DNA from: Spirochaetota bacterium
GTDB taxonomy: Bacteria > Spirochaetota > Spirochaetia > Treponematales > Rectinemataceae
DNA length: 64,000 nt
Reading direction: 5' to 3'
Assembly (NCBI GenBank): GCA_029265615.1
Contig: JAJUIB010000001.1
Span: forward strand, 62,001-126,000
In this document: piece by piece, positions 1 through 64,000 of the stretch
Layout: every line of letters begins with the position of its first letter
Numbering within the stretch: position 1 is the first letter of the stretch
The notes under the pieces: model-generated
What the model was told of the DNA's origin: nothing
Seen by the model: only the letters and a program-made list of their open reading frames with translations
The model's database searches: none
Translations under genes and position numbers: made by a program

Positions 1-1
1 G

Positions 2-1846
2 CTCCGCGCCTGGGAGCCGCTCGTCTCGTTGCCTGGAGCCCCACCCGAACTCGCAAGTCGTGTTGAGTCGATCCGCGCCGTCCGCGGCCTGGGGCCGGGG
101 TATGCCGAGCCACGATATGTCGAGGTGGTCCGCTTCGAAGGGAAAACGGGAAGGGAGACGAGGTTTCTCCGCCCCGCGGCCCTTCTTCCCACGCGGGATG
201 GCGGCGTTCTTGTCGCCGCACATGGAAGCAATGAAATCGTCAAACTCGATCCGAATGGCGTTGTGGTCGAGCGCAATAGTGGCGGTCTTGCAGGCTTTGA
301 CCGCCCCTTCGGCCTTGCCGAGCTTCCCGATGGCACGCTTTTTGTTGCCGAGTTCAACGGTGATCGCGTAAGGCGAATTGGTGGTTCCGGCGGACTCACC
401 TTCGGTAGCAAGGGGAGGGGAGACGGACAGCTTCTCGGGCCGCAATACGCCGCCTGTGATGATGCCGGCTATCTCTATGTGAGCGATTACGGCAATGCGC
501 GTGTCGTAAAATTCGATCCCGACGGTACCTTTATCCTCGCATTCGGCGGCAAGACTCAAGGGTTTCCCGGTCTTGCAAGTCCCACAGGGATCGCTGTGGC
601 TGACGGCCTCGTCTATGTGGCGGATTCCTACAGGCGGGCCATTTATCGCTTTGACTCAAGTGGCAACTATCTTGGCGTCCTTGCCGAAGGGGAACTCCGC
701 TTTCCCGAGGGGCTTTCGCGCTGGGAGGGACGGCGCGCCCTGCTTGTCGCCGATACTGATCGCGTGCTCCTCCTCGATCTTGAGAACGAGGCGCTCACTG
801 AACTCTATCGGTCCCCCGACCGCAAGGCGCGCATCGTCGGCGCAAGCGCCGATCGGAATGGTAATCTCCTCATCTGCGACTTCGACGCCTCAACCGTTTC
901 CGTACTCTCCGAGCTACCGGGCATTGCCGCGGGCTACGATGTGGAGATCGAGCGTATCGATGCAGGCGCGTTTCCGCGCGTGGTCGTCGACCTGTCCGTG
1001 CGCGACCGGTCGGGCCGCCCCGTCGTGGGGCTCAAACAGGGTAACTTTCATCTTTCAGAGCGGGTGCGCCGCTCGACGCAAATCGACGAGGGTGGCAAGG
1101 TCGTTGTGCGCACCGAAGAATTCCTTGTGCCTGTCTCCGATCTTTCCCTCAGCGGGACGGGGACGAGCACCCGTGGATTTCGGGCGATTATTCTCGCCGA
1201 ACGATCGGCGGATATGCTTGCAAGCCGCGAACCGGCTCGCGGATTTGTTAGTGAACTTGCGCGGGCGCTCGCCGCAAGCGGCATTGAGCCCTACGAGCTT
1301 GGTCTTGTGAGCGCGGGTGCAATTCCCGCAGTGGAGTTACCGCTCAAGGAGGGGGCTCCCGACCTTGCCGCCTATCTTCGCGCTCTGACGACCGGTTCGC
1401 AGTCTGGCGGTCGTTTTGATCTAGGGCTTAAGCTTGCCGCGACAAGTCTCCTACCTGCGCAGGTGCGCGACGCGGTGATCTATGTCGGCGGCGGACGCAT
1501 CGACGAGGCTTCGTTTCAGGGAACGACCCTCTCCGAGCTTGCACGACTTCTTGAAGTGAATGGCATACGGTTCTATGCGGTGCTATTGGGAACCGACGCG
1601 CCTTCTTCAGTGATTTCTTATCTGGTCGAGCGGACGGGAGGCTCGGTCTATGCCGTCTCGCGCCCCCGCGGCCTTGGTGACTTTGTTGCGGAACTCGGTA
1701 GCGCGCCGAGTGGACGCTACCGTCTTGGCTTTGTATCTAAAGCTGACCCCGAATTCGGACAGGCCTATCTCTCGGTGGCGGCAGAAGCCTACCTATATAA
1801 GAAGAGCGGCCGCGATGAACTTGGATACTATGCACCGCTTCGGTAA
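2..1846 (+). CDS. NHL-repeat beta-propeller protein with C-terminal vWA-like region (5' truncated)
   Basis: The reading frame is open to the left edge of the window, and the first in-window start is only a TTG at 29, so the true N-terminus lies outside. Residues about 45-290 (counted from the TTG) carry NHL-type repeats, seen as recurring G-X-Y/L-YVSDYGNARVVKFD-like strands, which fold as a beta-propeller. Residues about 380-570 resemble a von Willebrand A fold (an AVIYVGGGRID strand and an IRFYAVLLG strand), but the usual DxSxS metal site reads LAERSAD, so metal binding is unlikely. Family knowledge: treponemal NHL proteins are usually exported and often start with TPR repeats; neither an N-terminal TPR nor a signal can be seen here. 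The function is unknown, probably protein binding in the periplasm. The next features are tRNA genes with their own promoter. Confidence 0.75.
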   Translation, partial: LRAWEPLVSLPGAPPELASRVESIRAVRGLGPGYAEPRYVEVVRFEGKTGRETRFLRPAALLPTRDGGVLVAAHGSNEIVKLDPNGVVVERNSGGLAGFDRPFGLAELPDGTLFVAEFNGDRVRRIGGSGGLTFGSKGRGDGQLLGPQYAACDDAGYLYVSDYGNARVVKFDPDGTFILAFGGKTQGFPGLASPTGIAVADGLVYVADSYRRAIYRFDSSGNYLGVLAEGELRFPEGLSRWEGRRALLVADTDRVLLLDLENEALTELYRSPDRKARIVGASADRNGNLLICDFDASTVSVLSELPGIAAGYDVEIERIDAGAFPRVVVDLSVRDRSGRPVVGLKQGNFHLSERVRRSTQIDEGGKVVVRTEEFLVPVSDLSLSGTGTSTRGFRAIILAERSADMLASREPARGFVSELARALAASGIEPYELGLVSAGAIPAVELPLKEGAPDLAAYLRALTTGSQSGGRFDLGLKLAATSLLPAQVRDAVIYVGGGRIDEASFQGTTLSELARLLEVNGIRFYAVLLGTDAPSSVISYLVERTGGSVYAVSRPRGLGDFVAELGSAPSGRYRLGFVSKADPEFGQAYLSVAAEAYLYKKSGRDELGYYAPLR

Positions 1847-1872
1847 AGTCCCGGAGAAACGCGAAAAATGTC

Positions 1873-1902
1873 TTGACCAACTCAGGCATATTTCGCTATA
1901 GT
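1873..1902 (+). promoter_or_regulatory. Sigma-70 type promoter for the tRNA-Thr/tRNA-Tyr transcript
   Basis: A TTGACC -35 box (1873-1878) and a TATAGT -10 box (1897-1902) are separated by 18 bases. The predicted start, about 1909, is some 10 bases before the tRNA-Thr 5' end. No stringent-response discriminator was tested. Confidence 0.7.
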
Positions 1903-1918
1903 GCCTCCTGTCAGGAAC

Positions 1919-1991
1919 GCCGCTGTAGCTCAGTCGGTAGAGCGCGTGACTTGTAATCTCGAGGTCCCCGGTTCGATTCCGGGCGGCGGCT
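1919..1991 (+). tRNA. tRNA-Thr (anticodon TGT)
   Basis: A 73-base cloverleaf. The 7-bp acceptor stem pairs 1919-1925 with 1984-1990, the T arm is cccgg-ttcgatt-ccggg, and the anticodon loop cttgtaa places TGT at 1952-1954. The anticodon stem contains one T-T mismatch in its middle pair. The 3' CCA is not encoded, so it would be added after transcription. Confidence 0.95.
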
Positions 1992-2027
1992 CGAGCCGAT
2001 CGAGCATTGGTGGTGTGACGGCCCCAT

Positions 2028-2110
2028 GGAGAGATTCCCGAGTGGTCAAAGGGGGCAGACTGTAAATCTGTTGGCTTACGCCTTCGAAGGTTCAAATCCT
2101 TCTCTCTCCA
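2028..2110 (+). tRNA. tRNA-Tyr (anticodon GTA)
   Basis: An 83-base class II tRNA with a long variable arm. The acceptor stem GGAGAGA (2028-2034) pairs with TCTCTCC (2103-2109) and the discriminator is A. The anticodon loop is ctGTAaa. CCA is not encoded. It lies 36 bases after tRNA-Thr and shares its promoter and terminator. Confidence 0.95.
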
Positions 2111-2145
2111 AAAAGTCCCTCTCGTTTCGGGAGGGACTTTTCTTT
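2111..2145 (+). terminator. Rho-independent terminator of the tRNA operon
   Basis: A perfect 11-bp stem, AAAAGTCCCTC (2111-2121) with GAGGGACTTTT (2131-2141), has a 9-base loop and runs into a T-rich tract. It follows tRNA-Tyr immediately. Confidence 0.85.
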
Positions 2146-2161
2146 ATAGCGAGGAGCTTCC

Positions 2162-2656
2162 GTGGCGGAACCCTTTTATGCGGCGGGCCTGCGCTTTTCA
2201 TGCGCGCGCTGCTCGGCCTGTTGTCGGGGCGGCCCCGGCTATGTGTTTCTCTCAAAAGACGATCTACACCGCCTTCTTGTTCGCTTCGCGCTTGATTTTC
2301 CTACCTTTTTTGCAAAATATTGTACCCTGGTTGATACGGGAGCCGGCTATGCGCTCAGCCTTAAGGAGAAGGCGAATTACGACTGCATTTTCTGGGAGAA
2401 ATGCGGTTGCGTGATCTATGATGATCGTCCCGTGCAATGCGCGACATTCCCGTTTTGGTCTTCGATTCTTGCATCTGAAGGCGATTGGCTCGACGCGGGA
2501 CGCGACTGCCCCGGCATCGGCAGCGGCAAGCTCCATTCCCGCAGTCATATCGAGGAGTGCCTCTACGCAAGGCGCTCGGCGGGCACTATACTCCTCAGCG
2601 CGGAGGAGGCGGCCCATCCGGAGGTCATCGATGCGGCTACGCTTTTGGGGCGTTAG
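2162..2656 (+). CDS. YkgJ-family cysteine-cluster protein
   Basis: 164 residues starting at GTG 2162, with a GAGGAG ribosome-binding site at 2151-2156. The N-terminal CARCSACCRG motif, followed by CIFWEKCGCVIYDDRPVQC and a later DCPG, is the pattern of the YkgJ/UPF0153 family (CxxCxxCC plus RPxxC). This family is thought to bind zinc or an Fe-S cluster, and its substrate is unknown. The protein is cytosolic, with no signal peptide or membrane segment. Its end overlaps the next gene, a metallo-hydrolase, by 26 bases, so the two are translated from one message. No specific function can be given. Confidence 0.85.
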   Translation: MAEPFYAAGLRFSCARCSACCRGGPGYVFLSKDDLHRLLVRFALDFPTFFAKYCTLVDTGAGYALSLKEKANYDCIFWEKCGCVIYDDRPVQCATFPFWSSILASEGDWLDAGRDCPGIGSGKLHSRSHIEECLYARRSAGTILLSAEEAAHPEVIDAATLLGR

Positions 2657-3578
2657 GGGGTCCGTGCCGAGTCCCCTCGCGCCGGCCCGGTTGCGCAGCA
2701 AGATATCCTCGGTGGTGGAGCGCATCGGCCCTGCTGATATCGCAAGCCAGGATGCGCGCGAGCGGTTTCTTGCCGGCCTCCCCGAAGAACTTTTCTCGAC
2801 CGTGGGCGGCAATACGCCCTGCGTTGAGCTATGCACCGACGAGCCCGTTCGCATCATCTTCGATGCGGGCACGGGCATTCGCGAGCTTGGCGCGGAGATC
2901 GTGGCCGCAAAGCGCCCTGCCGACTGTCACCTCTTCTTTTCCCATTTCCACTGGGATCACATTCAAGGATTACCTTTTTTTGCTCCGGCCTATGATCCCG
3001 ACTGCTCGCTTCATTTTTACAGTCCCGACCCCCAGTTCCGCTCCTATCTCGAAGGACAGATGCGCGCACCCTATTTTCCGATCACCATGGACGCGATGCC
3101 GGCCCGCAAGGAGTTCGTTGTGCTGGGTGATGAGCCGCTTGGTGTAGGGGGAGTGGAAGTGCGGTACCGCCGTGTCACGCATCCGGGGGGCTGCTACAGC
3201 TACCGCGTCGAGGAAAAGGGGCTTAAAGTCATCTACGCCACTGATACGGAGCTCGCCGAGGCTGATTTTCTCAAAAGCGCTGACAACGCGGCGTTTTACG
3301 CCGGCGCCGACCTTCTTGTGATCGATACGCAGTACACGCTCGGCGAGGCCATCGAAAAGTACAACTGGGGGCACTCATCGTTCAGCCTCGCTGCGGATTT
3401 TGCAGCAAGCTGGGGCATCAAACGGCTCGTGCTCTTCCACCACGACCCCTCGTACACGGACCGCAAAATTCACGGCAATCTTAAGAATGCGGCCTGGTAT
3501 CTTGATCACCTCGAGACGCGTGGTGTTGAGGTGATTCTCGCTCGCGAAGGGCTCGAGCTCGAGGTGGAGCGTGGATAG
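2631..3578 (+). CDS. Metallo-beta-lactamase-fold hydrolase
   Basis: 315 residues. I start it at ATG 2631 because the protein from there opens with MRLRFWGVRGSVPSP, the standard first strand of this family; further upstream the frame is only a shadow of the YkgJ gene. The metal ligands are visible: the HFHWDH motif near residue 103, a later histidine in THPGG, the aspartate in YATDTE, and a final histidine in LFHHDP. This set indicates a two-zinc phosphodiesterase-like enzyme of the COG1235/PhnP kind. The substrate cannot be read from the sequence; cyclic nucleotides or phosphonate-derived cyclic phosphates are possibilities. It overlaps both neighbours in one operon with mltG and dnaG. Confidence 0.85.
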   Translation: MRLRFWGVRGSVPSPLAPARLRSKISSVVERIGPADIASQDARERFLAGLPEELFSTVGGNTPCVELCTDEPVRIIFDAGTGIRELGAEIVAAKRPADCHLFFSHFHWDHIQGLPFFAPAYDPDCSLHFYSPDPQFRSYLEGQMRAPYFPITMDAMPARKEFVVLGDEPLGVGGVEVRYRRVTHPGGCYSYRVEEKGLKVIYATDTELAEADFLKSADNAAFYAGADLLVIDTQYTLGEAIEKYNWGHSSFSLAADFAASWGIKRLVLFHHDPSYTDRKIHGNLKNAAWYLDHLETRGVEVILAREGLELEVERG

Positions 3579-3855
3579 CTTTAGCACTGAGATTGACCTT
3601 CGCGGAGCGCTTGCACTGTTTCTGCTGCTCGATCTGCGAAGGTCGGCTCTGCCCGATCGCCGGCGCTCCGAACGCGAAGCGCTTGTGGGCGAGGCGCCTG
3701 AACTCGATGCATTGGAAGCCGAACTCCGCGCCTTCCTCTATGAACGGCTCTCGATAGACGAGATGGAGGATCCCGAGGCGCTGTATGTCGCCCTCGCGCA
3801 TCGCGCCGCTCTACCGGGTGGCCGGCTCCTCGGGGAGCGAAAGGTGGTTTCATGA
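3571..3855 (+). CDS. Small conserved-context protein before mltG, function unknown
   Basis: 94 residues starting at GTG 3571, overlapping the previous gene by 8 bases and mltG by 4 (ATGA). The sequence is leucine-, glutamate- and arginine-rich, with predicted helices and acidic patches (ELDALEAELRAFLYERLSIDEMED), and has no cysteines or membrane segment. I do not recognise a family. Tight overlaps on both sides and codon use like its neighbours argue that it is real. It is probably cytosolic. A scaffold or regulator tied to MltG or DnaG is only a guess from position. Confidence 0.7.
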   Translation: MDSFSTEIDLRGALALFLLLDLRRSALPDRRRSEREALVGEAPELDALEAELRAFLYERLSIDEMEDPEALYVALAHRAALPGGRLLGERKVVS

Positions 3856-4910
3856 GCTCTCGTGCGCGTCGTGGTGGAGTGGAGCTCGCCATAGTGGCGC
3901 CCGCCATCCTCATCGCTCTTTTAGCTCTTTGCATAGGGGCTGCGCTTGTAGCTCTCGCCGTGCTTTCGCGTCCGCCAGCCTCGATCCCTGAAGCGGGCAT
4001 ATTATTTACTGTGCGGTCGGGTGAAAGCGCGAGCGAGGTCGCGCTCCGTCTCGAGCGCGAGGGGCTCATCCGTTCCCGCTTTGTCTTTCGCGCCTTTGCG
4101 CGGCTTTTCGGTGCTGAGGGGGGCCTCAAGGCTGGCGTGTATCTTATAAAACCCGGCACCGACGCCCGCGCGGTGCTTACCCTGCTCGTTTCCGGCAAGC
4201 AAGCGCTCGCCCGTGTCACCGTGCCCGAGGGGGCAAGCCTTTCCCGCGTCGCATCGATCCTCGAGGATGCAGGCGTTGTAAAAGCCGAGGAATTTCTTGC
4301 CGCATCGCGCGACCTTGCACTTTTGTCCGAACTCAAAATTCCGTCTTTGTCCCTTGAAGGCTACCTTTTCCCCGACACATATTTTCTCCCTCGTGGCTAC
4401 TCCGCCTCTGATGTGGCACGGACTATGCTTAAAACGTTTCGCGCCCGGATCGCGGACATTCCCGAGGCTGCCTCCCTTTCCGCCACAGAGCTCCATGCCA
4501 AGGTCACTCTCGCATCCATCGTGGAACGGGAATACCGTATTGCCGACGAGGCCCCCCTCATGGCGAGCGTGTTTTACAACCGGCTTAAGATCGGCATGGC
4601 TCTCCAGTCCTGCGCCACCGTCGTCTATGTAATCACTGAAAAACTGGGTAAGCCTCATCCCGAACGGCTGTTCGATCGCGACATCGCCATTCCCGACCCC
4701 TACAACACCTACCTCAACCGTGGCCTTCCGCCGGGGCCCATCGCCAATCCGGGAATCACCGCTCTCCGCGCCGCGCTGCGGCCTGCGACGACCAAGTACC
4801 TCTATTTTCGCCTCGTCGATGAGGCGAAAGGGCGCCACCATTTTTCAGAAACCCTCGAGGAGCACATCGGTGCGGGAGCGCTCCTCGTCAAACGGGTCGG
4901 GGGGAAATGA
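3852..4910 (+). CDS. mltG: Endolytic murein transglycosylase MltG (YceG family)
   Basis: 352 residues, close to the usual 340. One N-terminal membrane helix (about residues 12-35) anchors the protein, with the catalytic part outside. A LysM-like region (about 45-115, FTVRSGESASEVALRL) precedes the YceG domain, in which ASIVERE (about 221-227) holds the catalytic glutamate and YNTYLNRGLPPGPIANPG near 285 is the conserved C-terminal motif. The enzyme cleaves nascent glycan strands and sets their length. Its stop overlaps the dnaG start by 4 bases (ATGA). Residue numbers are estimated from codon positions. Confidence 0.93.
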   Translation: MSSRARRGGVELAIVAPAILIALLALCIGAALVALAVLSRPPASIPEAGILFTVRSGESASEVALRLEREGLIRSRFVFRAFARLFGAEGGLKAGVYLIKPGTDARAVLTLLVSGKQALARVTVPEGASLSRVASILEDAGVVKAEEFLAASRDLALLSELKIPSLSLEGYLFPDTYFLPRGYSASDVARTMLKTFRARIADIPEAASLSATELHAKVTLASIVEREYRIADEAPLMASVFYNRLKIGMALQSCATVVYVITEKLGKPHPERLFDRDIAIPDPYNTYLNRGLPPGPIANPGITALRAALRPATTKYLYFRLVDEAKGRHHFSETLEEHIGAGALLVKRVGGK

Positions 4911-6694
4911 ACCGTATTCCGGAGGCGACGGTCCGTGCCATACTTGAGCGGACCGACATTGTTGCCGTGATCGGCGAATTTGTTCGCCTCGAAAAGCGGG
5001 GCGGCAGGTGGCTTGGCCTTTGCCCGTTCCACGCGGAAAAGACCCCATCCTTCAACGTTGATCGTGACAAGGGTTTTTTCTACTGTTTTGGGTGCCGCAA
5101 GGGCGGTGATGTCGTCACCTTTCTCCGCGAGCATGAAAAGCTCACGTATCGCGAGGCACTTGAAGAACTTGCGCGGCGCGCGGGCGTCCCCCTTGAAGAA
5201 GAAACGGGTCCTTCGAGTGAAGATCAGGAGCGGCGGAGTCTTCTTGAACTCAACGAGCGGCTTGCGGGGACCTTTCATCACTTTCTTACCGTGCGGCCCG
5301 AGGGCGAGCATGCCCGGGCGACCCTTCGGCGCCGTGCGATACCTGACGGCATCCGCGATAGCTTTCGGCTCGGCTATGCGCCTGCCGATCGTCGCTGGCT
5401 CCATGGCTTTCTCCGTAGTAAGGGCTATTCTACCGAGTTTCTTGCACGCTCAGGGTTGTTTGCGCAAAATCACCCGGAGTTCCCCTTGTTTGCGGACCGC
5501 CTCATGTTTCCCCTCGCACGGGCTCGTGGCGAAATCATCGCCTTTGGCGGCCGCCTGCTTGCGGGTGAGGGGCCCAAGTACATAAACAGCCCCGACACGC
5601 CGCTCTTCCACAAGCAGGACAACCTTTTCGCTCTCGACAAAGCCTTGCCTGCAATCAAAAAGGAAGGGCTTGCCTTGCTCTGCGAAGGGTATATGGATGC
5701 GCTGTCCTTTCACGCCGCGGGACTATGTCATGCCGTCGCACCGCTTGGCACCGCGTTCACTGAACGCCAGGCCCGCCTTCTCAGGCGCTGGGCTGATCGG
5801 GTCGTTCTGGCCTTTGATGCCGACCCTGCGGGACAGAAGGCGGCAGAAAAAGCGGTGGTGATTGCCGTTGCCGCCGGTCTTGAGACCGAAGTCGTCGTTC
5901 TCCCCGGCGGCAAGGACGCCTCGGAAATTCTCGAAAAAGAGGGGGCCGAGTCGTTGCAAAAGGTACGGGATTTGACTATAAATGGAGGCGAATTTCTCGT
6001 ACGCCGTGCGAGAGAGCTTTTCGACATCGGCAGTGTGGAGGGCAAGGCGAAGGCGGCGGCGTTTTTGTTTCCCTACGTCGACGCCCTGGATTCCGAGGTA
6101 AAACGGGACGCATTTTTCCAAATTTTGTCCCGAGATTTAAAGGCCGATCCCCGTTCTTTGCGTGCCGACTACGAAGATGCCAAAAGGGGGCTTTCTCCCC
6201 GCAGGTCCGCCGTCGCTCCTGTTGTCGCGGGTCAGGCGGTGTCCGTAGCCCGAACCCCTGATGTGCTCTTCATGGCCGCCGTCGCCACGAACGCCGGGTT
6301 GTATGGACGCGTGCGGAGCCTCCTTTCCCTGGAGGATCTTGACGATCCCCGCGCCCGCGACCTTTATATCGCGCTCGAGGAATGCTACAGGGCCGAAGCA
6401 TCCGGCATCGAGGCCGTGCTTGGGCGCGTAACCGAAGAGGCGCTCCGGGCCTTTGTGCTCGAGCGCGCCGCCTCAGGCGAATTTTCGGAGAATCCCGAGC
6501 GCTTCATCGAAGATGGCCTCGCGCGCATTCGCAGGCGGAGTCTCGAGCGCCGTCGCACAAAGGTGGTGGAGCGAATGGCCATGGCCGAGGAATCCGATGC
6601 CGAAGACGCTTCGCTCAACGATCTTTTGTACGAGAAGATGTACCTGGACGCCGAATTGGCGAAAATGAAGGGTGAGCGGGATGAACGACCTTGA
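4907..6694 (+). CDS. dnaG: DNA primase
   Basis: 595 residues. The N-terminal CHC2 zinc finger has ligands C39, H42, C60 and C63 (CPFH and CFGC). The Toprim core shows [16 protein letters not shown] and [11 protein letters not shown], the acidic metal-binding residues of primer synthesis. The C-terminal part is helical and divergent, as expected for the helicase-binding domain. It makes RNA primers at the replication fork with DnaB. It sits between mltG (4-base overlap) and rpoD, whose start lies inside its last codons; this dnaG-rpoD pair is the classic macromolecular-synthesis arrangement, without rpsU here. Confidence 0.97.
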
Positions 6695-8405
6695 ACTCGA
6701 TCCGGCGATAGCGAAGCTCCTCGAATACGCGAAAGCGAAAAAGTCGATAAGCTTCGACGAGCTCTCCGATTTCCTTCCGGAACATGTTCTCAACTCGGAG
6801 AAAATCGATGGGATTCTTGCTCTTCTCGAAAGCCACAACATCCAGCTTGAGGAAGAAGACATCCAGATCGAGGACGAGGGACCGGTCAAGGAGGAGGTCG
6901 AGAAAAAGCGCCTTGTCTATAATGATAAGGAATCTTCGGTTGACGACCCTATCCGCCTGTACCTTCGCGAAATAGGCAAGGAGAATCTGCTTACCGCCGA
7001 GCAAGAAGTCGAACTCTCCAAGCAGATGGAAGAGGGCGAGAACATCATCAAGGGCATCATCAAGCGCTCCGGTGTTCTCGTCTCGGAGTTTCACGCCATC
7101 GCGGTAAAGGCTACGCGCCGTGAAGCCAAGGATTCATCGCTTCAACGCAAGGAAAACACCGAAAAGATCGCCGAGCGGCGCCGCCTCAATCAATTTTACC
7201 GCGATGTGATTCGCGATTCCTTCGGCGATCTTAAGGATTACGTCGAGCAGAAGCGCAAGATTGTCGCCCGCGGTGGCGACCCGCTTGAAGATAGGGAACT
7301 CTCCGCAAAGCGCGAGGCGCTTCTTGTCCGCCTCAAGGAGGCGGAGATTCATCCTGAAGAGATCAACACATTTTCAGAAAAATTCATCAATGCGGCCAAG
7401 AAGATCAGAAAGTACCGCAAGGAACAGGAACGGCTTGAACGCATACTGCAAATATCGAACATGCGGGAGCTCCGCGTCCTGGGGCGAAATCTTACCGTTA
7501 AGGAAAAACGGGAAACAATCGAGGAGACACTGGGCCTTTCCTCCGACGAAATAAAGGAAAAGATCCGCCAGATCCAGGTCACCGAGAAAAAACTCAAGGA
7601 GCTTGAGCTCGCCTTCGAATCAAGCGCCGACGAGATCATCGCGATGGCCAAGGAAATCAACCGTGGTCGTATCATGATGAAGAATGCGAAGGACCGCCTC
7701 ATCAAGGCAAACCTTCGCCTCGTTGTCTCCATCGCCAAGAAGTATACGAACCGCGGCCTGCACTTTTTCGACCTCGTCCAGGAGGGGAACATCGGCCTCA
7801 TCAAGGCCGTCGAGAAATTCGAGTACCGCAAGGGATACAAATTTTCGACCTATGCGACCTGGTGGATCCGCCAGGCGATCACCCGGTCGATCTCTGATCA
7901 GGCGCGGACGATCCGCGTCCCGGTGCACATGATCGAGCAGATCAACAAGGTCGTTCGCGAGTCGCGCCAGCTTATGCAGAAGCTCGGCCGTGAACCGACA
8001 GACGAAGAGGTCGCCGAGCAGCTTGGATGGCCGGTGTCGCGCGTTAAGAGCGTCAAAAATGTCGCCCGCGAGCCGATCTCCCTTGAAACGCCGATTGGCG
8101 AAGACGAGGATTCCCTCCTTGGGGATTTTATCGAGGACAAGGAGGTCGAAAACCCCTCTGTCCAGACCGACTATAAGCTCCTCCAAGAGCAGATACGCGC
8201 GGTCCTCTCGACTCTGCCGCCACGAGAGCAGGAAGTCTTGCGGATGCGCTTCGGCCTTGACGATGGCTATTCGCTCACCCTTGAGGAAGTCGGCCTTTAT
8301 TTCAACGTCACGCGCGAGCGTATCCGCCAGATCGAGGCGAAGGCGCTCAAAAAGCTCCGTCATTTCAAACGGAGCCAGAAGCTCCGCGATTACATGGACC
8401 ACTAG
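6681..8405 (+). CDS. rpoD: Primary RNA polymerase sigma factor (sigma-70/RpoD)
   Basis: 574 residues from ATG 6681, chosen over the GTG at 6672 because AAGGG lies 8 bases before it. An N-terminal region 1.1-like segment is followed by region 1.2 ([21 protein letters not shown]), a charged non-conserved region of about 200 residues, region 2 ([42 protein letters not shown]), region 3 ([13 protein letters not shown]) and region 4 ([18 protein letters not shown]). These identify the housekeeping sigma factor that recognises TTGACA/TATAAT promoters. The start overlaps the end of dnaG by 14 bases. Confidence 0.97.
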
Positions 8406-8456
8406 ATCCCGCCGCCCGCGGGTCGAACCGTCAATACTGCCGATGCGAGGTGCCCT

Positions 8457-9320
8457 ATGCTGATGGAAGAAGTCTTTGACCGTCTCCGCGAGTTCCAGGA
8501 GATACTCACCAAGCGGGTCGAAATCGAGCGTGAGGTCGAGGACCTACCGAAGGCGCTCGCCGTGCAGGAGGAGGTGCTCTCCCGGGTCAAAAAGTCCTAT
8601 GTCGAGCGCCGTGAGGAGTTTGAGGCCGCCGAGTCGCGGGTCAAGGAGCTTCGAGGCCAGCTTGCCGAAGCCGAAGGCGCCCGCGAGGCCGCCGAAAAAC
8701 AGATGGATGTTATCTCCACACAGCGCGAATACGAAGCGCTCAACAAGGAGATCCGCGACGCGACCGATCGCGAGCATCAGCTTCGCAAGGACCTTCAGCG
8801 GGAGGAGCGTGTTCTCGCCGATGTTGAGGAGCTCCTTCGCAAAGATGAATCCATGATCAAGCTCCAGGAATCGGATATCGCCGACAAGTCCGCCCGCGTG
8901 AGCGCCGAACGGGACGCGAAGCTCGCCGAGATTGCGCGGCTTCGGGCCGAAGAGGAACGCGCGTCGGCTGGCATCGAAAAGGAAGTGCTCTTCAAATTCG
9001 AGCGCATCATCCGGTCGAAACAGGGCCTTGGCATCGTGCCGGTCAAGGGCTATGTATGCACGGGTTGCCACATGATCCTTCCTGCGCAGTTTGTCAACGA
9101 GGTGCGCTCGGGCAACCGCATCATATTTTGCCCCTATTGCTCCCGCGTGCTGTTCTACGAGGAGGCTGAAGAGTCTGCTGGCGACCAGCTCTACGTCGAC
9201 ATCGAGTCGGGCTCGCTCGCCGATCTTTCAGACTATGCCGAAGAGGACGAAGAGGAAGGCGAAGACGAGGGCTATGACGAAGGGGACAAAGACTCCTCGA
9301 TGGATGATTCGGACGACTGA
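8457..9320 (+). CDS. Coiled-coil protein with C4 zinc ribbon and acidic tail
   Basis: 287 residues. Residues about 1-185 form one long charged coiled coil. About 200-228 form a zinc ribbon with two CxxC knuckles (CTGCHMIL and CPYCSRVLFY). The last 50 residues are almost wholly acidic (repeated EEDEEE-like stretches). This matches the DUF164/zf-RING_7 (CT398-like) family, found beside rpoD in several phyla; a chlamydial member has been linked to sigma-54 and flagellar-type components. The precise role here is unknown. It lies 51 bases after rpoD and just before RNase P RNA. Two start codons are possible, at 8457 and 8463. Confidence 0.85.
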   Translation: MLMEEVFDRLREFQEILTKRVEIEREVEDLPKALAVQEEVLSRVKKSYVERREEFEAAESRVKELRGQLAEAEGAREAAEKQMDVISTQREYEALNKEIRDATDREHQLRKDLQREERVLADVEELLRKDESMIKLQESDIADKSARVSAERDAKLAEIARLRAEEERASAGIEKEVLFKFERIIRSKQGLGIVPVKGYVCTGCHMILPAQFVNEVRSGNRIIFCPYCSRVLFYEEAEESAGDQLYVDIESGSLADLSDYAEEDEEEGEDEGYDEGDKDSSMDDSDD

Positions 9321-9340
9321 TTTTTTAGTAGTGGTTTCAT

Positions 9341-9860
9341 GAGGGCGGGCCGCGTCGCCGTCGCCTGCGTTGCTCTACCCTTCGGGGCAGAAACGTAGGC
9401 GGAGGAAAGTCCGGGCTCAAGAGAGCGCAGCGCCGGGTAACACCCGGGCGCGTCGACGAAGGCCGGTTCCTCGGGAGCCGGTACCCGGAGACGCGACAGA
9501 CAGCGCAACAGAAAGTAAACCGCCCTTTGTGGCTCGCTTGTACGATACCGCGTGCGGTGCGAAAGCGCCTGAGCGCAGGTCGGAGAGCGAATATGCCGCT
9601 CGGGGTAAGGGTGAAAGGGTGGGGTAAGAGCCCACCGCGCTTCCGGCGACGGAAGTGGCACGGCAAGCCTCGCTGCGAGCAAGGCCACGTAGCGGAGGGT
9701 GACTCGCCCATCGCCAAGCCCCATAGGGGCTTAAGCTCCGCAGGGGCTTGACGAGATCCGCGGGTAGGCCGCGTGGAAGCCGTTGGGCGACCGACGGACG
9801 AGATGGATGGCGACGGCCCCTGAACAAGGGGTACAGAACCCGGCTTATAGGCCCGCCCTC
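9341..9860 (+). ncRNA. rnpB: RNase P RNA (bacterial type A, expanded)
   Basis: The catalytic RNA of RNase P, which removes tRNA 5' leaders. The universal 5' core, GAGGAAAGTCCGGGCT, is at 9402-9417. The internal core (GGGTGAAAGGGTG followed by GTAAGAGCCCACC) lies near 9609-9636. The 3' core, ACAGAACCCGGCTTATAG, is at 9833-9850. The P1 helix is a perfect 11-bp pairing of 9341-9351 with 9850-9860, and a T-run follows, giving the probable end. At about 520 bases it is well over the usual 350-410. Two extra segments stand out: a hairpin-rich insert about 9450-9500, and the P15-P17 region about 9665-9770, with two adjacent hairpins near 9717-9749. Open reading frames drawn across it are shadows. 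Confidence 0.95.
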
Positions 9861-9979
9861 TTTTTTTATTGGCCGTTCCGCATCGCCGCGGGACGGCCGC
9901 ATCGTCTTATCGGGGCGCAGGCGACATTGACGGCGGACCTTCGCTCGTGGTACAAGGAACGGACTACCGGGTGTCGTGT

Positions 9980-10021
9980 GCCTGGTATCTGGTATCGGGT
10001 GCTTCGCGCCTCGCACCAGGC
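9980..10021 (+). other. Hairpin in the leader before the TPR gene
   Basis: Between rnpB and the next gene lie about 180 bases without a gene. GCCTGGT (9980-9986) pairs with ACCAGGC (10015-10021), with an inner GGTGC/GCACC pairing as an alternative, followed by GTTTTAA. It could be a weak terminator or a leader structure. A second hairpin, ggccgttcc/gggacggcc, lies near 9872-9899. Confidence 0.35.
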
Positions 10022-10042
10022 GTTTTAAGGGGCCGCGCCGCA

Positions 10043-11023
10043 ATGATGGAATCCTTCTCACGGACACTTGACACGTACACGGGGAGCTATGTTGCCCGCC
10101 GTCGCCGTCGCCGTCTCCTCGTTGTCGCGCTCGCCTCCCTCGTTCTTCTTGCGATCGTCGGTGTCGGTGTACTGCTTGTGCGCCCCGATGGCCCCTTGGG
10201 CGGTGCGTCCAAACCCATGCCCAAACGCGAGCTTCTTGCGAAGTTCCAGGCCCACGACTGGGATACGGTGCTTGCCGCAAGCGAAACGGCGCTTGCCAGT
10301 TTCCCGCTTGATCCGTTTTACCTCGGAATGAAGGGTTTGTCCTCGTTCTACAAAGCGATCGAGCTTCCCGAAGGGGAAGAGCGGACGGTGCTCATTGATC
10401 AGGCGGTCGCCGCGCTCAGAAAGGCACTCGTCGCCGATGAGCGAACGTCTCGCGTGCTACCGCGCGCCGAATTCGAATACGTTCTCGGCAAGGCGTATTT
10501 CTGCAAAGGCGCCGCCTACTACGACGGCGCCGTCAAATGGCTTGAATCCTCCATTCAAGACGGCTACCTTGGCCCTGATAGCAGGGAATACCTCGCGGTG
10601 GCCTACGCGGGGATCGGCGATCGCGCCGCCGCGATCCGCAATTTTGAGGCGGCTTTGCAACGGAGCCGTGCCGACCTCCTCCTCCTCGCGGCGGCACGCG
10701 CCTACAAAGACTACGGGCAGGCTGATCGCGCTGAATCACTACTCCTCGAAGCACTTGCGACAAGCCAGGATGCGCTTGCGCGCGAAAAGTGCCGCTATGC
10801 GCTCGCTGACATTTACGGTGAGCGTTCCGAGGACGCCAAGGCCGAGGAGCAGCTCATGCTTGCGCTCAAGGAAAACGCCGAATCCGCCGAGGCGCACTAT
10901 CGCCTTGGCCTATTATACCAGAAGCGGGGCGATCCGGTGCGCGCCCGCGCGGAATGGCGCCGTGCTGTCGCGATCGATCCCATGCACACGGCCTCGCGCC
11001 AGAAACTCACCGAGAAGCTTTAG
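10043..11023 (+). CDS. Membrane-anchored TPR protein upstream of mreB
   Basis: 326 residues from ATG 10043; AAGGGG lies 11 bases upstream, while the frame further 5' is non-coding leader. An arginine-rich patch (RRRRRR) precedes one membrane helix at about residues 28-48, so the N-terminus is inside and the bulk is periplasmic. From about 65 to the end there are tandem tetratricopeptide repeats ([41 protein letters not shown]). TPRs bind other proteins. It is followed by mreB after 22 bases, so it is probably part of the elongation operon, perhaps as a scaffold. That role is inferred from position only. Confidence 0.85.
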
Positions 11024-11045
11024 TTCCGACGGAGGTATCCCCATC

Positions 11046-12089
11046 ATGGCCACGCGCTCGTTTTTCGACTCCCTCTCGCTCGACATCGGCATCGATCTTG
11101 GCACATGCAACACGCTCATCTACGTCCGCGGGAAGGGCATCGTCGTGAACGAACCCTCGGTCGTTGCGGTCGAACGAGGCACGAACAAGGTGGTCGCCGT
11201 CGGTTCCGAAGCCAAGCGTATGCTCTGGAAGACTCCTGGCGACATCATTGCCAAGCGGCCCTTGCGCGACGGTGTCATCGCCGACCCCGACATGACCGAA
11301 AAGATGATCAAATACTTCATCCAGAAGGTCATCTCGCGGCGCTTTTTTGTGAAGCCCCGCATGGTCATCGGCGTCCCCTCCTGCATCACGAAGGTCGAGG
11401 AAAACGCAGTTGTCGACTCGGCCTACAAGGCGGGCGCGCGATTTGTCAAGGTGATCGCGGAATCGCTTGCCGCTGCCATCGGCGCCGACATCCCGATATC
11501 GGAGCCCGCGGGGCACATGATTTGTGACATCGGCGGCGGTACGAGCGAAATATCGGTTATCTCCCTCAAGGGCATGGTGGTCACTAATGCCATCCGTGTT
11601 GGAGGCGACGAATTCGACGAGGCGATTATCAAGCACATCCGCAATGTCCATAACCTCATCATCGGCGAGCAAACAGCGGAGCGGCTCAAGATCGAGATAG
11701 GCAATGCAAGCCCCGACAAGGTCATCGAGAAGGTGGAAATCAAAGGCACGGACGCAATCACCGGGCTTCCGCGCAGGCTCGAAATTGATTCGGTCGAGGT
11801 GCGCGAGGCGCTCCAAGAGCCGGTCACTCAGATCGTCGAAGAGATCAAGAAGACCCTCGGCCAGACGCCGCCAGAGCTCGCCGCTGATATTGTCGAACGC
11901 GGAATCGTTATGGCGGGAGGCGGCTCCCTCCTCAAGGGTCTTCCCAAGCTCGTCGCAAAAGAGACGGGCGTCCCCGTCATTCTCGCCGAACGCCCTCTTG
12001 AGTGTGTCGCGATCGGTGCCGGCAAGTATTTCGAGACCATGCGGAGCCAGGATGGCTCGCAGAGTGTCTACGACAGTCTGAATATCTAG
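11046..12089 (+). CDS. mreB: Rod-shape-determining actin homologue MreB
   Basis: 347 residues from ATG 11046, with GGAGG at 11031-11035. Actin-fold nucleotide motifs are clear: phosphate 1 [14 protein letters not shown], phosphate 2 [15 protein letters not shown] and the adenosine motif [15 protein letters not shown]. It polymerises under the inner membrane and guides the elongation machinery encoded next (MreC, MreD, PBP2, RodA). This is the second gene of a tightly packed operon; its stop is 4 bases from mreC. Length and motifs are normal. Confidence 0.98.
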
Positions 12090-12093
12090 TGCG

Positions 12094-12981
12094 ATGCCAG
12101 GATACCCCAAGGCTCGGGACCCCGACCGCATCCGACGCCTGGTCCCGATTGTTCTGCTCGCAGCGAGCCTTGTGACGCTCACCGTTTCGACGCGAAGCCT
12201 TGTGGGCATGCCCGAGCGTGTCGGTTTAACGGTGCTCGGATTCTTTCAAAAAGGGTTTTCCGCCATTGGCGATTTTGTCGCAGAGACGGTTGCGTCGATC
12301 GCCGAACTTAGGCGCCTGCGCGCGGATTATGACGAGCTTGCGCGCAAGCTCGAGGCCTATACAAACCTCGAGCGAGGCGCCGCGGAGCTTCGCGCGGAAA
12401 ACGAGCGACTCAAGGTGCAGCTTGGGTTTTCGCAGAGCCTACCTTATGAACGGATCCCCGCTCGCATCGTCGCCAAGGATCCTGAAAACCTCTACGCCAC
12501 TTTTATGATCGACAAGGGGGTCGAAGCCGGCATCCGCAAAAACATGCCGGTGATCGCCTTCCAGGATGGCATCGAAGGGCTTGTCGGCCGGGTGCTCGAA
12601 GTCGGCCGTGGATCGAGCGTTGTCGTGCCGCTTTACGATGCAAGCTCCTATGTTGCGAGTCGTCTTGCGTCAAGCCGCTATGAGGGGCTTGTGACGGGAC
12701 AGGGCAGAGCAGATGCACCGCTGCTCCTCCGACATGTCAAAAAGCGCGCAAAGGATGAAACCCAGTTTGGAGATCTCGTGGTCACGACCGGCTTTGAGTC
12801 GCTCTATCCCGCTGACATCGCGGTGGGCCGCGTAAAAAAGCTCAAAGTTCTTGAGTACGAAACCTCCGTGGAGATGGAGCTCGAGCCGGTGCTCGATTTT
12901 TCCCGTCTCGAATATGTGTTCGCCATTCGTTCCATCGCGCCCGACACAGGAGGGCGAACGTCCCCAGGCGGTACGCCATGA
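12094..12981 (+). CDS. mreC: Rod-shape-determining protein MreC
   Basis: 295 residues. One N-terminal membrane helix (about 14-32) is followed by a coiled coil (about 65-105, ELRRLRADYDELARKLEAY) and the beta-rich MreC core (about 120-275, DKGVEAGIRKNMPVI, GLVGRVLEVG, VVTTGFESLYPADIAVGRV). It bridges MreB filaments to PBP2 in the periplasm. There is no clear ribosome-binding site, so it is probably coupled to mreB. It overlaps mreD by 4 bases. Confidence 0.95.
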   Translation: MPGYPKARDPDRIRRLVPIVLLAASLVTLTVSTRSLVGMPERVGLTVLGFFQKGFSAIGDFVAETVASIAELRRLRADYDELARKLEAYTNLERGAAELRAENERLKVQLGFSQSLPYERIPARIVAKDPENLYATFMIDKGVEAGIRKNMPVIAFQDGIEGLVGRVLEVGRGSSVVVPLYDASSYVASRLASSRYEGLVTGQGRADAPLLLRHVKKRAKDETQFGDLVVTTGFESLYPADIAVGRVKKLKVLEYETSVEMELEPVLDFSRLEYVFAIRSIAPDTGGRTSPGGTP

Positions 12982-13484
12982 TACGGACAGTTGTGCTTTC
13001 ATCTTTTCTTCTTATTGTCTGCTCCTTCGTCCAGTCCACCTGGCTTGGAGCAATCTCTGTGCTCGGCGCCACGCCGGACCTGGCGCTCCTCGTGCTTATC
13101 TGGGTCTCGTATAAAAACGGTCTTGTCGAGGGGCCCGCTTCGGGATTTATCGCAGGTCTTGCGGAGGATGCCATATCCGCATCGCCGCTTGGATTCAATG
13201 CCTTTATCAAAACCTTTGTCGCATCTCTCTCGGGCCTGCTCCATGGGACGTTTTTCATCGACAAGGTATTTTTTCCCCTGCTCCTCGGCGCGGCGGGAAC
13301 CCTCGTCAAAGCGCTTGGCGCCGCGGTACTGTCGCTCCTCTTTGGCGACCGTGTCCAATCCTACGATTTCCTCGATCGTCGCCTGTGGATAGAAGCCGCA
13401 TATAACGCCCTCGTTGCACCTATAGTCTTTCTCCTCCTGTCGCGCGCCAAGCGGCTTCTGATCACGGAGTCGAAACGCGCATGA
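12978..13484 (+). CDS. mreD: Rod-shape-determining membrane protein MreD
   Basis: 168 residues with four to five hydrophobic membrane segments, including a first one within residues 1-20. The length, the composition, a conserved-looking GPASGFIAGLAEDAIS segment (GxxxGFxxGLxxD in this family) and the position between mreC and mrdA with 4-base overlaps on both sides identify it. It is the inner-membrane partner of MreC. Confidence 0.93.
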   Translation: MIRTVVLSSFLLIVCSFVQSTWLGAISVLGATPDLALLVLIWVSYKNGLVEGPASGFIAGLAEDAISASPLGFNAFIKTFVASLSGLLHGTFFIDKVFFPLLLGAAGTLVKALGAAVLSLLFGDRVQSYDFLDRRLWIEAAYNALVAPIVFLLLSRAKRLLITESKRA

Positions 13485-15349
13485 ACCACAGCTCGGCGAA
13501 TCCAGAAGCAAGCCCCAAGCGCCGCACAGAGCTTCTTGCGCTAGCTTCTCTTGCGCTATTTCTCGTCTATTCCGCCTACCTTTTTTATCTCCAGGTCGTG
13601 AAGGGAAACGAGTACCGGAACAAGGCGACCACCATCGCTCGCCAGTCACGCATCATCCCGGCACAGAGGGGAGAGATCTACGACCGCGACTACCAGCTGC
13701 CCCTCGTTCTCAACACCGATTCCTTCGCGGTGGACCTCGTGCCTGCTGGCCTGCCTGCCGCCCGCCGCGACGAGGTGTTTGAGCGCCTCGCCCAGACGCT
13801 TGGTATCCCACTCGAGGAACTGCGACGCCGCGTTCCTCCCGCCTACTATCACCTCTATCAGCCAATCGAAATCGCAGGGGCGGTTGGGTATGGCACCGTT
13901 GCGAAAATCGCCGAGCGCCTCGACGAATTTCCGGGCGTTTCCTGGCATGCCAAGCCGGTGCGAAACTATCTCGAAACCGGCTCGCTGTCCCAGGTGATTG
14001 GCTACGTGGGCGATATAACCAAGGACGAGCTTAAGCTCCTCTATAATCAGGGATACCAGAGCGGTGATGTCATCGGCAAAGCGGGGATCGAAAAACAGTA
14101 CGATCTCGTTCTCAGGGGTAAGGATGGTCGCGAGTATCGCGTCGTTGACGTGCGCGGCAAAAGCGTCGACAGCGGTCCATCCACCGTCGTGCCGCCGACC
14201 ATGGGAAGCAATGTCGTACTCACGATCGACTCGCGCCTCCAGCGCATCGCGGAAAAAGCCCTGGGGCAGCGCATGGGTTCGGTAGTCGTGCTCAAGCCCG
14301 CGACGGGCGAGGTGCTTGCGCTCGTCTCCTATCCCTGGTACAACCCCAACCTTTTCACGGGGCTCGGCGCAGGCAATGCCTATGCGCGCCTTCTCGCCGA
14401 TCCCAACACACCACTCATCAATCGAACCATTCAGTCGAGCTACCCGCCTGCATCGACGTTCAAAACCGTGCTTACGGCGGGTATCCTCGAGGAAGACGCC
14501 TTCCCGCCTGACAAAAAGGTGCTCTGTCAGGGGGCGGTCACCTATGGCGACCGCGTATTTAACTGCCATATCAAGCGTCCCGGCCACGGCTGGCTCGACC
14601 TTGAAGGTGCGCTTGCCCAATCCTGCGACATTTATTTCTGGCAGGTGGGGCGGGACAACCTTGGCGTTGAACGAATTGTTACTTATGCGAAGGAATTTGG
14701 CTTTGGCAAGTTGACGGGCATCGATCTTCCCGGTGAAATCGAAGGTTTTGTGCCGACGCCGCAGTGGAAGGAGCGCCGATTCCACGAAAAGTGGCTGGGC
14801 GGTGACACGATGAATCTTGCAATCGGCCAGGGCTACACGCTCGTGACGCCGCTCCAGGTCGCCGACATGATGGCGATGATCGTCAACGACGGGGTCGTCT
14901 ATCGGCCCCATGTACTCAAAGAACTTCGCGATCCGGCTTCGGGCGCGGTTATCCGCCGCGTTGAGCCCGAGACGATACTCCGGTCGCGCATCTCGCGCGA
15001 GACCTTCGCCGAGCTGAGAAGGGACCTTCGTTCGGTGGTCACTTCGGGCACGGTGCGCTTTCCGATGAGTACCAAGGCCGTCGAGGTCGCCGGCAAGACG
15101 GGCACCGCCGAGGTCGGCCTCAAGGACCGCTGGCACTCCTGGTTTGCCTCGTACGGCCCCGCAAGCGGTCCCGTGGAGGACATGATTGTCGTCGTGGTCA
15201 TGGTCGAGGCCTCAAACGCCTGGGAGTGGTGGGCGCCGTATGCCTCGAACATCATCTACCAGGCGGCATTTGCAAACCAGAGCTATGACGAGGCTGTCGA
15301 CAGCCTCGGCCTTCGCTACCTCGTACCGCGGCAGGAGCGGCAGGAATGA
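13481..15349 (+). CDS. mrdA: Penicillin-binding protein 2, elongasome transpeptidase
   Basis: 622 residues. One N-terminal membrane helix (about 17-37), the PBP dimerisation domain (about 60-240) and the transpeptidase domain (about 250-610). The catalytic motifs are intact: S325-T-F-K328 (nucleophile), S381-C-D383, and K539-T-G541. It cross-links peptidoglycan during side-wall growth as the partner of RodA, encoded next with a 4-base overlap. The SxN motif reads SCD, which is usual in PBP2. Residue numbers were worked out from codon positions. Confidence 0.97.
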   Translation: MNHSSANPEASPKRRTELLALASLALFLVYSAYLFYLQVVKGNEYRNKATTIARQSRIIPAQRGEIYDRDYQLPLVLNTDSFAVDLVPAGLPAARRDEVFERLAQTLGIPLEELRRRVPPAYYHLYQPIEIAGAVGYGTVAKIAERLDEFPGVSWHAKPVRNYLETGSLSQVIGYVGDITKDELKLLYNQGYQSGDVIGKAGIEKQYDLVLRGKDGREYRVVDVRGKSVDSGPSTVVPPTMGSNVVLTIDSRLQRIAEKALGQRMGSVVVLKPATGEVLALVSYPWYNPNLFTGLGAGNAYARLLADPNTPLINRTIQSSYPPASTFKTVLTAGILEEDAFPPDKKVLCQGAVTYGDRVFNCHIKRPGHGWLDLEGALAQSCDIYFWQVGRDNLGVERIVTYAKEFGFGKLTGIDLPGEIEGFVPTPQWKERRFHEKWLGGDTMNLAIGQGYTLVTPLQVADMMAMIVNDGVVYRPHVLKELRDPASGAVIRRVEPETILRSRISRETFAELRRDLRSVVTSGTVRFPMSTKAVEVAGKTGTAEVGLKDRWHSWFASYGPASGPVEDMIVVVVMVEASNAWEWWAPYASNIIYQAAFANQSYDEAVDSLGLRYLVPRQERQE

Positions 15350-16659
15350 GTTCGCTCAAAAAGACCTTCACCGATGTCGATCTTGCAATCATCGGCGCGG
15401 TCCTCGCGCTCATGGTGATAGGAATCCTATCGATATACTCGGCGGGCGTCACCGCCGAGGGGGTGCTTGTCTCCAAGGAGTATGTCAAACAGATCGCCTG
15501 GGCGGCGCTCGGCCTCGTGCTTATGGCGCTCGCCACGCTCCCCGACCACCAGCGCTACAGAGATTACTCGGTCTTCGTGTATGCGGCATTTCTCCTCATT
15601 CTCGCCTATACGCGGTTCTTTGGCCGTGTCGTCAACGGCGCTCGCTCCTGGATCGGCGTCGGCGAATTTGGCATTCAGCCCTCGGAGTTCGCAAAAATCG
15701 CGACCATCCTCGTACTTGCCCAATACCTTTCCGCCTCGGAACACGAAAGCTCTATGCGGCGGCTCGTGGTTTCGTTTGGCATCATCCTCCTTCCCGTCGG
15801 GCTCATCCTCTCCCAGCCCGATTTCGGAACCTCGCTCGTGTTTTTTCCCATCCTCATCTTTATGATTTTTGTTGCGGGGCTCGACCGCCGCTATATTCTG
15901 TTCATCCTTCTTTCGGGGCTCCTCACCTTCGCCTTCACGGTTCTCCCGCTTTGGGAAGAATATATTCTTCCCGCCCCCACGAAATTTCTTTTTCTCTTTT
16001 ATCGGGCCCCGTACGCCTATTATCTTGCGGGTGCGACGCTCCTCATCCTTGCCCTCGCGGCCTGGGGTTATGTTTCATATAAAAAGTCCTACTATTTCTG
16101 GATTGCCTATGCCTGTCTCGTTTTTGCCGGTTCGCTCGGAGCCTCGATGCTCGCGCACAAGGTGCTCAAGGAGTATCAGATCATGCGCCTCATCGTCTTC
16201 ATGGATCCCAGCATCGATCCGCGCGGCTCGGGCTGGAACATCCTGCAGTCCATCACGGCAATCGGATCAGGCGGCATGTTTGGCAAAGGTTTTTTGCAGG
16301 GGACGCAAAGCCATTACCGCTACCTTCCCCAACAGAGCACCGACTTCATTTTCTCCATCATCGCGGAAGAATGGGGCTTTGCGGGGGGATTTGTGGTTTT
16401 TGCGCTCTTTTACCTCATCCAGCGACGCTGTGCGGCGATCATTGTGAGCCTCCGCGACCGCTACGCCAGCCTTGTCGTGGCGGGCGTCATGGGCATGATC
16501 TTTTTCCATTTCCTCATCAACGCCGGCATGGCTATGGGGATCATGCCGATCACGGGGATTCCCCTCTTTTTCCTCTCCTACGGCGGTTCATCGCTCTGGG
16601 CCGTCCTCCTCGCCGTGGGCCTCGTCCTCGGCATCTCCGCCCGAAGGTATCGATCGTGA
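15346..16659 (+). CDS. rodA: Peptidoglycan glycosyltransferase RodA (SEDS family)
   Basis: 437 residues, polytopic. SEDS hallmarks include NGARSWIGVGEFGIQPSEFAKIA, the LSQPDFGTSLV segment, DPSIDPRGSGWNILQSITAIGSGG, and GTQSHYRYLPQQSTDFIFSIIAEEWGFAG. It polymerises lipid II into glycan strands with PBP2. It is longer than the E. coli protein (370) because of extra hydrophobic sequence at about 185-255, between the LSQPDFGTS helix and the DPSIDPRG loop, probably two more membrane segments. Its stop overlaps the next start (GTGA). Confidence 0.96.
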   Translation: MSSLKKTFTDVDLAIIGAVLALMVIGILSIYSAGVTAEGVLVSKEYVKQIAWAALGLVLMALATLPDHQRYRDYSVFVYAAFLLILAYTRFFGRVVNGARSWIGVGEFGIQPSEFAKIATILVLAQYLSASEHESSMRRLVVSFGIILLPVGLILSQPDFGTSLVFFPILIFMIFVAGLDRRYILFILLSGLLTFAFTVLPLWEEYILPAPTKFLFLFYRAPYAYYLAGATLLILALAAWGYVSYKKSYYFWIAYACLVFAGSLGASMLAHKVLKEYQIMRLIVFMDPSIDPRGSGWNILQSITAIGSGGMFGKGFLQGTQSHYRYLPQQSTDFIFSIIAEEWGFAGGFVVFALFYLIQRRCAAIIVSLRDRYASLVVAGVMGMIFFHFLINAGMAMGIMPITGIPLFFLSYGGSSLWAVLLAVGLVLGISARRYRS

Positions 16660-19298
16660 AATCTATCGCTCCTGTGCGTCCGCTTGTCGACCTCGGCGCT
16701 GAGCTTCTGTCCGTGGAAAAGCCCGCCCGTTATCTGGGGGGCGAGCTCGGTGCGCTTTCCCGCGATGGTGGCGAAGGAGACCTGTTCGTCGCCCTGTCCT
16801 TTCCCGATCTCTACGAGATCGGCATGTCGAATACTGCGATTCGCATTCTTTACGGAGACCTCAACGCCATTCCTGGCGTCAGGTGCGAGCGCGTATTCGC
16901 TCCGGCTCCCGATTACGAGGCGCTTCTTGCCCGGCGCGGCCTTCCGCTCTACACGCTCGAAAGCGGTAGACCCCTTTCCAGTGCCGACATCGTCGGATTT
17001 TCCATCGGCTACGAGCTTGCCGCAACCTCGATTCTGGCTATTCTTGCCGCCGGGCACATCCCCCTCGAAGCTACTGAGCGGAGGGATGGAGACCCCATCG
17101 TCATCGCAGGCGGGCCTGCGGTTTCGAACCCGCATCCTCTTGCGCGCTTCCTCGATGCGGCATACATAGGGGAAGCCGAGGCCGAGTTCTATGCGCTTAT
17201 ACGCGAACTTGCGGCAATGAAGCGCCAGGGCGCGCGGCGAAAGGATATGCTCGGCCGCATTGCGGAGGCTCGCGCAATCTGGATGCCGTCTCGCTTCGGT
17301 AGAGGCGGGAAGCCTGCGACCCGAGCCGTGTTTGCGGAATTCCCCTCGACCGTATACCATACCGCCCGCCCCCTTCCGAGTGTCAAAACGGTCCAGGATC
17401 ATGGAACGGTTGAGATCATGCGCGGCTGTCCGAACGGATGCCGGTTCTGTCACGCAGGCTTTTACTATCGCCCCCAGCGGATGAAACCCTACACGGTGAT
17501 CCGCGCAGAGGTCGAGCGCCTCGTTCGCGAGGGCGGTTACCGAGAAATCACGCTTGCCTCGCTCTCCTCAGGCGACTACACAGGCATCGGCGGCCTGCTT
17601 GCGGCCCTCAACGCGGAGTGGGCGCCTCGCGGCGTTTCGTTCCAGCTCCCTTCGCTCAAAGTGAATTCATTCACACTTCCGCTTATCGAGGGGCTCTCCG
17701 AGCTCCGAAAGAGCGGTCTTACTTTCGCCGTCGAAACGCCCGTCGATGCATGGCAGCGTGCGCTCAACAAGGATGTTTCATTCGAAAAAACGGTGAGCAT
17801 CCTCGCCGAGGCAAAAAAGCGCGGATTCAAGCTTGCCAAGTTCTATTTCATGATCGGCCTACCCCTGCCAGGCCGCGGGAGGGGAGAAGCGGAAGCCATT
17901 TTAGATTTTCTTACACGCATCCACGAAGCAGTGCCCCTTCAGCTCAATGTCAACGTCGGCGTGTTTGTTCCTAAGCCGCACACTCCCTTTCAGTGGGCCG
18001 CGCAACTTGGTGAGGAAGAGGCGCTCGAATCTTTGCAATTTCTTCGCGCCGGAGTGCGAAAGCTTCGCGCGGTAAAGCTTTCCTATCATTCGCCCTTTGT
18101 CTCCACGCTCGAGGGCGTTCTTTCTCGCGGCGATGAGCGGGTAGGGGAGCTTATCCTTCGTGCATATCGGCGCGGCGCGCGGCTCGACGCCTGGGAAGAG
18201 CACTTTGACCGCGAACTGTGGCGGCAGGTCATTGCTGAGGCAGACTGGGATGTCCTTGGCGAAGTCATGCCCGAACGTCCTGTGGATGCGCCGCTTATTT
18301 GGGATGATATCGGCATACGGGTCTCTCGGTTCACCTTTCGGGAGGAATATGAACGCGCAAAAGCAGGCGAGTTGACTTCAGTATGTAACGAAAAGTGCAC
18401 ACATTCCTGCGGCTCCTGCTCATCCACAACACATATTGTATATAATAATGAACAATCTGAAGCTTTTGGGGCTACTGCGCCAGGGGTGGCGACGGAGGCT
18501 TCGTCCGGCGCCGCGCCCCGGACGCGCGCGCCCGGGGCGCGGCCTCTGGCGCGGCCCCAAGCAAGCCTACGCACTGACGTCCTGAGCCGTCTTGTGTTTA
18601 GTTTTTCAAAACAGGGTATAGGCTCCTATTATCAGCATCTTTCGGTGCTTGAATCATTTTTGCGCGCCTTTCAGATGCTCGATTTGCCCTCCGCCTTTTC
18701 GGAAGGGTTTAACCCCATGCCTCGTTTTGAGACTGTTCAGCCGCTCCCTATCGCAGTCGACTCGCGCGGAGAGGTGGCCTCGCTTCTTCTTTCTGCGACT
18801 TCGTGCGGGCCCTGGGCTGGCTTTTCGGATATCTCTGCTCTTGTTTCGGCGCTCAATACGGCGCTCCCTGAGGGGCTTAGGGTTGAACGCGCCCTCGTCT
18901 TTCCTCAGGCGCCCAACTCGAAGTTGTATAGTCTTGGTGGCCTCTCCTGGGGGTCTGAGTTCCGCCTTGAGGCTGTTTCCGGTTCCGCGCGGAAGCTTGG
19001 TGGCGATGCGCTTGCCGCTACGCTCGAACGGCGCCTTACCGAGCAAGCCCGAGGTGGTGCATGGGTGCGTCTTGATCGCAACAAGGGCGAGGCGCTGTTC
19101 GTGCGGCTACCCGATCCCAAGGCCAAGGATCAGGGTTTGCTCAAACTGCTTGAAGCGGTGCTTCCCGATCGGCCCGTTCAGGCGGCGGTGCATATTGAGC
19201 GGTGCACATGCCTCGCGGCGCTTCCTGGTGACGCAGAACCAAAAAGCTACTTCGAGGTTTTTGAGGATCTGGCATCTCGTCTTGCTCGTCGTTCTTAG
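16656..19298 (+). CDS. Fused B12-type radical SAM protein (TIGR03960) and DUF2344/TIGR03936 protein
   Basis: 880 residues from GTG 16656, which overlaps the rodA stop (GTGA); the frame upstream is a shadow of rodA. Residues about 20-200 look like the truncated B12-binding-like domain (LFVALSFPDLYEIGMSN). The radical SAM cluster motif is C258-x3-C262-x2-C265 (CPNGCRFC). A cysteine-rich element, CNEKCTHSCGSCSS, lies near residue 578. An Ala/Arg/Pro linker (about 605-645) leads to DUF2344 (about 648-880, FSFSKQGIGSYYQHLSVLESFLRAF, FSEGFNPMPRFE). The two families are usually adjacent genes near ribosome or RNase E/G loci, and the substrate is unproven, possibly RNA. The linker region has an abrupt base-composition change (see findings). 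Confidence 0.9.
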   Translation: MKSIAPVRPLVDLGAELLSVEKPARYLGGELGALSRDGGEGDLFVALSFPDLYEIGMSNTAIRILYGDLNAIPGVRCERVFAPAPDYEALLARRGLPLYTLESGRPLSSADIVGFSIGYELAATSILAILAAGHIPLEATERRDGDPIVIAGGPAVSNPHPLARFLDAAYIGEAEAEFYALIRELAAMKRQGARRKDMLGRIAEARAIWMPSRFGRGGKPATRAVFAEFPSTVYHTARPLPSVKTVQDHGTVEIMRGCPNGCRFCHAGFYYRPQRMKPYTVIRAEVERLVREGGYREITLASLSSGDYTGIGGLLAALNAEWAPRGVSFQLPSLKVNSFTLPLIEGLSELRKSGLTFAVETPVDAWQRALNKDVSFEKTVSILAEAKKRGFKLAKFYFMIGLPLPGRGRGEAEAILDFLTRIHEAVPLQLNVNVGVFVPKPHTPFQWAAQLGEEEALESLQFLRAGVRKLRAVKLSYHSPFVSTLEGVLSRGDERVGELILRAYRRGARLDAWEEHFDRELWRQVIAEADWDVLGEVMPERPVDAPLIWDDIGIRVSRFTFREEYERAKAGELTSVCNEKCTHSCGSCSSTTHIVYNNEQSEAFGATAPGVATEASSGAAPRTRAPGARPLARPQASLRTDVLSRLVFSFSKQGIGSYYQHLSVLESFLRAFQMLDLPSAFSEGFNPMPRFETVQPLPIAVDSRGEVASLLLSATSCGPWAGFSDISALVSALNTALPEGLRVERALVFPQAPNSKLYSLGGLSWGSEFRLEAVSGSARKLGGDALAATLERRLTEQARGGAWVRLDRNKGEALFVRLPDPKAKDQGLLKLLEAVLPDRPVQAAVHIERCTCLAALPGDAEPKSYFEVFEDLASRLARRS

Positions 19299-19454
19299 TT
19301 TTTGTTTGCTTGGGCTGCCGGGGAACTTTATCCTGGCGGCAGATGGTGAGTTCTAATAAGTAGACAGAATATACATTATACGAAGTTGGGCGTGTGCAAG
19401 GTTGAGTGCGCGGGGCGCCGCGTGGGACGCCTCCTGGAAGTCCACCGCTACTGT

Positions 19455-20198
19455 TTACGGCTGAGTGAGCTCAATTCCCGTATACTCAGTACCATTGGGA
19501 ATCACCGCCGGGAGGCTGTACACCGCCCCGGTAGATCCGAGGTTAAAGCCATAGCCCAGCACAAAGGCGACGAGGTAGACGGTCGATGACGAATAAGCTG
19601 CATCAGGGGTGTAATCACAGTCGCCTGCTTTCCATGCGCTTTCCGAGTTCTCTGCAACTGCAAAGCTTCGCGCCGGACTGAACGAGGACGAGCGCTTTAT
19701 CACGTTTTGTTGGTGGGTAGTATCGATGCGGAGCGTCCAGTCCGAATCATTCTTGATCTGGATATAAAACCTCGTACCCTCACTGACCTTTAAAAGTGGC
19801 GTCGGGTCGCTTCCATCTTCATTGGTGATCCTGTAAAACACGACCTCGGAGTAGCCGGGGAAGCTCCCGCTTGCAAGCTGGGCCTGTAAGACGCTTGGCG
19901 AGGCCTTCTCGCTCGAAGCTGCCGTGTAGATCGCCTGGGCGACACTCGTGGCGGTGCCTTTGTTTTTAAAAACGTGATAGTACACCTCGTAGCCTAAAAA
20001 AGAAGCATCGGCATTAGCGCTGTTATGTATAATGGTAATGCTACTACCGTCGCATGCAACGCCGGGACGGTAGTAGTAGGTATAGCTTTCAAGCCCGCAG
20101 CCGCCAAGCACGAGGGCGCACGCGGCCGCGGCGCACAGCGCCGCCCCAGATCTCTGCCACCTGTGTCGTCCCCTACTTCCGCTTTGCACTACGCGCAT
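19455..20198 (-). CDS. Predicted lipoprotein, function unknown
   Basis: 247 residues. I start it at ATG 20198 because it gives a proper lipoprotein signal: a basic stretch, a hydrophobic run (about 18-32) and the lipobox LGGC with the acylated cysteine near residue 33. The mature part is rich in Ser, Thr and Tyr with beta-strand patterns and no family I recognise. The start lies inside the last codons of the CHASE2 cyclase gene (26-base overlap), so the two are co-translated and may act together at the membrane. It ends convergently with the radical SAM gene; the 156 bases between hold only a weak inverted repeat near 19315-19342 and an AT-rich stretch near 19355-19382. Confidence 0.75.
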   Translation of the reverse strand: MRVVQSGSRGRHRWQRSGAALCAAAACALVLGGCGLESYTYYYRPGVACDGSSITIIHNSANADASFLGYEVYYHVFKNKGTATSVAQAIYTAASSEKASPSVLQAQLASGSFPGYSEVVFYRITNEDGSDPTPLLKVSEGTRFYIQIKNDSDWTLRIDTTHQQNVIKRSSSFSPARSFAVAENSESAWKAGDCDYTPDAAYSSSTVYLVAFVLGYGFNLGSTGAVYSLPAVIPNGTEYTGIELTQP

Positions 20199-22608
20199 GC
20201 TTTTCCTTATCGAAGCTGGGAGGATCGAGGCCTTCGAGGCAGTCGACAAGCTCATAGATAAGGACCGGCTTGTTTTTGCCCTTCACGCGGATGTTGTCAA
20301 GTTCGCGTACGATGAAGTGATCCTTGACAAGGCCGTAGGTGTACTCGCTGATGATGATGTTCGTGCCGTACTCTTTGTTGGTGCCCTCAAGCCGGGCGCC
20401 GAGGTTCACGTTGTCGCCCATGAGCGTATAGTTCATGCGAATCGGCGAGCCCATGTTGCCGACGGTCATGATGCCCGAATTAAGGCCGATGCCGATGTTG
20501 ATCCTGATCGCCTCGGGCCACGTTTCATTGAGCTCTTTGAGCTTCTGCATCTGCCGTAAGGCGCACTTGCAGGCGAGCACCGCGTGATCCTCCTGGGGAA
20601 GCGGCGCCCCCCAGAAGCACATGATCTCGTCGCCGACATATTTGTCGAGGGTGCCGCCGTATTCGAGAATCGTGTCTGTCATCGCGGTGAGGTAGACATT
20701 GAGATGATTGACAAGCTCCTGCGGCGACATCGATTCGGAGAGCGTCGTAAAGCCGCGTATGTCCGAGAACAAGACGGTGAGCTGTTTGTCGACGCCGCCG
20801 AGTTCAGGCGGATTTTCGACGAGCTGGTCGACAACCTTGGGGCTCACGTACTTGCCGAAGGTTTCGCGGATGCGTCTTTTGTCTCGCTCCTCGGTCATGG
20901 CGCGGTAGACGACGATGGAGATGAAGGTGAAGGCCATCGCCATCGCGGGCGTCGCAAAATTGAGGAGGAAGGCTTTTTCCTCAAAGACAACGGATACACC
21001 GGCAAAATAGCCGGTGACGATGAGGAGCGTTCCGAAAAACGAGATAATCGTGGAAAGGCGCGAACTCAAAAACGCAATAAAGAAGACAAGACCGAACAGC
21101 ACCAAAAGATTCGCCCAACGCGGCGCGGGGCGGATGAAATTGTCCATGAGGATCGTATTAAGGGCATTCGCATGGATTTCGATGCCGTACATAAGGCCGA
21201 AGGGCGTTGGCTTTTCATCCGCCGCCATGCCCTTGGCAAAGGCGCCAACCATCACGATCTTGTTCGTCGCCGCCATTGTCCTGCGCCAGGTGGTTGGATC
21301 GTCGCCGGGGGCCTTGTCGGCATAGCCTGCATATGAGCGCACCGGGAAAGTCTGGGGGCCTTCCGGGCTGTCGCTCGAGGGGCCACCCATGAAGTTGACG
21401 AGCATCCGTCCCTCGTGGTCGATTGGTATTTCGATAAAGGGAACCGCGCGCCGCCTCCCCTCTTTCACGAGGTTCCCGTCCTTGTCGTACTCGTCCTGCG
21501 TCTCCTGGATGACATAGGGGACGCGGCCTCCCGTGGCCTGGTCAAAGCGAGTCGGCGCATCGATGCGGATGTGCTTGCCGATGACCACCTCAGCATCATC
21601 AAGGGTCTTGCCGAAATAGTCGAGCGCAAGGGCAAGCGTGATCGAAGGAACAAAGTAGTCCTTGAATTTTCGGACGAGAAAGTACTCGGCGTCGGGCACG
21701 CCGTCTGCGTTTGTGTCTTCGACCTTTTTAGGCGCCGAACGCTCCATCGCCTGGCGGAGCGTCGCAAGGCCGCGTGCGTCAAGCGGTGTATCGATGCTGT
21801 GATAGAAGCCATCCTTGTCCGCCCACGCAAGGCGTTCGAAGGCCGCCGCATTGACGGTATATCCGGGTTTGAGGTCGTCAAGCTTGAGGGTTTCAAGGAG
21901 AACTGAGGCCTTGGCTACAAGGGGCTGGCGGCGGTAGACCTGATCGCGATCTGGCACAAAATTGGCGTGCCCGTAGCCTTTGGTTGCCTCGATGTAGGCA
22001 GGAAGTGGCGGCTCAGAACCGAGGAAGGGGGTCATGTCCCTCCAGGGACCCGAGACACGGGTCAGCGTGCCAAGGCGTTCGTAGAGCGAAAGCTCGCGCG
22101 CATTCATCTCCTCGGCCGCCGCTGTCGTGTTCGGCGCGCGGGAGAGCGCCGTCTCGAGGTATACGCGTCCCGATTCCGCGATGGCGGCCGAGAGTGTCGC
22201 GTCATCTTCGGGCGCCTCCCCGTCGGGATCGATGAAGAACACGTCAAGGAAGAGGGACTTTTCGCGCCGGGTTTGGTCCTTGATGCGGGCAAAGGCCTTT
22301 ACGAGATCTGCGTGCCGCCAGCGCGGAAAGGGCCACTTGCCGTAGCGGGTCAGTGAGTTAAAATCGATACCGACGATGAGGATGTCGTCAGAAATTTTGA
22401 GGTTCTTTTCTGCGTATACCGAGCCCTCTTGAACCGTCTTACCGCGGTTTGAATTTTTGAGAATGAAATGGGTGTCGACCGTTTTAAGCTCGAGGGGTTC
22501 GAGAAGCGCGGAGATAAAGGGCACAAACGCGAAGACGACCGCGACGAAGGCCGCGATGACAAAGCCGAAGGTGCGGGTTTCGAGGAATTTCGCGCGCTTT
22601 CGTGGCAT
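20173..22608 (-). CDS. CHASE2-domain adenylate/guanylate cyclase
   Basis: 811 residues, start ATG 22608 with a strong AAGGAGG-type site. Membrane helix 1 (about 14-36), then a periplasmic CHASE2 sensor domain (about 40-480, ILIVGIDFNSLTRYGKWPFPRW, LFLDVFF), then two or three membrane helices (about 500-570), then a class III nucleotide cyclase domain (about 605-795). The two metal aspartates are present in LFSDIRGFTTLSE and KYVGDEIMCFWGAP, and the transition-state Asn/Arg region in GDNVNLGARLEG. It should make cAMP in response to an extracytoplasmic signal that the sequence does not name. It is downstream of the repeat protein after a hairpin, and overlaps the lipoprotein gene. Confidence 0.93.
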   Translation of the reverse strand: MPRKRAKFLETRTFGFVIAAFVAVVFAFVPFISALLEPLELKTVDTHFILKNSNRGKTVQEGSVYAEKNLKISDDILIVGIDFNSLTRYGKWPFPRWRHADLVKAFARIKDQTRREKSLFLDVFFIDPDGEAPEDDATLSAAIAESGRVYLETALSRAPNTTAAAEEMNARELSLYERLGTLTRVSGPWRDMTPFLGSEPPLPAYIEATKGYGHANFVPDRDQVYRRQPLVAKASVLLETLKLDDLKPGYTVNAAAFERLAWADKDGFYHSIDTPLDARGLATLRQAMERSAPKKVEDTNADGVPDAEYFLVRKFKDYFVPSITLALALDYFGKTLDDAEVVIGKHIRIDAPTRFDQATGGRVPYVIQETQDEYDKDGNLVKEGRRRAVPFIEIPIDHEGRMLVNFMGGPSSDSPEGPQTFPVRSYAGYADKAPGDDPTTWRRTMAATNKIVMVGAFAKGMAADEKPTPFGLMYGIEIHANALNTILMDNFIRPAPRWANLLVLFGLVFFIAFLSSRLSTIISFFGTLLIVTGYFAGVSVVFEEKAFLLNFATPAMAMAFTFISIVVYRAMTEERDKRRIRETFGKYVSPKVVDQLVENPPELGGVDKQLTVLFSDIRGFTTLSESMSPQELVNHLNVYLTAMTDTILEYGGTLDKYVGDEIMCFWGAPLPQEDHAVLACKCALRQMQKLKELNETWPEAIRINIGIGLNSGIMTVGNMGSPIRMNYTLMGDNVNLGARLEGTNKEYGTNIIISEYTYGLVKDHFIVRELDNIRVKGKNKPVLIYELVDCLEGLDPPSFDKEKHARSAKRK

Positions 22609-22648
22609 GGAGGCTCCTCCTTTTTGAGGTGCGCTATTTAAAGCGAAA

Positions 22649-22672
22649 GCCCGGAGCCGCAGGGCTCCGGGC
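22649..22672 (-). terminator. Hairpin, probable terminator before the cyclase gene
   Basis: A 10-bp perfect stem (gcccggagcc/ggctccgggc) with a 4-base loop, located between the repeat-protein gene (stop 22695) and the cyclase gene. On the minus strand it is followed by CTTTCGCTTTAAAT, a weak T-tract, so termination may be partial. Confidence 0.55.
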
Positions 22673-22694
22673 CGCGATCCTCGTCAACGCGAGG

Positions 22695-23408
22695 TCACTT
22701 CGCGAGGCCGCGCGACTTCAAAAAGAGTATACGGTCTTTGGCGAGCTTTGTCCAATCGTCGTCGGGAAAGCTTGCCACAAGTTTCTCATAATGCGCAATC
22801 GCGGCGGTATAGTCCTTCGAACCTTCGGCAAGGCGCCCGAGCGAGAACCAGGCGTGCGGCACGCCGACCGTTTTCCCTGCATAGCCATCGACGACGCGTT
22901 TGTAATAGCCGGCGGCCGCCTCGTTTGCGCCCCGCTCTTCCGCGGCTATGGCCGCGTTCTGGAGCGCAATGGGCGCAAGGAAGGTTTTCGGGAAGCGCGA
23001 AGCTATTTCGGCCCAATCCTTTTCCGAGGCGGCCCAGTCCTTTTTCTCCTCAAAAAGGCGCGCGCGGAGCGAAAGGGCGCGGGCGGCGGCGAAAGAGCGC
23101 GGCCACTTTGCATTCACCTCGGTAAGTCCGGCGAGGATCTTTGTTTCGAGCTCGGCCTTTTTGGCGCTGTCAGCCTCGGCTGACCAGGTCGCGATGTCGT
23201 CGGCAAGCGCCTCCACGCGCGTGGTAGATGCCTCGGCCTGAGCGTTCGAGACGATGGAAAACACTGCCACCGCGGCCACGATGACGATGACGGCCGCAAG
23301 GAGGCCGAGGAATATGCCACGCTTTGCGCGGATAAAGTCAGCCAGCTTCTGTGCAAAGCTCTGCTCTTCGGCCCCCTCGGGCCGGGAAGCGCGATTGACG
23401 CCACTCAT
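22695..23408 (-). CDS. Membrane-anchored tetratricopeptide-like protein
   Basis: 237 residues from ATG 23408, preceded by AAGGAG. A single membrane helix (about 33-55, GIFLGLLAAVIVIVAAVAVF) follows a charged cytosolic N-terminus. The periplasmic part has TPR-like helical repeats (SLRARLFEEKKDWAASEKDWAEIASRFP; AWFSLGRLAEGSKDYTAAIAHYEKLVASFPDD). This resembles YfgM/BamD-type repeat proteins that help fold or assemble envelope proteins. It starts 4 bases after the sigma-54 activator gene ends, so it is in the same operon. The exact role is unknown. Confidence 0.85.
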   Translation of the reverse strand: MSGVNRASRPEGAEEQSFAQKLADFIRAKRGIFLGLLAAVIVIVAAVAVFSIVSNAQAEASTTRVEALADDIATWSAEADSAKKAELETKILAGLTEVNAKWPRSFAAARALSLRARLFEEKKDWAASEKDWAEIASRFPKTFLAPIALQNAAIAAEERGANEAAAGYYKRVVDGYAGKTVGVPHAWFSLGRLAEGSKDYTAAIAHYEKLVASFPDDDWTKLAKDRILFLKSRGLAK

Positions 23409-23412
23409 GGGA

Positions 23413-24924
23413 TCACTCCTTGGGATTCGTGATGGACAGTTCCTTGACAAGGCGAGAAAGGTAGGTCCGCTGGATGTCCAGGACTTTGGCGGTCTCTGTT
23501 TGATTCCAACGGTTTTCTTCAAGCGCCTTCCGTATGAAATGTCGTTTGAACGTGGTAAGCGCGTCTTTGAGGCTTTTGCCGCGGTATTCGTCGCCCTGCA
23601 GGGGCTGGGGCCCGAGGAGGAGATCCTCGGGGCCGATCCGCGCGCTCTTCGCGATGACGACGGCGCGTTCGACGGCGTTTTCAAGCTCGCGGACGTTGCC
23701 CGGCCAGGAATACGACAGCATGAGCTCCATCGCACGATCATCGAAACCCTCGAAGCGCTTGTTCGTCTCGCGGGAGAATCGCTTGAGAAAGAATTCCGCG
23801 AGGGCCGCGATGTCCTCCTTACGCTGCCTGAGGGGCGGAACGACGATGGGAAGGACGTTAAGGCGGTAGTAGAGGTCGGAACGGAAGTCGCCCGCCTCGA
23901 CGAGGGCCTCGATATCGCGGTTTGTCGCTGCGATGATACGCACGTTGACGCTGATCGAATCGCTTGACCCGACACGCTCGAAGCTACGCTGCTGGAGTAC
24001 GCGGAGCAGCTTCGCCTGCAATTTGAGCGGAAGGTCCCCGATCTCATCGAGGAAGATCGTCCCTTTGTCCGCAAGCTCAAAGCGTCCTTTGCGCGCTTGG
24101 ACCGCGTCGGTGAAAGCTCCCTTCACATGGCCGAAGAGTTCGCTTTCAAGGAGCCCCTCGGGTAGTGCGGCGCAGTTCACGCGAACAAAGGGGCCGTCGC
24201 GGCGTTCGGACATAAGATGTATACGCTCCGCGACAAGCTCCTTGCCCACCCCGCTTTCACCGAGGATGAGCACTGACGAGTCAGTGCGTGCGACGCGGTC
24301 GACGAGCTCGAGCTTTTCAAGGAGGAGCGGGCTTTCGGCGATGAGCTTGTGCCAGCCCTTCCCTTCCTGGACCTGGTCGCGGAGAAAGCGAATTTCGTCT
24401 TTCGCCTTTTCGAGGTAACGAGCATTCTCTACGGCGATGGCGGCCTGCACGGCGAAAATTTCGAGCCACTGAAGGTCGTTTTGGGTGAAGTACTTGTTGT
24501 TCTTTTTGTTGATGATCTCGAGGACACCAACCGTTTCGTCACGGACGCGCATCGGCACGGCGATGATCGAGTACGTGGGGAAACCTATCGATTTCGCAAT
24601 GCCGTCAAAGTGACGGGCGTCCGCCTCGGCATCGTTGACGATCAGCGACTGGCCGTGGAGTGCCACCCAGCCTGCAATGCCCTCGCCCGGCTTCAAGGTG
24701 AAATTCTTCACCTCGCGGCCCTTGGGACCGAGGGCTATCTCAAAGCGAAGCGTGCCGGTTTCGCGGTCGCGGAGCACGAGGGAAGAGGCCTCGCCCTCGG
24801 TAAGCCGTGTCGCCGATTCGAGAATCTGCGTGAGAAGGGCGGTCGCGTCCCCGTAGTTGGAATTGATGAGCGCACTGATCTCGATGAGTGTTTCGAACTT
24901 GACAGGATCGATCGGGCCATTCAT
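23413..24924 (-). CDS. GAF-domain sigma-54-dependent transcription activator
   Basis: 503 residues. An N-terminal GAF sensor domain (about 5-165), the AAA+ activator domain (about 195-425) and a Fis-type helix-turn-helix (about 455-500, NRWNQTETAKVLDIQRTYLSRLVKEL). Walker A is GESGVGKE and Walker B GTIFLDEIGDL; the arginine fingers lie in the LYYRLNVLPI region. The sigma-54 contact loop reads GAFTDA rather than GAFTGA, a variant also seen in other activators. There is no receiver domain, so it is probably controlled by a small ligand at the GAF domain. It resembles NifA/FhlA-type regulators; the target genes cannot be named. No strong ribosome-binding site precedes ATG 24924. Confidence 0.93.
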   Translation of the reverse strand: MNGPIDPVKFETLIEISALINSNYGDATALLTQILESATRLTEGEASSLVLRDRETGTLRFEIALGPKGREVKNFTLKPGEGIAGWVALHGQSLIVNDAEADARHFDGIAKSIGFPTYSIIAVPMRVRDETVGVLEIINKKNNKYFTQNDLQWLEIFAVQAAIAVENARYLEKAKDEIRFLRDQVQEGKGWHKLIAESPLLLEKLELVDRVARTDSSVLILGESGVGKELVAERIHLMSERRDGPFVRVNCAALPEGLLESELFGHVKGAFTDAVQARKGRFELADKGTIFLDEIGDLPLKLQAKLLRVLQQRSFERVGSSDSISVNVRIIAATNRDIEALVEAGDFRSDLYYRLNVLPIVVPPLRQRKEDIAALAEFFLKRFSRETNKRFEGFDDRAMELMLSYSWPGNVRELENAVERAVVIAKSARIGPEDLLLGPQPLQGDEYRGKSLKDALTTFKRHFIRKALEENRWNQTETAKVLDIQRTYLSRLVKELSITNPKE

Positions 24925-24961
24925 CGGGGCGCTCGCCTGACAGGCCGTGCAATGGGAAAGG

Positions 24962-24993
24962 CCGGCAAGCGGCCGTCGAAGGCCGCTTGCCGG
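24962..24993 (-). terminator. Hairpin after the cmk-rpsA gene, probable terminator
   Basis: A 13-bp perfect stem, ccggcaagcggcc/ggccgcttgccgg, with a 6-base loop that reads ttcgac on the minus strand. It lies just after the cmk-rpsA stop (25000) and before the activator gene. The following tract CCTTTCCC is only weakly T-rich. Confidence 0.6.
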
Positions 24994-24999
24994 ATTCCC

Positions 25000-27354
25000 T
25001 TAGCCGTTCTTCTTGGAATTGAGGATATCGCCGAGGGTGTAGCCGTCGGACGAGTCGTCCTGCATAAAACGGGACATCTCTTCGCGCTGCTGACGCCGCA
25101 CGAGATCCTTGATCGAGAGGCCCAGTTTCTGCCGCTCGGGCGAAAGCTCGACCACAAGGGCGCGAACCGCCTGACCGGGGGCGAAGCGCTTGAGCGCATC
25201 GTCGTAGGGCTCGTCCTTGTCCTCGGAAAGGTCCTGCTTTTTGATGAGTCCCTCGATGTCGCCCTGGACTTTGACGAAGACGCCGAAGTCCGTGACGGAA
25301 GACACAACGCCATCGACCGCAGAGCCGACGCGGAAGGCCTTGGCAAAGGACTTCCAGGGATCTTCCTCGAGTTGCTTGACGCCGACGCGGATATTCCGAT
25401 CCTCGGGATCGCTCTCGATGACCATGACCTCAAGCACCTGGTCCACCGCAAGTTCGGAGGCCGGATTTTTGACGTGCTTGGTCCAGGAAAGGTCGTCGAC
25501 ATGGAGGAAGGCATCGATACCCTCCTCGAGTTCGACAAAGGCACCAGCATTGGTGAGCTTCACAACCTTGGCCTGGAGCCGCATGCCGACGGGGTATTTC
25601 ACGGAAACCTGATCCCAGGGATTGTCCTGAACCTGCTTAAGTCCGAGCGACACCTTGCCAGCCTGGAGGTCGTAATTGAGGATCATGCAGTCGACTTCAT
25701 CGCCGACGTTGAGCATTTCCTCGGGCTTCCTGATCTTACGCACCCAGGAGAACTCAGAAATGTGCGCCAGGCCTTCGATGCCTTCCTCGAGCTCTATAAA
25801 GGCGCCGTATTCGGTGAGCTTGGTAACGCGGCCGTGCGCGATATCACCGATGTGATAGCGCTCCTCGAAGGTACTCCAGGGGTCGGCCTGGAAGTGCTTG
25901 AGGGAAAGGTTGATGCGCCGCTCCTCAGGCTCCATGCGGATGACCTTGAGCTCAATCTCCTGCCCTTTTTTGACGAAATCCTTCGGCCGGGTCACATGAC
26001 CCCAGCTCATGTCATTGATGTGGAGAAGGCCGTCGAAGCCGCCAAGGTCGATGAACGCCCCGAAGCTTGTGAAGCTCTTGACCGTGCCGACGACGGTGTC
26101 GCCGATCTGCGTGTTCGCGAAGAACTCTTCGCGGCGCTTCTCGATGTCTTCCTCCATCCACTTGCGGCGGTTCAAGACTATGTTGACCTTTTTCTCCGAG
26201 TAGAGGCGCTCAAGGTAGAAATAGGTCTTAAGTCCAAGGAGTTTGTCACCCTTCTCGATGCGCTGGACATCGGCTTTGGAGGCCGGCAAGAAGCCGCGGA
26301 GCCCGAATCCGAGATTGACCTCGAATCCGCCCTTGATCTCCTTGTCGATGGTGCCCTCGATGGGCAGGTGATCCTTAAACGCGTTGGAAACCTGACGCCA
26401 GTAAACTTTCTCATCGGCCCGCTTTTTGGAAACGACAATCTCGCCGTTCCGAGCCTCTTTTTTGACGAGAATGACACTGACGACCTCGCCGACCGTGGGT
26501 ACATTGTCCCCGAATTCGATGAGGGGGATCTTGCCCTCGGACTTGTAGCCGACGTCGACGAACACGAAGTCGCCGGTGACCTGGATGACGTGACCTTCGA
26601 CGAGATCACCCTCCTCAAGTCCTTCCAGGCTCTTGAGATACTGCTCCTGCAATTGTGTCTGGATGCTGTCCCGGGAGGGATCGGGCGCACCCACTTCCAC
26701 TTCCTTCACCATATGGTTCCCTTGAAGAAGAATTTTCCCGTACAGAGTGTCATAAACTTCCTGTAAGGTCAAGTCCGAGCTATCCAAATAGTAGGCGTCG
26801 GGCGCCCGTTTGAGCGCGCCCACCGACTTTGCCCGGTCTATCTCGTCGCGCATCGCGATGTTGCGGGCAATGTCTGCAAGCGAGTCGCCGCTTGAGCCTT
26901 GTGCAAGCCGCCGCTTTGCGCGCGCTTCGGGACTTGCGTCGAGAAAGCACTTGAAGTCGGCATCCGGGAAGACGACGGTGGTCATGTCACGGCCTTCGAC
27001 GACGGCGTTGAGGCCGGCGGCGATGCGGCGCACCTGAGCGTTGACGATTTCCCTGAGCGCGGGGATCGCCGACATCTGCGCGACTTGGGCATCGACTTCG
27101 GCCGAATGGAGGAGATCCTCGACATCCTCGCCGTCGAGAAAATGCCGCCTGTCCCGATATTCGACTCGCGCGCTACGGGCGTAGGCGAGCACCGCATCGG
27201 GCTCGGCAGGCGAAAGGCCGCGACGGATTGCTCCCAGCGTGTAGGCCCGATAGAGGTTACCCGAATTGACGTAGACAAAGCCGAGTCCATCGGCGAGCAT
27301 CCGCGCGATGCTGCTTTTACCCGAGCCTGCGGGGCCGTCGATTGCGATGACCAT
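25000..27354 (-). CDS. cmk-rpsA: Fused (d)CMP kinase and ribosomal protein S1
   Basis: 784 residues; ATG 27354 follows AAGGAAGGA. Residues 1-210 are a complete cytidylate kinase: Walker A IDGPAGSGKSS, a VEGRDMTTVVFPDAD motif and RDEIDRAKS. Residues about 235-770 contain six S1 RNA-binding repeats (for example VVGTVKSFTSFGAFIDLGGFDGLLHINDMSW), as in full-length S1. The first part phosphorylates CMP/dCMP; the second brings mRNA to the 30S subunit. The same fusion is known in Treponema. An in-frame ATG at 26712 (residue 215) with AAGGGA just before it could give a separate S1 chain. The last 25 residues are polar, resembling the S1 tail. Confidence 0.96.
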   Translation of the reverse strand: MVIAIDGPAGSGKSSIARMLADGLGFVYVNSGNLYRAYTLGAIRRGLSPAEPDAVLAYARSARVEYRDRRHFLDGEDVEDLLHSAEVDAQVAQMSAIPALREIVNAQVRRIAAGLNAVVEGRDMTTVVFPDADFKCFLDASPEARAKRRLAQGSSGDSLADIARNIAMRDEIDRAKSVGALKRAPDAYYLDSSDLTLQEVYDTLYGKILLQGNHMVKEVEVGAPDPSRDSIQTQLQEQYLKSLEGLEEGDLVEGHVIQVTGDFVFVDVGYKSEGKIPLIEFGDNVPTVGEVVSVILVKKEARNGEIVVSKKRADEKVYWRQVSNAFKDHLPIEGTIDKEIKGGFEVNLGFGLRGFLPASKADVQRIEKGDKLLGLKTYFYLERLYSEKKVNIVLNRRKWMEEDIEKRREEFFANTQIGDTVVGTVKSFTSFGAFIDLGGFDGLLHINDMSWGHVTRPKDFVKKGQEIELKVIRMEPEERRINLSLKHFQADPWSTFEERYHIGDIAHGRVTKLTEYGAFIELEEGIEGLAHISEFSWVRKIRKPEEMLNVGDEVDCMILNYDLQAGKVSLGLKQVQDNPWDQVSVKYPVGMRLQAKVVKLTNAGAFVELEEGIDAFLHVDDLSWTKHVKNPASELAVDQVLEVMVIESDPEDRNIRVGVKQLEEDPWKSFAKAFRVGSAVDGVVSSVTDFGVFVKVQGDIEGLIKKQDLSEDKDEPYDDALKRFAPGQAVRALVVELSPERQKLGLSIKDLVRRQQREEMSRFMQDDSSDGYTLGDILNSKKNG

Positions 27355-27384
27355 GACGTCCTTCCTTTATATGCACGTTTTGGT

Positions 27385-28125
27385 TCACGCGCCGCCCTTC
27401 CGTCGGGCTAGGGCGGAGAGCGCTGCCACCTCGCCAGGTTTGAGCTCGCGGAACTCTCCCTCCGCAAGGTCGCCGAGGGAGAGAGGCCCAATGCGCACGC
27501 GGCGGAGCATAAGCGCGCGAAGTCCCGCGGATTCGAGCACACGCCGTATTTCACGGTTTTTGCCTTCGATAAGGACAATCCGTGCGCTCCGTGGACCGGT
27601 GCTTTGCGCACGGCGGGCGCGATATCGTATGCCGTCTACGACCATTCCGCGTTCAAAAGCGGCAAGCAGGTCTGCGGGGATATCGAGGTCGGTGCGGACC
27701 TCGTACTCTTTTTCGATGCCGCTTGAAGGGTGCGAAAGCGCGGCTGCGAACTCGCCGTCATTGGTGAACAAAAGGAGACCTGACGACCACTGATCAAGGC
27801 GGCCCACATTGTACACGCGCTCCCGCACCTTCTCCCTGAGAAGGTCGACCGCAAGAGGTCTGCCCTCGGTGTCGGCCATCGCGGAAAGGAGGCCTGCGGG
27901 TTTGTTGAGAACGATGTAGCGCTTTGCCTCTTCGAGCGCAAGTCGCTGTCCGTCAAGGCTCACCTCATCGCCCCACGCGACTTTGGTGCCAAGCTCGGTG
28001 ACAAGGACGCCGTTGACGCGCACGCGGCCCGCAAGAATGAGCTTTTCGGCGGCACGTCGTGAAGCCACACCTGCGCGGGCGAGCCAGACGTGGAGGCGGA
28101 CGGCCCCCTCGTCAGGTTCCTGCAC
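27385..28125 (-). CDS. rluB: RluB/RsuA-family pseudouridine synthase
   Basis: 246 residues. I choose GTG 28125 because AGGAGG stands 7 bases upstream; the longer frame runs into scpB. An S4 RNA-binding domain (about 10-65, RLHVWLARAGVASRRAAEKLI) is followed by the synthase domain with the catalytic aspartate in GRLDQWSSGLLLF and the GKNREIRRVLESAGLRALMLRR motif. It makes a pseudouridine in rRNA, most likely in 23S helix 89 like RluB, although RsuA or RluE specificity cannot be excluded. It overlaps scpB by 14 bases; rluB next to scpAB is a very common arrangement. Confidence 0.93.
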   Translation of the reverse strand: MQEPDEGAVRLHVWLARAGVASRRAAEKLILAGRVRVNGVLVTELGTKVAWGDEVSLDGQRLALEEAKRYIVLNKPAGLLSAMADTEGRPLAVDLLREKVRERVYNVGRLDQWSSGLLLFTNDGEFAAALSHPSSGIEKEYEVRTDLDIPADLLAAFERGMVVDGIRYRARRAQSTGPRSARIVLIEGKNREIRRVLESAGLRALMLRRVRIGPLSLGDLAEGEFRELKPGEVAALSALARRKGGA

Positions 28126-28810
28126 GCTCGTCCTCCTCACGAGTTTCGCGCGGCCTCTCATCTTCCGCAGAATCACTGTTTGAACCCTGCGGTGATCCTG
28201 CTTCGGTGCGGCTTCCTACGGCAAGAAGCGAAGCGCCAGCGGCGAAGGGGCCGACAGCGGGCGCATCCTCGGCGATACCGAAGCGCTCCCGCTCAAGCTC
28301 GTCGAGCTTGGGAAGATCGGCGATGCTACCAAGCCGGAAGTATTTAAGAAATTCTTTGGTCGTCCCATACTGTACAGGGCGGCCGGGAGCTTCTTTTTTG
28401 CCCACTTCTTTGATGAAGCCCCTATCGAGAAGAAAGCGAATCATCCCATCGGCGGAGACGCCTCGAATCGCTTCGATTTCAGCGCGGGTGATAGGTTGGG
28501 AATAGGCGACGATTGACAGGGTTTCAAGCGCGGCGCGGGAAAGCCGCGAATCGGACTTTTTACCGTAGCGTTCTTTGAGAACCTCCCAGAGTTCCGCCTT
28601 GGGTGCGAGAATCCACCCGCCGCCCGAGCGTATGGGTTCAAGACCATGGCTCTGGCCTGCGAATTCCTCGGCTAGGACCTCAAGGGCCCGCTCGACGACT
28701 TCGCGATCTAGGCCCGTTGCGCGCGCGAGTGCCGCCTCGTCGAGTGGCTCCGACTCGAGAAAGAGAACCGTCTCGAGGAGGGCGGCCTCGCGTTCAAACC
28801 TGAGTTCCAT
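28112..28810 (-). CDS. scpB: Segregation and condensation protein B
   Basis: 232 residues from ATG 28810 (MELRFER...), with AGGAAGG upstream; the longer frame overlaps scpA. It has two winged-helix domains, with family motifs LETLSIVAYSQPITRAEIEAIRGVSADGMIRFLLDRGFI and a GRPVQYGTTKEFLKYF-type C-terminal strand. It binds ScpA and the SMC ATPase in the condensin complex. The C-terminal 50 residues are acidic and variable. It overlaps scpA by 17 bases. Confidence 0.95.
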   Translation of the reverse strand: MELRFEREAALLETVLFLESEPLDEAALARATGLDREVVERALEVLAEEFAGQSHGLEPIRSGGGWILAPKAELWEVLKERYGKKSDSRLSRAALETLSIVAYSQPITRAEIEAIRGVSADGMIRFLLDRGFIKEVGKKEAPGRPVQYGTTKEFLKYFRLGSIADLPKLDELERERFGIAEDAPAVGPFAAGASLLAVGSRTEAGSPQGSNSDSAEDERPRETREEDERAGT

Positions 28811-29678
28811 GCTCACCTTCCTCCGCCGCGCCGGGCGCCACATGGTCGCCCTCGGTCTCATCGTGAAGCGCGGCCTCCTGCGGAGCCTGAGCCTCGGCCG
28901 CGACGCGGCGCCGAATCACGATGTCGCCGAAAAGGCGGTGCTGATAGATTGAAATGAGGCGGAATTTGACCGCTTCGAGTATGGCGAGAAAGGAACAGGC
29001 GACATCCATTGTCGAATGCGGCCGCGTGATAAGTTCGGTAAAAGAAAAGGACTCCTTCGTTTCGAGGATCTCATGGATGAGCGCGACCTTTTCGTTGATC
29101 GAGACTTCCTCGTAGAGGTCGATGATGCGCTCCGAGCTGAGGTTGGTGACGAGCGAAGAAAAGGTTTTAAGGAGGTCCCATACATCGATTTCTTCCCAGA
29201 GGGCGGATTCCTCGGCGAAGGGGAGCGGCCTTTGCAGTTTTTTCCGCTCGATCGCCCACTCGACCTCCATTTCTCGCTTCTCCATGAGCTCGGAAAGACG
29301 TTTGAACTTTTGATATTCGATGAGTTTGTCGATGAGCTCGCGCCGGGGATCCTCAAGTTCATCCCCCAAATCCACCTCGACGGGGAGGAGCATGCGCGAC
29401 TTTATATAGAGCAGGGTTGCCGCCATCGAATAGAATTCGGTGAGATCGTCGAGGTCGATGCTCCCGTCGGCGTCGAGTATTTCAAGGTATTGTTCGGTAA
29501 TCGAGGCGACAGGTATATCGTAGACGCTCACCTCGTTTTTTTTGATGAGAAAGAGGAGGAGATCGAGGGGCCCTTCAAAATCCTTGAGCCTGAAACACCG
29601 CCCTTCGCCGCCGACCAAGGCTGCAGTCTCGTCTGGCGTTCCCCGTGCGGCGTCGCGATACTCTTGAGTTTCTTCCAT
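28794..29678 (-). CDS. scpA: Segregation and condensation protein A (kleisin)
   Basis: 294 residues. The kleisin N-terminal motif is clear (FEGPLDLLLFLIKKNEVSVYDIPVASITEQYLE), followed by SMAATLLYIKSRMLLP and a C-terminal winged helix (SFLAILEAVKFRLISIYQHRLFGDIVI). It links the SMC heads and recruits ScpB for chromosome compaction. The last about 25 residues are an acidic, alanine-rich tail. It starts 7 bases after folK. Confidence 0.96.
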   Translation of the reverse strand: MEETQEYRDAARGTPDETAALVGGEGRCFRLKDFEGPLDLLLFLIKKNEVSVYDIPVASITEQYLEILDADGSIDLDDLTEFYSMAATLLYIKSRMLLPVEVDLGDELEDPRRELIDKLIEYQKFKRLSELMEKREMEVEWAIERKKLQRPLPFAEESALWEEIDVWDLLKTFSSLVTNLSSERIIDLYEEVSINEKVALIHEILETKESFSFTELITRPHSTMDVACSFLAILEAVKFRLISIYQHRLFGDIVIRRRVAAEAQAPQEAALHDETEGDHVAPGAAEEGEHGTQV

Positions 29679-29685
29679 GCTCGAC

Positions 29686-30195
29686 TTATGCGCCTACGAG
29701 ATCATAGCGGCCTGCATCGAGCTGGTAAATACCCTGCGGCGGAAGCGCGGCGAGATATTCCATGAAAGGCCGCCCCGAAGCAGGATCGATGATACCGGGA
29801 TCCAGCTCAAGAAGGGGCAAAAGCGCGAATTTCCGCTCCTTGAGTCCGACGTGGGGGATGACAAGGTTCTCTTGAACGACAAGACGGTTGCCATAAAGGA
29901 GAATGTCGAGGTCGAGACTGCGCGGCCCCTTTCTAATTTCTTCGACGCGGTTGCGTCCAAAGCGAGCTTCGATGCGGTGCAGTTCGCCAAGAAGCTCGGT
30001 CGGTGACAGCGTCGTCTCTCCGCCACAGACTGCATTCACAAAGTCGGGTTGCGCCTCGTAATACCGCGCACGGGATATCCAGAGCGACGAGAGCCTCGCC
30101 TCTTTGAGGAGGAGCGAGAGTTCCGCGAAGGCGGCGCGCAGGGTGGCCGCGGCGTCGCCGCGGTTGCCGCCAAGGCCGAGATAGACGAGCGGCAT
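29686..30195 (-). CDS. folK: HPPK: 6-hydroxymethyl-7,8-dihydropterin pyrophosphokinase
   Basis: 169 residues, the normal length. HPPK motifs: YLGLGGNRGD at the N-terminus, PDFVNAV, LHRIEARFGR and GPRSLDLDILLYGN, ending with the IPHVGLKERKFALLPLLEL signature. It transfers pyrophosphate from ATP to the pterin in folate synthesis. It starts 6 bases after recA ends. The other folate genes are not in the window. Confidence 0.95.
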   Translation of the reverse strand: MPLVYLGLGGNRGDAAATLRAAFAELSLLLKEARLSSLWISRARYYEAQPDFVNAVCGGETTLSPTELLGELHRIEARFGRNRVEEIRKGPRSLDLDILLYGNRLVVQENLVIPHVGLKERKFALLPLLELDPGIIDPASGRPFMEYLAALPPQGIYQLDAGRYDLVGA

Positions 30196-30201
30196 CGGCG
30201 A

Positions 30202-31476
30202 TCAAAAAAGCCCGTCGTCTTCGACCGGCAGCGCGGATTTGCCTGGGCGGGTAGGTGCGCGGGGGGCGGTTTTTGCGGTAGCTGGTTCGACAAGTTGCGC
30301 CGTTTTTGCTGCGAGCGCGGCGCTTGTTGTATCGATCGCCCCCCTCTCCGCCCCGGCTACATGACGAACATTTGCTATGGGCGGCACTCCTGCGGTTTTC
30401 CCTGCCGAAGCGGTCTCAGGCGCCTTTTCCGATCCACCATTTGCAACGGAGAAGATCTTTTCGCGAACGCGCCGCTCGATGTCGGCGGCAATATCGGGAT
30501 TCTGTTCGAGGAAGAGCTTGGCATTGTCGCGCCCTTGGCCGATCTTCTCCTCGCCAAAGGCGTACCATGCGCCTTTTTTGTCGACTATGCCGTATTTCAC
30601 CGCTGCATCGATGAGGGAACCCGACGCGGAAATGCCCTTGCCAAACATAATCTCGAGTTCGACCTTTCTGAATGGCGGCGCAACCTTGTTTTTGACGACT
30701 TTAACCCGGACGCGGTTGCCGACCGCCTCCTCCTCCCCTTTTTCGATCGTCTCGATTTTGCGGACCTCAAGACGGACTGAGGCGTAAAACTTGAGCGCGT
30801 TACCGCCCGTCGTTGTTTCGGGATTGCCGAACATAACCCCGATCTTCATGCGAATTTGGTTGATGAAAATCAGGATGGTCTTTGACTTGGCAAGGGTGCC
30901 CGTGAGTTTGCGGAGCGCCTGGCTCATAAGACGGGCCTGGAGGCCGACATGAGCGTCTCCCATGTCGCCTTCGATTTCAGCCTGCGGGGTGAGTGCGGCG
31001 ACCGAATCGACGACGATGATGTCGACGGCGCCCGAACGGATGAGCGATTCGGCAATATCGAGCGCCTGTTCCCCGTTGTCAGGCTGAGAAACCCACAGTT
31101 CGTCGATGTTGACGCCAAGGTTTTTGGCATAGACCGGATCAAGCGCGTGTTCGGCGTCAATAAAGGCAGCAATTCCGCCCTTTTTCTGCGCCTCGGCGAT
31201 CGCGTGGAGGGCGAGCGTCGTCTTGCCTGAAGACTCCGGCCCGTAGATTTCGATGACGCGGCCGCGTGGATAGCCGCCGACGCCGAGGGCCTCGTCGAGG
31301 AGAATGGACCCAGAGGGCACGGAGTCGATGCCCTGCGCGTTGTCGTGTGAGCCGAGCTTCATAAGCGAGCCCTGTCCGAACTGCTTTTCGATCTGGAGTC
31401 GGGCAGCTTCGAGGGCTTTTTGCTTCTCTTCAAGCTCGCTCGTCTTGTCGTTCGCGCCTTCGGCCTTCTTAACCAT
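30202..31476 (-). CDS. recA: Recombinase RecA with extended C-terminal tail
   Basis: 424 residues from ATG 31476, with GAGGG just upstream. The core (about 25-350) is typical: [11 protein letters not shown], Walker [10 protein letters not shown], the [13 protein letters not shown] region, Walker [11 protein letters not shown], loop L2 [27 protein letters not shown]. It forms filaments on single-stranded DNA for recombination and repair. The C-terminal part, from about 355, is a roughly 70-residue Ala/Pro/Thr-rich extension ending VEDDGLF, longer than in most RecA. It is first in an operon with folK, scpA, scpB and rluB. No clear LexA-type palindrome was seen upstream. Confidence 0.97.
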
Positions 31477-31540
31477 ATGTCCCTCCCCTCTTCGCTCTAC
31501 GCCTGCGCCCAGACCCGGACGATTCAAGTGATCAGGCGAT

Positions 31541-31568
31541 ACTATACACATTTTGGGCTACATTGAAA
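31541..31568 (-). promoter_or_regulatory. Candidate promoter for recA
   Basis: On the minus strand, TTTCAA (31563-31568) and TATAGT (31541-31546) are 16 bases apart, about 65 bases before the recA start codon, in a locally AT-rich stretch. The whole 152-base interval 31477-31628 holds this promoter and no other gene. Confidence 0.5.
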
Positions 31569-31628
31569 GCGCCCTTTGTGCCTCTATTTCCGGTGTTTAT
31601 TGCTGATATTGCCAGAATAAGGCGGTTT

Positions 31629-33011
31629 CTAGGTCTTCCGGAATATCTCGAGCGGTGGAAGACGTGCCGCCCGTCGTGCTGGCAAGAGCGAAGCTACAAG
31701 ACAGAGAACGATGCAGAGAAGAAATACAAGGAGTAGTTTTTCACCTTCGAGACGCACGGGAATGCGCTCGAGATAGTATGCAGGATCGAGGAGCCGCATC
31801 GCTGGCGGAAGCGGTGCGCCTACGAGCAAAGCGCGGAAGCGTGCGGCGAGGTTTGCAAGCGACTCGAGGCCCGCAATAAGCTCGTTCACCCGCCATGCGA
31901 GGAGCGCTCCGAGGCCGATGCCCGCAAGCCCCCCCACCCCGCCGGTTATGCAACCTGAAAGAAGAAACACAAACCCGATCTGTGCATTCGAAGCGCCTGC
32001 GCTTTTGAGGATAGCCAGATCGCGTCGACGTTCCACCACGAGCATGACGAGGGCCGAGCCGACATTGACAGCGGCGACCGCGACCGCGAGCGTCATGACG
32101 AGGAGAAGGAGGGCCCGTGTCGTCGAAAATGAGGTAAAGAGGTTGCGTTCCGCCTCTTTCCAGGTGGCAACCGACCATCCGGTGCCGCCTCCTTCGTCGG
32201 ATTCAAGCGCGGCGCGAAGTTCGCGGCGCGCGCTTTCAAGGTCGCCGAAGGGAGCAAGGACCTTGACGCCGATGAAGGAGCGGCTCGTCTCGGGCGCAAG
32301 GACGCGCCCCGCCGCACGGAGCGGAATAAGTGCCCAGAGGGCATCGAGCTCTCGATATCCGCTCGACAGGATGCCTCGCACCCGAAATGGAGTCACCTTT
32401 GGCCTCGCCGCCACCGATTCGCTCCGTTCGCTTTGCGCGGTGACGATGCTCACAAGGTCCCCCGGCCCTACGCCGAGTGTCTTCGCAAGCGCCTCGCCAA
32501 GGAGAATTTCGTTCCCCCGCTCGAGCCTGAGTTCGCCTGAGACGGCACGGATGTAGGCTTTTGCGCCTGCGTCCTCGAGGAAGCGGGGATCAACCGCGCG
32601 GAGCGCCGCGCCAGAGCTCCGGCCTGAGCGTGTGGCGTCCGCATCCGCGGCGCCGTCTGCCGAGCTTTGTCGCGGCGCTGCGATGATGACGGCCGGCCCC
32701 TGCACTTCGGCAAAAGCTCCCGTGATGCCCCTGCGGCGCTCGAGGTTTCGCGCGGTTTCCTCAAGCGCCGCGCCGCTCTTTCTAAAATACGGCGCAACCT
32801 GCAGGTGGTAGGTCGCCGTTTCGAGGTAGCGCGCGGTGATGCCTTCTATCATCCCATCGGCGACGACGAGCACTACGACGAGGGGGACAAGGGAGAGAGC
32901 GACGCCGAGCGCGGCGCCACGGAGATAATTGCGCCCGCCCCTTCGCTCTTCCCCGCCCTTTCGACCGAAGAGGTAGCGCTCGGCAATGAAAAAGGCGGCA
33001 CCACTTCTCAT
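31629..33011 (-). CDS. lolE: Lipoprotein-release ABC transporter permease, LolC/LolE type (second copy)
   Basis: 460 residues with the FtsX/MacB-like layout: one N-terminal membrane helix (about 30-55), a large periplasmic domain (about 60-295) and three C-terminal helices (about 300-330, 345-375, 420-445). The N-terminal AERYLFGRK opening and ERRRDLAILKSAGASNAQI, the coupling-helix motif read by the ATPase, are typical. It works with LolD and the other permease (33699-35024) to extract lipoproteins from the inner membrane. LolC versus LolE is assigned by order only. It overlaps lolD by 4 bases. Confidence 0.88.
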   Translation of the reverse strand: MRSGAAFFIAERYLFGRKGGEERRGGRNYLRGAALGVALSLVPLVVVLVVADGMIEGITARYLETATYHLQVAPYFRKSGAALEETARNLERRRGITGAFAEVQGPAVIIAAPRQSSADGAADADATRSGRSSGAALRAVDPRFLEDAGAKAYIRAVSGELRLERGNEILLGEALAKTLGVGPGDLVSIVTAQSERSESVAARPKVTPFRVRGILSSGYRELDALWALIPLRAAGRVLAPETSRSFIGVKVLAPFGDLESARRELRAALESDEGGGTGWSVATWKEAERNLFTSFSTTRALLLLVMTLAVAVAAVNVGSALVMLVVERRRDLAILKSAGASNAQIGFVFLLSGCITGGVGGLAGIGLGALLAWRVNELIAGLESLANLAARFRALLVGAPLPPAMRLLDPAYYLERIPVRLEGEKLLLVFLLCIVLCLVASLLPARRAARLPPLEIFRKT

Positions 33012-33706
33012 ACGGCCCCCGGAGTGCAGGTGGCCCTGAGCAGGCCGAGCGAAAGCTCGTAGCGGATGTCGGCCGCCTGTGCCAGCGCAGGATCATGGGT
33101 GACCACGATCAAGGTTGTGCCATGGCGGGCCGAAAGCCCGAAGAGGAGCTCTCGCACGCTACGAGCAGCGACCGCGTCGAGGTTCCCCGTCGGCTCATCG
33201 GCGAGCACAAGGGAGGGCGCGTTGACGAGCGCGCGAGCGATTGCCGCACGTTGGCGCTCGCCGCCCGAAAGCTGCGCGGGAACATGGTCGAGCCGCTCGC
33301 CGAGTCCGACCTCTTCGAGAAGCGCGCGGGCGCGTTCGAAGGCGGATCGGCGGTCGCCCGTCCGCATGTAGGCGGGGAGCGCGACATTTTCAAGTGCGCT
33401 AAAATCCTTAAGGAGGTAGTGGAACTGGAACACGAAGCCGACAAAGGCGGAGCGGTACTCTGCAAGATGGCGCTCGGGGAGAGCGACAAGATCATAGGGG
33501 CCAACCTGGAGGCTTCCCGCACTCGGCCGATCAAGTCCGCCGAGTATAGAGAGGAGCGTGCTTTTGCCTGATCCGCTTGCGCCGGTGATCGCAACGCGGG
33601 CTTTAGGCTCGACCACAAGATCGATGCCGCGGAGCACTTCGAGATTTTCGGCCTGACTTACGAATGCCTTGCGGAGGGCGCATGCGGAGACAATCGGCTC
33701 ACTCAT
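33008..33706 (-). CDS. lolD: Lipoprotein-release ABC transporter ATPase LolD
   Basis: 232 residues from ATG 33706 (MSEPIVSACALRK), which overlaps the upstream permease gene by 8 bases; the longer frame is a shadow of it. Walker A GASGSGKST, Q-loop VFQFHYLLKDFSALENVALP (the FQFHxLLxxxxxxEN signature of LolD), signature LSGGERQR, Walker B LVLADEPTGNLD, H-loop VVTHD. It powers the two flanking permeases. Confidence 0.95.
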   Translation of the reverse strand: MSEPIVSACALRKAFVSQAENLEVLRGIDLVVEPKARVAITGASGSGKSTLLSILGGLDRPSAGSLQVGPYDLVALPERHLAEYRSAFVGFVFQFHYLLKDFSALENVALPAYMRTGDRRSAFERARALLEEVGLGERLDHVPAQLSGGERQRAAIARALVNAPSLVLADEPTGNLDAVAARSVRELLFGLSARHGTTLIVVTHDPALAQAADIRYELSLGLLRATCTPGAV

Positions 33707-35024
33707 AGCGGAGCACCTCGGCGGGTTCGAGCGCGGAAACCCGCGCGGCGGCGCTACCCGCCGCAAGCGCGGCGGATGCGGCGGCAGCCGCAACGACAAA
33801 GAGCGTCTCGGGGAAGAGGACGCGCACGGGAACCTCCATGAGGTAGAAGTATTCGGGGGAGAACACACGGAACTGTGTGTCGGCAGAGCCTGCGATGCGG
33901 GCCCATAACTGCGAAGCCCCGTTTACAAGGGCCTCAACGATGCCGAAGACCTCGTTGACATTGACCGCTATGAGAAGGCCGACAACGAGGCCGACGAAGG
34001 CCCCTCCGCCCCCGACGGCAAGTCCATCGAGGACAAAGACGCGACGTATTTCCGAGCTTCCCGCTCCCACAGCCTTGAGAAGCGCAATGTCCTCCATGCG
34101 CTCGGCGACGGTGCGGCGCATTGCGTGGTGGATGTTCACGCCGACCACCACGAAGATAAGGCCCACGAGGAGGATCATGAGCGTCTTTTCGGTGCGGAGC
34201 GCGCCGAAAAACGCGCGGTTGTACTCGCGCCAGGATTCAAAATGCGCCGCGTCGCCTTGACGCGCCAAGCCGACGCGGCGCGCCTCGGTGAGCACCGCGC
34301 CAAGGCGCACGGCAAGCTCGCTATCGCGGTAGCGGTCGCTGAGCTTTATCCCGTAGACATACCGCCGCGTTTCCTCTCGCGGGAAGAGTTCCGCCACGGC
34401 ATCCTCGGACACGAAGCCAAGGCCGAAATCGAAGTCGTAGTACCCCGAGCGGAAAGTGCCCGCGATAGTAAGCCGACACGAACGGGTTTCGACGCCCTCG
34501 GACGCACTCTGAATAACGGCGACAACATCCACCTCGTCGCCAAGGCCAAGTCCAAGATAGCGTGCAAGCTCGACGCCGATGAGCAGGCCTGAACGCGGCG
34601 GAAAGTTCGCGCTCGAGGGCGAAAGGCTACGGAACATGCCGGGGTCTCGCATTGCCGCATCCTCGGGGAGTACCGAAAGGCGGAGTGGTAGGCTTCGTCC
34701 GCTTCTCGAAGCGATAAGCACCTGTGTTTCGTGGAAGGGGAGCACCGATCGAACGCCCGGTACCGATGCGAGGCGGCGGGCTACATCGAGGTCGGGCCCG
34801 CCGCTGCGCTCCTCTTCAAACCTGAGGTGGAAGCTCGAGACTTCGAGGATCGATTCGATATATCCGAGCTGGAATCCATTCATGACCCCGAGGATGACGA
34901 TGAGCGCCGCGACGCCGACGGCGATGCCGGCTGCAGCGAGGTAGGATCCCGCGGAGCCGCCGCTTGCGCGCGTTGCGGCGAACCAGCGCGCGGCGACAAA
35001 CCGGAGCCACCCGCCGCGCCTCAT
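33699..35024 (-). CDS. lolC: Lipoprotein-release ABC transporter permease, LolC/LolE type (first copy)
   Basis: 441 residues. The layout matches its partner: N-terminal membrane helix (about 25-50), periplasmic domain (about 55-275), then three helices (about 280-305, 330-360, 400-425). The motif VAERMEDIALLKAVGAGSSEIRRVFVLDG is the cytosolic coupling region. It starts in the ATGA overlap with the upstream YD-like gene, so Lol synthesis is translationally tied to that gene. Confidence 0.88.
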   Translation of the reverse strand: MRRGGWLRFVAARWFAATRASGGSAGSYLAAAGIAVGVAALIVILGVMNGFQLGYIESILEVSSFHLRFEEERSGGPDLDVARRLASVPGVRSVLPFHETQVLIASRSGRSLPLRLSVLPEDAAMRDPGMFRSLSPSSANFPPRSGLLIGVELARYLGLGLGDEVDVVAVIQSASEGVETRSCRLTIAGTFRSGYYDFDFGLGFVSEDAVAELFPREETRRYVYGIKLSDRYRDSELAVRLGAVLTEARRVGLARQGDAAHFESWREYNRAFFGALRTEKTLMILLVGLIFVVVGVNIHHAMRRTVAERMEDIALLKAVGAGSSEIRRVFVLDGLAVGGGGAFVGLVVGLLIAVNVNEVFGIVEALVNGASQLWARIAGSADTQFRVFSPEYFYLMEVPVRVLFPETLFVVAAAAASAALAAGSAAARVSALEPAEVLRYE

Positions 35025-36220
35025 CGGTACACTCTCGAACGCACAACGCGGCTTTGGACGATGAATTCCTCGCGCACCTTCCTGTCTCCCTCGTAAAAAA
35101 CTCTCACGGCGAGCTCGCCGCGGTCGTAGAGCTCCTCGATGCAGGCGCCGCCCTTTTCGCGGAGCGTCACACGCCGCAGCACGCCGTTTTCGGAGAACTC
35201 CTCACGGATGCCATCCCTCGCATCGTCGTAGACGAGATTCCGCACCGAAAGCCGGGCTGCGGCCCGAGTGCTTTCCGTGACGAGCCGTCCTCGCTCATCA
35301 AACCCACGCTCTATCCGTTCAAGTTCACGGCCATCCTTTATGCGGCGTTCGCGGGCGGGTAGGCCGCGCTCATTGTACTCGATTTCGCGCCGCTCGCCTG
35401 AGGCGAGGTTTTCGCTCACGGACTTTGCGGGGTGGCGAAAGTCGCCTGAAAAGAAAAAACGTTCGCGTAGCACCGTCTCGCCTCGTTTCACGAGTTCGGA
35501 AGCGGTGAGCCGACCGGCCGAGTCGTAGCGACGGAGCCAGAGTTCCTCGGCGTTCTGGCTCCAGGCGGTGGCTGTCCCTGCCCGGCCTGCCAGGCTTGCG
35601 GCGAACCCCGCCGCATCATCGCCCAGTCTGCCCGAGGCCCGCATTTCGGCAAGGCGGCCGGCGGCGTCATAGCGATACTCCACGAGCCCCTGGGCGGTAC
35701 CGCCGTCGTCGAATGACTCGATCCTGAGGAGCCTTCCCGATGCCGCATAGGTGTAGACGCGTCGCTCGGCGAAGGCGGGTTGCGCCACTCTCCCCGCACG
35801 CTGTTCCTGGACATCGCGTGCGGACGGAAGGTAGAACCACTCTTCGAGTAGCTCGCCGCGAAGGCCGAGCCGCCGCTCCTCGACAAGAACGCCGCTACGA
35901 TAGACGCGTTCGCGTTCGATTCTCCCCTCGCGCGTCACCAGGCGGCGCTCGATTTCGCGCCCGTCTGAAAAAAGAACGCGCATTTCCCCGCGCTCGGAAC
36001 TCTCGATCGCAAGGGCGTAGCCGGTCTCTGGGAGCGATGGGAGCGGCGCCCCCTTAAACCCCGAGGCATCTGAGACGAAAACTGCCGCCTTAAGGGGGGC
36101 GCTCCAGAGCTTTGCGCATAGGACGCAAAAAATAAGCACGACGAACAGCCTATATCCATCTATGCGCGAAGCGAATCCCGATCCCTCCTTCAAGCGGGGA
36201 TGTGCGAGGCGGGCTATCAT
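35021..36220 (-). CDS. Exported YD-like repeat protein in the ftsY-lol operon
   Basis: 399 residues. A hydrophobic segment at about 25-42 (LFVVLIFCVLCAKLWSA) is a signal or anchor. The rest is beta-rich with recurring short units like YRYDAAGRLAEMR, RRYDSAGRLTASE, IEYNERGLPARER and RGFDERGRLVTES, which resemble RHS/YD repeats or MORN-like wrap-around strands. It is probably periplasmic. It overlaps ftsY (upstream) and lolC (downstream) by 4 bases each, so it is made together with targeting and lipoprotein-sorting factors. I do not recognise a named family. Confidence 0.8.
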   Translation of the reverse strand: MIARLAHPRLKEGSGFASRIDGYRLFVVLIFCVLCAKLWSAPLKAAVFVSDASGFKGAPLPSLPETGYALAIESSERGEMRVLFSDGREIERRLVTREGRIERERVYRSGVLVEERRLGLRGELLEEWFYLPSARDVQEQRAGRVAQPAFAERRVYTYAASGRLLRIESFDDGGTAQGLVEYRYDAAGRLAEMRASGRLGDDAAGFAASLAGRAGTATAWSQNAEELWLRRYDSAGRLTASELVKRGETVLRERFFFSGDFRHPAKSVSENLASGERREIEYNERGLPARERRIKDGRELERIERGFDERGRLVTESTRAAARLSVRNLVYDDARDGIREEFSENGVLRRVTLREKGGACIEELYDRGELAVRVFYEGDRKVREEFIVQSRVVRSRVYR

Positions 36221-37098
36221 GTCGCTACATCAAGCCCGAGAAATTCGTCGAGAAATGCGTCGAGCTTGAAAACCTCGAAGTCGCCGTACCCCTCACCCCG
36301 TCCGACAAAGGCGGTGGGTATGCCGAGCTCCTTTGCGAGAGCGAGAACGATGCCGCCTTTCGCCGAAGAGTCGAGTTTCGTGAGCACAAGGCCGTCAAGC
36401 GGCACAGCATGAGCGAACACTTCTGCCTGCCTGATGCCGTTCTGCCCCGTGGTCGCGTCGATTGCAAGAAGGCGCCGATAGTTCGCCTCGCCGGCGCGAG
36501 ATGCAACAATTTTATCGATTTTGCCGAGCTCGCGTACAAGATCCTGCCGCGTATGCATGCGACCCGCTGTATCCGCGATGACGAGGTCGGCTCCTTCGGC
36601 CTTAGCCGCTTCGAGCGCATCGTAGAGCACGGCGCCGGGATCGGCGCCCGGGCCCTGGGCCACGACGCGGAGTCCAAGCCGCTCGCCATGTACCTTGAGC
36701 TGGTCGATCGCGGCGGCGCGGAAGGTGTCGCCCGCGGCGAGCACCACCTTGCGCGCACTACCTTCGTTAAGGAAATACCGCGCCAGTTTTGCGCAACTCG
36801 TGGTCTTGCCGACGCCATTGACGCCGAGTAGGAGAAAAACGTTGAGCTTTCCGGCTTCAGGCTGGATATTGATCTCTTTCCCGTAGCCCGAAAGGATGGT
36901 TTTAAGCTCCCGCTTAATGGCCTCGGGACCCGTTATCGCTTTTTTGCGGCAGACGACCTTTAGGTCGTCGGCAACCTTGAACGCAAGCTGGGCGCCAAGA
37001 TCCCCTTCGACAAGGAGGTCGGCAAGTTCCTCGAAGAACTCGGCGTCCTCCGCGGAAACGAAGCCGAAAAAGGCCTTGATGCGATCGGCGAATTTCAT
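36217..37098 (-). CDS. ftsY: Signal recognition particle receptor FtsY
   Basis: 293 residues from ATG 37098 ([12 protein letters not shown]). A short amphipathic N-terminus replaces the long acidic A domain. The N domain spans about 15-80 and the SRP-type GTPase NG domain follows: [50 protein letters not shown], and [14 protein letters not shown] at the end. It docks ribosome-SRP complexes at the membrane. The frame upstream of this ATG overlaps the PEGA gene only as a shadow. Confidence 0.96.
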
Positions 37099-37111
37099 AG
37101 GGGAGGTCTCC

Positions 37112-38605
37112 TCATCGCGCCGCCGTGATGTAGCCGGCGAGGCGGATAATGGCATTCACCGCCAGAGCGGCCGAAACCGCCGCGGCGGCAGCGAAAGCAG
37201 AGGTCGTCGTTATATACGCGTTGTACGCATCCAAAGACGCGCTCTGCACATAGGCGATACGGTGGTTCGCGGATGCGCCGTAGAGAAGCGATGACGCTGG
37301 AAGCGAGAGCACCAACCAGCCGAGCGCGTCGTAAAACCGGCGCTGTGCGCGATCGACGCGCAGTTCCGCGCTCTCACCCTCATCAGGGCGAAGGACAAGG
37401 CGGAGCCCCTCCCCGCTTGTCGGGGAGAGTATCGTCCGCTCTGGCTCGTAGCCCATAGCGGAGGCTTCAAGCACGGCGCGGCGTCCGTCGAGTGCGACCT
37501 TCGCGGGTGCGCGGCCGAGCGGCAACCCGTCGAGATAGAGTCGTGCATCAGGTGGTTCGGTTTCGACGAGGGCGAAGCCCTCAGAAATCGGCTCAAGATC
37601 AAGGGCGAGGTGCGTTCTCTCGCCCGGCGCAAGTCCGAGGGTGAGGCGTTTGCCCACCCATCCGGGCGCGGTTGCCGTGACATCGATGCGGGCGGGTGTT
37701 GTGCGGTAGATGACCCGCTCGGAGGGATCGAGCTCCCGGCCATCGACGAAAAGCCGCGCCGAGGGCGGCTTGAGCTCAATCTCAAGCCGGCCCACCGATC
37801 CACCGGCGACCGCCTCCTCGATACGCGCAGCGATGGTGCGCGCAAGGGGCTCAGGGTCGGCAGGGTCCGCATATTCGCGCATGGTGAAAAGCGGCCGTCC
37901 GAGCGCCACATCAAAGCCCTCAAGTTCGACAAGGGCATAGGCACCGAGTGGCTCCACCCTACCCCGAACAAAAAGTGACACGCCTTTTTCGCGCAAAAGC
38001 GCGGAAGGATCCGCGGGACTCGGCGCGAAAAGGCCCCCGTCGCGGTTGCCCGTCCAAAGCGCCGCCGGGCGCGTAGGTTGCGGCAAGGCGCTCCCGTTTC
38101 CTGCGCCAGACTCTGGCGGCGCGGAAGCTCCTTCGAGCGCGGCAAGGGCGCGGCGCGATTCCTCCGCGCCGCGTCGGGCGGTTGCGATCGCGGCGACGCG
38201 CCGCGATTCCTCAATGCTGGGCGCAAGGGAGCGGAGCGCAAGTTCATCAAGCTTCTGCGCGAGGCTTATACCCGCCGCGTACCGCGCGCGAAGGCGTGCT
38301 CGCTCGGTCGCCTCGTGGACATAGGCTTCGTCATCGCGGCGTTCGGGAAGCTGCGAAAGCATTTCCGCGACAAGACGAGGTAGGGCCGAGAGGAAGGGCC
38401 GGGCGCTCGCGGGAAGGTCTGTCGCGGCGACAAGCTCGGCGAGGGCAACGACATAGGTCCCCTTGAGCGCCGCCTCCTCCGTCTGGTTTTGGGCCAAAGA
38501 CAGCTGTGCGCTAGTAGAGCACAGCGCCGTCGCGAGCAGGGCGCGCGCGCAAAAGGCGCGCGCGCGGAAGCGGGGGAGGCTCCGGAGAGCGCCGCCCGGT
38601 AGCAC
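37112..38605 (-). CDS. Exported PEGA-domain protein
   Basis: 497 residues; the start is GTG 38605, two bases after prfB, with GAGGAG upstream inside prfB. A signal-like hydrophobic segment (about 18-37) ends in a possible cleavage site ALSLAQ. Residues about 40-190 are helical and charged. Two PEGA-like beta domains follow (about 290-350 and 355-420; PPSARLFVDGRELDPSE and PPDARLYLDGLPLGRAPAKV). Two hydrophobic segments lie near the C-terminus (about 440-490). PEGA domains often sit at the cell surface and bind other proteins or wall. The N-terminal coding region includes a strong GC inverted repeat (gcgcgcgc-aaaag-gcgcgcgc near 38540-38562). Confidence 0.85.
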   Translation of the reverse strand: MLPGGALRSLPRFRARAFCARALLATALCSTSAQLSLAQNQTEEAALKGTYVVALAELVAATDLPASARPFLSALPRLVAEMLSQLPERRDDEAYVHEATERARLRARYAAGISLAQKLDELALRSLAPSIEESRRVAAIATARRGAEESRRALAALEGASAPPESGAGNGSALPQPTRPAALWTGNRDGGLFAPSPADPSALLREKGVSLFVRGRVEPLGAYALVELEGFDVALGRPLFTMREYADPADPEPLARTIAARIEEAVAGGSVGRLEIELKPPSARLFVDGRELDPSERVIYRTTPARIDVTATAPGWVGKRLTLGLAPGERTHLALDLEPISEGFALVETEPPDARLYLDGLPLGRAPAKVALDGRRAVLEASAMGYEPERTILSPTSGEGLRLVLRPDEGESAELRVDRAQRRFYDALGWLVLSLPASSLLYGASANHRIAYVQSASLDAYNAYITTTSAFAAAAAVSAALAVNAIIRLAGYITAAR

Positions 38606-38607
38606 GC

Positions 38608-39748
38608 TCAGATCTCCTCGTCCTCCTCCGCTTCGGCACCCGCGGCCGTGCCGCCCTGCCAGCGCCAGCGGAGGAAGCTCTCGATGAACGCGTCGATGTC
38701 ACCGTCCATCACCGCCTGCACATTGCCCACGGAGAACTTGTTCCGGTGGTCTTTGACCATTGTGTAGGGCTGGAAGACATAGGAGCGGATCTGGGAGCCC
38801 CAGGCGATTTCTTTCTTCTCCGTGGCGTACTTGGCATTCTCCTTCTCGCGTTCCTGGCGATAGTGCTCGTAAAGGCGCGACTTGAGAACGCTCATCGCGA
38901 CGTCCTTGTTTTTGTACTGGCTTCGCTCGTTCTGGCAGGTGACGACGATGCCGGTCGCAAGGTGCGTTATGCGCACCGCCGAATCGGTCTTGTTGACCTT
39001 CTGTCCGCCTGCGCCGCCTGAGCGGTAGGTGTCGATGCGGATGTCCTCGGGGCGTATCTCGACGTCAATGGAATCATCAAGTACGGGGAAGATGTACACC
39101 GAGGCGAAAGAGGTGTGACGCCGCGCCGCGGCGTCGAAGGGAGAAATGCGGACAAGCCTATGGACGCCCGATTCACCCTTGAGATAGCCGTAGGCGTAGG
39201 GTGCGTCGATTTCAAGCGTCGCGCTCTTGATGCCGCCCTCGGCCTCCTGGAGATCAACGACCTCGTATTTATACCCGCGGCGTTCGCACCAGCGGCTGTA
39301 CATACGAAGTAGCATCGAAGCCCAGTCGCAGGCCTCGGTGCCGCCCGAGCCCGCATGGATAGTGAGGAACGCGCCCGATGAATCGGCTTCGCCTGAGAGG
39401 AGCTCAAGCACCACGGCCTTGTCAAAGCGCGTCTTTATGTCGTCGTACGAGGCGCGGAGGTCGCCCTCCATGTCCTCGCCCCCCTCCTCGCGCGCAAGCG
39501 CATACACCTCATCGAGGGCTTCGATGTCGTTTTTGAGGCGGTTCCAGGTTTCAAGACGATCCTTGAGCTGTTTGATCTCGGTCATCACGCGGCCGGCCTT
39601 CGCTCCGTCGGACCAAAAACCGGGCTCCGCGCTCTGCGCTTCCTTGTCTGCTATCTTCTTTTCAATCACCGGGGCGTCAAAGACGCCCCCAGATGTCGAG
39701 TATCTCGCCGCGGAGCGCGGCGAGCGGTGCCTGAAGTTCTTCGATCAT
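38608..39748 (-). CDS. prfB: Peptide chain release factor 2, with programmed +1 frameshift
   Basis: 379 residues after frameshifting. The start is ATG 39748 with AAGGAGG upstream. The first 23 codons end at an in-frame CTT TGA; reading then shifts +1 to continue as DAPVIEKKIADKEAQ. The body shows the RF2 stop-reading tripeptide SPF (RISPFDAAARRHTSF) and the catalytic GGQ in RSGGAGGQKVNKTDSAVRI. It releases peptides at UGA and UAA. The gene length is three times 380 plus 1, as needed for a +1 shift. The C-terminus is acidic (EAEEDEEI). It lies 55 bases after the Cas2-like gene. Confidence 0.97.
39677..39690 (-). promoter_or_regulatory. prfB autoregulatory +1 frameshift site
   Basis: On the minus strand the sequence GGGGGC-GT-CTT-TGA-C combines an internal Shine-Dalgarno-like run (39685-39690), a three-base spacer, the slippery CTT codon and the in-frame UGA (39679-39677). 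When RF2 is scarce, ribosomes slip +1 and make the full protein. This is the standard bacterial arrangement. Confidence 0.93.
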
Positions 39749-39803
39749 GGTATCCTCCTTAGCTGGCGGTGTCCGGCCCGCTGTGCGGGCTACGCGCGCA
39801 ATA

Positions 39804-40094
39804 TCATTCGCGGGGACGCTTGGGGTCGCGGACGATCACCCGTCTCCATTTGTTGTCCTTGAGAATCGTGATCGCGAAGGTGCCGTCCACCGGATACTGG
39901 TAGAGGCGCACCGTGTCATAGGAATCGGTGATGCGATCGATATCCCGTTTGAGCGAGACAAGCTGACGCTCGGTGACCGAGGCGCTCTCGAAACAAGCCT
40001 TTTGCACGCGTTCGAAGCCGTATTGCGGCAAAAGGTTGTAGAGCGCGGCCCGAGAGTCCTCGTTGCCCATGTCGCATACGACGGCGACGAACAT
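39804..40094 (-). CDS. cas2: Stand-alone Cas2-like protein
   Basis: 96 residues. The pattern is that of Cas2: first strand MFVAVVCDMG with an aspartate at position 8, helix with a DSRAALYNLLPQYGFERVQKACFE stretch (the yGxxxVQxSVFE signature), then LVSLKRDIDRI and the strand TDSYDTVRLYQYPV. Cas2 is an adapter, sometimes a nuclease, for CRISPR spacer capture with Cas1. No cas1, other cas gene or repeat array is present in the window, so another role is likely. It lies 55 bases before prfB with a small hairpin (39776-39790) between, and has its own promoter that leaves no 5' leader. VapD, a related fold, is an alternative name. Confidence 0.8.
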   Translation of the reverse strand: MFVAVVCDMGNEDSRAALYNLLPQYGFERVQKACFESASVTERQLVSLKRDIDRITDSYDTVRLYQYPVDGTFAITILKDNKWRRVIVRDPKRPRE

Positions 40095-40100
40095 GGCCCC

Positions 40101-40129
40101 ATCGTAGCCGAAAGCCCCACTCCCGTCAA
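40101..40129 (-). promoter_or_regulatory. Promoter of the Cas2-like gene (leaderless type)
   Basis: On the minus strand, TTGACG (40124-40129) and TACGAT (40101-40106) are 17 bases apart. Only six bases separate the -10 box from ATG 40094, so transcription should start at or next to the start codon. No ribosome-binding site is present. Confidence 0.6.
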
Positions 40130-40220
40130 TTCGCGCTGTGGGCTTTGTTTCCTAGCGCCGGGGCTAGTCCGGGCGGGAGGAAACGCGCGAATCCTCTGGA
40201 AGTGTAGCGTATCATCCGAT

Positions 40221-41525
40221 ATGTATTATACCATGTGGAAACAGCGGTCATTCGCCCTCGCCCTTATTTTCGCGGTCAGCCGACTGGGCGCACAGGGAAT
40301 GGGAGCCTCGGCTAGCGCCTCCTCTGCCGAGGCGGTGTTCGCCCCCTTCCCCTCGAGGCTTCGCGCCGCGCTTCGTGAGGGGGCGGTCGTCCTCTCCTGG
40401 GAGGATTCGCAGGATGTTGCGGGCCGCTATGCGGTGTATCGTTCCACGATTCCACTTTCAAGTGAACTCGCCTTTGCCTCGGCGGCGAAAATCGCCGAAG
40501 TGGATTCAGGGATTCAGACCTTTATCGACACGCCCTCCGAGGGCGCCTACTACTATCTTGTGCTTGCGCTCGGTCCCGATGGATCGCCCTATCGCGTATT
40601 TATACCCGCCCGCAACGCCACCATCGCACCGGTGCAGGTTGCGCCGCGCGAGTCCTTTGCGCGAACGGCAGAGCTAGCCTCTGGCCGCGCGAACATGCCC
40701 AATTCTATTGCGGCCGTTCGCGCCGAGGATGCGGTCATCATAAGCTACACGATGCCCGAAAAGGGCAGGCGCCTCGTCCTGTACCGTGGCAGCGCCCCCA
40801 TAACCGAGGCCGCAAGCCTCCTCGACGCGGTTCTCGTTGCCAGTTTCGAGGATCGAGAGGGCAAAATAGCCGATTATCCCGTCCCGGGCATCGACTACTG
40901 GTATGCGCTCTTTCTCGAGGAGGATCTGCGTTCCGGAAGAATCGTTGCAGAGCCGGGGCGCAACGCCACGCGTGCGCCGATTCGCATACCCGCGGGCTTG
41001 TACCGTGTCGGGCTTCCCGAGATTCCCCCCGTTTCGCGGACGCCGCCCCTTCCGTACTTCTGGCTGGAGCGAGAGCTCGTCGTCGGCCCGGATGGGACGG
41101 CAATGCGGCTTGCGACGCCTCAGGCCAGCCCCGAACGCCGCGAGCTGTCGCCCGAGGCGGCAAAAGCCCAAGCCCGCCTCCTTGCGCTAAGCCCGGCGCG
41201 GCTACCCGCCCGGCCCGTGTTTACGATGCTACCGGAAGATAGCCGTACCCCCTCTGGCGGCGAGGAGTATGCGCTTACACTCATCGTCCGCGACAAGCTC
41301 GGACGGGGAGCCTGGGAAGAGGGAGCGGAACAGCTTCGAAAGTACCTTTCCTTAAACCGGAGCCCCCAGGTTGCTTCCAGGGCGCGCTACTATCTGGGCG
41401 TTTCGCTCACCGCGACGGGGGCTTACCGCGAGGCGTTTTTCGAATTTTTGCGAGCGTGGGAGCACTACGCCGCAGAGACAAAGCCCTGGATCGACTATAT
41501 CATCGCGGTGTTGCGCAATGGCTAA
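40221..41525 (+). CDS. Exported protein with FN3-like domains and a C-terminal helical repeat
   Basis: 434 residues from ATG 40221; ATG 40233 (MWKQRSFALALIFAVS) is equally possible and gives a cleaner signal peptide ending near GAQG. Neither has a ribosome-binding site. Two beta-sandwich units follow, each like fibronectin type III (about 55-140, GAVVLSWEDSQDVAGRYAVYRS; about 165-250, DAVIISYTMPEKGRRLVLYRG). The middle is proline-rich. Residues about 345-430 are TPR-like (GAWEEGAEQLRKYLSLN; ARYYLGVSLTATGAYREAFFEFLRAW). It is probably periplasmic or on the outer membrane. It stands alone on the plus strand between two minus-strand operons. Function unknown. Confidence 0.78.
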   Translation: MYYTMWKQRSFALALIFAVSRLGAQGMGASASASSAEAVFAPFPSRLRAALREGAVVLSWEDSQDVAGRYAVYRSTIPLSSELAFASAAKIAEVDSGIQTFIDTPSEGAYYYLVLALGPDGSPYRVFIPARNATIAPVQVAPRESFARTAELASGRANMPNSIAAVRAEDAVIISYTMPEKGRRLVLYRGSAPITEAASLLDAVLVASFEDREGKIADYPVPGIDYWYALFLEEDLRSGRIVAEPGRNATRAPIRIPAGLYRVGLPEIPPVSRTPPLPYFWLERELVVGPDGTAMRLATPQASPERRELSPEAAKAQARLLALSPARLPARPVFTMLPEDSRTPSGGEEYALTLIVRDKLGRGAWEEGAEQLRKYLSLNRSPQVASRARYYLGVSLTATGAYREAFFEFLRAWEHYAAETKPWIDYIIAVLRNG

Positions 41526-41547
41526 AGATCCGGGCAGCGCCTAGGTC

Positions 41548-42585
41548 TTAAGGTTCGAATTCGAAGAGCGTCTCGTGTCGCCAGAGTTCGCCCGATGCAA
41601 GATGGGCGGACGGGAAGTTCGGCTTATTGGGAGCGTCGGGAAAGAGTTCCGTTTCAAGACAGAGCCCCGCGTTCCTCTGGTAGTGCGCCCCGTTTTTCCC
41701 GCGCTCTCCTGAGAGATAGAATCCGTCATACAGCTGAACGCCGGGAAGCGAAGTCGAAAAACGCACCGCCCTGCCGCTCTCTGGGTCGCGTAAGCGGGCG
41801 AAGGGTATGAGTTTCTCCGCATCGTCGCTACCGCGATCGATGACAAAACAGTGGTCATATCCGCCCGCCGCTGCAAGGTCGCGGCCGATCGGCTTGGCCT
41901 TCCGGAAGTCGAAGGGACCGCCCTCGACCGATGCATATTCGCCCGTTGGAATGAGCTCGGCGTCGACCGGCAGATATCGGGAAGCGGCAAGTTCAAGCTC
42001 ATGGCCAAGGATATCGCCGTTCCCCGCGCCGCGGAGGTTCCAATAGGCATGCTGGGTGAGATTGACAATCGTTGCGCTCTCCGCTCGAGCTTCAAAGAGG
42101 ACGCGGAGCCGTCCTGCGGGATCGAGGGCGTAGGTCGCGCAGACATGTAGCGCCCCGGGATAGCCTTCCTCGCCATCGGGAGAGAGCCGTTCGAAACGCA
42201 GGAGGAGCTCGTCGCCCTTCTCGCCGACATCGACCGACCACAAGCGCTTGTCAAAACCGCGCTGTCCACCGTGGAGATGGTTTGCGCCGTTGTTGGTCGC
42301 AAGGGCAATTTCCCTGTCCGCAATGCGGAAACGTCCGCGCGCAATGCGATTGGCAAAACGCCCGACCGTCGCGCCGAGATATGCGGTGGAGCGTTCATAG
42401 GCGCCGGCACTCTCGAAGCCAAGAACCACATCGACCCGCGCGCCTCGGCCTGCAGGAAGCTCAAACGCAACGAGTGTGGCGCCGAAATCCGAAAAGGCTG
42501 CAAGGAAATCGCCTGCACGGAGCACATAGAGACTCGCTTCTTCTCCCGCCAGAGTCTTTCCGAACGACCTTCGCTCGATGGGCAC
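41548..42585 (-). CDS. galM: Aldose 1-epimerase (mutarotase)
   Basis: 345 residues, the normal length. Motifs: GATLVAFELP, GRFANRIARGRF, the substrate histidine region NNGANHLHGGQRGFDKRLW, the catalytic histidine in NLTQHAYWNLRG, YDHCFV, and the general-base glutamate in LCLETELFPDAPN. It interconverts alpha and beta anomers of glucose or galactose. No signal peptide, so it is cytosolic. It starts 11 bases after the dehydrogenase gene and ends the murC-yicC operon line. Confidence 0.95.
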   Translation of the reverse strand: MPIERRSFGKTLAGEEASLYVLRAGDFLAAFSDFGATLVAFELPAGRGARVDVVLGFESAGAYERSTAYLGATVGRFANRIARGRFRIADREIALATNNGANHLHGGQRGFDKRLWSVDVGEKGDELLLRFERLSPDGEEGYPGALHVCATYALDPAGRLRVLFEARAESATIVNLTQHAYWNLRGAGNGDILGHELELAASRYLPVDAELIPTGEYASVEGGPFDFRKAKPIGRDLAAAGGYDHCFVIDRGSDDAEKLIPFARLRDPESGRAVRFSTSLPGVQLYDGFYLSGERGKNGAHYQRNAGLCLETELFPDAPNKPNFPSAHLASGELWRHETLFEFEP

Positions 42586-42596
42586 GGGCTCCCCCC

Positions 42597-43421
42597 TTAG
42601 GGAAGTTTATAATAGCTGCGGTAGCCGTACTCGAAGGCGCTACCCGGCAAGAGCCGCTTGAGCATGGCGCTCAGCCGTTCGAACGCGGGGCCAACCGAAT
42701 AGCGGATCCGATGACGGCGCCGCGTCAACAGGGTCTCAAGGCGCTTGGCCGCCTCAAGCGGATCGTGTCCCGCGCGCTCGTCCCGCACTTGGACGCCCAT
42801 GGCCGCTTCGTACCACCGCTCATAGGCGCTACCAGAGGCCAGGGCAGCTTTCCTCCGCGCATCGGTAAAACCGGTGCGGAAGTCGCCCGGTTCAAGGAGA
42901 AAGGCGGAGAGCCCGAAGGGGCGGATTTCGTAGCGAAGCGCCTCAACAAAGCCTTCAAGCGCAAACTTGCTCGCCGAGTAGAAGGCCTGGAAGGGCATGC
43001 CGATCAGGCCCGCAAGGGATGAGAAGACGGCGATCGTGCCCTTGCCCGCCGCACGCATCGAGGGGAGAACCGCTTTCACGCAACGCACGACGCCGAAGAA
43101 GTTGGTCTCCATCTGGAGCCGGATTTCGTCCATGCTCGAGTCTTCCACGGCGCCAGAGACGCCCATGCCGGCGTTGCACACCAAGATGTCGATCCGCCCT
43201 TCCCGAGAGAGCACTTCGGCGATTGCGGCTTTGACCGACTCGTCGTCGGTGACATCCATGCGAATGAGTTCAAAGAACTCGTCGGCCTTTTTGGTGTAGG
43301 AACCGGGATTGCGGCTCGTGCCATAGACCTTGTAGCCGCGCTTGGCGAGATACGTAGCGCAAGCATTGCCGAGCCCGCTCGAGGCTCCGGTGACAACGAC
43401 AACCGGATCGCGACGTTCCAT
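42597..43421 (-). CDS. Short-chain dehydrogenase/reductase
   Basis: 274 residues from ATG 43421, with AAGGAG upstream. Classical SDR motifs: VVVVTGASSGLGNACA (NAD(P) site), CNAGMGVSG, an active-site serine in FSSLAGLIG and YSASKFALEGF (Tyr-x3-Lys). The TSRNP sequence after the second strand, with its arginine, suggests NADPH preference. It resembles oxidoreductases acting on lipids or steroids (COG0300-type), but the substrate cannot be told. The C-terminus is an amphipathic extension. Confidence 0.9.
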   Translation of the reverse strand: MERRDPVVVVTGASSGLGNACATYLAKRGYKVYGTSRNPGSYTKKADEFFELIRMDVTDDESVKAAIAEVLSREGRIDILVCNAGMGVSGAVEDSSMDEIRLQMETNFFGVVRCVKAVLPSMRAAGKGTIAVFSSLAGLIGMPFQAFYSASKFALEGFVEALRYEIRPFGLSAFLLEPGDFRTGFTDARRKAALASGSAYERWYEAAMGVQVRDERAGHDPLEAAKRLETLLTRRRHRIRYSVGPAFERLSAMLKRLLPGSAFEYGYRSYYKLP

Positions 43422-43495
43422 GGGGAACTCTCCTTTGGTGATGCATCCTAGCCGAGCCGTGAGCCTCCGCGCAAGCGGCCAAGGTCAGCCATGCG

Positions 43496-44032
43496 TCAAT
43501 GGCGCGGCACTGTCTTTTTTGCAAAGGCCTCGGCGATGACTGCGGCCTCATCCTCGGGCCGGAATCGCTCGGTGTTGAGCGTAAGATCAGCGGCGCTCCA
43601 GTCATCGTTGTCGATGCCATAGATGCGCCGGTAACGCGTGTGATCCTCTTCGTCGCGCCGCCGCGTGAAGGCGATCACCTCGTCGAGGCTGCCACCTTCG
43701 CGGGTATGGATGCGCGCCGCGCGGACCTCGGGACTTGCCCAGAGGTAGACGCGGAGAAGTGCGTCCGGGAGGAGCCACATCGCAAGCCGTGAGCCGATAA
43801 CACAATCGCCTTCGCGCGCAAGGCGCACCTGGAGCGCATCAAGCTCGCGGTCCCAGGAGTCGTCAACCCGTGCAAGCTCGAGGATTCGCTCGAGCGACAG
43901 GCCTCGGTCCTGGGCGAGATTGCGAAACGTGTAGTTTATGACCTTAAAACCGAGAAGCTCGGCCACGAGTCGCGTGACCGTGCTGTTGCCGCAGCCTGAT
44001 TTGCCGGAGATTGCGACGATGCGCGCGCCCAT
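43496..44032 (-). CDS. Cytidylate-kinase-like P-loop protein with altered Walker A
   Basis: 178 residues. The opening ARIVAISGKSGCGNSTVTRLVAELLG resembles the P-loop of short archaeal-type CMP kinases, and the lid-like part DALLRVYLWASPEVRAARI plus FTRRRDEEDHTRYRRIYGID fits nucleoside monophosphate kinases. The Walker A lysine is replaced by asparagine (GKSGCGNS), so the lysine at the second position may stand in for it or catalysis may be lost. It begins 9 bases after yicC ends, so it belongs to the murC-yicC operon. A second, canonical CMP kinase is fused to S1 at 25000-27354. Confidence 0.82.
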   Translation of the reverse strand: MGARIVAISGKSGCGNSTVTRLVAELLGFKVINYTFRNLAQDRGLSLERILELARVDDSWDRELDALQVRLAREGDCVIGSRLAMWLLPDALLRVYLWASPEVRAARIHTREGGSLDEVIAFTRRRDEEDHTRYRRIYGIDNDDWSAADLTLNTERFRPEDEAAVIAEAFAKKTVPRH

Positions 44033-44041
44033 GATCCCTCG

Positions 44042-44911
44042 CTATTCTATGTTCCGTAGTTGTTCTCTGATGTTTTCGAGGGCGTCCTTGAGCTCGACGA
44101 CGGCCTCTGCCACGGGGAGGAGGATGTTTTTCGAGCCGACGGTATTTACCTCGCGGTTCATCTCCTGTGCGAGAAAGTCGAGTTTTTTGCCGGGAGCGTC
44201 CTCTCGCTCGACGATGCGGCGGAACGAGGCGATGTGGGCCGCAAGGCGCGCAAGTTCCTCGTTTACCGTGTATTTCATGAGAAGCGCCGCAGTTTCCGAA
44301 AGTATGCGCCCCTCGTCGACTGAGTCGCCCATGACTTCGCGGAAGCGCTCGCGGAGCTGGGTACGCACGGTCCGCTCGATCTCGGGCACGTTGGCGGAAA
44401 TTGCGGCGACGCCCGCTTCGATCCGTGCAAGCTGGTGTTCGATATCCTCGCGCGTCGCCCGGCCTTCGCAAAGACGACTTTCCTCGTAGGCCGCGAAGCA
44501 GGATTCCAGCTCTGGTAGGAGGAGGCGCCAGAGCTCGTCCTCGTCGATTTCGCGCTCATAGGCGACAACGCCGTCAAAGGCAAGGAGGTTCGAAAGTTTC
44601 ACCGGCTCTGCGATGTCGCATGCGGCGGCGATTCCGCGGAGCGTCTCGGCGACGGCCTTTGCGGCCGCAAGATCGGCGCTGGCCCTGACAGGCAAATCGA
44701 GGAAGCGGATGCGGACATAGAGTTCGATCTTGCCGTGAACGATCCGCTCCTGGAGAAAGGCGCGGAAACGAGGCTCGAGGCGCGCAAGGTGGTGGGGGAG
44801 CGATATGGAAAGGTCGAGATAGCGGTTGTTGTACGATCGGAGATCCATGCTCCCCCGTAGGCGCTCGTGCGCGATTTCGCGGTGCGAAAAGCCGGTCATA
44901 CTCTTGATCAT
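44042..44911 (-). CDS. yicC: YicC-family endoribonuclease
   Basis: 289 residues, the normal length. N-terminal YicC domain MIKSMTGFSHRE and RSYNNRYLDLSISLPHHLARLEPRFRAFLQERIVHGKIELYVRI; the C-terminal DUF1732 part ends EDAPGKKLDFLAQEMNREVNTVGSKN. Family knowledge: YicC is a manganese-dependent RNase that trims small RNAs. It overlaps murC by 4 bases (ATGA) and is followed by the kinase-like gene. In many bacteria yicC sits before gmk; here the kinase-like gene takes that place. Confidence 0.95.
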   Translation of the reverse strand: MIKSMTGFSHREIAHERLRGSMDLRSYNNRYLDLSISLPHHLARLEPRFRAFLQERIVHGKIELYVRIRFLDLPVRASADLAAAKAVAETLRGIAAACDIAEPVKLSNLLAFDGVVAYEREIDEDELWRLLLPELESCFAAYEESRLCEGRATREDIEHQLARIEAGVAAISANVPEIERTVRTQLRERFREVMGDSVDEGRILSETAALLMKYTVNEELARLAAHIASFRRIVEREDAPGKKLDFLAQEMNREVNTVGSKNILLPVAEAVVELKDALENIREQLRNIE

Positions 44912-46404
44912 CGGGGCGCTCCTTTTGCTGTGAAGCGTTCGAGGAGCGCCACGCCGAGCTTCCAGTTGTCGCCGGCTCCCATCGTGAGAAAGAGGTCGCC
45001 GGGTCTAAGCTCGCGCGCAAGCGGCTCAAGGGCCTCGAGGGGCTCCTCATAATAGCTCGTGCAGGACTTGCCGCGCGCGTTGCGACGGGCGCGGGCAAGC
45101 TCATAGAGTGCGCGTCCGCTTGTCGCTGGATCGGGGGCCTCGCGCGCGGAGGCGTAAATTTTGTGAAGGACAAGCGCGTCTGCGTCGTCGAAGCTCGCCG
45201 CGAAATCGTCAAACAGTGCCTTCGTCCTCGAATAGGTATGGGACATAAAGTCGACGATGATGCGTCTATCCGGCCAGAAGGCCTTTATTCCGCGGATCGT
45301 TTCGCGGAGGGCAGTCGGATGGTGCGCGTAGTCGTCCATGAAGAGGATGCCCCCCGCCTCGCCGAGAATTTCGGAGCGGCGCTTCGAGCCGCGGAAGTCC
45401 GCAAGCGCGGCGCGTAGCGCCGCAAGCTCCGCAACCGCGGGCGCAGCGGCCGACGCAGGGGCTGCGCCTTTCGTGCGATCGGTGGCATATAGCGACACGG
45501 CAAGCGCTAGGGCCGCCGTCGCGTCGAGCGCGATGTGCTCGCCGGGCACATGAAGCTCAAAAGGCTCGGCAAATCCCGCAAGGCGGAAGCGCGCACAACC
45601 CTTACCCGTTTCATAGGCAATGAGGCGGTACCGCCCCGCGGCACTACGGCCGTAGGGGACGAGCGAAAGGTCGGCGCGCTCCGCCGTAATCGCCGCGGCA
45701 ACGGCTGCGGCGCCTGGATCGTCCGCGCAATAGATGAGCTCGCCGCCCGGAGGCAGAAGGCGACAATACTCGACAAAGGCCGAGAAAATGTCGTCATAGC
45801 TTGGGTAATAGTCCTGATGGTCGGATTCGACACTTGTGAGGACGATGCGGCGTGGGGAAAAATGCAAAAAGTGCCGCCGGTATTCGCAGGTTTCCGCTAT
45901 GAGGTAGCGGCTACCGAGGATGAGCGTCGACTTTCCACCGAAACTCGAAACAGCCGAGCCTGCGAGCGTGGTGCTCGGCAGATGCAGAGCCGCCGCGAGA
46001 CTGCCTGCGAGGGCGGTAGTCGTCGTCTTGCCGTGGACTCCCGCTATGCCCGAGGCATCAAAGCGGCGGGACAATTCGCCAAGCGCCTCGGGATATACCA
46101 TGATCGGTATACCACGGCGCCGTGCTTCGACCAGTTCGGGGTTTCGGTCGGGGGCATAGGCGGCCGAATGAATGACAAGCGCCGTGTCCTCGGGGACATG
46201 CGCTCCATCAAAACCGATCGAAAGCTCAAGTCCGATCGACGCGAGAATCTCATCGGTGTAAAAACGATCGGCGACATCGGACCCGGACAGTCGCGCCCCT
46301 GATGCCGCAAGGATCTCCGCAAGCGCCGCCATACCCGTCCCCTTGGCTCCGACGAGGTGGATGCGCGTTCCCGCAAGTACGGGAGGGAGCTTTACATCGG
46401 TCAT
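44908..46404 (-). CDS. murC: UDP-N-acetylmuramate ligase (MurC or Mpl type)
   Basis: 498 residues from ATG 46404. Mur ligase motifs: RIHLVGAKGTGMAALAEIL, ATP site GVHGKTTTTALAG, NVESDHQDYYPS-like ESDHQDYY, and FMDDYAHHPTALRETIRGIK. It adds the first amino acid (L-Ala) to UDP-MurNAc in the cytosol. The AKGTGM opening, AGSAVSSFGGKS and ETCEYRRHFLHFSP are closer to atypical MurC or Mpl than to E. coli MurC, so a peptide-recycling ligase cannot be excluded. It heads an operon with yicC and has a leaderless-type promoter. Confidence 0.88.
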   Translation of the reverse strand: MTDVKLPPVLAGTRIHLVGAKGTGMAALAEILAASGARLSGSDVADRFYTDEILASIGLELSIGFDGAHVPEDTALVIHSAAYAPDRNPELVEARRRGIPIMVYPEALGELSRRFDASGIAGVHGKTTTTALAGSLAAALHLPSTTLAGSAVSSFGGKSTLILGSRYLIAETCEYRRHFLHFSPRRIVLTSVESDHQDYYPSYDDIFSAFVEYCRLLPPGGELIYCADDPGAAAVAAAITAERADLSLVPYGRSAAGRYRLIAYETGKGCARFRLAGFAEPFELHVPGEHIALDATAALALAVSLYATDRTKGAAPASAAAPAVAELAALRAALADFRGSKRRSEILGEAGGILFMDDYAHHPTALRETIRGIKAFWPDRRIIVDFMSHTYSRTKALFDDFAASFDDADALVLHKIYASAREAPDPATSGRALYELARARRNARGKSCTSYYEEPLEALEPLARELRPGDLFLTMGAGDNWKLGVALLERFTAKGAPR

Positions 46405-46410
46405 GGGGGC

Positions 46411-46440
46411 ATCATAGCGAAAGCGGCCCGAGCCAGGCAA
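46411..46440 (-). promoter_or_regulatory. Promoter of murC (leaderless type)
   Basis: On the minus strand, TTGCCT (46435-46440) and TATGAT (46411-46416) are 18 bases apart. Six bases separate the -10 box from ATG 46404, and no ribosome-binding site precedes it, so the transcript should begin at the start codon. The -35 box lies in the arm of the hairpin at 46430-46454. Confidence 0.6.
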
Positions 46441-46454
46441 GGCGGCCCTGGCTC
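46430..46454 (-). terminator. Hairpin between the GH57-like gene and murC
   Basis: An 8-bp stem, GAGCCAGG (46430-46437) with CCTGGCTC (46447-46454). It follows the GH57-like gene (stop 46491) on the minus strand; the sequence after it (GGGCCGCTTTCGC) has only a short T-run, so it may be a weak terminator. Confidence 0.4.
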
Positions 46455-46490
46455 ATTGAGTCCCACAGACAGCGCCTTCGTGCGTTGGCG

Positions 46491-48461
46491 TCACGCACGG
46501 AGGTCAAGGACGAGGGGAATTCGCGTGGCGCTTTCCGGGTCGAGCTCAAGGTCCCAGCCCAGAAGGAAGGAAGCGCCTTCATAGAATTCGCGCGCAAGAC
46601 CGTCAGCCTCACCATGGCGCCATACGGGGGAGTGTGACACATGAAAAGGCCGCTCCGAGCGTATCGCTATGCGCTCCTCGGCTACGCAATTTTCGATGCA
46701 AAGCGCCTTCACGCCTGGATAGGCCACTTCATGCGATGCATCGAACCGGATCGGCGCGGCATCCTCAGCCGCGGGGGCGGCTTCAAGAGCGACCTGCGCA
46801 GGTTCAAGCCCGGCCGCGAGGTTGAATTCCACCGCAAAGCGAAACGCAAGCGGAAGATTTTCACGATTGGTGATTTCGTACTCCACCGTCATGGCGCCTT
46901 TTTTGAATGCAAAGGACTTTCGCAAACCGAGGAGGCGGTCTATACCCGCGAGGGCTGCATATCCCTCGCGGCTAAGCACCGCAAGGTGCGCAGAGGGCGC
47001 GGATGCATCCACCTCGTAGGTCGCCTCGTGAAAACTCCCCGCCTCCTTGCCAAAAGTGCCGACCGGAAAAACGCGGTCGTGGAAGCAGCGGCGCGAGCGC
47101 GGCTTCCCATCGGCTTGCGGCAGGTCAGAAAGCACATTGACATAATTCGTCTTCGTGCGCATCGAATCGAGTTCGAAGAGGTGCCCGCCGCGCAGATGCA
47201 CATAGGCGTTGTAATCCCCCCCCTGATAGAGGAGTTCCTTTTCGCCATCAAAATCGATATCTGCAAGGATGAGGCCGGGCGAAAACGAGCCGCGCTGGCG
47301 TGTGGTTTTTTCCGCCTCGATGAGCGCGGCATAGGCCGCTGCCCGTACCGGCAAGCGCAGAAGTCCTCCCGAAGGGCCGTACCAGTAGGCCTCGCCGCAT
47401 TGGCCGCGCCACAGTTCCTCCTGGGCGGTTTTCTTTCGCGATTTGTCGCCGCGTAGCTGGCCGACGAGGATACGGACATAGTGCATTTTCGCATAGAGCG
47501 CCATGCTTTCCTCGTGGCGCAGAAGAAGGCGGCGTGGATTGCCGGCGAGGTATGCGGATTCACAGCCCGCATCGCGCCCTTCGCCGAATAAAGGCATCCT
47601 TTCGTGAGCGCAGGGACTACCCCCTTCGGGCAGGCTCCGTTGCATGAGGAACGCAGAGGCCTGGCTCGGGAAATACGCCCGTCCCGACCGCTTCCCGCTT
47701 TTAAGGAAACGGCCGGGTGTGGTTGTCTCTATGTTCTCCGCTTCGCGTCGCAGGGCGGCAAAGGCGCGTTCGAAAAACACATCGGGCGATTCGAGGCCGG
47801 AGTCCTCCCACAGCCTGCGGGATGCCCGATCGGGATAAAACATTGTATAGAGCGGCAGGGCGCCGATGCGTTCGCGGAGCGCGGCGCAGGCTTCAAACGG
47901 CGCAAGCGGCCGCTCGAAGCTCTCCATGGCGTCGAACACGGGAAACACCGTGAGACTTCTGCCTTGATCCTCGGTTACGGCGGGAAGCCCGAGCGTCGCG
48001 CCGGCCAGGCGAAAGTGCCGTTCGGGGAGAAAGGTATAGTCGAAGCCACAGGTTTGCAGACTCGAGACAAGTCCGGGCTCCCACGCGTACTCCTGAATCC
48101 ACGAGCCGCGGGGGCGCTTCCCGAAAGCCTTGCGGATGTACGTGGTAAGCAGTTCGATCTGGCCAAGCCGATCCGCGCCGGGTACGAGGGGAAAGAGGGG
48201 TGCAAAAAAACCGCCGCCGAGAAGCTCGATTTGCTTGCGAGCGGTCATTTCTTCGAGGAGCATGAGGAATTCTGGATGTCGAGCCTCGAGCCAGCGGAGG
48301 ACCGAGCCCGTATAGTGAAGCGCCGCGTATATCTCGGGAAAGCGATAGAGCGACGAAAGAAAGGGCCGCCAGCAGACTTGGTAGGTCTCCTCGTACAAAG
48401 ACTCCTCGGCTCCTTCGGGGACACTGTTATAGGTGCCGATGATGACCTGGCTCTTCTGCAT
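46491..48461 (-). CDS. Divergent GH57-like alpha-glucan enzyme with DUF1925/1926-like C-terminus
   Basis: 656 residues. The N-terminal half follows the GH57 4-alpha-glucanotransferase plan: GGGFFAPLFPLVP, the nucleophile motif WIQEYAWEP with its glutamate, and a helix bundle with RHEESMALYAKMHYV. The C-terminal half (about 390-656) is beta-rich like DUF1925/DUF1926 (FSPGLILADIDFDGEKELLYQG, LHDR-like CFHDRVFPVGTF). Two usual motifs are changed: HQP at the start reads NSVP, and DDGEKFG reads YPDRASR. It may be a weak or non-catalytic glucan-binding relative, or use another substrate. It has its own promoter and a leader of about 30 bases with AAGGA. Confidence 0.8.
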   Translation of the reverse strand: MQKSQVIIGTYNSVPEGAEESLYEETYQVCWRPFLSSLYRFPEIYAALHYTGSVLRWLEARHPEFLMLLEEMTARKQIELLGGGFFAPLFPLVPGADRLGQIELLTTYIRKAFGKRPRGSWIQEYAWEPGLVSSLQTCGFDYTFLPERHFRLAGATLGLPAVTEDQGRSLTVFPVFDAMESFERPLAPFEACAALRERIGALPLYTMFYPDRASRRLWEDSGLESPDVFFERAFAALRREAENIETTTPGRFLKSGKRSGRAYFPSQASAFLMQRSLPEGGSPCAHERMPLFGEGRDAGCESAYLAGNPRRLLLRHEESMALYAKMHYVRILVGQLRGDKSRKKTAQEELWRGQCGEAYWYGPSGGLLRLPVRAAAYAALIEAEKTTRQRGSFSPGLILADIDFDGEKELLYQGGDYNAYVHLRGGHLFELDSMRTKTNYVNVLSDLPQADGKPRSRRCFHDRVFPVGTFGKEAGSFHEATYEVDASAPSAHLAVLSREGYAALAGIDRLLGLRKSFAFKKGAMTVEYEITNRENLPLAFRFAVEFNLAAGLEPAQVALEAAPAAEDAAPIRFDASHEVAYPGVKALCIENCVAEERIAIRSERPFHVSHSPVWRHGEADGLAREFYEGASFLLGWDLELDPESATRIPLVLDLRA

Positions 48462-48493
48462 GCGGCAACGTTCCTTGGATGAATCTTTGCGCG

Positions 48494-48522
48494 ATTATAG
48501 CGCGGCCGCCCCTCCATCGGAA
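48494..48522 (-). promoter_or_regulatory. Promoter of the GH57-like gene
   Basis: On the minus strand, TTCCGA (48517-48522) and a perfect TATAAT (48494-48499) are 17 bases apart. It lies inside the last codons of rnfB, giving a leader of about 30 bases before ATG 48461. Confidence 0.6.
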
Positions 48523-49367
48523 GCGGATTTGACCTTTTTTTCGCGAGGAAGCTCAGGTGTGCCACCTGAACGGACGATGGCGCCCGAGGGGCAGCGTGCT
48601 GCGATTGCGGCCCATGCGGAGGACTCATCCTCCCTGAGCCGAGTGGAGGCCCGCGCCCGGCCTTCTTCTAGGGAAAACTCCCAAGAGGGGGAAAGCCGCG
48701 CACATTCACCGCAGGCGTCGCAGGCACGCGTACAGTCGGCCTTGCGGCTCTCTGGCGGTCTGTGGGACGAGCAGGCTACAAACCAGCGCGCGGTACGGGG
48801 CACCAGGGCGATAAGGCCTTTGGGACAGGCGACGACACAGCGACCGCAGCCCGAACAAAGCTCGGGATCGACGAGGGCAAGCCCTTTGTCGATGGAGATA
48901 GCGCCGAGGGGGCAGGCTACACGGCAACTACCGAGCCCGAGACAGGCATCGGCACAGGCTCTGCTACCGCCATAAAGCCGTGCCGCGGACCAGCAATCGG
49001 CGCGGCCGTCGTAGGCGAAAAGCTCCCGCACCTCTCCTTGCCGTCCTCCACAGCGGACAACTGCGATGCGGGCTTCTTTGCGTTCATCCCCAAGGGCCGT
49101 GCGCAACGAGGCCTCAACCGCCTTCCCGCCCGGTGCGCACAGGGCCGGATCGGCGCCGTTCTCGACAAGCTCTCGCGCATAGTGGCGGCAGTCATCGGTA
49201 CCACAGAGCCCGCAGTTGTGGCCGGGAAGCAGCGCGAGGAGGGCGTCCACAGCGGCGTCTTTTCGCCATCGACGCTTCCAGGCCGTCGCGAGGTAAAAGG
49301 CGCCAAACGCGGATAGAAAGCCTATGCCGAGCCCCAGGGGGAGGCGTAGCCACTCCACTTCACCCAT
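48495..49367 (-). CDS. rnfB: Rnf complex ferredoxin-type subunit RnfB, with degenerate C-terminal cluster motifs
   Basis: 290 residues. One N-terminal membrane helix (about 8-28), then the RnfB-specific cluster CGLCGTDDCRHYA with a later CAPGG cysteine (about 52-78). Next is a region with DCWSAARLYGGSRACADACLGLGSCRVACPLGAI and a clear ferredoxin motif, CSGCGRCVVACP (about 170-182). The third motif reads CTRACDACGECARLSP, with serine for its last cysteine, and the final expected motif keeps only ARCPSGAI. So at least one usual 4Fe-4S site is probably lost. It passes electrons between ferredoxin and RnfC. It starts 2 bases after rnfA. Confidence 0.9.
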   Translation of the reverse strand: MGEVEWLRLPLGLGIGFLSAFGAFYLATAWKRRWRKDAAVDALLALLPGHNCGLCGTDDCRHYARELVENGADPALCAPGGKAVEASLRTALGDERKEARIAVVRCGGRQGEVRELFAYDGRADCWSAARLYGGSRACADACLGLGSCRVACPLGAISIDKGLALVDPELCSGCGRCVVACPKGLIALVPRTARWFVACSSHRPPESRKADCTRACDACGECARLSPSWEFSLEEGRARASTRLREDESSAWAAIAARCPSGAIVRSGGTPELPREKKVKSASDGGAAAL

Positions 49368-49369
49368 GT

Positions 49370-49951
49370 CTACCCCACCATGTTGCGGATGAATCCCGCA
49401 TCGATGCCCATAAAGGCCATAGCCATGAGCCCTGCCGAAGCAAGAATGGCGGGAGCGCCGCGCATGGCTACTGGCAGATCGGCAAGTTCAAGGCGCTCAC
49501 GAAGCGCATCGAGGAGCACGAGCGCCGCCCAATAGCCGAAACTTGCCGCGGCGCTTGAGGCGACTGCGGCGAAAAAGCCATAGTCTGAGCGTGCTGTCGT
49601 GAGCGCGACGCCGAACACGAGGCAGCTCACCGCGCTTTCGTCCGCAAGGGCTCCAATTTTCGCAAAGACCGCCCCGGCGTTTGCACCCGCGCGGGCGGCG
49701 TACTTCACAAGTGGCGCGACGAGCGCCATGAACATGATCGGCTCGAGCGCGCTAAGACCAAGCGGTGCAAGGACGAGCACACGGATGCTCCATAGAAGGA
49801 GTGCAGCCATGAGGTTCGTCAAGGTCAGCGCGACGAGTGCGGAAAGGGGGCTCTTGCGTTCGCGCTTAACCGCGGGGCAGACGCCAAGACCGTAGACCAG
49901 AAGGACATTCGCCGAAAAAACCGAGATGAGAACGATGCCGAGATAGCTCAC
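49370..49951 (-). CDS. rnfA: Rnf complex membrane subunit RnfA
   Basis: 193 residues, exactly the E. coli RsxA length, from GTG 49951 with AAGGAGG six bases upstream; the longer frame is a shadow. Six membrane helices. Family motifs: FSANVLLVYGLGVCP and, near residue 105, VKYAARAG. RnfA and RnfE are homologous and share an inner-membrane 2Fe-2S site through conserved cysteines; here only the N-terminal VYGLGVCP cysteine is obvious, with another at AVSCLVFG. It overlaps rnfE by 4 bases (GTGA). Confidence 0.94.
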   Translation of the reverse strand: MSYLGIVLISVFSANVLLVYGLGVCPAVKRERKSPLSALVALTLTNLMAALLLWSIRVLVLAPLGLSALEPIMFMALVAPLVKYAARAGANAGAVFAKIGALADESAVSCLVFGVALTTARSDYGFFAAVASSAAASFGYWAALVLLDALRERLELADLPVAMRGAPAILASAGLMAMAFMGIDAGFIRNMVG

Positions 49952-50565
49952 GGAAGCCTCCTTCCCCTCCGCCTGAGCGCCCATCGATAGACGGCCGCCA
50001 CAAGGCCGAGAAGCATAAAGCCGCCAGCGGGGCTTGCTAGGAGCCTGAAGGGCGGCGATGTCGTAAGGACGAGCACACGCGGCGCAAGACCTGCGTGGGG
50101 CAGGCTGAGCCGCCCCAGGCCGACAAGCTCCCGGAGCGCCGATATGGCCATGGCGGCAAGGAGGTAGAATCCCGCCATGATCACCATGCCGCGGAGCCCG
50201 CCTCCGCCCTCCTGTTCCGACCGAAGCCCTCGCTTTAACGCCGCAAGGGTGAGGCAATTGGCGGCAAGCAGAGGAAGATAGATGTCGAGGCCTGTAGCAA
50301 GAAGTGGCGAGTATGCGGCGATGATGAGGGCATAGACCGCCGCAAAGCCGGCCGCAAGTACCAGAGCCCCCGGTGCGCGAAGGCGTTCGGGGGCCATGGT
50401 GCGGAGCGAACGGGCGGCAAGCCCCAAAAGGGGCACCGAAAGCGCTACGCCAAGACCGAGAATCATGCCCGAAGCAAAGTCGCGGGCGGCTGCGACCAGG
50501 GGACAGAGCCCCAGAAAGGCGCCAAGCACCGGGTCGGGGGTGAACGCATCGCGCGGAGCTCCCAT
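49948..50565 (-). CDS. rnfE: Rnf complex membrane subunit RnfE
   Basis: 205 residues from ATG 50565 (MGAPRDAFTPDPVL), with AAGGAA upstream. Six hydrophobic segments. The family motifs VLGAFLGLCPLVAAA (cysteine of the membrane 2Fe-2S site) and LPLLAANCLTLAAL are present. It pairs with RnfA in the membrane electron path. It starts one base after the rnfG stop. Confidence 0.94.
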   Translation of the reverse strand: MGAPRDAFTPDPVLGAFLGLCPLVAAARDFASGMILGLGVALSVPLLGLAARSLRTMAPERLRAPGALVLAAGFAAVYALIIAAYSPLLATGLDIYLPLLAANCLTLAALKRGLRSEQEGGGGLRGMVIMAGFYLLAAMAISALRELVGLGRLSLPHAGLAPRVLVLTTSPPFRLLASPAGGFMLLGLVAAVYRWALRRRGRRLP

Positions 50566-50566
50566 A

Positions 50567-51103
50567 TTATTCCTTTTTCGAGACGTGTTTCGCCATATCG
50601 GAGAGCCGAGTGAGAAGCTTTCCCGTGGCGGCGAAACTCTCTGTCGCACCCGCAAGCGCATCGGGCCTGCGCGCCTCACGCGGTAGCATGGGATAGGGGC
50701 GTTCGGCGCCTTTTCCGACAAAATCGGAAAACCAGCCATCGCGCGCAATGGGGATGGACGCATCGCTCTCCCCTATCATTTCCGCCGCCTCAAGTTCGCC
50801 GTCCGCGGCAAAAACAAAGGCGACCATTCTCGACCGGCCTTGAGTTCCGAGGCACGCGACCGTGCCCAAGCGCGGCGCACCCTTTCCTTCGAGCCTGTAA
50901 AGGCGCACATTGTTCAAAGCGCTTCCGGAGACGGGCCGGGTGGAAACAGACCGCCCCGAAAGCCGCTCGAGCGCCACTCGCTCACGGGCGATGGTCGCAT
51001 GTTCGACAAGAATGGAGGCGGCCGTTACGAGAAGGGTGATAAGCCCTACGAGGGCCGCCGCGCTCAGATTCTCAATGAGGAGTTCTTTCCTCTGCCCATC
51101 CAT
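50567..51103 (-). CDS. rnfG: Rnf complex flavin subunit RnfG
   Basis: 178 residues. An N-terminal membrane helix (about 14-34) and a periplasmic FMN-binding domain. The covalent FMN site is the threonine in DALAGATES near residue 155; the usual S/T two residues before GAT's alanine is alanine here, but the D, GAT and final serine fit the ApbE transferase target. It carries electrons on the outer face. The start is directly adjacent to the rnfD stop. Confidence 0.92.
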   Translation of the reverse strand: MDGQRKELLIENLSAAALVGLITLLVTAASILVEHATIARERVALERLSGRSVSTRPVSGSALNNVRLYRLEGKGAPRLGTVACLGTQGRSRMVAFVFAADGELEAAEMIGESDASIPIARDGWFSDFVGKGAERPYPMLPREARRPDALAGATESFAATGKLLTRLSDMAKHVSKKE

Positions 51104-52195
51104 TTAGACCGCCTTCGCCGCGCGCCGCGACTGCGCGCCTATTTTCTCAAAAAGCGGAAGCGCACAGTCTGCTAGGATCACTGCAAAGGCGCTCCCCTCG
51201 GCCCGCGAGCCAAAACAGCGAAAGAGGAAGCTCAAGGAACCGATCACCATCCCGTAGACGAGCATGCCGCCGCGCCGCGAGGGAGAGGTGACCGGATCGG
51301 TTGCCATATAGAATGCAACGATGATGAAGGACCCTGAAAACAAGTTGAACAGCACGTCTCCTGCGAAAAATCCCGCGCCCTGGGCAAGGCCGCCAAAGAC
51401 CCAGGAAAGGAGCGCATAGCTTGCGAAAATAGCGGCGGGAATCTCCCAGCGGATCAGCTTGCGCGCAAGGAGATACACCGAGCCTGCAAGCAGGAGAATG
51501 CCCGATATTTCGCCGATCGTTCCCGGCCTGTTTCCCACAAGAAGATCCACATAGCCTGAGGGCAGGGATGCCCCGAATGGCTCGAAAAGCACGCGATTTA
51601 AGAAATCGGTGACGCTCCGGTCAAAGGGAGAAAACAGGTAGCCTGCTTGGCTGATGAGGCCGACCGGATCACTGCCTGCATGTCCTGCGGCAAGACTTTC
51701 GCGTACAAGGCCGAGGGGCGTGGCCCCCGAAATTCCCGCAATGCCGGTAAGCTGGCGCGGCATAACCCACTGACCCATAGCCTGCGGCCAGTTGAGCAGA
51801 GCAAACGCAAGCCCCGCGAGCGCAGGGTTCATCCAATTTGCGCCCAGTCCGCCAAAAGCGCCCTTGACAAAAGCGGTGGCAAAAAAGGCCGCAACGGCGG
51901 GCACGTAGAGCGGCACGCCCGGGGGCATGGCAAGTCCGAGGAGCAAGCCGCTTAAAAACGCGCTGCCGTCAACAAGGGTAAAGCGGCGCCGTACGAGGCC
52001 GACGAGCGCCTCGCCTGCGAGCGCGCCCAAAATTGCTGCGAGCGTCGTCATCGCGGCGCGGAGGCCGAAACTGTAGAGCCCCCACACAAGAGCCGGCACG
52101 AGCGCGGCGATCGTTCCCCACATGAGCGATGCGGTCGACTGGAGGGCATGAATGTGGGGTGCGTGGCCGATACGCATACGCAAATCCTTTTTCAT
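51104..52195 (-). CDS. rnfD: Rnf complex membrane flavin subunit RnfD
   Basis: 363 residues from ATG 52195, in the ATGA overlap with rnfC; upstream sequence in this frame is a shadow. About nine or ten membrane helices. The covalent FMN site is ISGATPLG (threonine near residue 163), and FGGLGANWMNPALAG and MATDPVTSPSRRGGM are conserved RnfD/NqrB motifs. It moves electrons across the membrane and is thought to help pump Na+ or H+. Confidence 0.94.
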   Translation of the reverse strand: MKKDLRMRIGHAPHIHALQSTASLMWGTIAALVPALVWGLYSFGLRAAMTTLAAILGALAGEALVGLVRRRFTLVDGSAFLSGLLLGLAMPPGVPLYVPAVAAFFATAFVKGAFGGLGANWMNPALAGLAFALLNWPQAMGQWVMPRQLTGIAGISGATPLGLVRESLAAGHAGSDPVGLISQAGYLFSPFDRSVTDFLNRVLFEPFGASLPSGYVDLLVGNRPGTIGEISGILLLAGSVYLLARKLIRWEIPAAIFASYALLSWVFGGLAQGAGFFAGDVLFNLFSGSFIIVAFYMATDPVTSPSRRGGMLVYGMVIGSLSFLFRCFGSRAEGSAFAVILADCALPLFEKIGAQSRRAAKAV

Positions 52196-53502
52196 GCGCT
52201 TTTCCCTCGTTTCACTGTCGCATCCCGCGCGCTTGCAAGCGCTTCGGACACCGTGAGGCGGGAGGGGCAAACGTAGCCACACAGGCCACAAGAGCTGCAG
52301 GACTCAAGTCCGGCTGCCCGGGCCGCCTCGAATCGCCCTGCGCTGACGAGGCGGTACAGGTGTGCTGGATCGAGCCGCTCGGGACAGCGTTCCGCGCAGC
52401 GTCCGCATCGAATGCAGGGCATGCGGCGTCTTGCCTGTGTCTCCTCCGCGCTGAGCGCGAGTACCGCCGAGGTTTGCTTGGTGACCGGCGCATCGAGATC
52501 ATACACGGCAACACCACGAAAGGGACCGCCTAGGACAATGCGTTCAGGTGATCCCACAAAACCGCCGCATTCCTCGATGAGATCGCCGATCGGCGTGCCT
52601 ATCCTCACCTTGAGCACCGCGGGCCGTTTTACCGCGCCGCCGGCGATAGTGACGTAGCGCTCGAGAAAAGGCTTGGCGAGCACAACTGCCTCGTAAACCG
52701 CAAAAGCGGTCGTAGGCCGAACAAACAGGGTTTCGCCTTCTGCATCGCGCCGCTTGTCCGCAAGCGCCTCACTCAGGCGCTCGGGCATATCCTGGGGATA
52801 GCGCGGCTCGAGCCTTATGCTCGCAGGTGTGGGGGTAAGCCGCGCTGCTGCTTCCTCGACACGCGCAGCGAGTTCAGGGAGCGTTGCGTCGAGGGCGAGG
52901 AAGCACTGTGTTGCTTGCGTCGCCGTGCGAAGGATGGCGAATCCTTCGAGCACCTCCCCTATCCGCCCGGCAAGGAGCATCGTTTCTGACTGAAGGTAGG
53001 GTTCCGATTCGAGTGCGTTGAGAACAAGGGTTGAGAAGCGCTTTTCTGGCCTCAGAACCTCGAACAGGGGCCGTGCAGGCTGCTCGGTCTCGGCGATGCC
53101 GCGATCCCGCAGGGTCTGGAGGATGTCTATGCGCGACATACTCTTCCAGAGATACCGTTCCTCTCGCTTGCCGAGCCGGTCAAACGAGCCCTCGAGCGCG
53201 ATCACCACGGCTTCGCAGTCCCCCCCCGAGGGCAGTCGCACGCGGCGAATATCGTACACGACACCCGGCAGTGGAGCGTGAATGGCCGCCTGGCCCGGTC
53301 CATCGGCACGGCCGATAAGCGCGCCTTCGCGTACAAGTTCACCGCGCCGGACAAGGCAGTGCGCTGCCGCACCTTCATGTTGCTTAAGAAGTACCGTTGC
53401 CGTGGCAGGAAGATAGGCATTCTGTACGGCGTCGTGATCTCCGCCGTTGCGGCGGAGATCGACGGAAAGGCCGCCGAATTTAAAGCTTCTAGAGAATTTC
53501 AT
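52192..53502 (-). CDS. rnfC: Rnf complex subunit RnfC lacking the FMN-binding loop
   Basis: 436 residues. It opens like RnfC (FSRSFKFGGLSVD, a barrel-sandwich part about 35-110) and ends with two intact 4Fe-4S motifs, CIRCGRCAERCPE and CSSCGLCGYVCPS. Between them the usual NADH/FMN segment is changed: GLGGAGFPTxVKL is replaced by ETEQPARPLFEVLRPEK, and NxAECEPYIT reads NALESEPYLQ. FMN binding and NADH oxidation are therefore doubtful. It overlaps the 529-residue gene upstream and rnfD downstream by 4 bases each. Confidence 0.9.
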   Translation of the reverse strand: MKFSRSFKFGGLSVDLRRNGGDHDAVQNAYLPATATVLLKQHEGAAAHCLVRRGELVREGALIGRADGPGQAAIHAPLPGVVYDIRRVRLPSGGDCEAVVIALEGSFDRLGKREERYLWKSMSRIDILQTLRDRGIAETEQPARPLFEVLRPEKRFSTLVLNALESEPYLQSETMLLAGRIGEVLEGFAILRTATQATQCFLALDATLPELAARVEEAAARLTPTPASIRLEPRYPQDMPERLSEALADKRRDAEGETLFVRPTTAFAVYEAVVLAKPFLERYVTIAGGAVKRPAVLKVRIGTPIGDLIEECGGFVGSPERIVLGGPFRGVAVYDLDAPVTKQTSAVLALSAEETQARRRMPCIRCGRCAERCPERLDPAHLYRLVSAGRFEAARAAGLESCSSCGLCGYVCPSRLTVSEALASARDATVKRGKSA

Positions 53503-55088
53503 GCTGCTTTCGCTCGCTCCAAGGCGGCCGCCCGCCTCGCACGCGGTAATCCGGCGAGGGCGCCATAGAGGGGCGGGGCCAGAAGGATTATATACAGAAG
53601 CGTCTTGATCGGCGCAAGCGGTTGCTTTGTACGGTGCGCAGTGCCGGCAAGCCGGATGCGCACATAGCCCCCTTGCGCAAGCACCATGCCTTCGACGCTC
53701 TGCGGCTTAAGCGTGCGATAGGCATTCCGCGCCCACGCTCCGTCGAAGACAGGTCCTGCCACGGACTTCCCTTTTGGCAGGGGAATGGCAAGCGGCGCAA
53801 AAGCCTCGGTCCGTTTGTCTCCCAGGGGTATGTAAAAGAGGGCCTCCTGGTATGCGCGGTGCGCAAGCCACTCGGCAAGGCCGGGAAGTTCGTCGGCCGT
53901 TCGCACCGCGATGCGCCGGGTTGCCTCCTCGGGGTCGGGACGAGCGCTTCCGGCCACGCGCTCGGGGCGGGGAAGCATGATTCCGCTTCCCTGCGCTTGC
54001 TCAGCATCGCGCCAGGGACGAACGTCGCGTGCAAGTCCGAAGCCGAGGATGACCGCCGTAGCGCCTACGATCGCTGCGCAACGGACAAGCCTGTCATTCC
54101 GACTCGCCCGTAGCGGTGCCGCCGAAAGAATGGGGAGTGGCCGGAACGTCGGGTGGCGCGCGCCATGTGGCGCTGAAGCCCCGGCCCGGCGTGCAAGAAG
54201 TGCGCACGACGCATAGGAGAGCGCTGCGGCACACGACGCACTGATCGCCGCGGGCATGAGCGATGGATGGAGGGCGAGGTAGCCTGCAAACGGCACGGCG
54301 AGTGCGCCCACTCCGGGGCTCGCCGTGCCGCGGCGCAGTGCCCGCAGTAAAAGGATGTGTGGAGAAAGACTGTCTTTCCGCTTTCGCGCAAGTGCAAGTT
54401 CATCTTCTGCCGCTTCAAACCTTTCCGCGGCTACCGCAAAAAAAGCTGTGGCAAGGAGCGCGGCGACCGCTCCTTCGAGGCCTGAAAGCGCAAGGGATGC
54501 AAGCGGCCCAAGGAGGGCAAGCCGCGCGCGTCGTCCACGCCGACGCACAAGGACAAGGAGGGTCGCGGCGAGCGCAAAGACTGAGACGAGCCCCCAGCGT
54601 AGTACGGGGCTGGGGGCGTATCGCCCTTCGGGGAGCACATAGCGGCCGTCGAAGGGAGTGAGCGCCCGTTTGAGGTTGCCGCCGCCCTCTCCCACGAGGT
54701 AGTACACACGGTAGCGTTGCGCCGCACCATCGGCGCCTATGCCCTCCGCGTGGAAGTATTGTACAAGGCGAGCAAGGTAGGAATCGGCGCGTGGATCGCC
54801 CGCGACAAGGCGTCTTTGCGCCTCTTTTAGCGTCGTTACCGCAAGCTTCTCATAATCGGAGATGACGACGGGCTGGGTGGATTCGCTCACGACGGAAGAA
54901 AACCCCGCCGTGAACAAGGCGGCAAGAACCTCGGACTCGGGAACGGCATCGTCCACGAGGAGTACGCGGTAGCCGTGCCACAGAGGATCCGCGGCGGCAT
55001 CGGGGCGGAGGACAAAGGCAAGAACTGCAAGAACCGCGGCCGCAATACCGCAAACTGCGCCCGAAAACCGCGCGCCGCGTCTCATCAC
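53499..55088 (-). CDS. Unknown multi-pass membrane protein heading the rnf operon
   Basis: 529 residues. N-terminal membrane helix (about 10-28); an external domain (about 35-165) with a first strand YRVLLVDDAVPESEVLAALF and a helical middle; then six or so hydrophobic segments (about 172-190, 196-230, 275-310, 350-370) and a second external domain (about 380-490, with PVFDGAWARNAYRTLKPQSVE); and a last helix (about 505-520). No cysteine cluster, nucleotide or heme motif is visible. It overlaps rnfC by 4 bases and begins 6 bases after the DUF212 gene, so it is made with the Rnf complex. I do not recognise a family. Confidence 0.8.
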   Translation of the reverse strand: MMRRGARFSGAVCGIAAAVLAVLAFVLRPDAAADPLWHGYRVLLVDDAVPESEVLAALFTAGFSSVVSESTQPVVISDYEKLAVTTLKEAQRRLVAGDPRADSYLARLVQYFHAEGIGADGAAQRYRVYYLVGEGGGNLKRALTPFDGRYVLPEGRYAPSPVLRWGLVSVFALAATLLVLVRRRGRRARLALLGPLASLALSGLEGAVAALLATAFFAVAAERFEAAEDELALARKRKDSLSPHILLLRALRRGTASPGVGALAVPFAGYLALHPSLMPAAISASCAAALSYASCALLARRAGASAPHGARHPTFRPLPILSAAPLRASRNDRLVRCAAIVGATAVILGFGLARDVRPWRDAEQAQGSGIMLPRPERVAGSARPDPEEATRRIAVRTADELPGLAEWLAHRAYQEALFYIPLGDKRTEAFAPLAIPLPKGKSVAGPVFDGAWARNAYRTLKPQSVEGMVLAQGGYVRIRLAGTAHRTKQPLAPIKTLLYIILLAPPLYGALAGLPRARRAAALERAKAA

Positions 55089-55094
55089 CGCCCC

Positions 55095-55574
55095 TTAGAT
55101 GGTCGAGAAGGCGAGCGCGATAAAAAAGCCGAGAAAGGCGCCGACCACCACCTGGGCTGGGCTGTGGCCCTGCACTTCCTTGACCGGATGGTAGGCGATG
55201 CCAAGCCGGGCCTGGAGCGCCTTACCGAGCTGGTTGAGCGCGCGCGCCTGAACGCCCGCAGAGCGCCGTACGCCCATCGCGTCGCGGATGACGATCAGTG
55301 CAAAAAAGAGGGCGAGCACAAAGACATCAGATCCGAAGCCGCGCTTGAATCCGATCGCGGTGGCAAGCGCCACCGCGAGGGAGCTGTGGCTCGAGGGCAT
55401 GCCGCCTGTACGCCACAAAAATGTCGCAACAACCTCTTTGAACGAGCGGGAGGGATAGGTGAAGAGATTAATGATCGCTTTGATAAACTGCGCAACCACA
55501 AGGCTGAACACAGCCGAGAGGAAGACAGGATTGCCGAACAAGCCAATCGGCTCGGGTTCAACCACGCCGCTCAT
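55095..55574 (-). CDS. DUF212 (divergent PAP2) membrane protein
   Basis: 159 residues, the family length. Four to five membrane helices. The motifs GGMPSSHSSLAVALATAIG, IVIRDAMGVRRSAGVQA and VKEVQGHSPAQVVVGAFLG are the DUF212 signatures and line up with PAP2 phosphatase motifs (SSHS with its histidine, GHSPAQV with its histidine). It is probably a phosphatase of a lipid or prenyl diphosphate at the membrane. It is first in the rnf operon, and its promoter overlaps that of the divergent rluA gene. No ribosome-binding site precedes the ATG. Confidence 0.93.
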   Translation of the reverse strand: MSGVVEPEPIGLFGNPVFLSAVFSLVVAQFIKAIINLFTYPSRSFKEVVATFLWRTGGMPSSHSSLAVALATAIGFKRGFGSDVFVLALFFALIVIRDAMGVRRSAGVQARALNQLGKALQARLGIAYHPVKEVQGHSPAQVVVGAFLGFFIALAFSTI

Positions 55575-55581
55575 TTCGGGA

Positions 55582-55634
55582 AGTCTCTCCCGAAGCCGGC
55601 GATCTTGTCAAGGCGAAGCCGCGCGGCGTAGAGT
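55582..55634. promoter_or_regulatory. Divergent promoters of rluA and the rnf operon sharing a -35 region
   Basis: Plus strand: TTGTCA (55605-55610), 18 bases, TAGAGT (55629-55634), then six bases to GTG 55641. Minus strand: TTGACA (55606-55611), 18 bases, GAGACT (55582-55587), then seven bases to ATG 55574. The two -35 boxes overlap by five bases, so the promoters probably compete. Both would give leaderless messages. Confidence 0.5.
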
Positions 55635-55640
55635 CTGACC

Positions 55641-56651
55641 GTGCGAAGTGCAAAACAATTCGTCTGCGGCCCGGATGACTCAGGTCGCAGGCTTGATCGG
55701 GTGCTCCGCGTCATGTTTCCGGAACTGCCGCTTTCGGCTATATACCGCGCGCTACGGCGCAAACGGATAACCGTCAACGGCGCAAGGGCGGTCCCCGAGC
55801 GACACCTTGAAGAGGGCGACTGCATCGCCGTCGACGATTCCCTTTTGGGATTCCCCGGTGAAGGCGGGGCGACGAGGGCCGAGCCTCCGGAGATGCGGGC
55901 GCAAAGCCGCGGCGAAACGGCGGCGACGGAGCGCGATGCGAGCGAGCGTCTTGCCCCGCTCATCCTCGCTTCGAGCGCCGACCTCCTCGTTCTCAATAAG
56001 CCGCGCGGCATGCCCGCTCACGGAGAAGGCGGGCTTGACCGCTTAGTCCGCGCGGCTCTTGCGTCGCGGAGCGCCGCATCGCTGTCATTTTTTCCCGGAC
56101 CGCTCCACCGTCTCGACCGCAACACCTCGGGACTCATCGTTTTTCCCCGGAGCGCCCGAGGGGCACGCTCATTCACCGAAGTCCTCAGGAGTGGCGGACT
56201 TCGCAAGCGCTATCTCGCCCTCCTCGAAGGCCTTTGGCCCTTGGGCGCGGGCGGGGCCTCCATCTGGGAGGACCGCCTTGTCCGCGACAAGCGCCGGCGC
56301 CTCAGCCTTCCGGCTCCCGATGGCCGACTCGCCCGCGCCACTGCCTGTCCCCTCCTTTCCAGATCAGGGCATACGCTTGCGCTCATCGATCTCGAAACGG
56401 GTCTCACCCATCAGATACGCGCCCAGGCCGCTGCGCGTGGGCTACCGCTTGCGGGCGACACAAAATACGGCGCTCATCCCTGGCGCGGCGGCTACATTCT
56501 CCATGCATGGATACTTGCATTCGCACATCCGCTCTTTCCCGACCTGCCGAAACGCTTTGAAGCGCCGCTTCCTGCGTCCGCGCGCGAGCGTCTTGCGGCA
56601 CTGTTCGGTGCGACAAGGCTCGATGCCGCCCTCGACGAGGCGCGGAAATAG
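55641..56651 (+). CDS. RluA-family pseudouridine synthase
   Basis: 336 residues from GTG 55641. An N-terminal S4-like RNA-binding domain (about 10-70, DDSGRRLDRVLRVMFPELPLSAIYRALRRKRITVNG) and the RluA catalytic domain (about 110-330) with HRLDRNTSGLIVFPRS (catalytic aspartate), LNKPRGMPAH, and THQIRAQAAARGLPLAGDTKYG. It modifies uridines in 23S rRNA or tRNA (RluC, RluD or RluA type, not separable here). The start codon lies six bases after a -10 box and has no ribosome-binding site. Confidence 0.92.
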   Translation: MRSAKQFVCGPDDSGRRLDRVLRVMFPELPLSAIYRALRRKRITVNGARAVPERHLEEGDCIAVDDSLLGFPGEGGATRAEPPEMRAQSRGETAATERDASERLAPLILASSADLLVLNKPRGMPAHGEGGLDRLVRAALASRSAASLSFFPGPLHRLDRNTSGLIVFPRSARGARSFTEVLRSGGLRKRYLALLEGLWPLGAGGASIWEDRLVRDKRRRLSLPAPDGRLARATACPLLSRSGHTLALIDLETGLTHQIRAQAAARGLPLAGDTKYGAHPWRGGYILHAWILAFAHPLFPDLPKRFEAPLPASARERLAALFGATRLDAALDEARK

Positions 56652-56688
56652 CGACGAAGGTGGCAAAAGGGCCTTGCTTTTTTCGTCG
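56652..56688 (+). terminator. Possible terminator after the RluA-type gene
   Basis: An outer CGACGAA (56652-56658) pairs with TTCGTCG (56682-56688), and an inner GCAA/TTGC pairing is followed by a run of six T (56678-56683). The geometry is not ideal. The hflK ribosome-binding site follows at about 56707-56712. Confidence 0.35.
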
Positions 56689-56717
56689 ATACCAGTAGCT
56701 TGAAAGCGGAGGTAGCC

Positions 56718-57692
56718 ATGAGCGATACGCCGCGGGGCGTAAAGCGCCCCCGTTTCCGGTTCACAGCCGGGTCTATCCTCATCGCGCTCGTCGCGGTGCT
56801 GGTCGTGGCCTTCGGGGCCACGAGTTTCTTTGTCGTCGACCAGACCGAGCGCGCCGTGGTCACGACCTTTGGTAAATTTACGAAGGTGGCGGAGCCCGGC
56901 CTGCATTACAAGCTGCCCTTTGGCATCCAGAATAGCTACATTGTCAAAACCGAGGTGGTTCAAACCGAGCAGTTCGGCTTCCGGACCGAAAGGCCGGGCG
57001 TCGGCGAGTACACCAAGGGCGACTACAGCTCTGAGTCGACTATGCTGACGGGAGATCTCAACATCGTTGACGTCGAATGGGTTATCCAATACCGGATTAC
57101 CGATCCCAAGGCCTGGGTGTTCAACGTGAGCGACCGGCACAAAACGATTCGCGATATCTCGCAGTCGGTTATCAACCTCCTTGTCGGCGATCGGACCATC
57201 CTCGGCGTCATCGGCCCCGAGCGCATTGCCATCCAAGAGAGCGCGGTCCAGATGATGAATGAAACTTTTGCAAGCCTTGGCCTGGGCATACAGGTCTCAC
57301 AGGTCCAGCTGCAAAGCATCGTTCCGCCCAAGGGCGTGCAGGATGCTTTCGAGGATGTCAACAAGGCTATCCAGGACATGAACCGTCTCATCAACGAAGG
57401 CAAGGAAACCTATAACGCCGAGATTCCGAAGGCCCGCGGTGAGGCGGACCGCATCGTCGAGGTCGCCCAGGGCTATGCCACCGAGCGCGTCAACCGCGCG
57501 CGAGGCGATGTCGCCCGCTTCAATTCCGTGTACGAGGAGTATCGCAAGGCCCCCGATGTCACGCGCCAGCGCCTCTATTACGAGATGATGGATGAGGTAT
57601 TCAAGGGGACGAAGGGCATCGACCTCATCGACAAGCGCTTCACGAATTTCCTCCCCCTCAAGAACCTCGATCAGAAGGAGGCATCCCGATGA
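56718..57692 (+). CDS. hflK: FtsH-protease regulator HflK (SPFH/band 7)
   Basis: 324 residues from ATG 56718, with GGAGG upstream; the TTG at 56700 is less likely. A short basic cytosolic N-terminus, one membrane helix (about 18-38), then the SPFH domain outside (FFVVDQTERAVVTTFGKF, LNIVDVEWVIQYRITDPKAWVF), and a helical rod (about 225-310). With HflC it forms a large cage around FtsH in the membrane and controls protease access. FtsH is not in the window. Confidence 0.94.
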   Translation: MSDTPRGVKRPRFRFTAGSILIALVAVLVVAFGATSFFVVDQTERAVVTTFGKFTKVAEPGLHYKLPFGIQNSYIVKTEVVQTEQFGFRTERPGVGEYTKGDYSSESTMLTGDLNIVDVEWVIQYRITDPKAWVFNVSDRHKTIRDISQSVINLLVGDRTILGVIGPERIAIQESAVQMMNETFASLGLGIQVSQVQLQSIVPPKGVQDAFEDVNKAIQDMNRLINEGKETYNAEIPKARGEADRIVEVAQGYATERVNRARGDVARFNSVYEEYRKAPDVTRQRLYYEMMDEVFKGTKGIDLIDKRFTNFLPLKNLDQKEASR

Positions 57693-58669
57693 AGCGCCTC
57701 GTCGTTGCCATAGCCGTCATCATTGTTGCACTCATCGTGCTCGTCGCGCTTGGGCCGTTCTATATTCTGAACGAGGGCGAACAAGCGGTCGTCGTGCGGC
57801 TCGGCAAAATCGTCGCCGTTCAGTCCGAGGCGGGTCTTAAATTCCGCTCGCCCTTCCTCGACAACGTTGTCAAATTCCCCAAAAAAATACTGCCCTGGGA
57901 CGGTCAGCCCGAGCGTATCCAGACCCGGGAGAATCAATTCATCTGGGTGGACATGACCGCACGCTGGCGCATTGTCGATCCCGTGAAGTTTTATGAATCG
58001 GTCAACACCCTTGAGGGAGCCTATGGCCGCCTTGACGATGTTATCGATTCCGCAGTCCGCACGATCATTTCTTCGAACTACCTCCGCGAAGCGGTGCGTA
58101 ATTCGAACCGCCTCATCGGCACCGGCGCCAAGGAGAGCTTTCAGACCGGCGATGCCGAAGGCTCCGCCGCGCTCGAGCAGCTTACCCAGGGGCAAATGAG
58201 CTACGAGAACATTGAAAAGGGGCGGGATCGGCTTTCGAAGGATATGCTCGCTGTAGTTCAGTCAATCGTGCCTTCGTTCGGCATCGAGGTGCTCGACATC
58301 GTCCCCCGCCAGATCAAATACTCAGATGAGCTCACCGAATCGGTCTACCAGCGCATGATCAAGGAGCGAAATCAGATCGCACAGGCATTCCGCTCCTATG
58401 GAGAGGGCAAAAAGGCGGAATGGCTCGGCAAGCTTGAAAACGAAAAGCGATCCATTCTCTCAAGCGCCTATCAGAAGGCCGAAACAATCAAGGGCAAGGC
58501 AGACGCGGAAGCCTCGCGCATCTACGCCGACTCCTACGGACGGGATCCGAGCTTCTATGATTTCTGGCGGGCGGTTGAGTCCTATCGTCAAACCCTGCCC
58601 AATTTCAACAAAACGATATCCACCGACATGGACTACTTCCGCTATCTCTACGGCCCCCGCGGTCGTTAG
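57689..58669 (+). CDS. hflC: FtsH-protease regulator HflC (SPFH/band 7)
   Basis: 326 residues, ATG in a 4-base overlap with hflK. N-terminal membrane helix (about 4-26), SPFH domain (FYILNEGEQAVVVRLGKIVAV, VDMTARWRIVDPVKFYESV, SAVRTIISSNYLREAV), coiled coil with AYQKAETIKGKADAEASRIYADSYGRDPSFYDFWR, the classic HflC C-terminal motif. Partner of HflK in the same complex. Confidence 0.95.
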   Translation: MKRLVVAIAVIIVALIVLVALGPFYILNEGEQAVVVRLGKIVAVQSEAGLKFRSPFLDNVVKFPKKILPWDGQPERIQTRENQFIWVDMTARWRIVDPVKFYESVNTLEGAYGRLDDVIDSAVRTIISSNYLREAVRNSNRLIGTGAKESFQTGDAEGSAALEQLTQGQMSYENIEKGRDRLSKDMLAVVQSIVPSFGIEVLDIVPRQIKYSDELTESVYQRMIKERNQIAQAFRSYGEGKKAEWLGKLENEKRSILSSAYQKAETIKGKADAEASRIYADSYGRDPSFYDFWRAVESYRQTLPNFNKTISTDMDYFRYLYGPRGR

Positions 58670-58694
58670 CGCCGGCGCCCTGCTTGCGCTTTTT

Positions 58695-58731
58695 CCCGGG
58701 GTGCGGGGCCTTAAAGGGCCGCGCCCCCGGG
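58695..58731. other. GC-rich inverted repeat between convergent genes
   Basis: cccggggtgcggggcc faces ggccgcgcccccggg around a short TTAAA loop, forming a strong but imperfect hairpin between hflC and the convergent phosphoesterase gene. The T-run lies before it on the plus strand, so it is not a standard intrinsic terminator, although it may stop transcription from both sides. Confidence 0.5.
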
Positions 58732-58750
58732 TCCCTAGCGGATAGATCGC

Positions 58751-59425
58751 TTACAGTGAGCAAAGTTCGGCCTGAGCCGTCCAGGTGCCGTTTTCGAGCT
58801 TGATTTCGGCGAGCGCAAAGTAGCCCTCGCGGAGGGATCCTGGATTGATGAGGAGGGTCCTTCCCTCGCGGGATAGTGCGCGGGATTCGTGGATGTGGCC
58901 GCAGAGCCAGAGAAGTGGCTGAACCTCCCAGAGCATTGCGGCATAGGCCCGCGATCCGACATGGCTTCCATGGCGCTGGTCGGCGCTGGTCCCATGAGGG
59001 GGCGCATGCGTCAGAATGACGAGGGGGGCATGCGCTGCATCGTCTGCTGCGGCGTTGAGGGCTGCCTCGAGGCTCGCTTCAAGCTCATCGTCATGGCGTT
59101 CGTAGGGGGTGAGTCCCGTCCGGAAGGTGCCGCCGCCCGAGCCTGCGATCAGCAGGCCGCAGGCCCGTACGAGGTGTCCGTCTGCGGAAAGCGCCTCTGT
59201 TTCAAGAAGGCGGCGCGCGCTTGCGCGATCGCAATTGCCGGGAACAGCCGCAATCGCCGCACTGCCGCGCCGCATAAGGCCAAGGAGCAGGGCTAGTTGC
59301 TCCGCCCCTCCGAAGTCCGTGAAGTCGCCTGCGACGAGAACAAGCTCGGCCTTCTCAAGTTCACCCGAGAGTCGGCGGAGGCCTTCGGCGTCGCCATGAA
59401 TATCCGACAAAAGCACTGCGCGCAT
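58751..59425 (-). CDS. Calcineurin-like metallophosphoesterase
   Basis: 224 residues. The metal motifs are complete: LSDIHGD, VAGDFTDFGG, PGNCDR, THAPPHG and CGHIHESR, followed by INPGSLREGYFA. This set is the YfcE/Icc-like class of small two-metal phosphodiesterases or phosphatases. The GNCD motif, with cysteine for the usual histidine or glycine, is common in archaeal-type members. The substrate is unknown. No ribosome-binding site is obvious; it is preceded by an AT-rich intergenic stretch. Confidence 0.9.
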   Translation of the reverse strand: MRAVLLSDIHGDAEGLRRLSGELEKAELVLVAGDFTDFGGAEQLALLLGLMRRGSAAIAAVPGNCDRASARRLLETEALSADGHLVRACGLLIAGSGGGTFRTGLTPYERHDDELEASLEAALNAAADDAAHAPLVILTHAPPHGTSADQRHGSHVGSRAYAAMLWEVQPLLWLCGHIHESRALSREGRTLLINPGSLREGYFALAEIKLENGTWTAQAELCSL

Positions 59426-59567
59426 GCTGTCACCGCTTTGAATATCGGCAGGCCTACACGCGCACCGGAGAGAGAAAATACGGTATAATTACTATAACAA
59501 GTTTACTTTTGTAGACGAAATCATCGATCTCATCTATAGGCCTGTGTTGTTTGTGTTATTTTTTATA
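59426..59567. other. AT-rich intergenic stretch
   Basis: 142 bases between the glycosidase stop and the phosphoesterase start, notably AT-rich for this genome. It holds the near-palindrome GTATAATTACTATAAC (about 59481-59496) and a T-rich run near 59555. It probably contains the phosphoesterase promoter and the end of the upstream transcript, but I cannot place either exactly. Confidence 0.4.
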
Positions 59568-60536
59568 CTAGTTTGACACAATGCGGCCAATGCGCTCGGT
59601 TCCCCGGGTTTTCCACCATCCGTCGCGCGCGTTGTAGTAAAGGTACCACCTTCCATCTTCCGGGTTTTGCCGCACATCGCAGGCATAGACATGGCTTGTT
59701 CTCCACGGCTTACCATCGGGGCCCGGAGCGTCATCGGGTGCAAGGAGGGGGTCCCGATGGAGGGGCCACCACGTCTGGCCGTCCTCGGAGCCAAGCACAA
59801 AAATCGCGGAACGGCTCCTGCCCTGTTCGTCCCAATCGATGCGATTTTGGAAGCCCACATAGCCATCCTCAAGGCGAATGACTTTGATCGAGCCAGGGCT
59901 TAAGGCGAGGTTGCGCTCATAGGGATCGACCGTGAAGATGGGAGCCTTGTCGGGTACAAAGGGGCCGTAAGGAGCGTCGGACCATGCGCGGCCGATTGCG
60001 GCTGGTTCATAGAATCCGCAGTCGGGAATATATGTCAGTCCGGCGCTGTAATAGAGGACGTAGCGCCCGTCAGCTTCGCGGAAGACGGAAGGGTTGCCGA
60101 CTGCGGGCCCCCGGGCGCTCCCATGCCAGGGAAGCTCAGGCGAAAAGACGGGCTTTAGCCTGCTCCAACGACAAAGATCGGGGGATTCGCTGAGCGCGAT
60201 CCGGCTTCGCCACCGCGCACAGGGAATGAGCGAAAGGCTCAAGGCAAAGGGGGGATAGTGCTCGTAATAGAGCCGATAGATGTCTTCTTCGCGGCGAAGA
60301 AAGGCTCGCATGCCGTGGCGGACAATGGTGCCGCAATCGGTCCAGCAGACGCCGTCGGGCGAACTGAATCGCCGCAAACCGAAGGCCGTATGGGCGATGA
60401 GACACCAATTACCCTCGGGCGTTTCCGAAGGAAATAAAAACGTCGGGTCGGCAAGAAGGGGCGAGAGCGCCGTGGGAGCGATGAGCCAGCGCCCCTCGTC
60501 CTCCCAGGAGAGCGTTGCGAACTCGGCGAGTTTCAT
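59568..60536 (-). CDS. Five-bladed beta-propeller glycoside hydrolase-like protein (GH43/GH117 type)
   Basis: 322 residues from ATG 60536, which lies in a 4-base overlap with the amidohydrolase stop. The blades recur as SPDGVCWTDCGTIV, YRLYYEHYP, YVLYYSAGLTY, YVGFQNRID and WYLYYNARDGWW. An early aspartate in LLADPTFLFPS and later acidic residues fit a GH43-like catalytic set. There is no signal peptide, so it is cytosolic. The substrate is unknown; the coupling to an amidohydrolase suggests use of a modified sugar. Confidence 0.8.
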   Translation of the reverse strand: MKLAEFATLSWEDEGRWLIAPTALSPLLADPTFLFPSETPEGNWCLIAHTAFGLRRFSSPDGVCWTDCGTIVRHGMRAFLRREEDIYRLYYEHYPPFALSLSLIPCARWRSRIALSESPDLCRWSRLKPVFSPELPWHGSARGPAVGNPSVFREADGRYVLYYSAGLTYIPDCGFYEPAAIGRAWSDAPYGPFVPDKAPIFTVDPYERNLALSPGSIKVIRLEDGYVGFQNRIDWDEQGRSRSAIFVLGSEDGQTWWPLHRDPLLAPDDAPGPDGKPWRTSHVYACDVRQNPEDGRWYLYYNARDGWWKTRGTERIGRIVSN

Positions 60537-61780
60537 CCCTGTGTCCTTGGTGCGTCTGCGATTCGAACGCTGCGAGCTTCGTCGTCGATCACAAGACGTA
60601 GTGTTGGTGAGGGGGCTTCGGCGCCCCATGCGGGGCCATGCCCAGCCACAAGCTCCTCAGCACTGAGCGCCTGCCCCGGTACCGCGGGAAACAAGCCTTG
60701 CGCACACGCACAGTCAAGGCCGTGTGGCATGCCATCAGAACCGAAGAGGAGGTCGCGTCCGGGGACAAATCCCGCTTCGTCGATGAGCATGCGGAAGGGG
60801 TTGTTTTGCTCCACAAGGCCCCGGGGGAGGCGATCGCGATAGTCGATCGAATCTGAGCCAAAATTCGGCTGCATGGAGAGGACAAGCCCAAGCTCGCGCG
60901 CACGCACGGCCTGATCGCGGCGGATGAACTGCACATGTTCAAGCCGCGCGCGCGGAAAACGAAGTCCGTTGCGCAGGGATCGTTCGAACACGACGAGGGC
61001 CTCTTCGATGGCAAGGGCGCCAATCGCATGGAGCGAAAGCCCTGCGCCTGCGTCGGCGATGTAGCCGAGCATCTCCTCAAGCTTCTCTTCGGTGTAGACG
61101 AGAAATCCCTTCTCGCCGCCAAGAAAGCACATGCCAAGCGCGGCCGTCCGCGCGCCAAGGGATCCATCGAGGAAGAGTTTTACACCGAGCAGGCTCGCGC
61201 GTTCTTCGGGTGAAAGTTCAGCGAAGACCTCGGGGGTGGCCCAGGAGCCTATGCGATTGCGATAGGGCGATGAGGCGATGACGGCGAGTGCCGCGGATCC
61301 CGCCGTGGTCATATCCTCGACCGAGCCGATGCCCACCGCTTCGAGCGCGCGCATATAGGCGTCGAGTTTCTCTGCGCCGAGGCCCGCAATTTTGCCGTAG
61401 AGCACAAAAAGGCGGGGAAGATTGCGCTCTGCCCAGAGCCGGTCGCCATAATGCTGGGCGAATTCGAGGGCGAAGGATCCAAGCGTGGCGGCCCCCGCTT
61501 CGAGGAAGGGGATGGCTGCGGGTGTAAGCGCATAACCGTGGAGGCTGAAGTTAACGATGACCAGGGGTGGTAGCGCCTCAAGGTCGCGCGGCCCCAGGGG
61601 AAGACGATCGGTTCGCCAACCTTTGACAAGACCGAGGCGGTCGCGCGGCTGCGATACAAGAAGCTCAATCGCCTGCCCGGGCGGAAGACCAAGGAGGCTC
61701 GGAACGCCTTCGAGGGCCGCATAAAGGCTCGGATGGCTGTGATGATCGTGGAGGAGCGGCAATTCAATCACGTGAGTCAT
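60533..61780 (-). CDS. Amidohydrolase, COG1574/YtcJ-like
   Basis: 415 residues. The metal motif HDHHSHPS is unusually close to the N-terminus (residues 11-18), so most of the first half of the usual composite beta domain is missing. Other family motifs are present: GVKLFLDGSLGARTAAL, SLHAIGALAIEEALVVFE, LEHVQFIRRDQ, LVLSMQPNFGSD and FGSDGMPHGLDCACAQG. It is a metal-dependent hydrolase acting on a C-N bond; the substrate is unknown. It lies 48 bases after the U32 gene. Confidence 0.88.
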   Translation of the reverse strand: MTHVIELPLLHDHHSHPSLYAALEGVPSLLGLPPGQAIELLVSQPRDRLGLVKGWRTDRLPLGPRDLEALPPLVIVNFSLHGYALTPAAIPFLEAGAATLGSFALEFAQHYGDRLWAERNLPRLFVLYGKIAGLGAEKLDAYMRALEAVGIGSVEDMTTAGSAALAVIASSPYRNRIGSWATPEVFAELSPEERASLLGVKLFLDGSLGARTAALGMCFLGGEKGFLVYTEEKLEEMLGYIADAGAGLSLHAIGALAIEEALVVFERSLRNGLRFPRARLEHVQFIRRDQAVRARELGLVLSMQPNFGSDSIDYRDRLPRGLVEQNNPFRMLIDEAGFVPGRDLLFGSDGMPHGLDCACAQGLFPAVPGQALSAEELVAGHGPAWGAEAPSPTLRLVIDDEARSVRIADAPRTQG

Positions 61781-61828
61781 GGCGGAAGCAAGTGTACACC
61801 ATTTCCCCGGCCTCGGAAACGTGAATCG

Positions 61829-64000
61829 TCACGGAAGGGCGAAGAGCATGCTCACGCAGTCCTCGACGAGGACAAGGTAGCGCCGTTCGCGGTCTACAAG
61901 CCGCGCTGACCAGCGCCTGTCGCAAGAGGGGGGGCAGCGCCCTCCTTCCGCATAGTGCTTGCGAAGGCAACCGCGTGCGAGAAAGAGCGGTGGCTCGAAA
62001 CAGGAGAGAGGGCGCCTGAGCGCGCCTACAGGCATGCCCGCAAGCGGGGCAAGGAGCGGTGCCCCTGCGTGGGAAAGCCAGTCCCCCATGCGGCTTTGGC
62101 TCTCGGGGCTTCCTTCGAGGTAGTAATAGGCAAAAGCGAGCCGGGGAATGACCGCAGCCCAGGACGCGAGGGCGGCGCGGTTGGCGATATAGAGGTGGAT
62201 GTCGCCGTAAAATGCAAGACGCTCGGGCCCCGCATTAAGGCGTGCAAGGAGCCTGCGCGCAAGGGCTACATGGTGGAGCGCCCCAAGGCCGACAAGCACG
62301 CGACGCCCTTGCGCAAGTTCTCGTGCAAGCCGCGCCTCGACTGAGTCCGCATAAGCGGGAATGTCGGCGACGAGGGGCATAAGCGGCAGAAAGCGCGCAC
62401 CCGCCGCCTCGGGGAGTGGCGCATCTTCAGCGAGTACGCGCGGGCTTGCGAAGGGCATGCCACAGGGGAGTTCGGCGTGCGGAAACACAAGCTCTGCACG
62501 AGGTGGCAGCACCTCAAGGCGCGGCCCTGCATCCTGGGGAAGGGCGAAAGGCCAGTTTTTTCCGCGGAGTGCATTCGTAGCTTCGGCCTCGGCGATAAGC
62601 TCCCCTGCACGCGCATAGAGGCGATTTTTTGCCTTTTTAAGAAGCGAAGGCGGTATGAACACATCTTCAAGTGCGACGGATCGCACCCTTCCCGTGGCGT
62701 CGGGGATGAAGAGGGTGTATCCAGGCGGGAAAGCGGCCTCAAGGCGAAAATCGGCTTCGTCGTTTTCGGCGAAAAGCGACAGCGCCTTTACAAAGCCTCC
62801 GGCCCGCTTCCCCTCGGCAAGCGGCACTACCTCATCGTCGACGAGTGTACATCCTGCATAGCGTCCGCCTAGTGTGAGCGCAAGCTGACCCTCGGCCTTC
62901 CCGGCCTCGACGCGGATGGCAAGCGTCGCCTGAACGCGCTCTACCGCAGGCGGATATTCTTCGCGGCTTACCGCACGGCGATCGAGTTCCCGTGCGGAAA
63001 CGCGCCAAAGCTCCATGCCGACCCGCAGGCCGGGAGGCGCATCGAGTTCGATGCGGCCACCTCCGCGCGCCCGAACCAGGGGCGTTCCCCGATCCGCAGC
63101 GACAAGTCCTGAGACGGCGAAGGGAATCGGCGCATCCCCTCCCAGCGCAAGGAGGCCATCCCGCAGGCCAAGAGGGGCGGAAAGCTCGATTTCCGCCCTG
63201 CCCCGCCCCACCCTGAGGATGCGCCCGGCAGGAATGCCGCGATGACCGGGAAACTCCGCATCGAGGAGGGTTTCACCCGATGTGGAGCGCAAAAACGCTT
63301 TGGTCGGCGATCGGGCAAAACTCAAGCGCGCAGCCGTTCGGCGCGCGGCGAGCTCATCGCGATCGGGGGCTCCCGGTTTCTCTCCAAGGCGATCAAGGGC
63401 GCCACGATACAGGCGGGCGACCGCATGGGCGTATTCGGGCGACTTCATGCGCCCTTCAACCTTGAGCGAAGCTGCGCCGGCTGCGACAAGCGATGCAAGC
63501 TCATCCTCGAGCCAAAGATCGCGACAGGAAAACCAGTATCCGGTATCCCCCGCGATGCCGACGCCCGATTCGGCGCGATAATACGAGCGGCACACCTGGG
63601 CGCACTCGCCACGATTCCCCGATCGCCCCAGGAGGCGCCCTGAAGCGAGGCAGAGCCCCGAGAATGAGTAACAGAGGGCGCCATGGACAAAAAGCTCATA
63701 TTCGAGTTCAGGAACCTCGCGTTTAATCGTGGCCAGTTCGCTTATCGTGGTTTCCCGAGGAAGTACCAGGCGCTGCACTCCACGCTCTCGGACAATCCGT
63801 GCAGCATCGGCCCCTTGGGCCGCAGTCTGTGTGGAGGCGTGGAGCACAAGCGAGGGAAAGGCTTCGCGGATGATCGTCGCAAGCCCCCAATCCTGAAAGA
63901 TCACCGCATCGGGCCGATGGCGATCCAAAAACGCAAGAATGGCGGTGGCGCGATCGAGTTCGGCATCTTCGATGATAGTATTGAGCGCGACGTACACGCG
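61829..64000 (-). CDS. U32 peptidase-family protein, RlhA-like (5' truncated)
   Basis: At least 722 residues; the frame is open to the right edge of the window (GTG 63997 is probably internal, since it reads VYVALNTII, normally about residue 75-80). The U32 signature is ELFVHGALCYSFSGLCLASG, followed by SGNRGECAQVCR, DLWLEDELASLVAAGAASLKVEGRMKSPEYA, and a long DUF3656-like C-terminal half. Family knowledge: members such as RlhA and TrhP hydroxylate cytidine in 23S rRNA or uridine in tRNA. The C-terminus adds a cysteine pattern, CLRKHYAEGGRCPPSC, that could bind a metal or Fe-S cluster. Confidence 0.9.
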   Translation of the reverse strand, partial: RVYVALNTIIEDAELDRATAILAFLDRHRPDAVIFQDWGLATIIREAFPSLVLHASTQTAAQGADAARIVRERGVQRLVLPRETTISELATIKREVPELEYELFVHGALCYSFSGLCLASGRLLGRSGNRGECAQVCRSYYRAESGVGIAGDTGYWFSCRDLWLEDELASLVAAGAASLKVEGRMKSPEYAHAVARLYRGALDRLGEKPGAPDRDELAARRTAARLSFARSPTKAFLRSTSGETLLDAEFPGHRGIPAGRILRVGRGRAEIELSAPLGLRDGLLALGGDAPIPFAVSGLVAADRGTPLVRARGGGRIELDAPPGLRVGMELWRVSARELDRRAVSREEYPPAVERVQATLAIRVEAGKAEGQLALTLGGRYAGCTLVDDEVVPLAEGKRAGGFVKALSLFAENDEADFRLEAAFPPGYTLFIPDATGRVRSVALEDVFIPPSLLKKAKNRLYARAGELIAEAEATNALRGKNWPFALPQDAGPRLEVLPPRAELVFPHAELPCGMPFASPRVLAEDAPLPEAAGARFLPLMPLVADIPAYADSVEARLARELAQGRRVLVGLGALHHVALARRLLARLNAGPERLAFYGDIHLYIANRAALASWAAVIPRLAFAYYYLEGSPESQSRMGDWLSHAGAPLLAPLAGMPVGALRRPLSCFEPPLFLARGCLRKHYAEGGRCPPSCDRRWSARLVDRERRYLVLVEDCVSMLFALP

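Follow-up and report, generated by a model that had tools for sequence, protein, structure and literature searches.

The closest described relatives of the locus analysed here are the RnfABCDGE complexes with solved structures, namely those of C. tetanomorphum (7zc6), A. woodii (9eri) and A. vinelandii (8ahx). In these complexes, electrons pass from the riboflavin of RnfD through the two clusters of RnfC to the FMN of RnfC and then to NAD+ (PMC9588780). In Na+-NQR, subunit NqrA is a relative of RnfC that has no FMN, NAD or Fe-S sites (PMC4014512); accordingly, the NAD port can be lost while the complex stays. An 'atypical' or 'noncanonical RNF' of Treponema pallidum was modelled as a flavodoxin:NAD+ pump (PMC7512555).

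The analysed window, a stretch of 64,000 nucleotides, belongs to a spirochaete genome of 2.7 Mb in 47 contigs. The relatives that carry names are uncultured Spirochaetaceae, Gracilinema and Brucepastera, together with many Treponema MAGs from termite guts. The six Rnf subunits encoded in the window are homologous one by one to those of RnfABCDGE, and the clusters of RnfC, the Cys of RnfA and RnfE and the flavin motifs of RnfD and RnfG are shared. The window complex differs in the apparent absence of the FMN/NAD site of RnfC, in an RnfB one cluster short, in very divergent RnfA, RnfE and RnfG, and in the addition of a DUF212 protein and a 529-residue protein, X529. As in Na+-NQR, a relative of RnfC is retained after the apparent loss of the NAD port; in contrast to Na+-NQR, both clusters of RnfC are kept (NqrA has none), RnfB is kept, and no NqrF-like gene (FAD/2Fe-2S NADH module) was found among the eight genes of the cluster.

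Organization of the gene cluster

Eight tightly packed genes occupy positions 48495-55574 of the minus strand in the order DUF212–X529–rnfC–D–G–E–A–B. With rnfE starting at ATG 50565 and rnfA at GTG 49951, neighbouring genes either overlap slightly or are separated by a few nucleotides. RnfG was assigned by position and by a clade HMM. The features are as follows:

55095..55574, minus strand: PAP212 (name used here), DUF212 / divergent PAP2-family membrane protein, 159 aa, first gene (Pfam PF02681, E 1.1e-42)
53499..55088, minus strand: X529, multi-pass membrane protein, 529 aa; GTG start, next codon ATG; 4-nt overlap with rnfC
52192..53502, minus strand: rnfC, apparently without FMN/NAD site, 436 aa (TIGR01945, alignment to solved RnfC, structure model)
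53065..53100, minus strand: RnfC residues 135-146, GIAETEQPARPL, at the position of the glycine-rich FMN loop GIVGMGGATFPT (alignment)
52999..53019, minus strand: RnfC residues 162-168, NALESEP (usual RnfC, NxAECEP)
52267..52416, minus strand: two intact 4Fe-4S motifs of RnfC (C363...C412)
51104..52195, minus strand: rnfD, 363 aa (TIGR01946, 220.4 bits, above cut-off)
51719..51730, minus strand: covalent-FMN motif SGAT of RnfD, kept in the window
50567..51103, minus strand: rnfG, 178 aa, very divergent (position and HMM made from relatives)
50642..50653, minus strand: putative covalent-FMN motif AGAT of RnfG (DALAGATES), kept in the window, lost in several relatives
49948..50565, minus strand: rnfE, 205 aa from ATG 50565 behind AAAAAGGAATAAT; both 2Fe-2S Cys kept (PF02508, E 1.3e-20)
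49370..49951, minus strand: rnfA, 193 aa from GTG 49951 (PF02508, E 4.3e-17)
49877-49879 and 49622-49624, minus strand: codons of both 2Fe-2S Cys of RnfA, kept
48495..49367, minus strand: rnfB, 290 aa; the TM anchor and the N-terminal Fe-S domain are followed by two intact 4Fe-4S motifs and a ferredoxin domain that is half emptied
48591..48722, minus strand: C216-C259 region of RnfB; one complete ligand set kept, the other lost

The overlap of the X529 gene with rnfC described in the initial annotation was confirmed; the product made first is, however, not X529, since the DUF212 gene leads the cluster, 6 nt upstream of X529, and heads it in nearly all relatives.

Loss of the FMN/NAD site of RnfC

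Alignment to the solved chains of 7zc6, 9eri and 8ahx showed that GIAETEQPARPL of the window RnfC stands, without gaps, opposite GIVGMGGATFPT of C. tetanomorphum RnfC (7zc6), and that an SGGLP-like segment is deleted. Each of the three conserved flavin-pocket segments is altered, the deleted one included, while all eight Fe-S Cys are retained and both 4Fe-4S motifs are intact. The protein exceeds the curated cut-off of its family (TIGR01945, 284.2 bits against 245.95), and the structure model is a confident fold without the loop (pLDDT 89.1, pTM 0.90).

The description of RnfC in the initial annotation, with both 4Fe-4S motifs and without the GLGGAGFPT loop, agrees with the alignment to 7zc6. 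The sequence NALESEP, also reported there, is present, but its missing Cys is not diagnostic, because two FMN/NADH-type paralogues of the same genome read NADEGDP at this position. Judged from the alignment, the diagnostic changes are the missing glycine loop and the deleted segment, and by sequence the FMN/NAD(H) site is gone. The doubt raised earlier about the use of NADH is thus upheld: a variant with these two changes should not use it, and reduction of NAD+ by the window copy is highly improbable. A second RnfC of the same genome, on contig C37, contains GMGGAGFPT, NGAECEP and PSGGLP, all intact; therefore, the window RnfC is a specialised paralogue.

RnfB and the membrane subunits

In two-cluster ferredoxin domains, each cluster is bound by three Cys of one motif and the last Cys of the other. 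RnfB of the window retains C216, C219, C222 and C259, which form one complete ligand set, and has lost the other: a Cys is replaced by Ser (S226), and the motif that follows lacks its first three Cys. Accordingly, exactly one 4Fe-4S cluster is absent from RnfB, and the Ser and the remnant motif, both noted correctly in the initial annotation, are the loss of a single ligand set rather than two lesions. The same pattern was found in G298, G281, G230, G267 and G270, all with an intact RnfC loop. The loss is therefore an older trait that predates the change of RnfC and gives no sign of a changed donor, and it was rejected as evidence for altered electron input.

All four Cys for the membrane 2Fe-2S cluster are kept in RnfA and RnfE of the window, whereas many relatives have lost them; a first impression that the second Cys of RnfA was lost was refuted. 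The putative covalent-FMN motifs of RnfD and RnfG are both present. The earlier view that the membrane parts look normal thus holds for the cofactor residues of RnfA, RnfE and RnfD and for the covalent-FMN motif of RnfG, but not for the proteins as a whole: RnfA and RnfE score far under the family cut-offs (89.7 against 229.3 bits and 66.8 against 213.4 bits, respectively), and RnfG matched no FMN-binding model and no Pfam family.

X529 family

X529 is predicted to consist of a TM segment, a domain of 130 residues, several TM segments, a domain of 140 residues and a last TM segment (AlphaFold2 model, pLDDT 83.6). No relatives were found in Pfam, NCBIfam or PDB, so its description as a multi-pass protein of no known family stands, and it is a conserved partner of the cluster. 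Its profile matched 68 of the 296 genomes of the phylum, all within the class of the window, and an extended profile matched 223 of the 297 genomes of the class. The gene is placed between DUF212 and rnfC nearly everywhere, and is absent from G010 and G039, where the rest of the cluster is kept.

The pairing of X529 with rnfC is not confined to the loop-less form: X529 stands beside RnfC with an intact loop in at least nine loci (G298, G281, G230, L175, L176, L178, L179, L180 and L183). Consequently, X529 joined the cluster first and RnfC changed later, and the idea that X529 brought about the change was rejected. An electron-carrier function of X529 was rejected as well, since no conserved Cys, His or other cofactor ligand or motif was detected in it. 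Both results go against the earlier suggestion that the change acts through the new subunit.

Distribution and stepwise loss of carriers among spirochaetes

The cluster is conserved throughout families f1-f5 and in a large part of the class, and its altered features recur in dozens of genomes, which argues against chance and bears out the initial annotation in treating it as a real Rnf variant. Among 80 named loci of Spirochaetota, the FMN loop is lost in 73, with one intermediate, and the eight Cys of RnfC are kept in all 80; likewise, none of them is altered in any of the 20 loci that, family f7 set aside, have degenerated furthest. In the RnfC tree, loop-less forms fall on one side and G030 (GMSGDGVPT, NAAESEP) lies between, with long branches that make the details unsure.

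The loci can be arranged in stages of carrier loss. At stage (i), X529 is present and everything is intact. At stage (ii), represented by the window, G003 and G015, the loop is lost and all else is kept. At stage (iii), the Cys of RnfA and RnfE or the RnfG motif are disappearing (G002, G004, G005, G008, G017 and G018). At stage (iv), in families f3, f5, f6 and f12, RnfB, the motifs of RnfG and RnfD and the Cys of RnfA and RnfE are gone or nearly gone, and the RnfC clusters alone are left; a short RnfB-like remnant is still there in some loci of f3. In many loci, the place of rnfG is taken by an ORF with one or two TM segments and no flavin motif. At stage (v), in family f7, which resembles Borrelia in size (main contigs of 0.9 Mb), RnfC and RnfD form one frame of 770 residues without the Fe-S domain.

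Values of dN/dS were 0.06-0.5 in most within-genus comparisons and 0.11-0.17 in f7, with synonymous sites near saturation in some pairs, and such low values indicate purifying selection and not decay. The lone value of 0.99 belongs to RnfG of f4 g23, an ORF that overlaps its neighbour. Reading frames are open in nearly all sampled genomes, and in reduced genomes, for example G039 and family f7, the loop-less cluster is the only Rnf detected. By these sequence criteria, the cluster appears to be a specialised, conserved Rnf variant of spirochaetes and not a product of decay.

Co-occurrence with flagella

In the family of the window, the cluster was found in exactly the 11 genomes with strong FliG matches (in one of them without X529) and not in the 19 others. 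Across the 297 genomes of the class, FliG was found in 238 and X529 in 223. Of the 218 genomes with strong X529 matches, three have no FliG match, all three with FlhA (counts compared by hand), and no strong X529 match was found in the sampled lineages without FlhA. The RpoB tree, in which one row, G037, is misplaced, contains two independent flagellar losses only, where at least six would be required, so that no significance can be attached to the link. Flagellar genes are present and X529 is absent in g48 (in most members), G039 and f16. The genus g48, with weak FliG matches, was considered as aflagellate, which was rejected by the presence of FlhA; FlhA in a genus mostly without X529 weakens the link. 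That X529 tracks flagella across the class is a lead, not a result.

Possible role of the complex

In the window complex, the published electron route (PMC9588780) would stop at the clusters of RnfC. Electrons could still pass from ferredoxin through RnfB, RnfA/E, RnfG and RnfD to these clusters, or back, but could not be paired there for NAD+. The NAD output port would then have become a one-electron Fe-S end, serving some soluble partner or reporting the redox state; no gene for a soluble partner was found among the eight of the cluster. RnfC had initially been taken for an electron-input subunit, while in ferredoxin-to-NAD flow it is the output module (PMC9588780).

We consider it somewhat probable that the encoded complex is a derivative, specific to spirochaetes, of an ancestral Rnf pump, existing beside an ordinary Rnf of the same genome, in which this one-electron end serves a conserved role without transmembrane electron flow. 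Among all carriers, the clusters of RnfC are the ones retained most strictly. Together with the D/E/A core, X529 and DUF212, they would therefore make up the working unit, a membrane platform that senses or passes single electrons. The full transmembrane chain would be an ancestral feature still carried by the window, which would represent an early, nearly complete stage of conversion. Since the carriers and RnfB are lost in turn while the RnfC clusters, X529 and the membrane core are under selection, the conserved function would not be NAD-linked ion pumping, and its independence of transmembrane electron flow is favoured, with reservation, by the pattern of losses. Any claim on the actual role of the complex is a guess.

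The initial annotation proposed electron input from another donor or operation in another direction. A corresponding model is an ion-pumping Rnf fed by ferredoxin through RnfB, from which single electrons leave at the RnfC clusters or at the periplasmic flavin of RnfG to an acceptor other than NAD+. Every other carrier site is present in the window, G003 and G015, in agreement with this model; however, G008 and G017, of the family of the window, have lost the Cys of RnfA and the RnfG motif and the cluster is still under purifying selection there, and X529 offers no cofactor ligand to accept electrons. We regard this model as possible but rather unlikely, and the notion of another donor as too narrow, since relatives of the same family have kept the cluster after losing the Cys of RnfA/E and the flavin motif of RnfG. 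With nearly all carriers in the window copy, an electron-transfer pump with a new partner could exist, which counts against the derivative without transmembrane electron flow.

An ordinary Rnf whose RnfC binds FMN and NAD(H) in an unusual way is improbable. The E and P of NuoF-type sites are kept in NALESEP and the domain fold is predicted to be intact, but three of three pocket segments are changed, and further carriers are lost throughout the loop-less side of the tree. FMN might be bound by other residues, a possibility that also counts against the derivative outlined above. Decay by drift of a redundant copy made dispensable by the canonical Rnf, as graded motif loss, high divergence and the canonical copy in the genome could suggest, is very improbable, being rejected by dN/dS and at odds with the open frames, the invariant Cys of RnfC and the sole detected Rnf of reduced genomes.

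Treponema pallidum and Borrelia-like spirochaetes

Genome G039, whose 1,139,633 bp would fit T. pallidum Nichols, carries DUF212, RnfC, RnfD, RnfE and RnfA of the kind found in the window. No second Rnf was detected in it; at the locus, the FMN loop, RnfB, X529, the Cys of RnfA/E and the RnfD motif are absent, and the RnfC clusters are present. If G039 stands for T. pallidum, its supposed Rnf would be of the degenerate kind, and the locus would be at odds with the flavodoxin:NAD+ pump (PMC7512555), unless missing parts, such as RnfG or RnfB, are encoded at another place in the genome.

In family f7, X529 starts in a lipoprotein-like manner (LISC) and prfB follows the cluster. For these two reasons, X529 of f7 may correspond to the 'putative lipoprotein' bb0071, for which transposon mutants could not be recovered from larval ticks (PMC6516651).

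A further, rather doubtful possibility is that the former redox pump is now a motility or envelope complex around the periplasmic flagella, with no transmembrane electron movement and with the Fe-S clusters of RnfC as a sensor; in Lyme- and syphilis-type spirochaetes it would persist as a relic that is redox-poor or free of iron but still has a live function.

X529 represents a new conserved family of membrane proteins. If the derivative of Rnf proposed here is real, it would add to NQR a second, independent example of an Rnf re-purposed through loss of the NAD port, with intermediate stages of the conversion still alive within one bacterial class. The energy model of T. pallidum relies on a flavodoxin:NAD+ Rnf (PMC7512555), while the matching locus of G039 retains the clusters of RnfC alone among the usual carriers.

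Degenerate Rnf loci of relatives

In the Rnf loci L090-L093 of family f7, RnfC and RnfD are fused in a single frame of about 770 aa, from which the Fe-S domain is absent; X529, the multi-pass membrane protein family, carries a lipobox (LISC) in these loci, and the gene prfB follows the cluster. Locus L089 belongs to G039, a genome of 1,139,633 bp, similar in size to that of T. pallidum. Here the DUF212 gene is followed immediately by an RnfC frame of 539 aa and then by the genes of RnfD, RnfE and RnfA, and X529 was not detected at the locus.

At locus L121 (G321), the RnfC loop is intact and the cysteines of RnfA/E are lost in part; RnfB was not found for this locus, which apparently represents an independent degeneration.

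Several degenerate loci share the following feature:

L045, L048, L053, L054, L056-L058, L097, L101, L123, L125 and L128: ORF at the place of rnfG, about 145-195 aa, one or two TMs

The flavin motif is absent from these ORFs, which are probably relics of RnfG.

Genomic context and species tree

Besides the window cluster (contig C3) and the locus on contig C37, the window genome contains a third pair of Rnf/Nqr-type membrane subunits (G000:C35:4879-6100). Beyond a divergent pseudouridine synthase gene lies the following pair:

56700-58669 of the window: adjacent SPFH genes, HflK/HflC-like as judged by eye

The gene rpoB of genome G030 (G030:C62:3485-7782) is broken into several frames, probably by assembly errors, and was omitted from the species tree.

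Among relatives of the window, the occurrence of X529 tracks that of flagellar genes, and the window's own family is itself divided along this line. This association is not significant, since only two independent flagellar losses occurred among the relatives compared.
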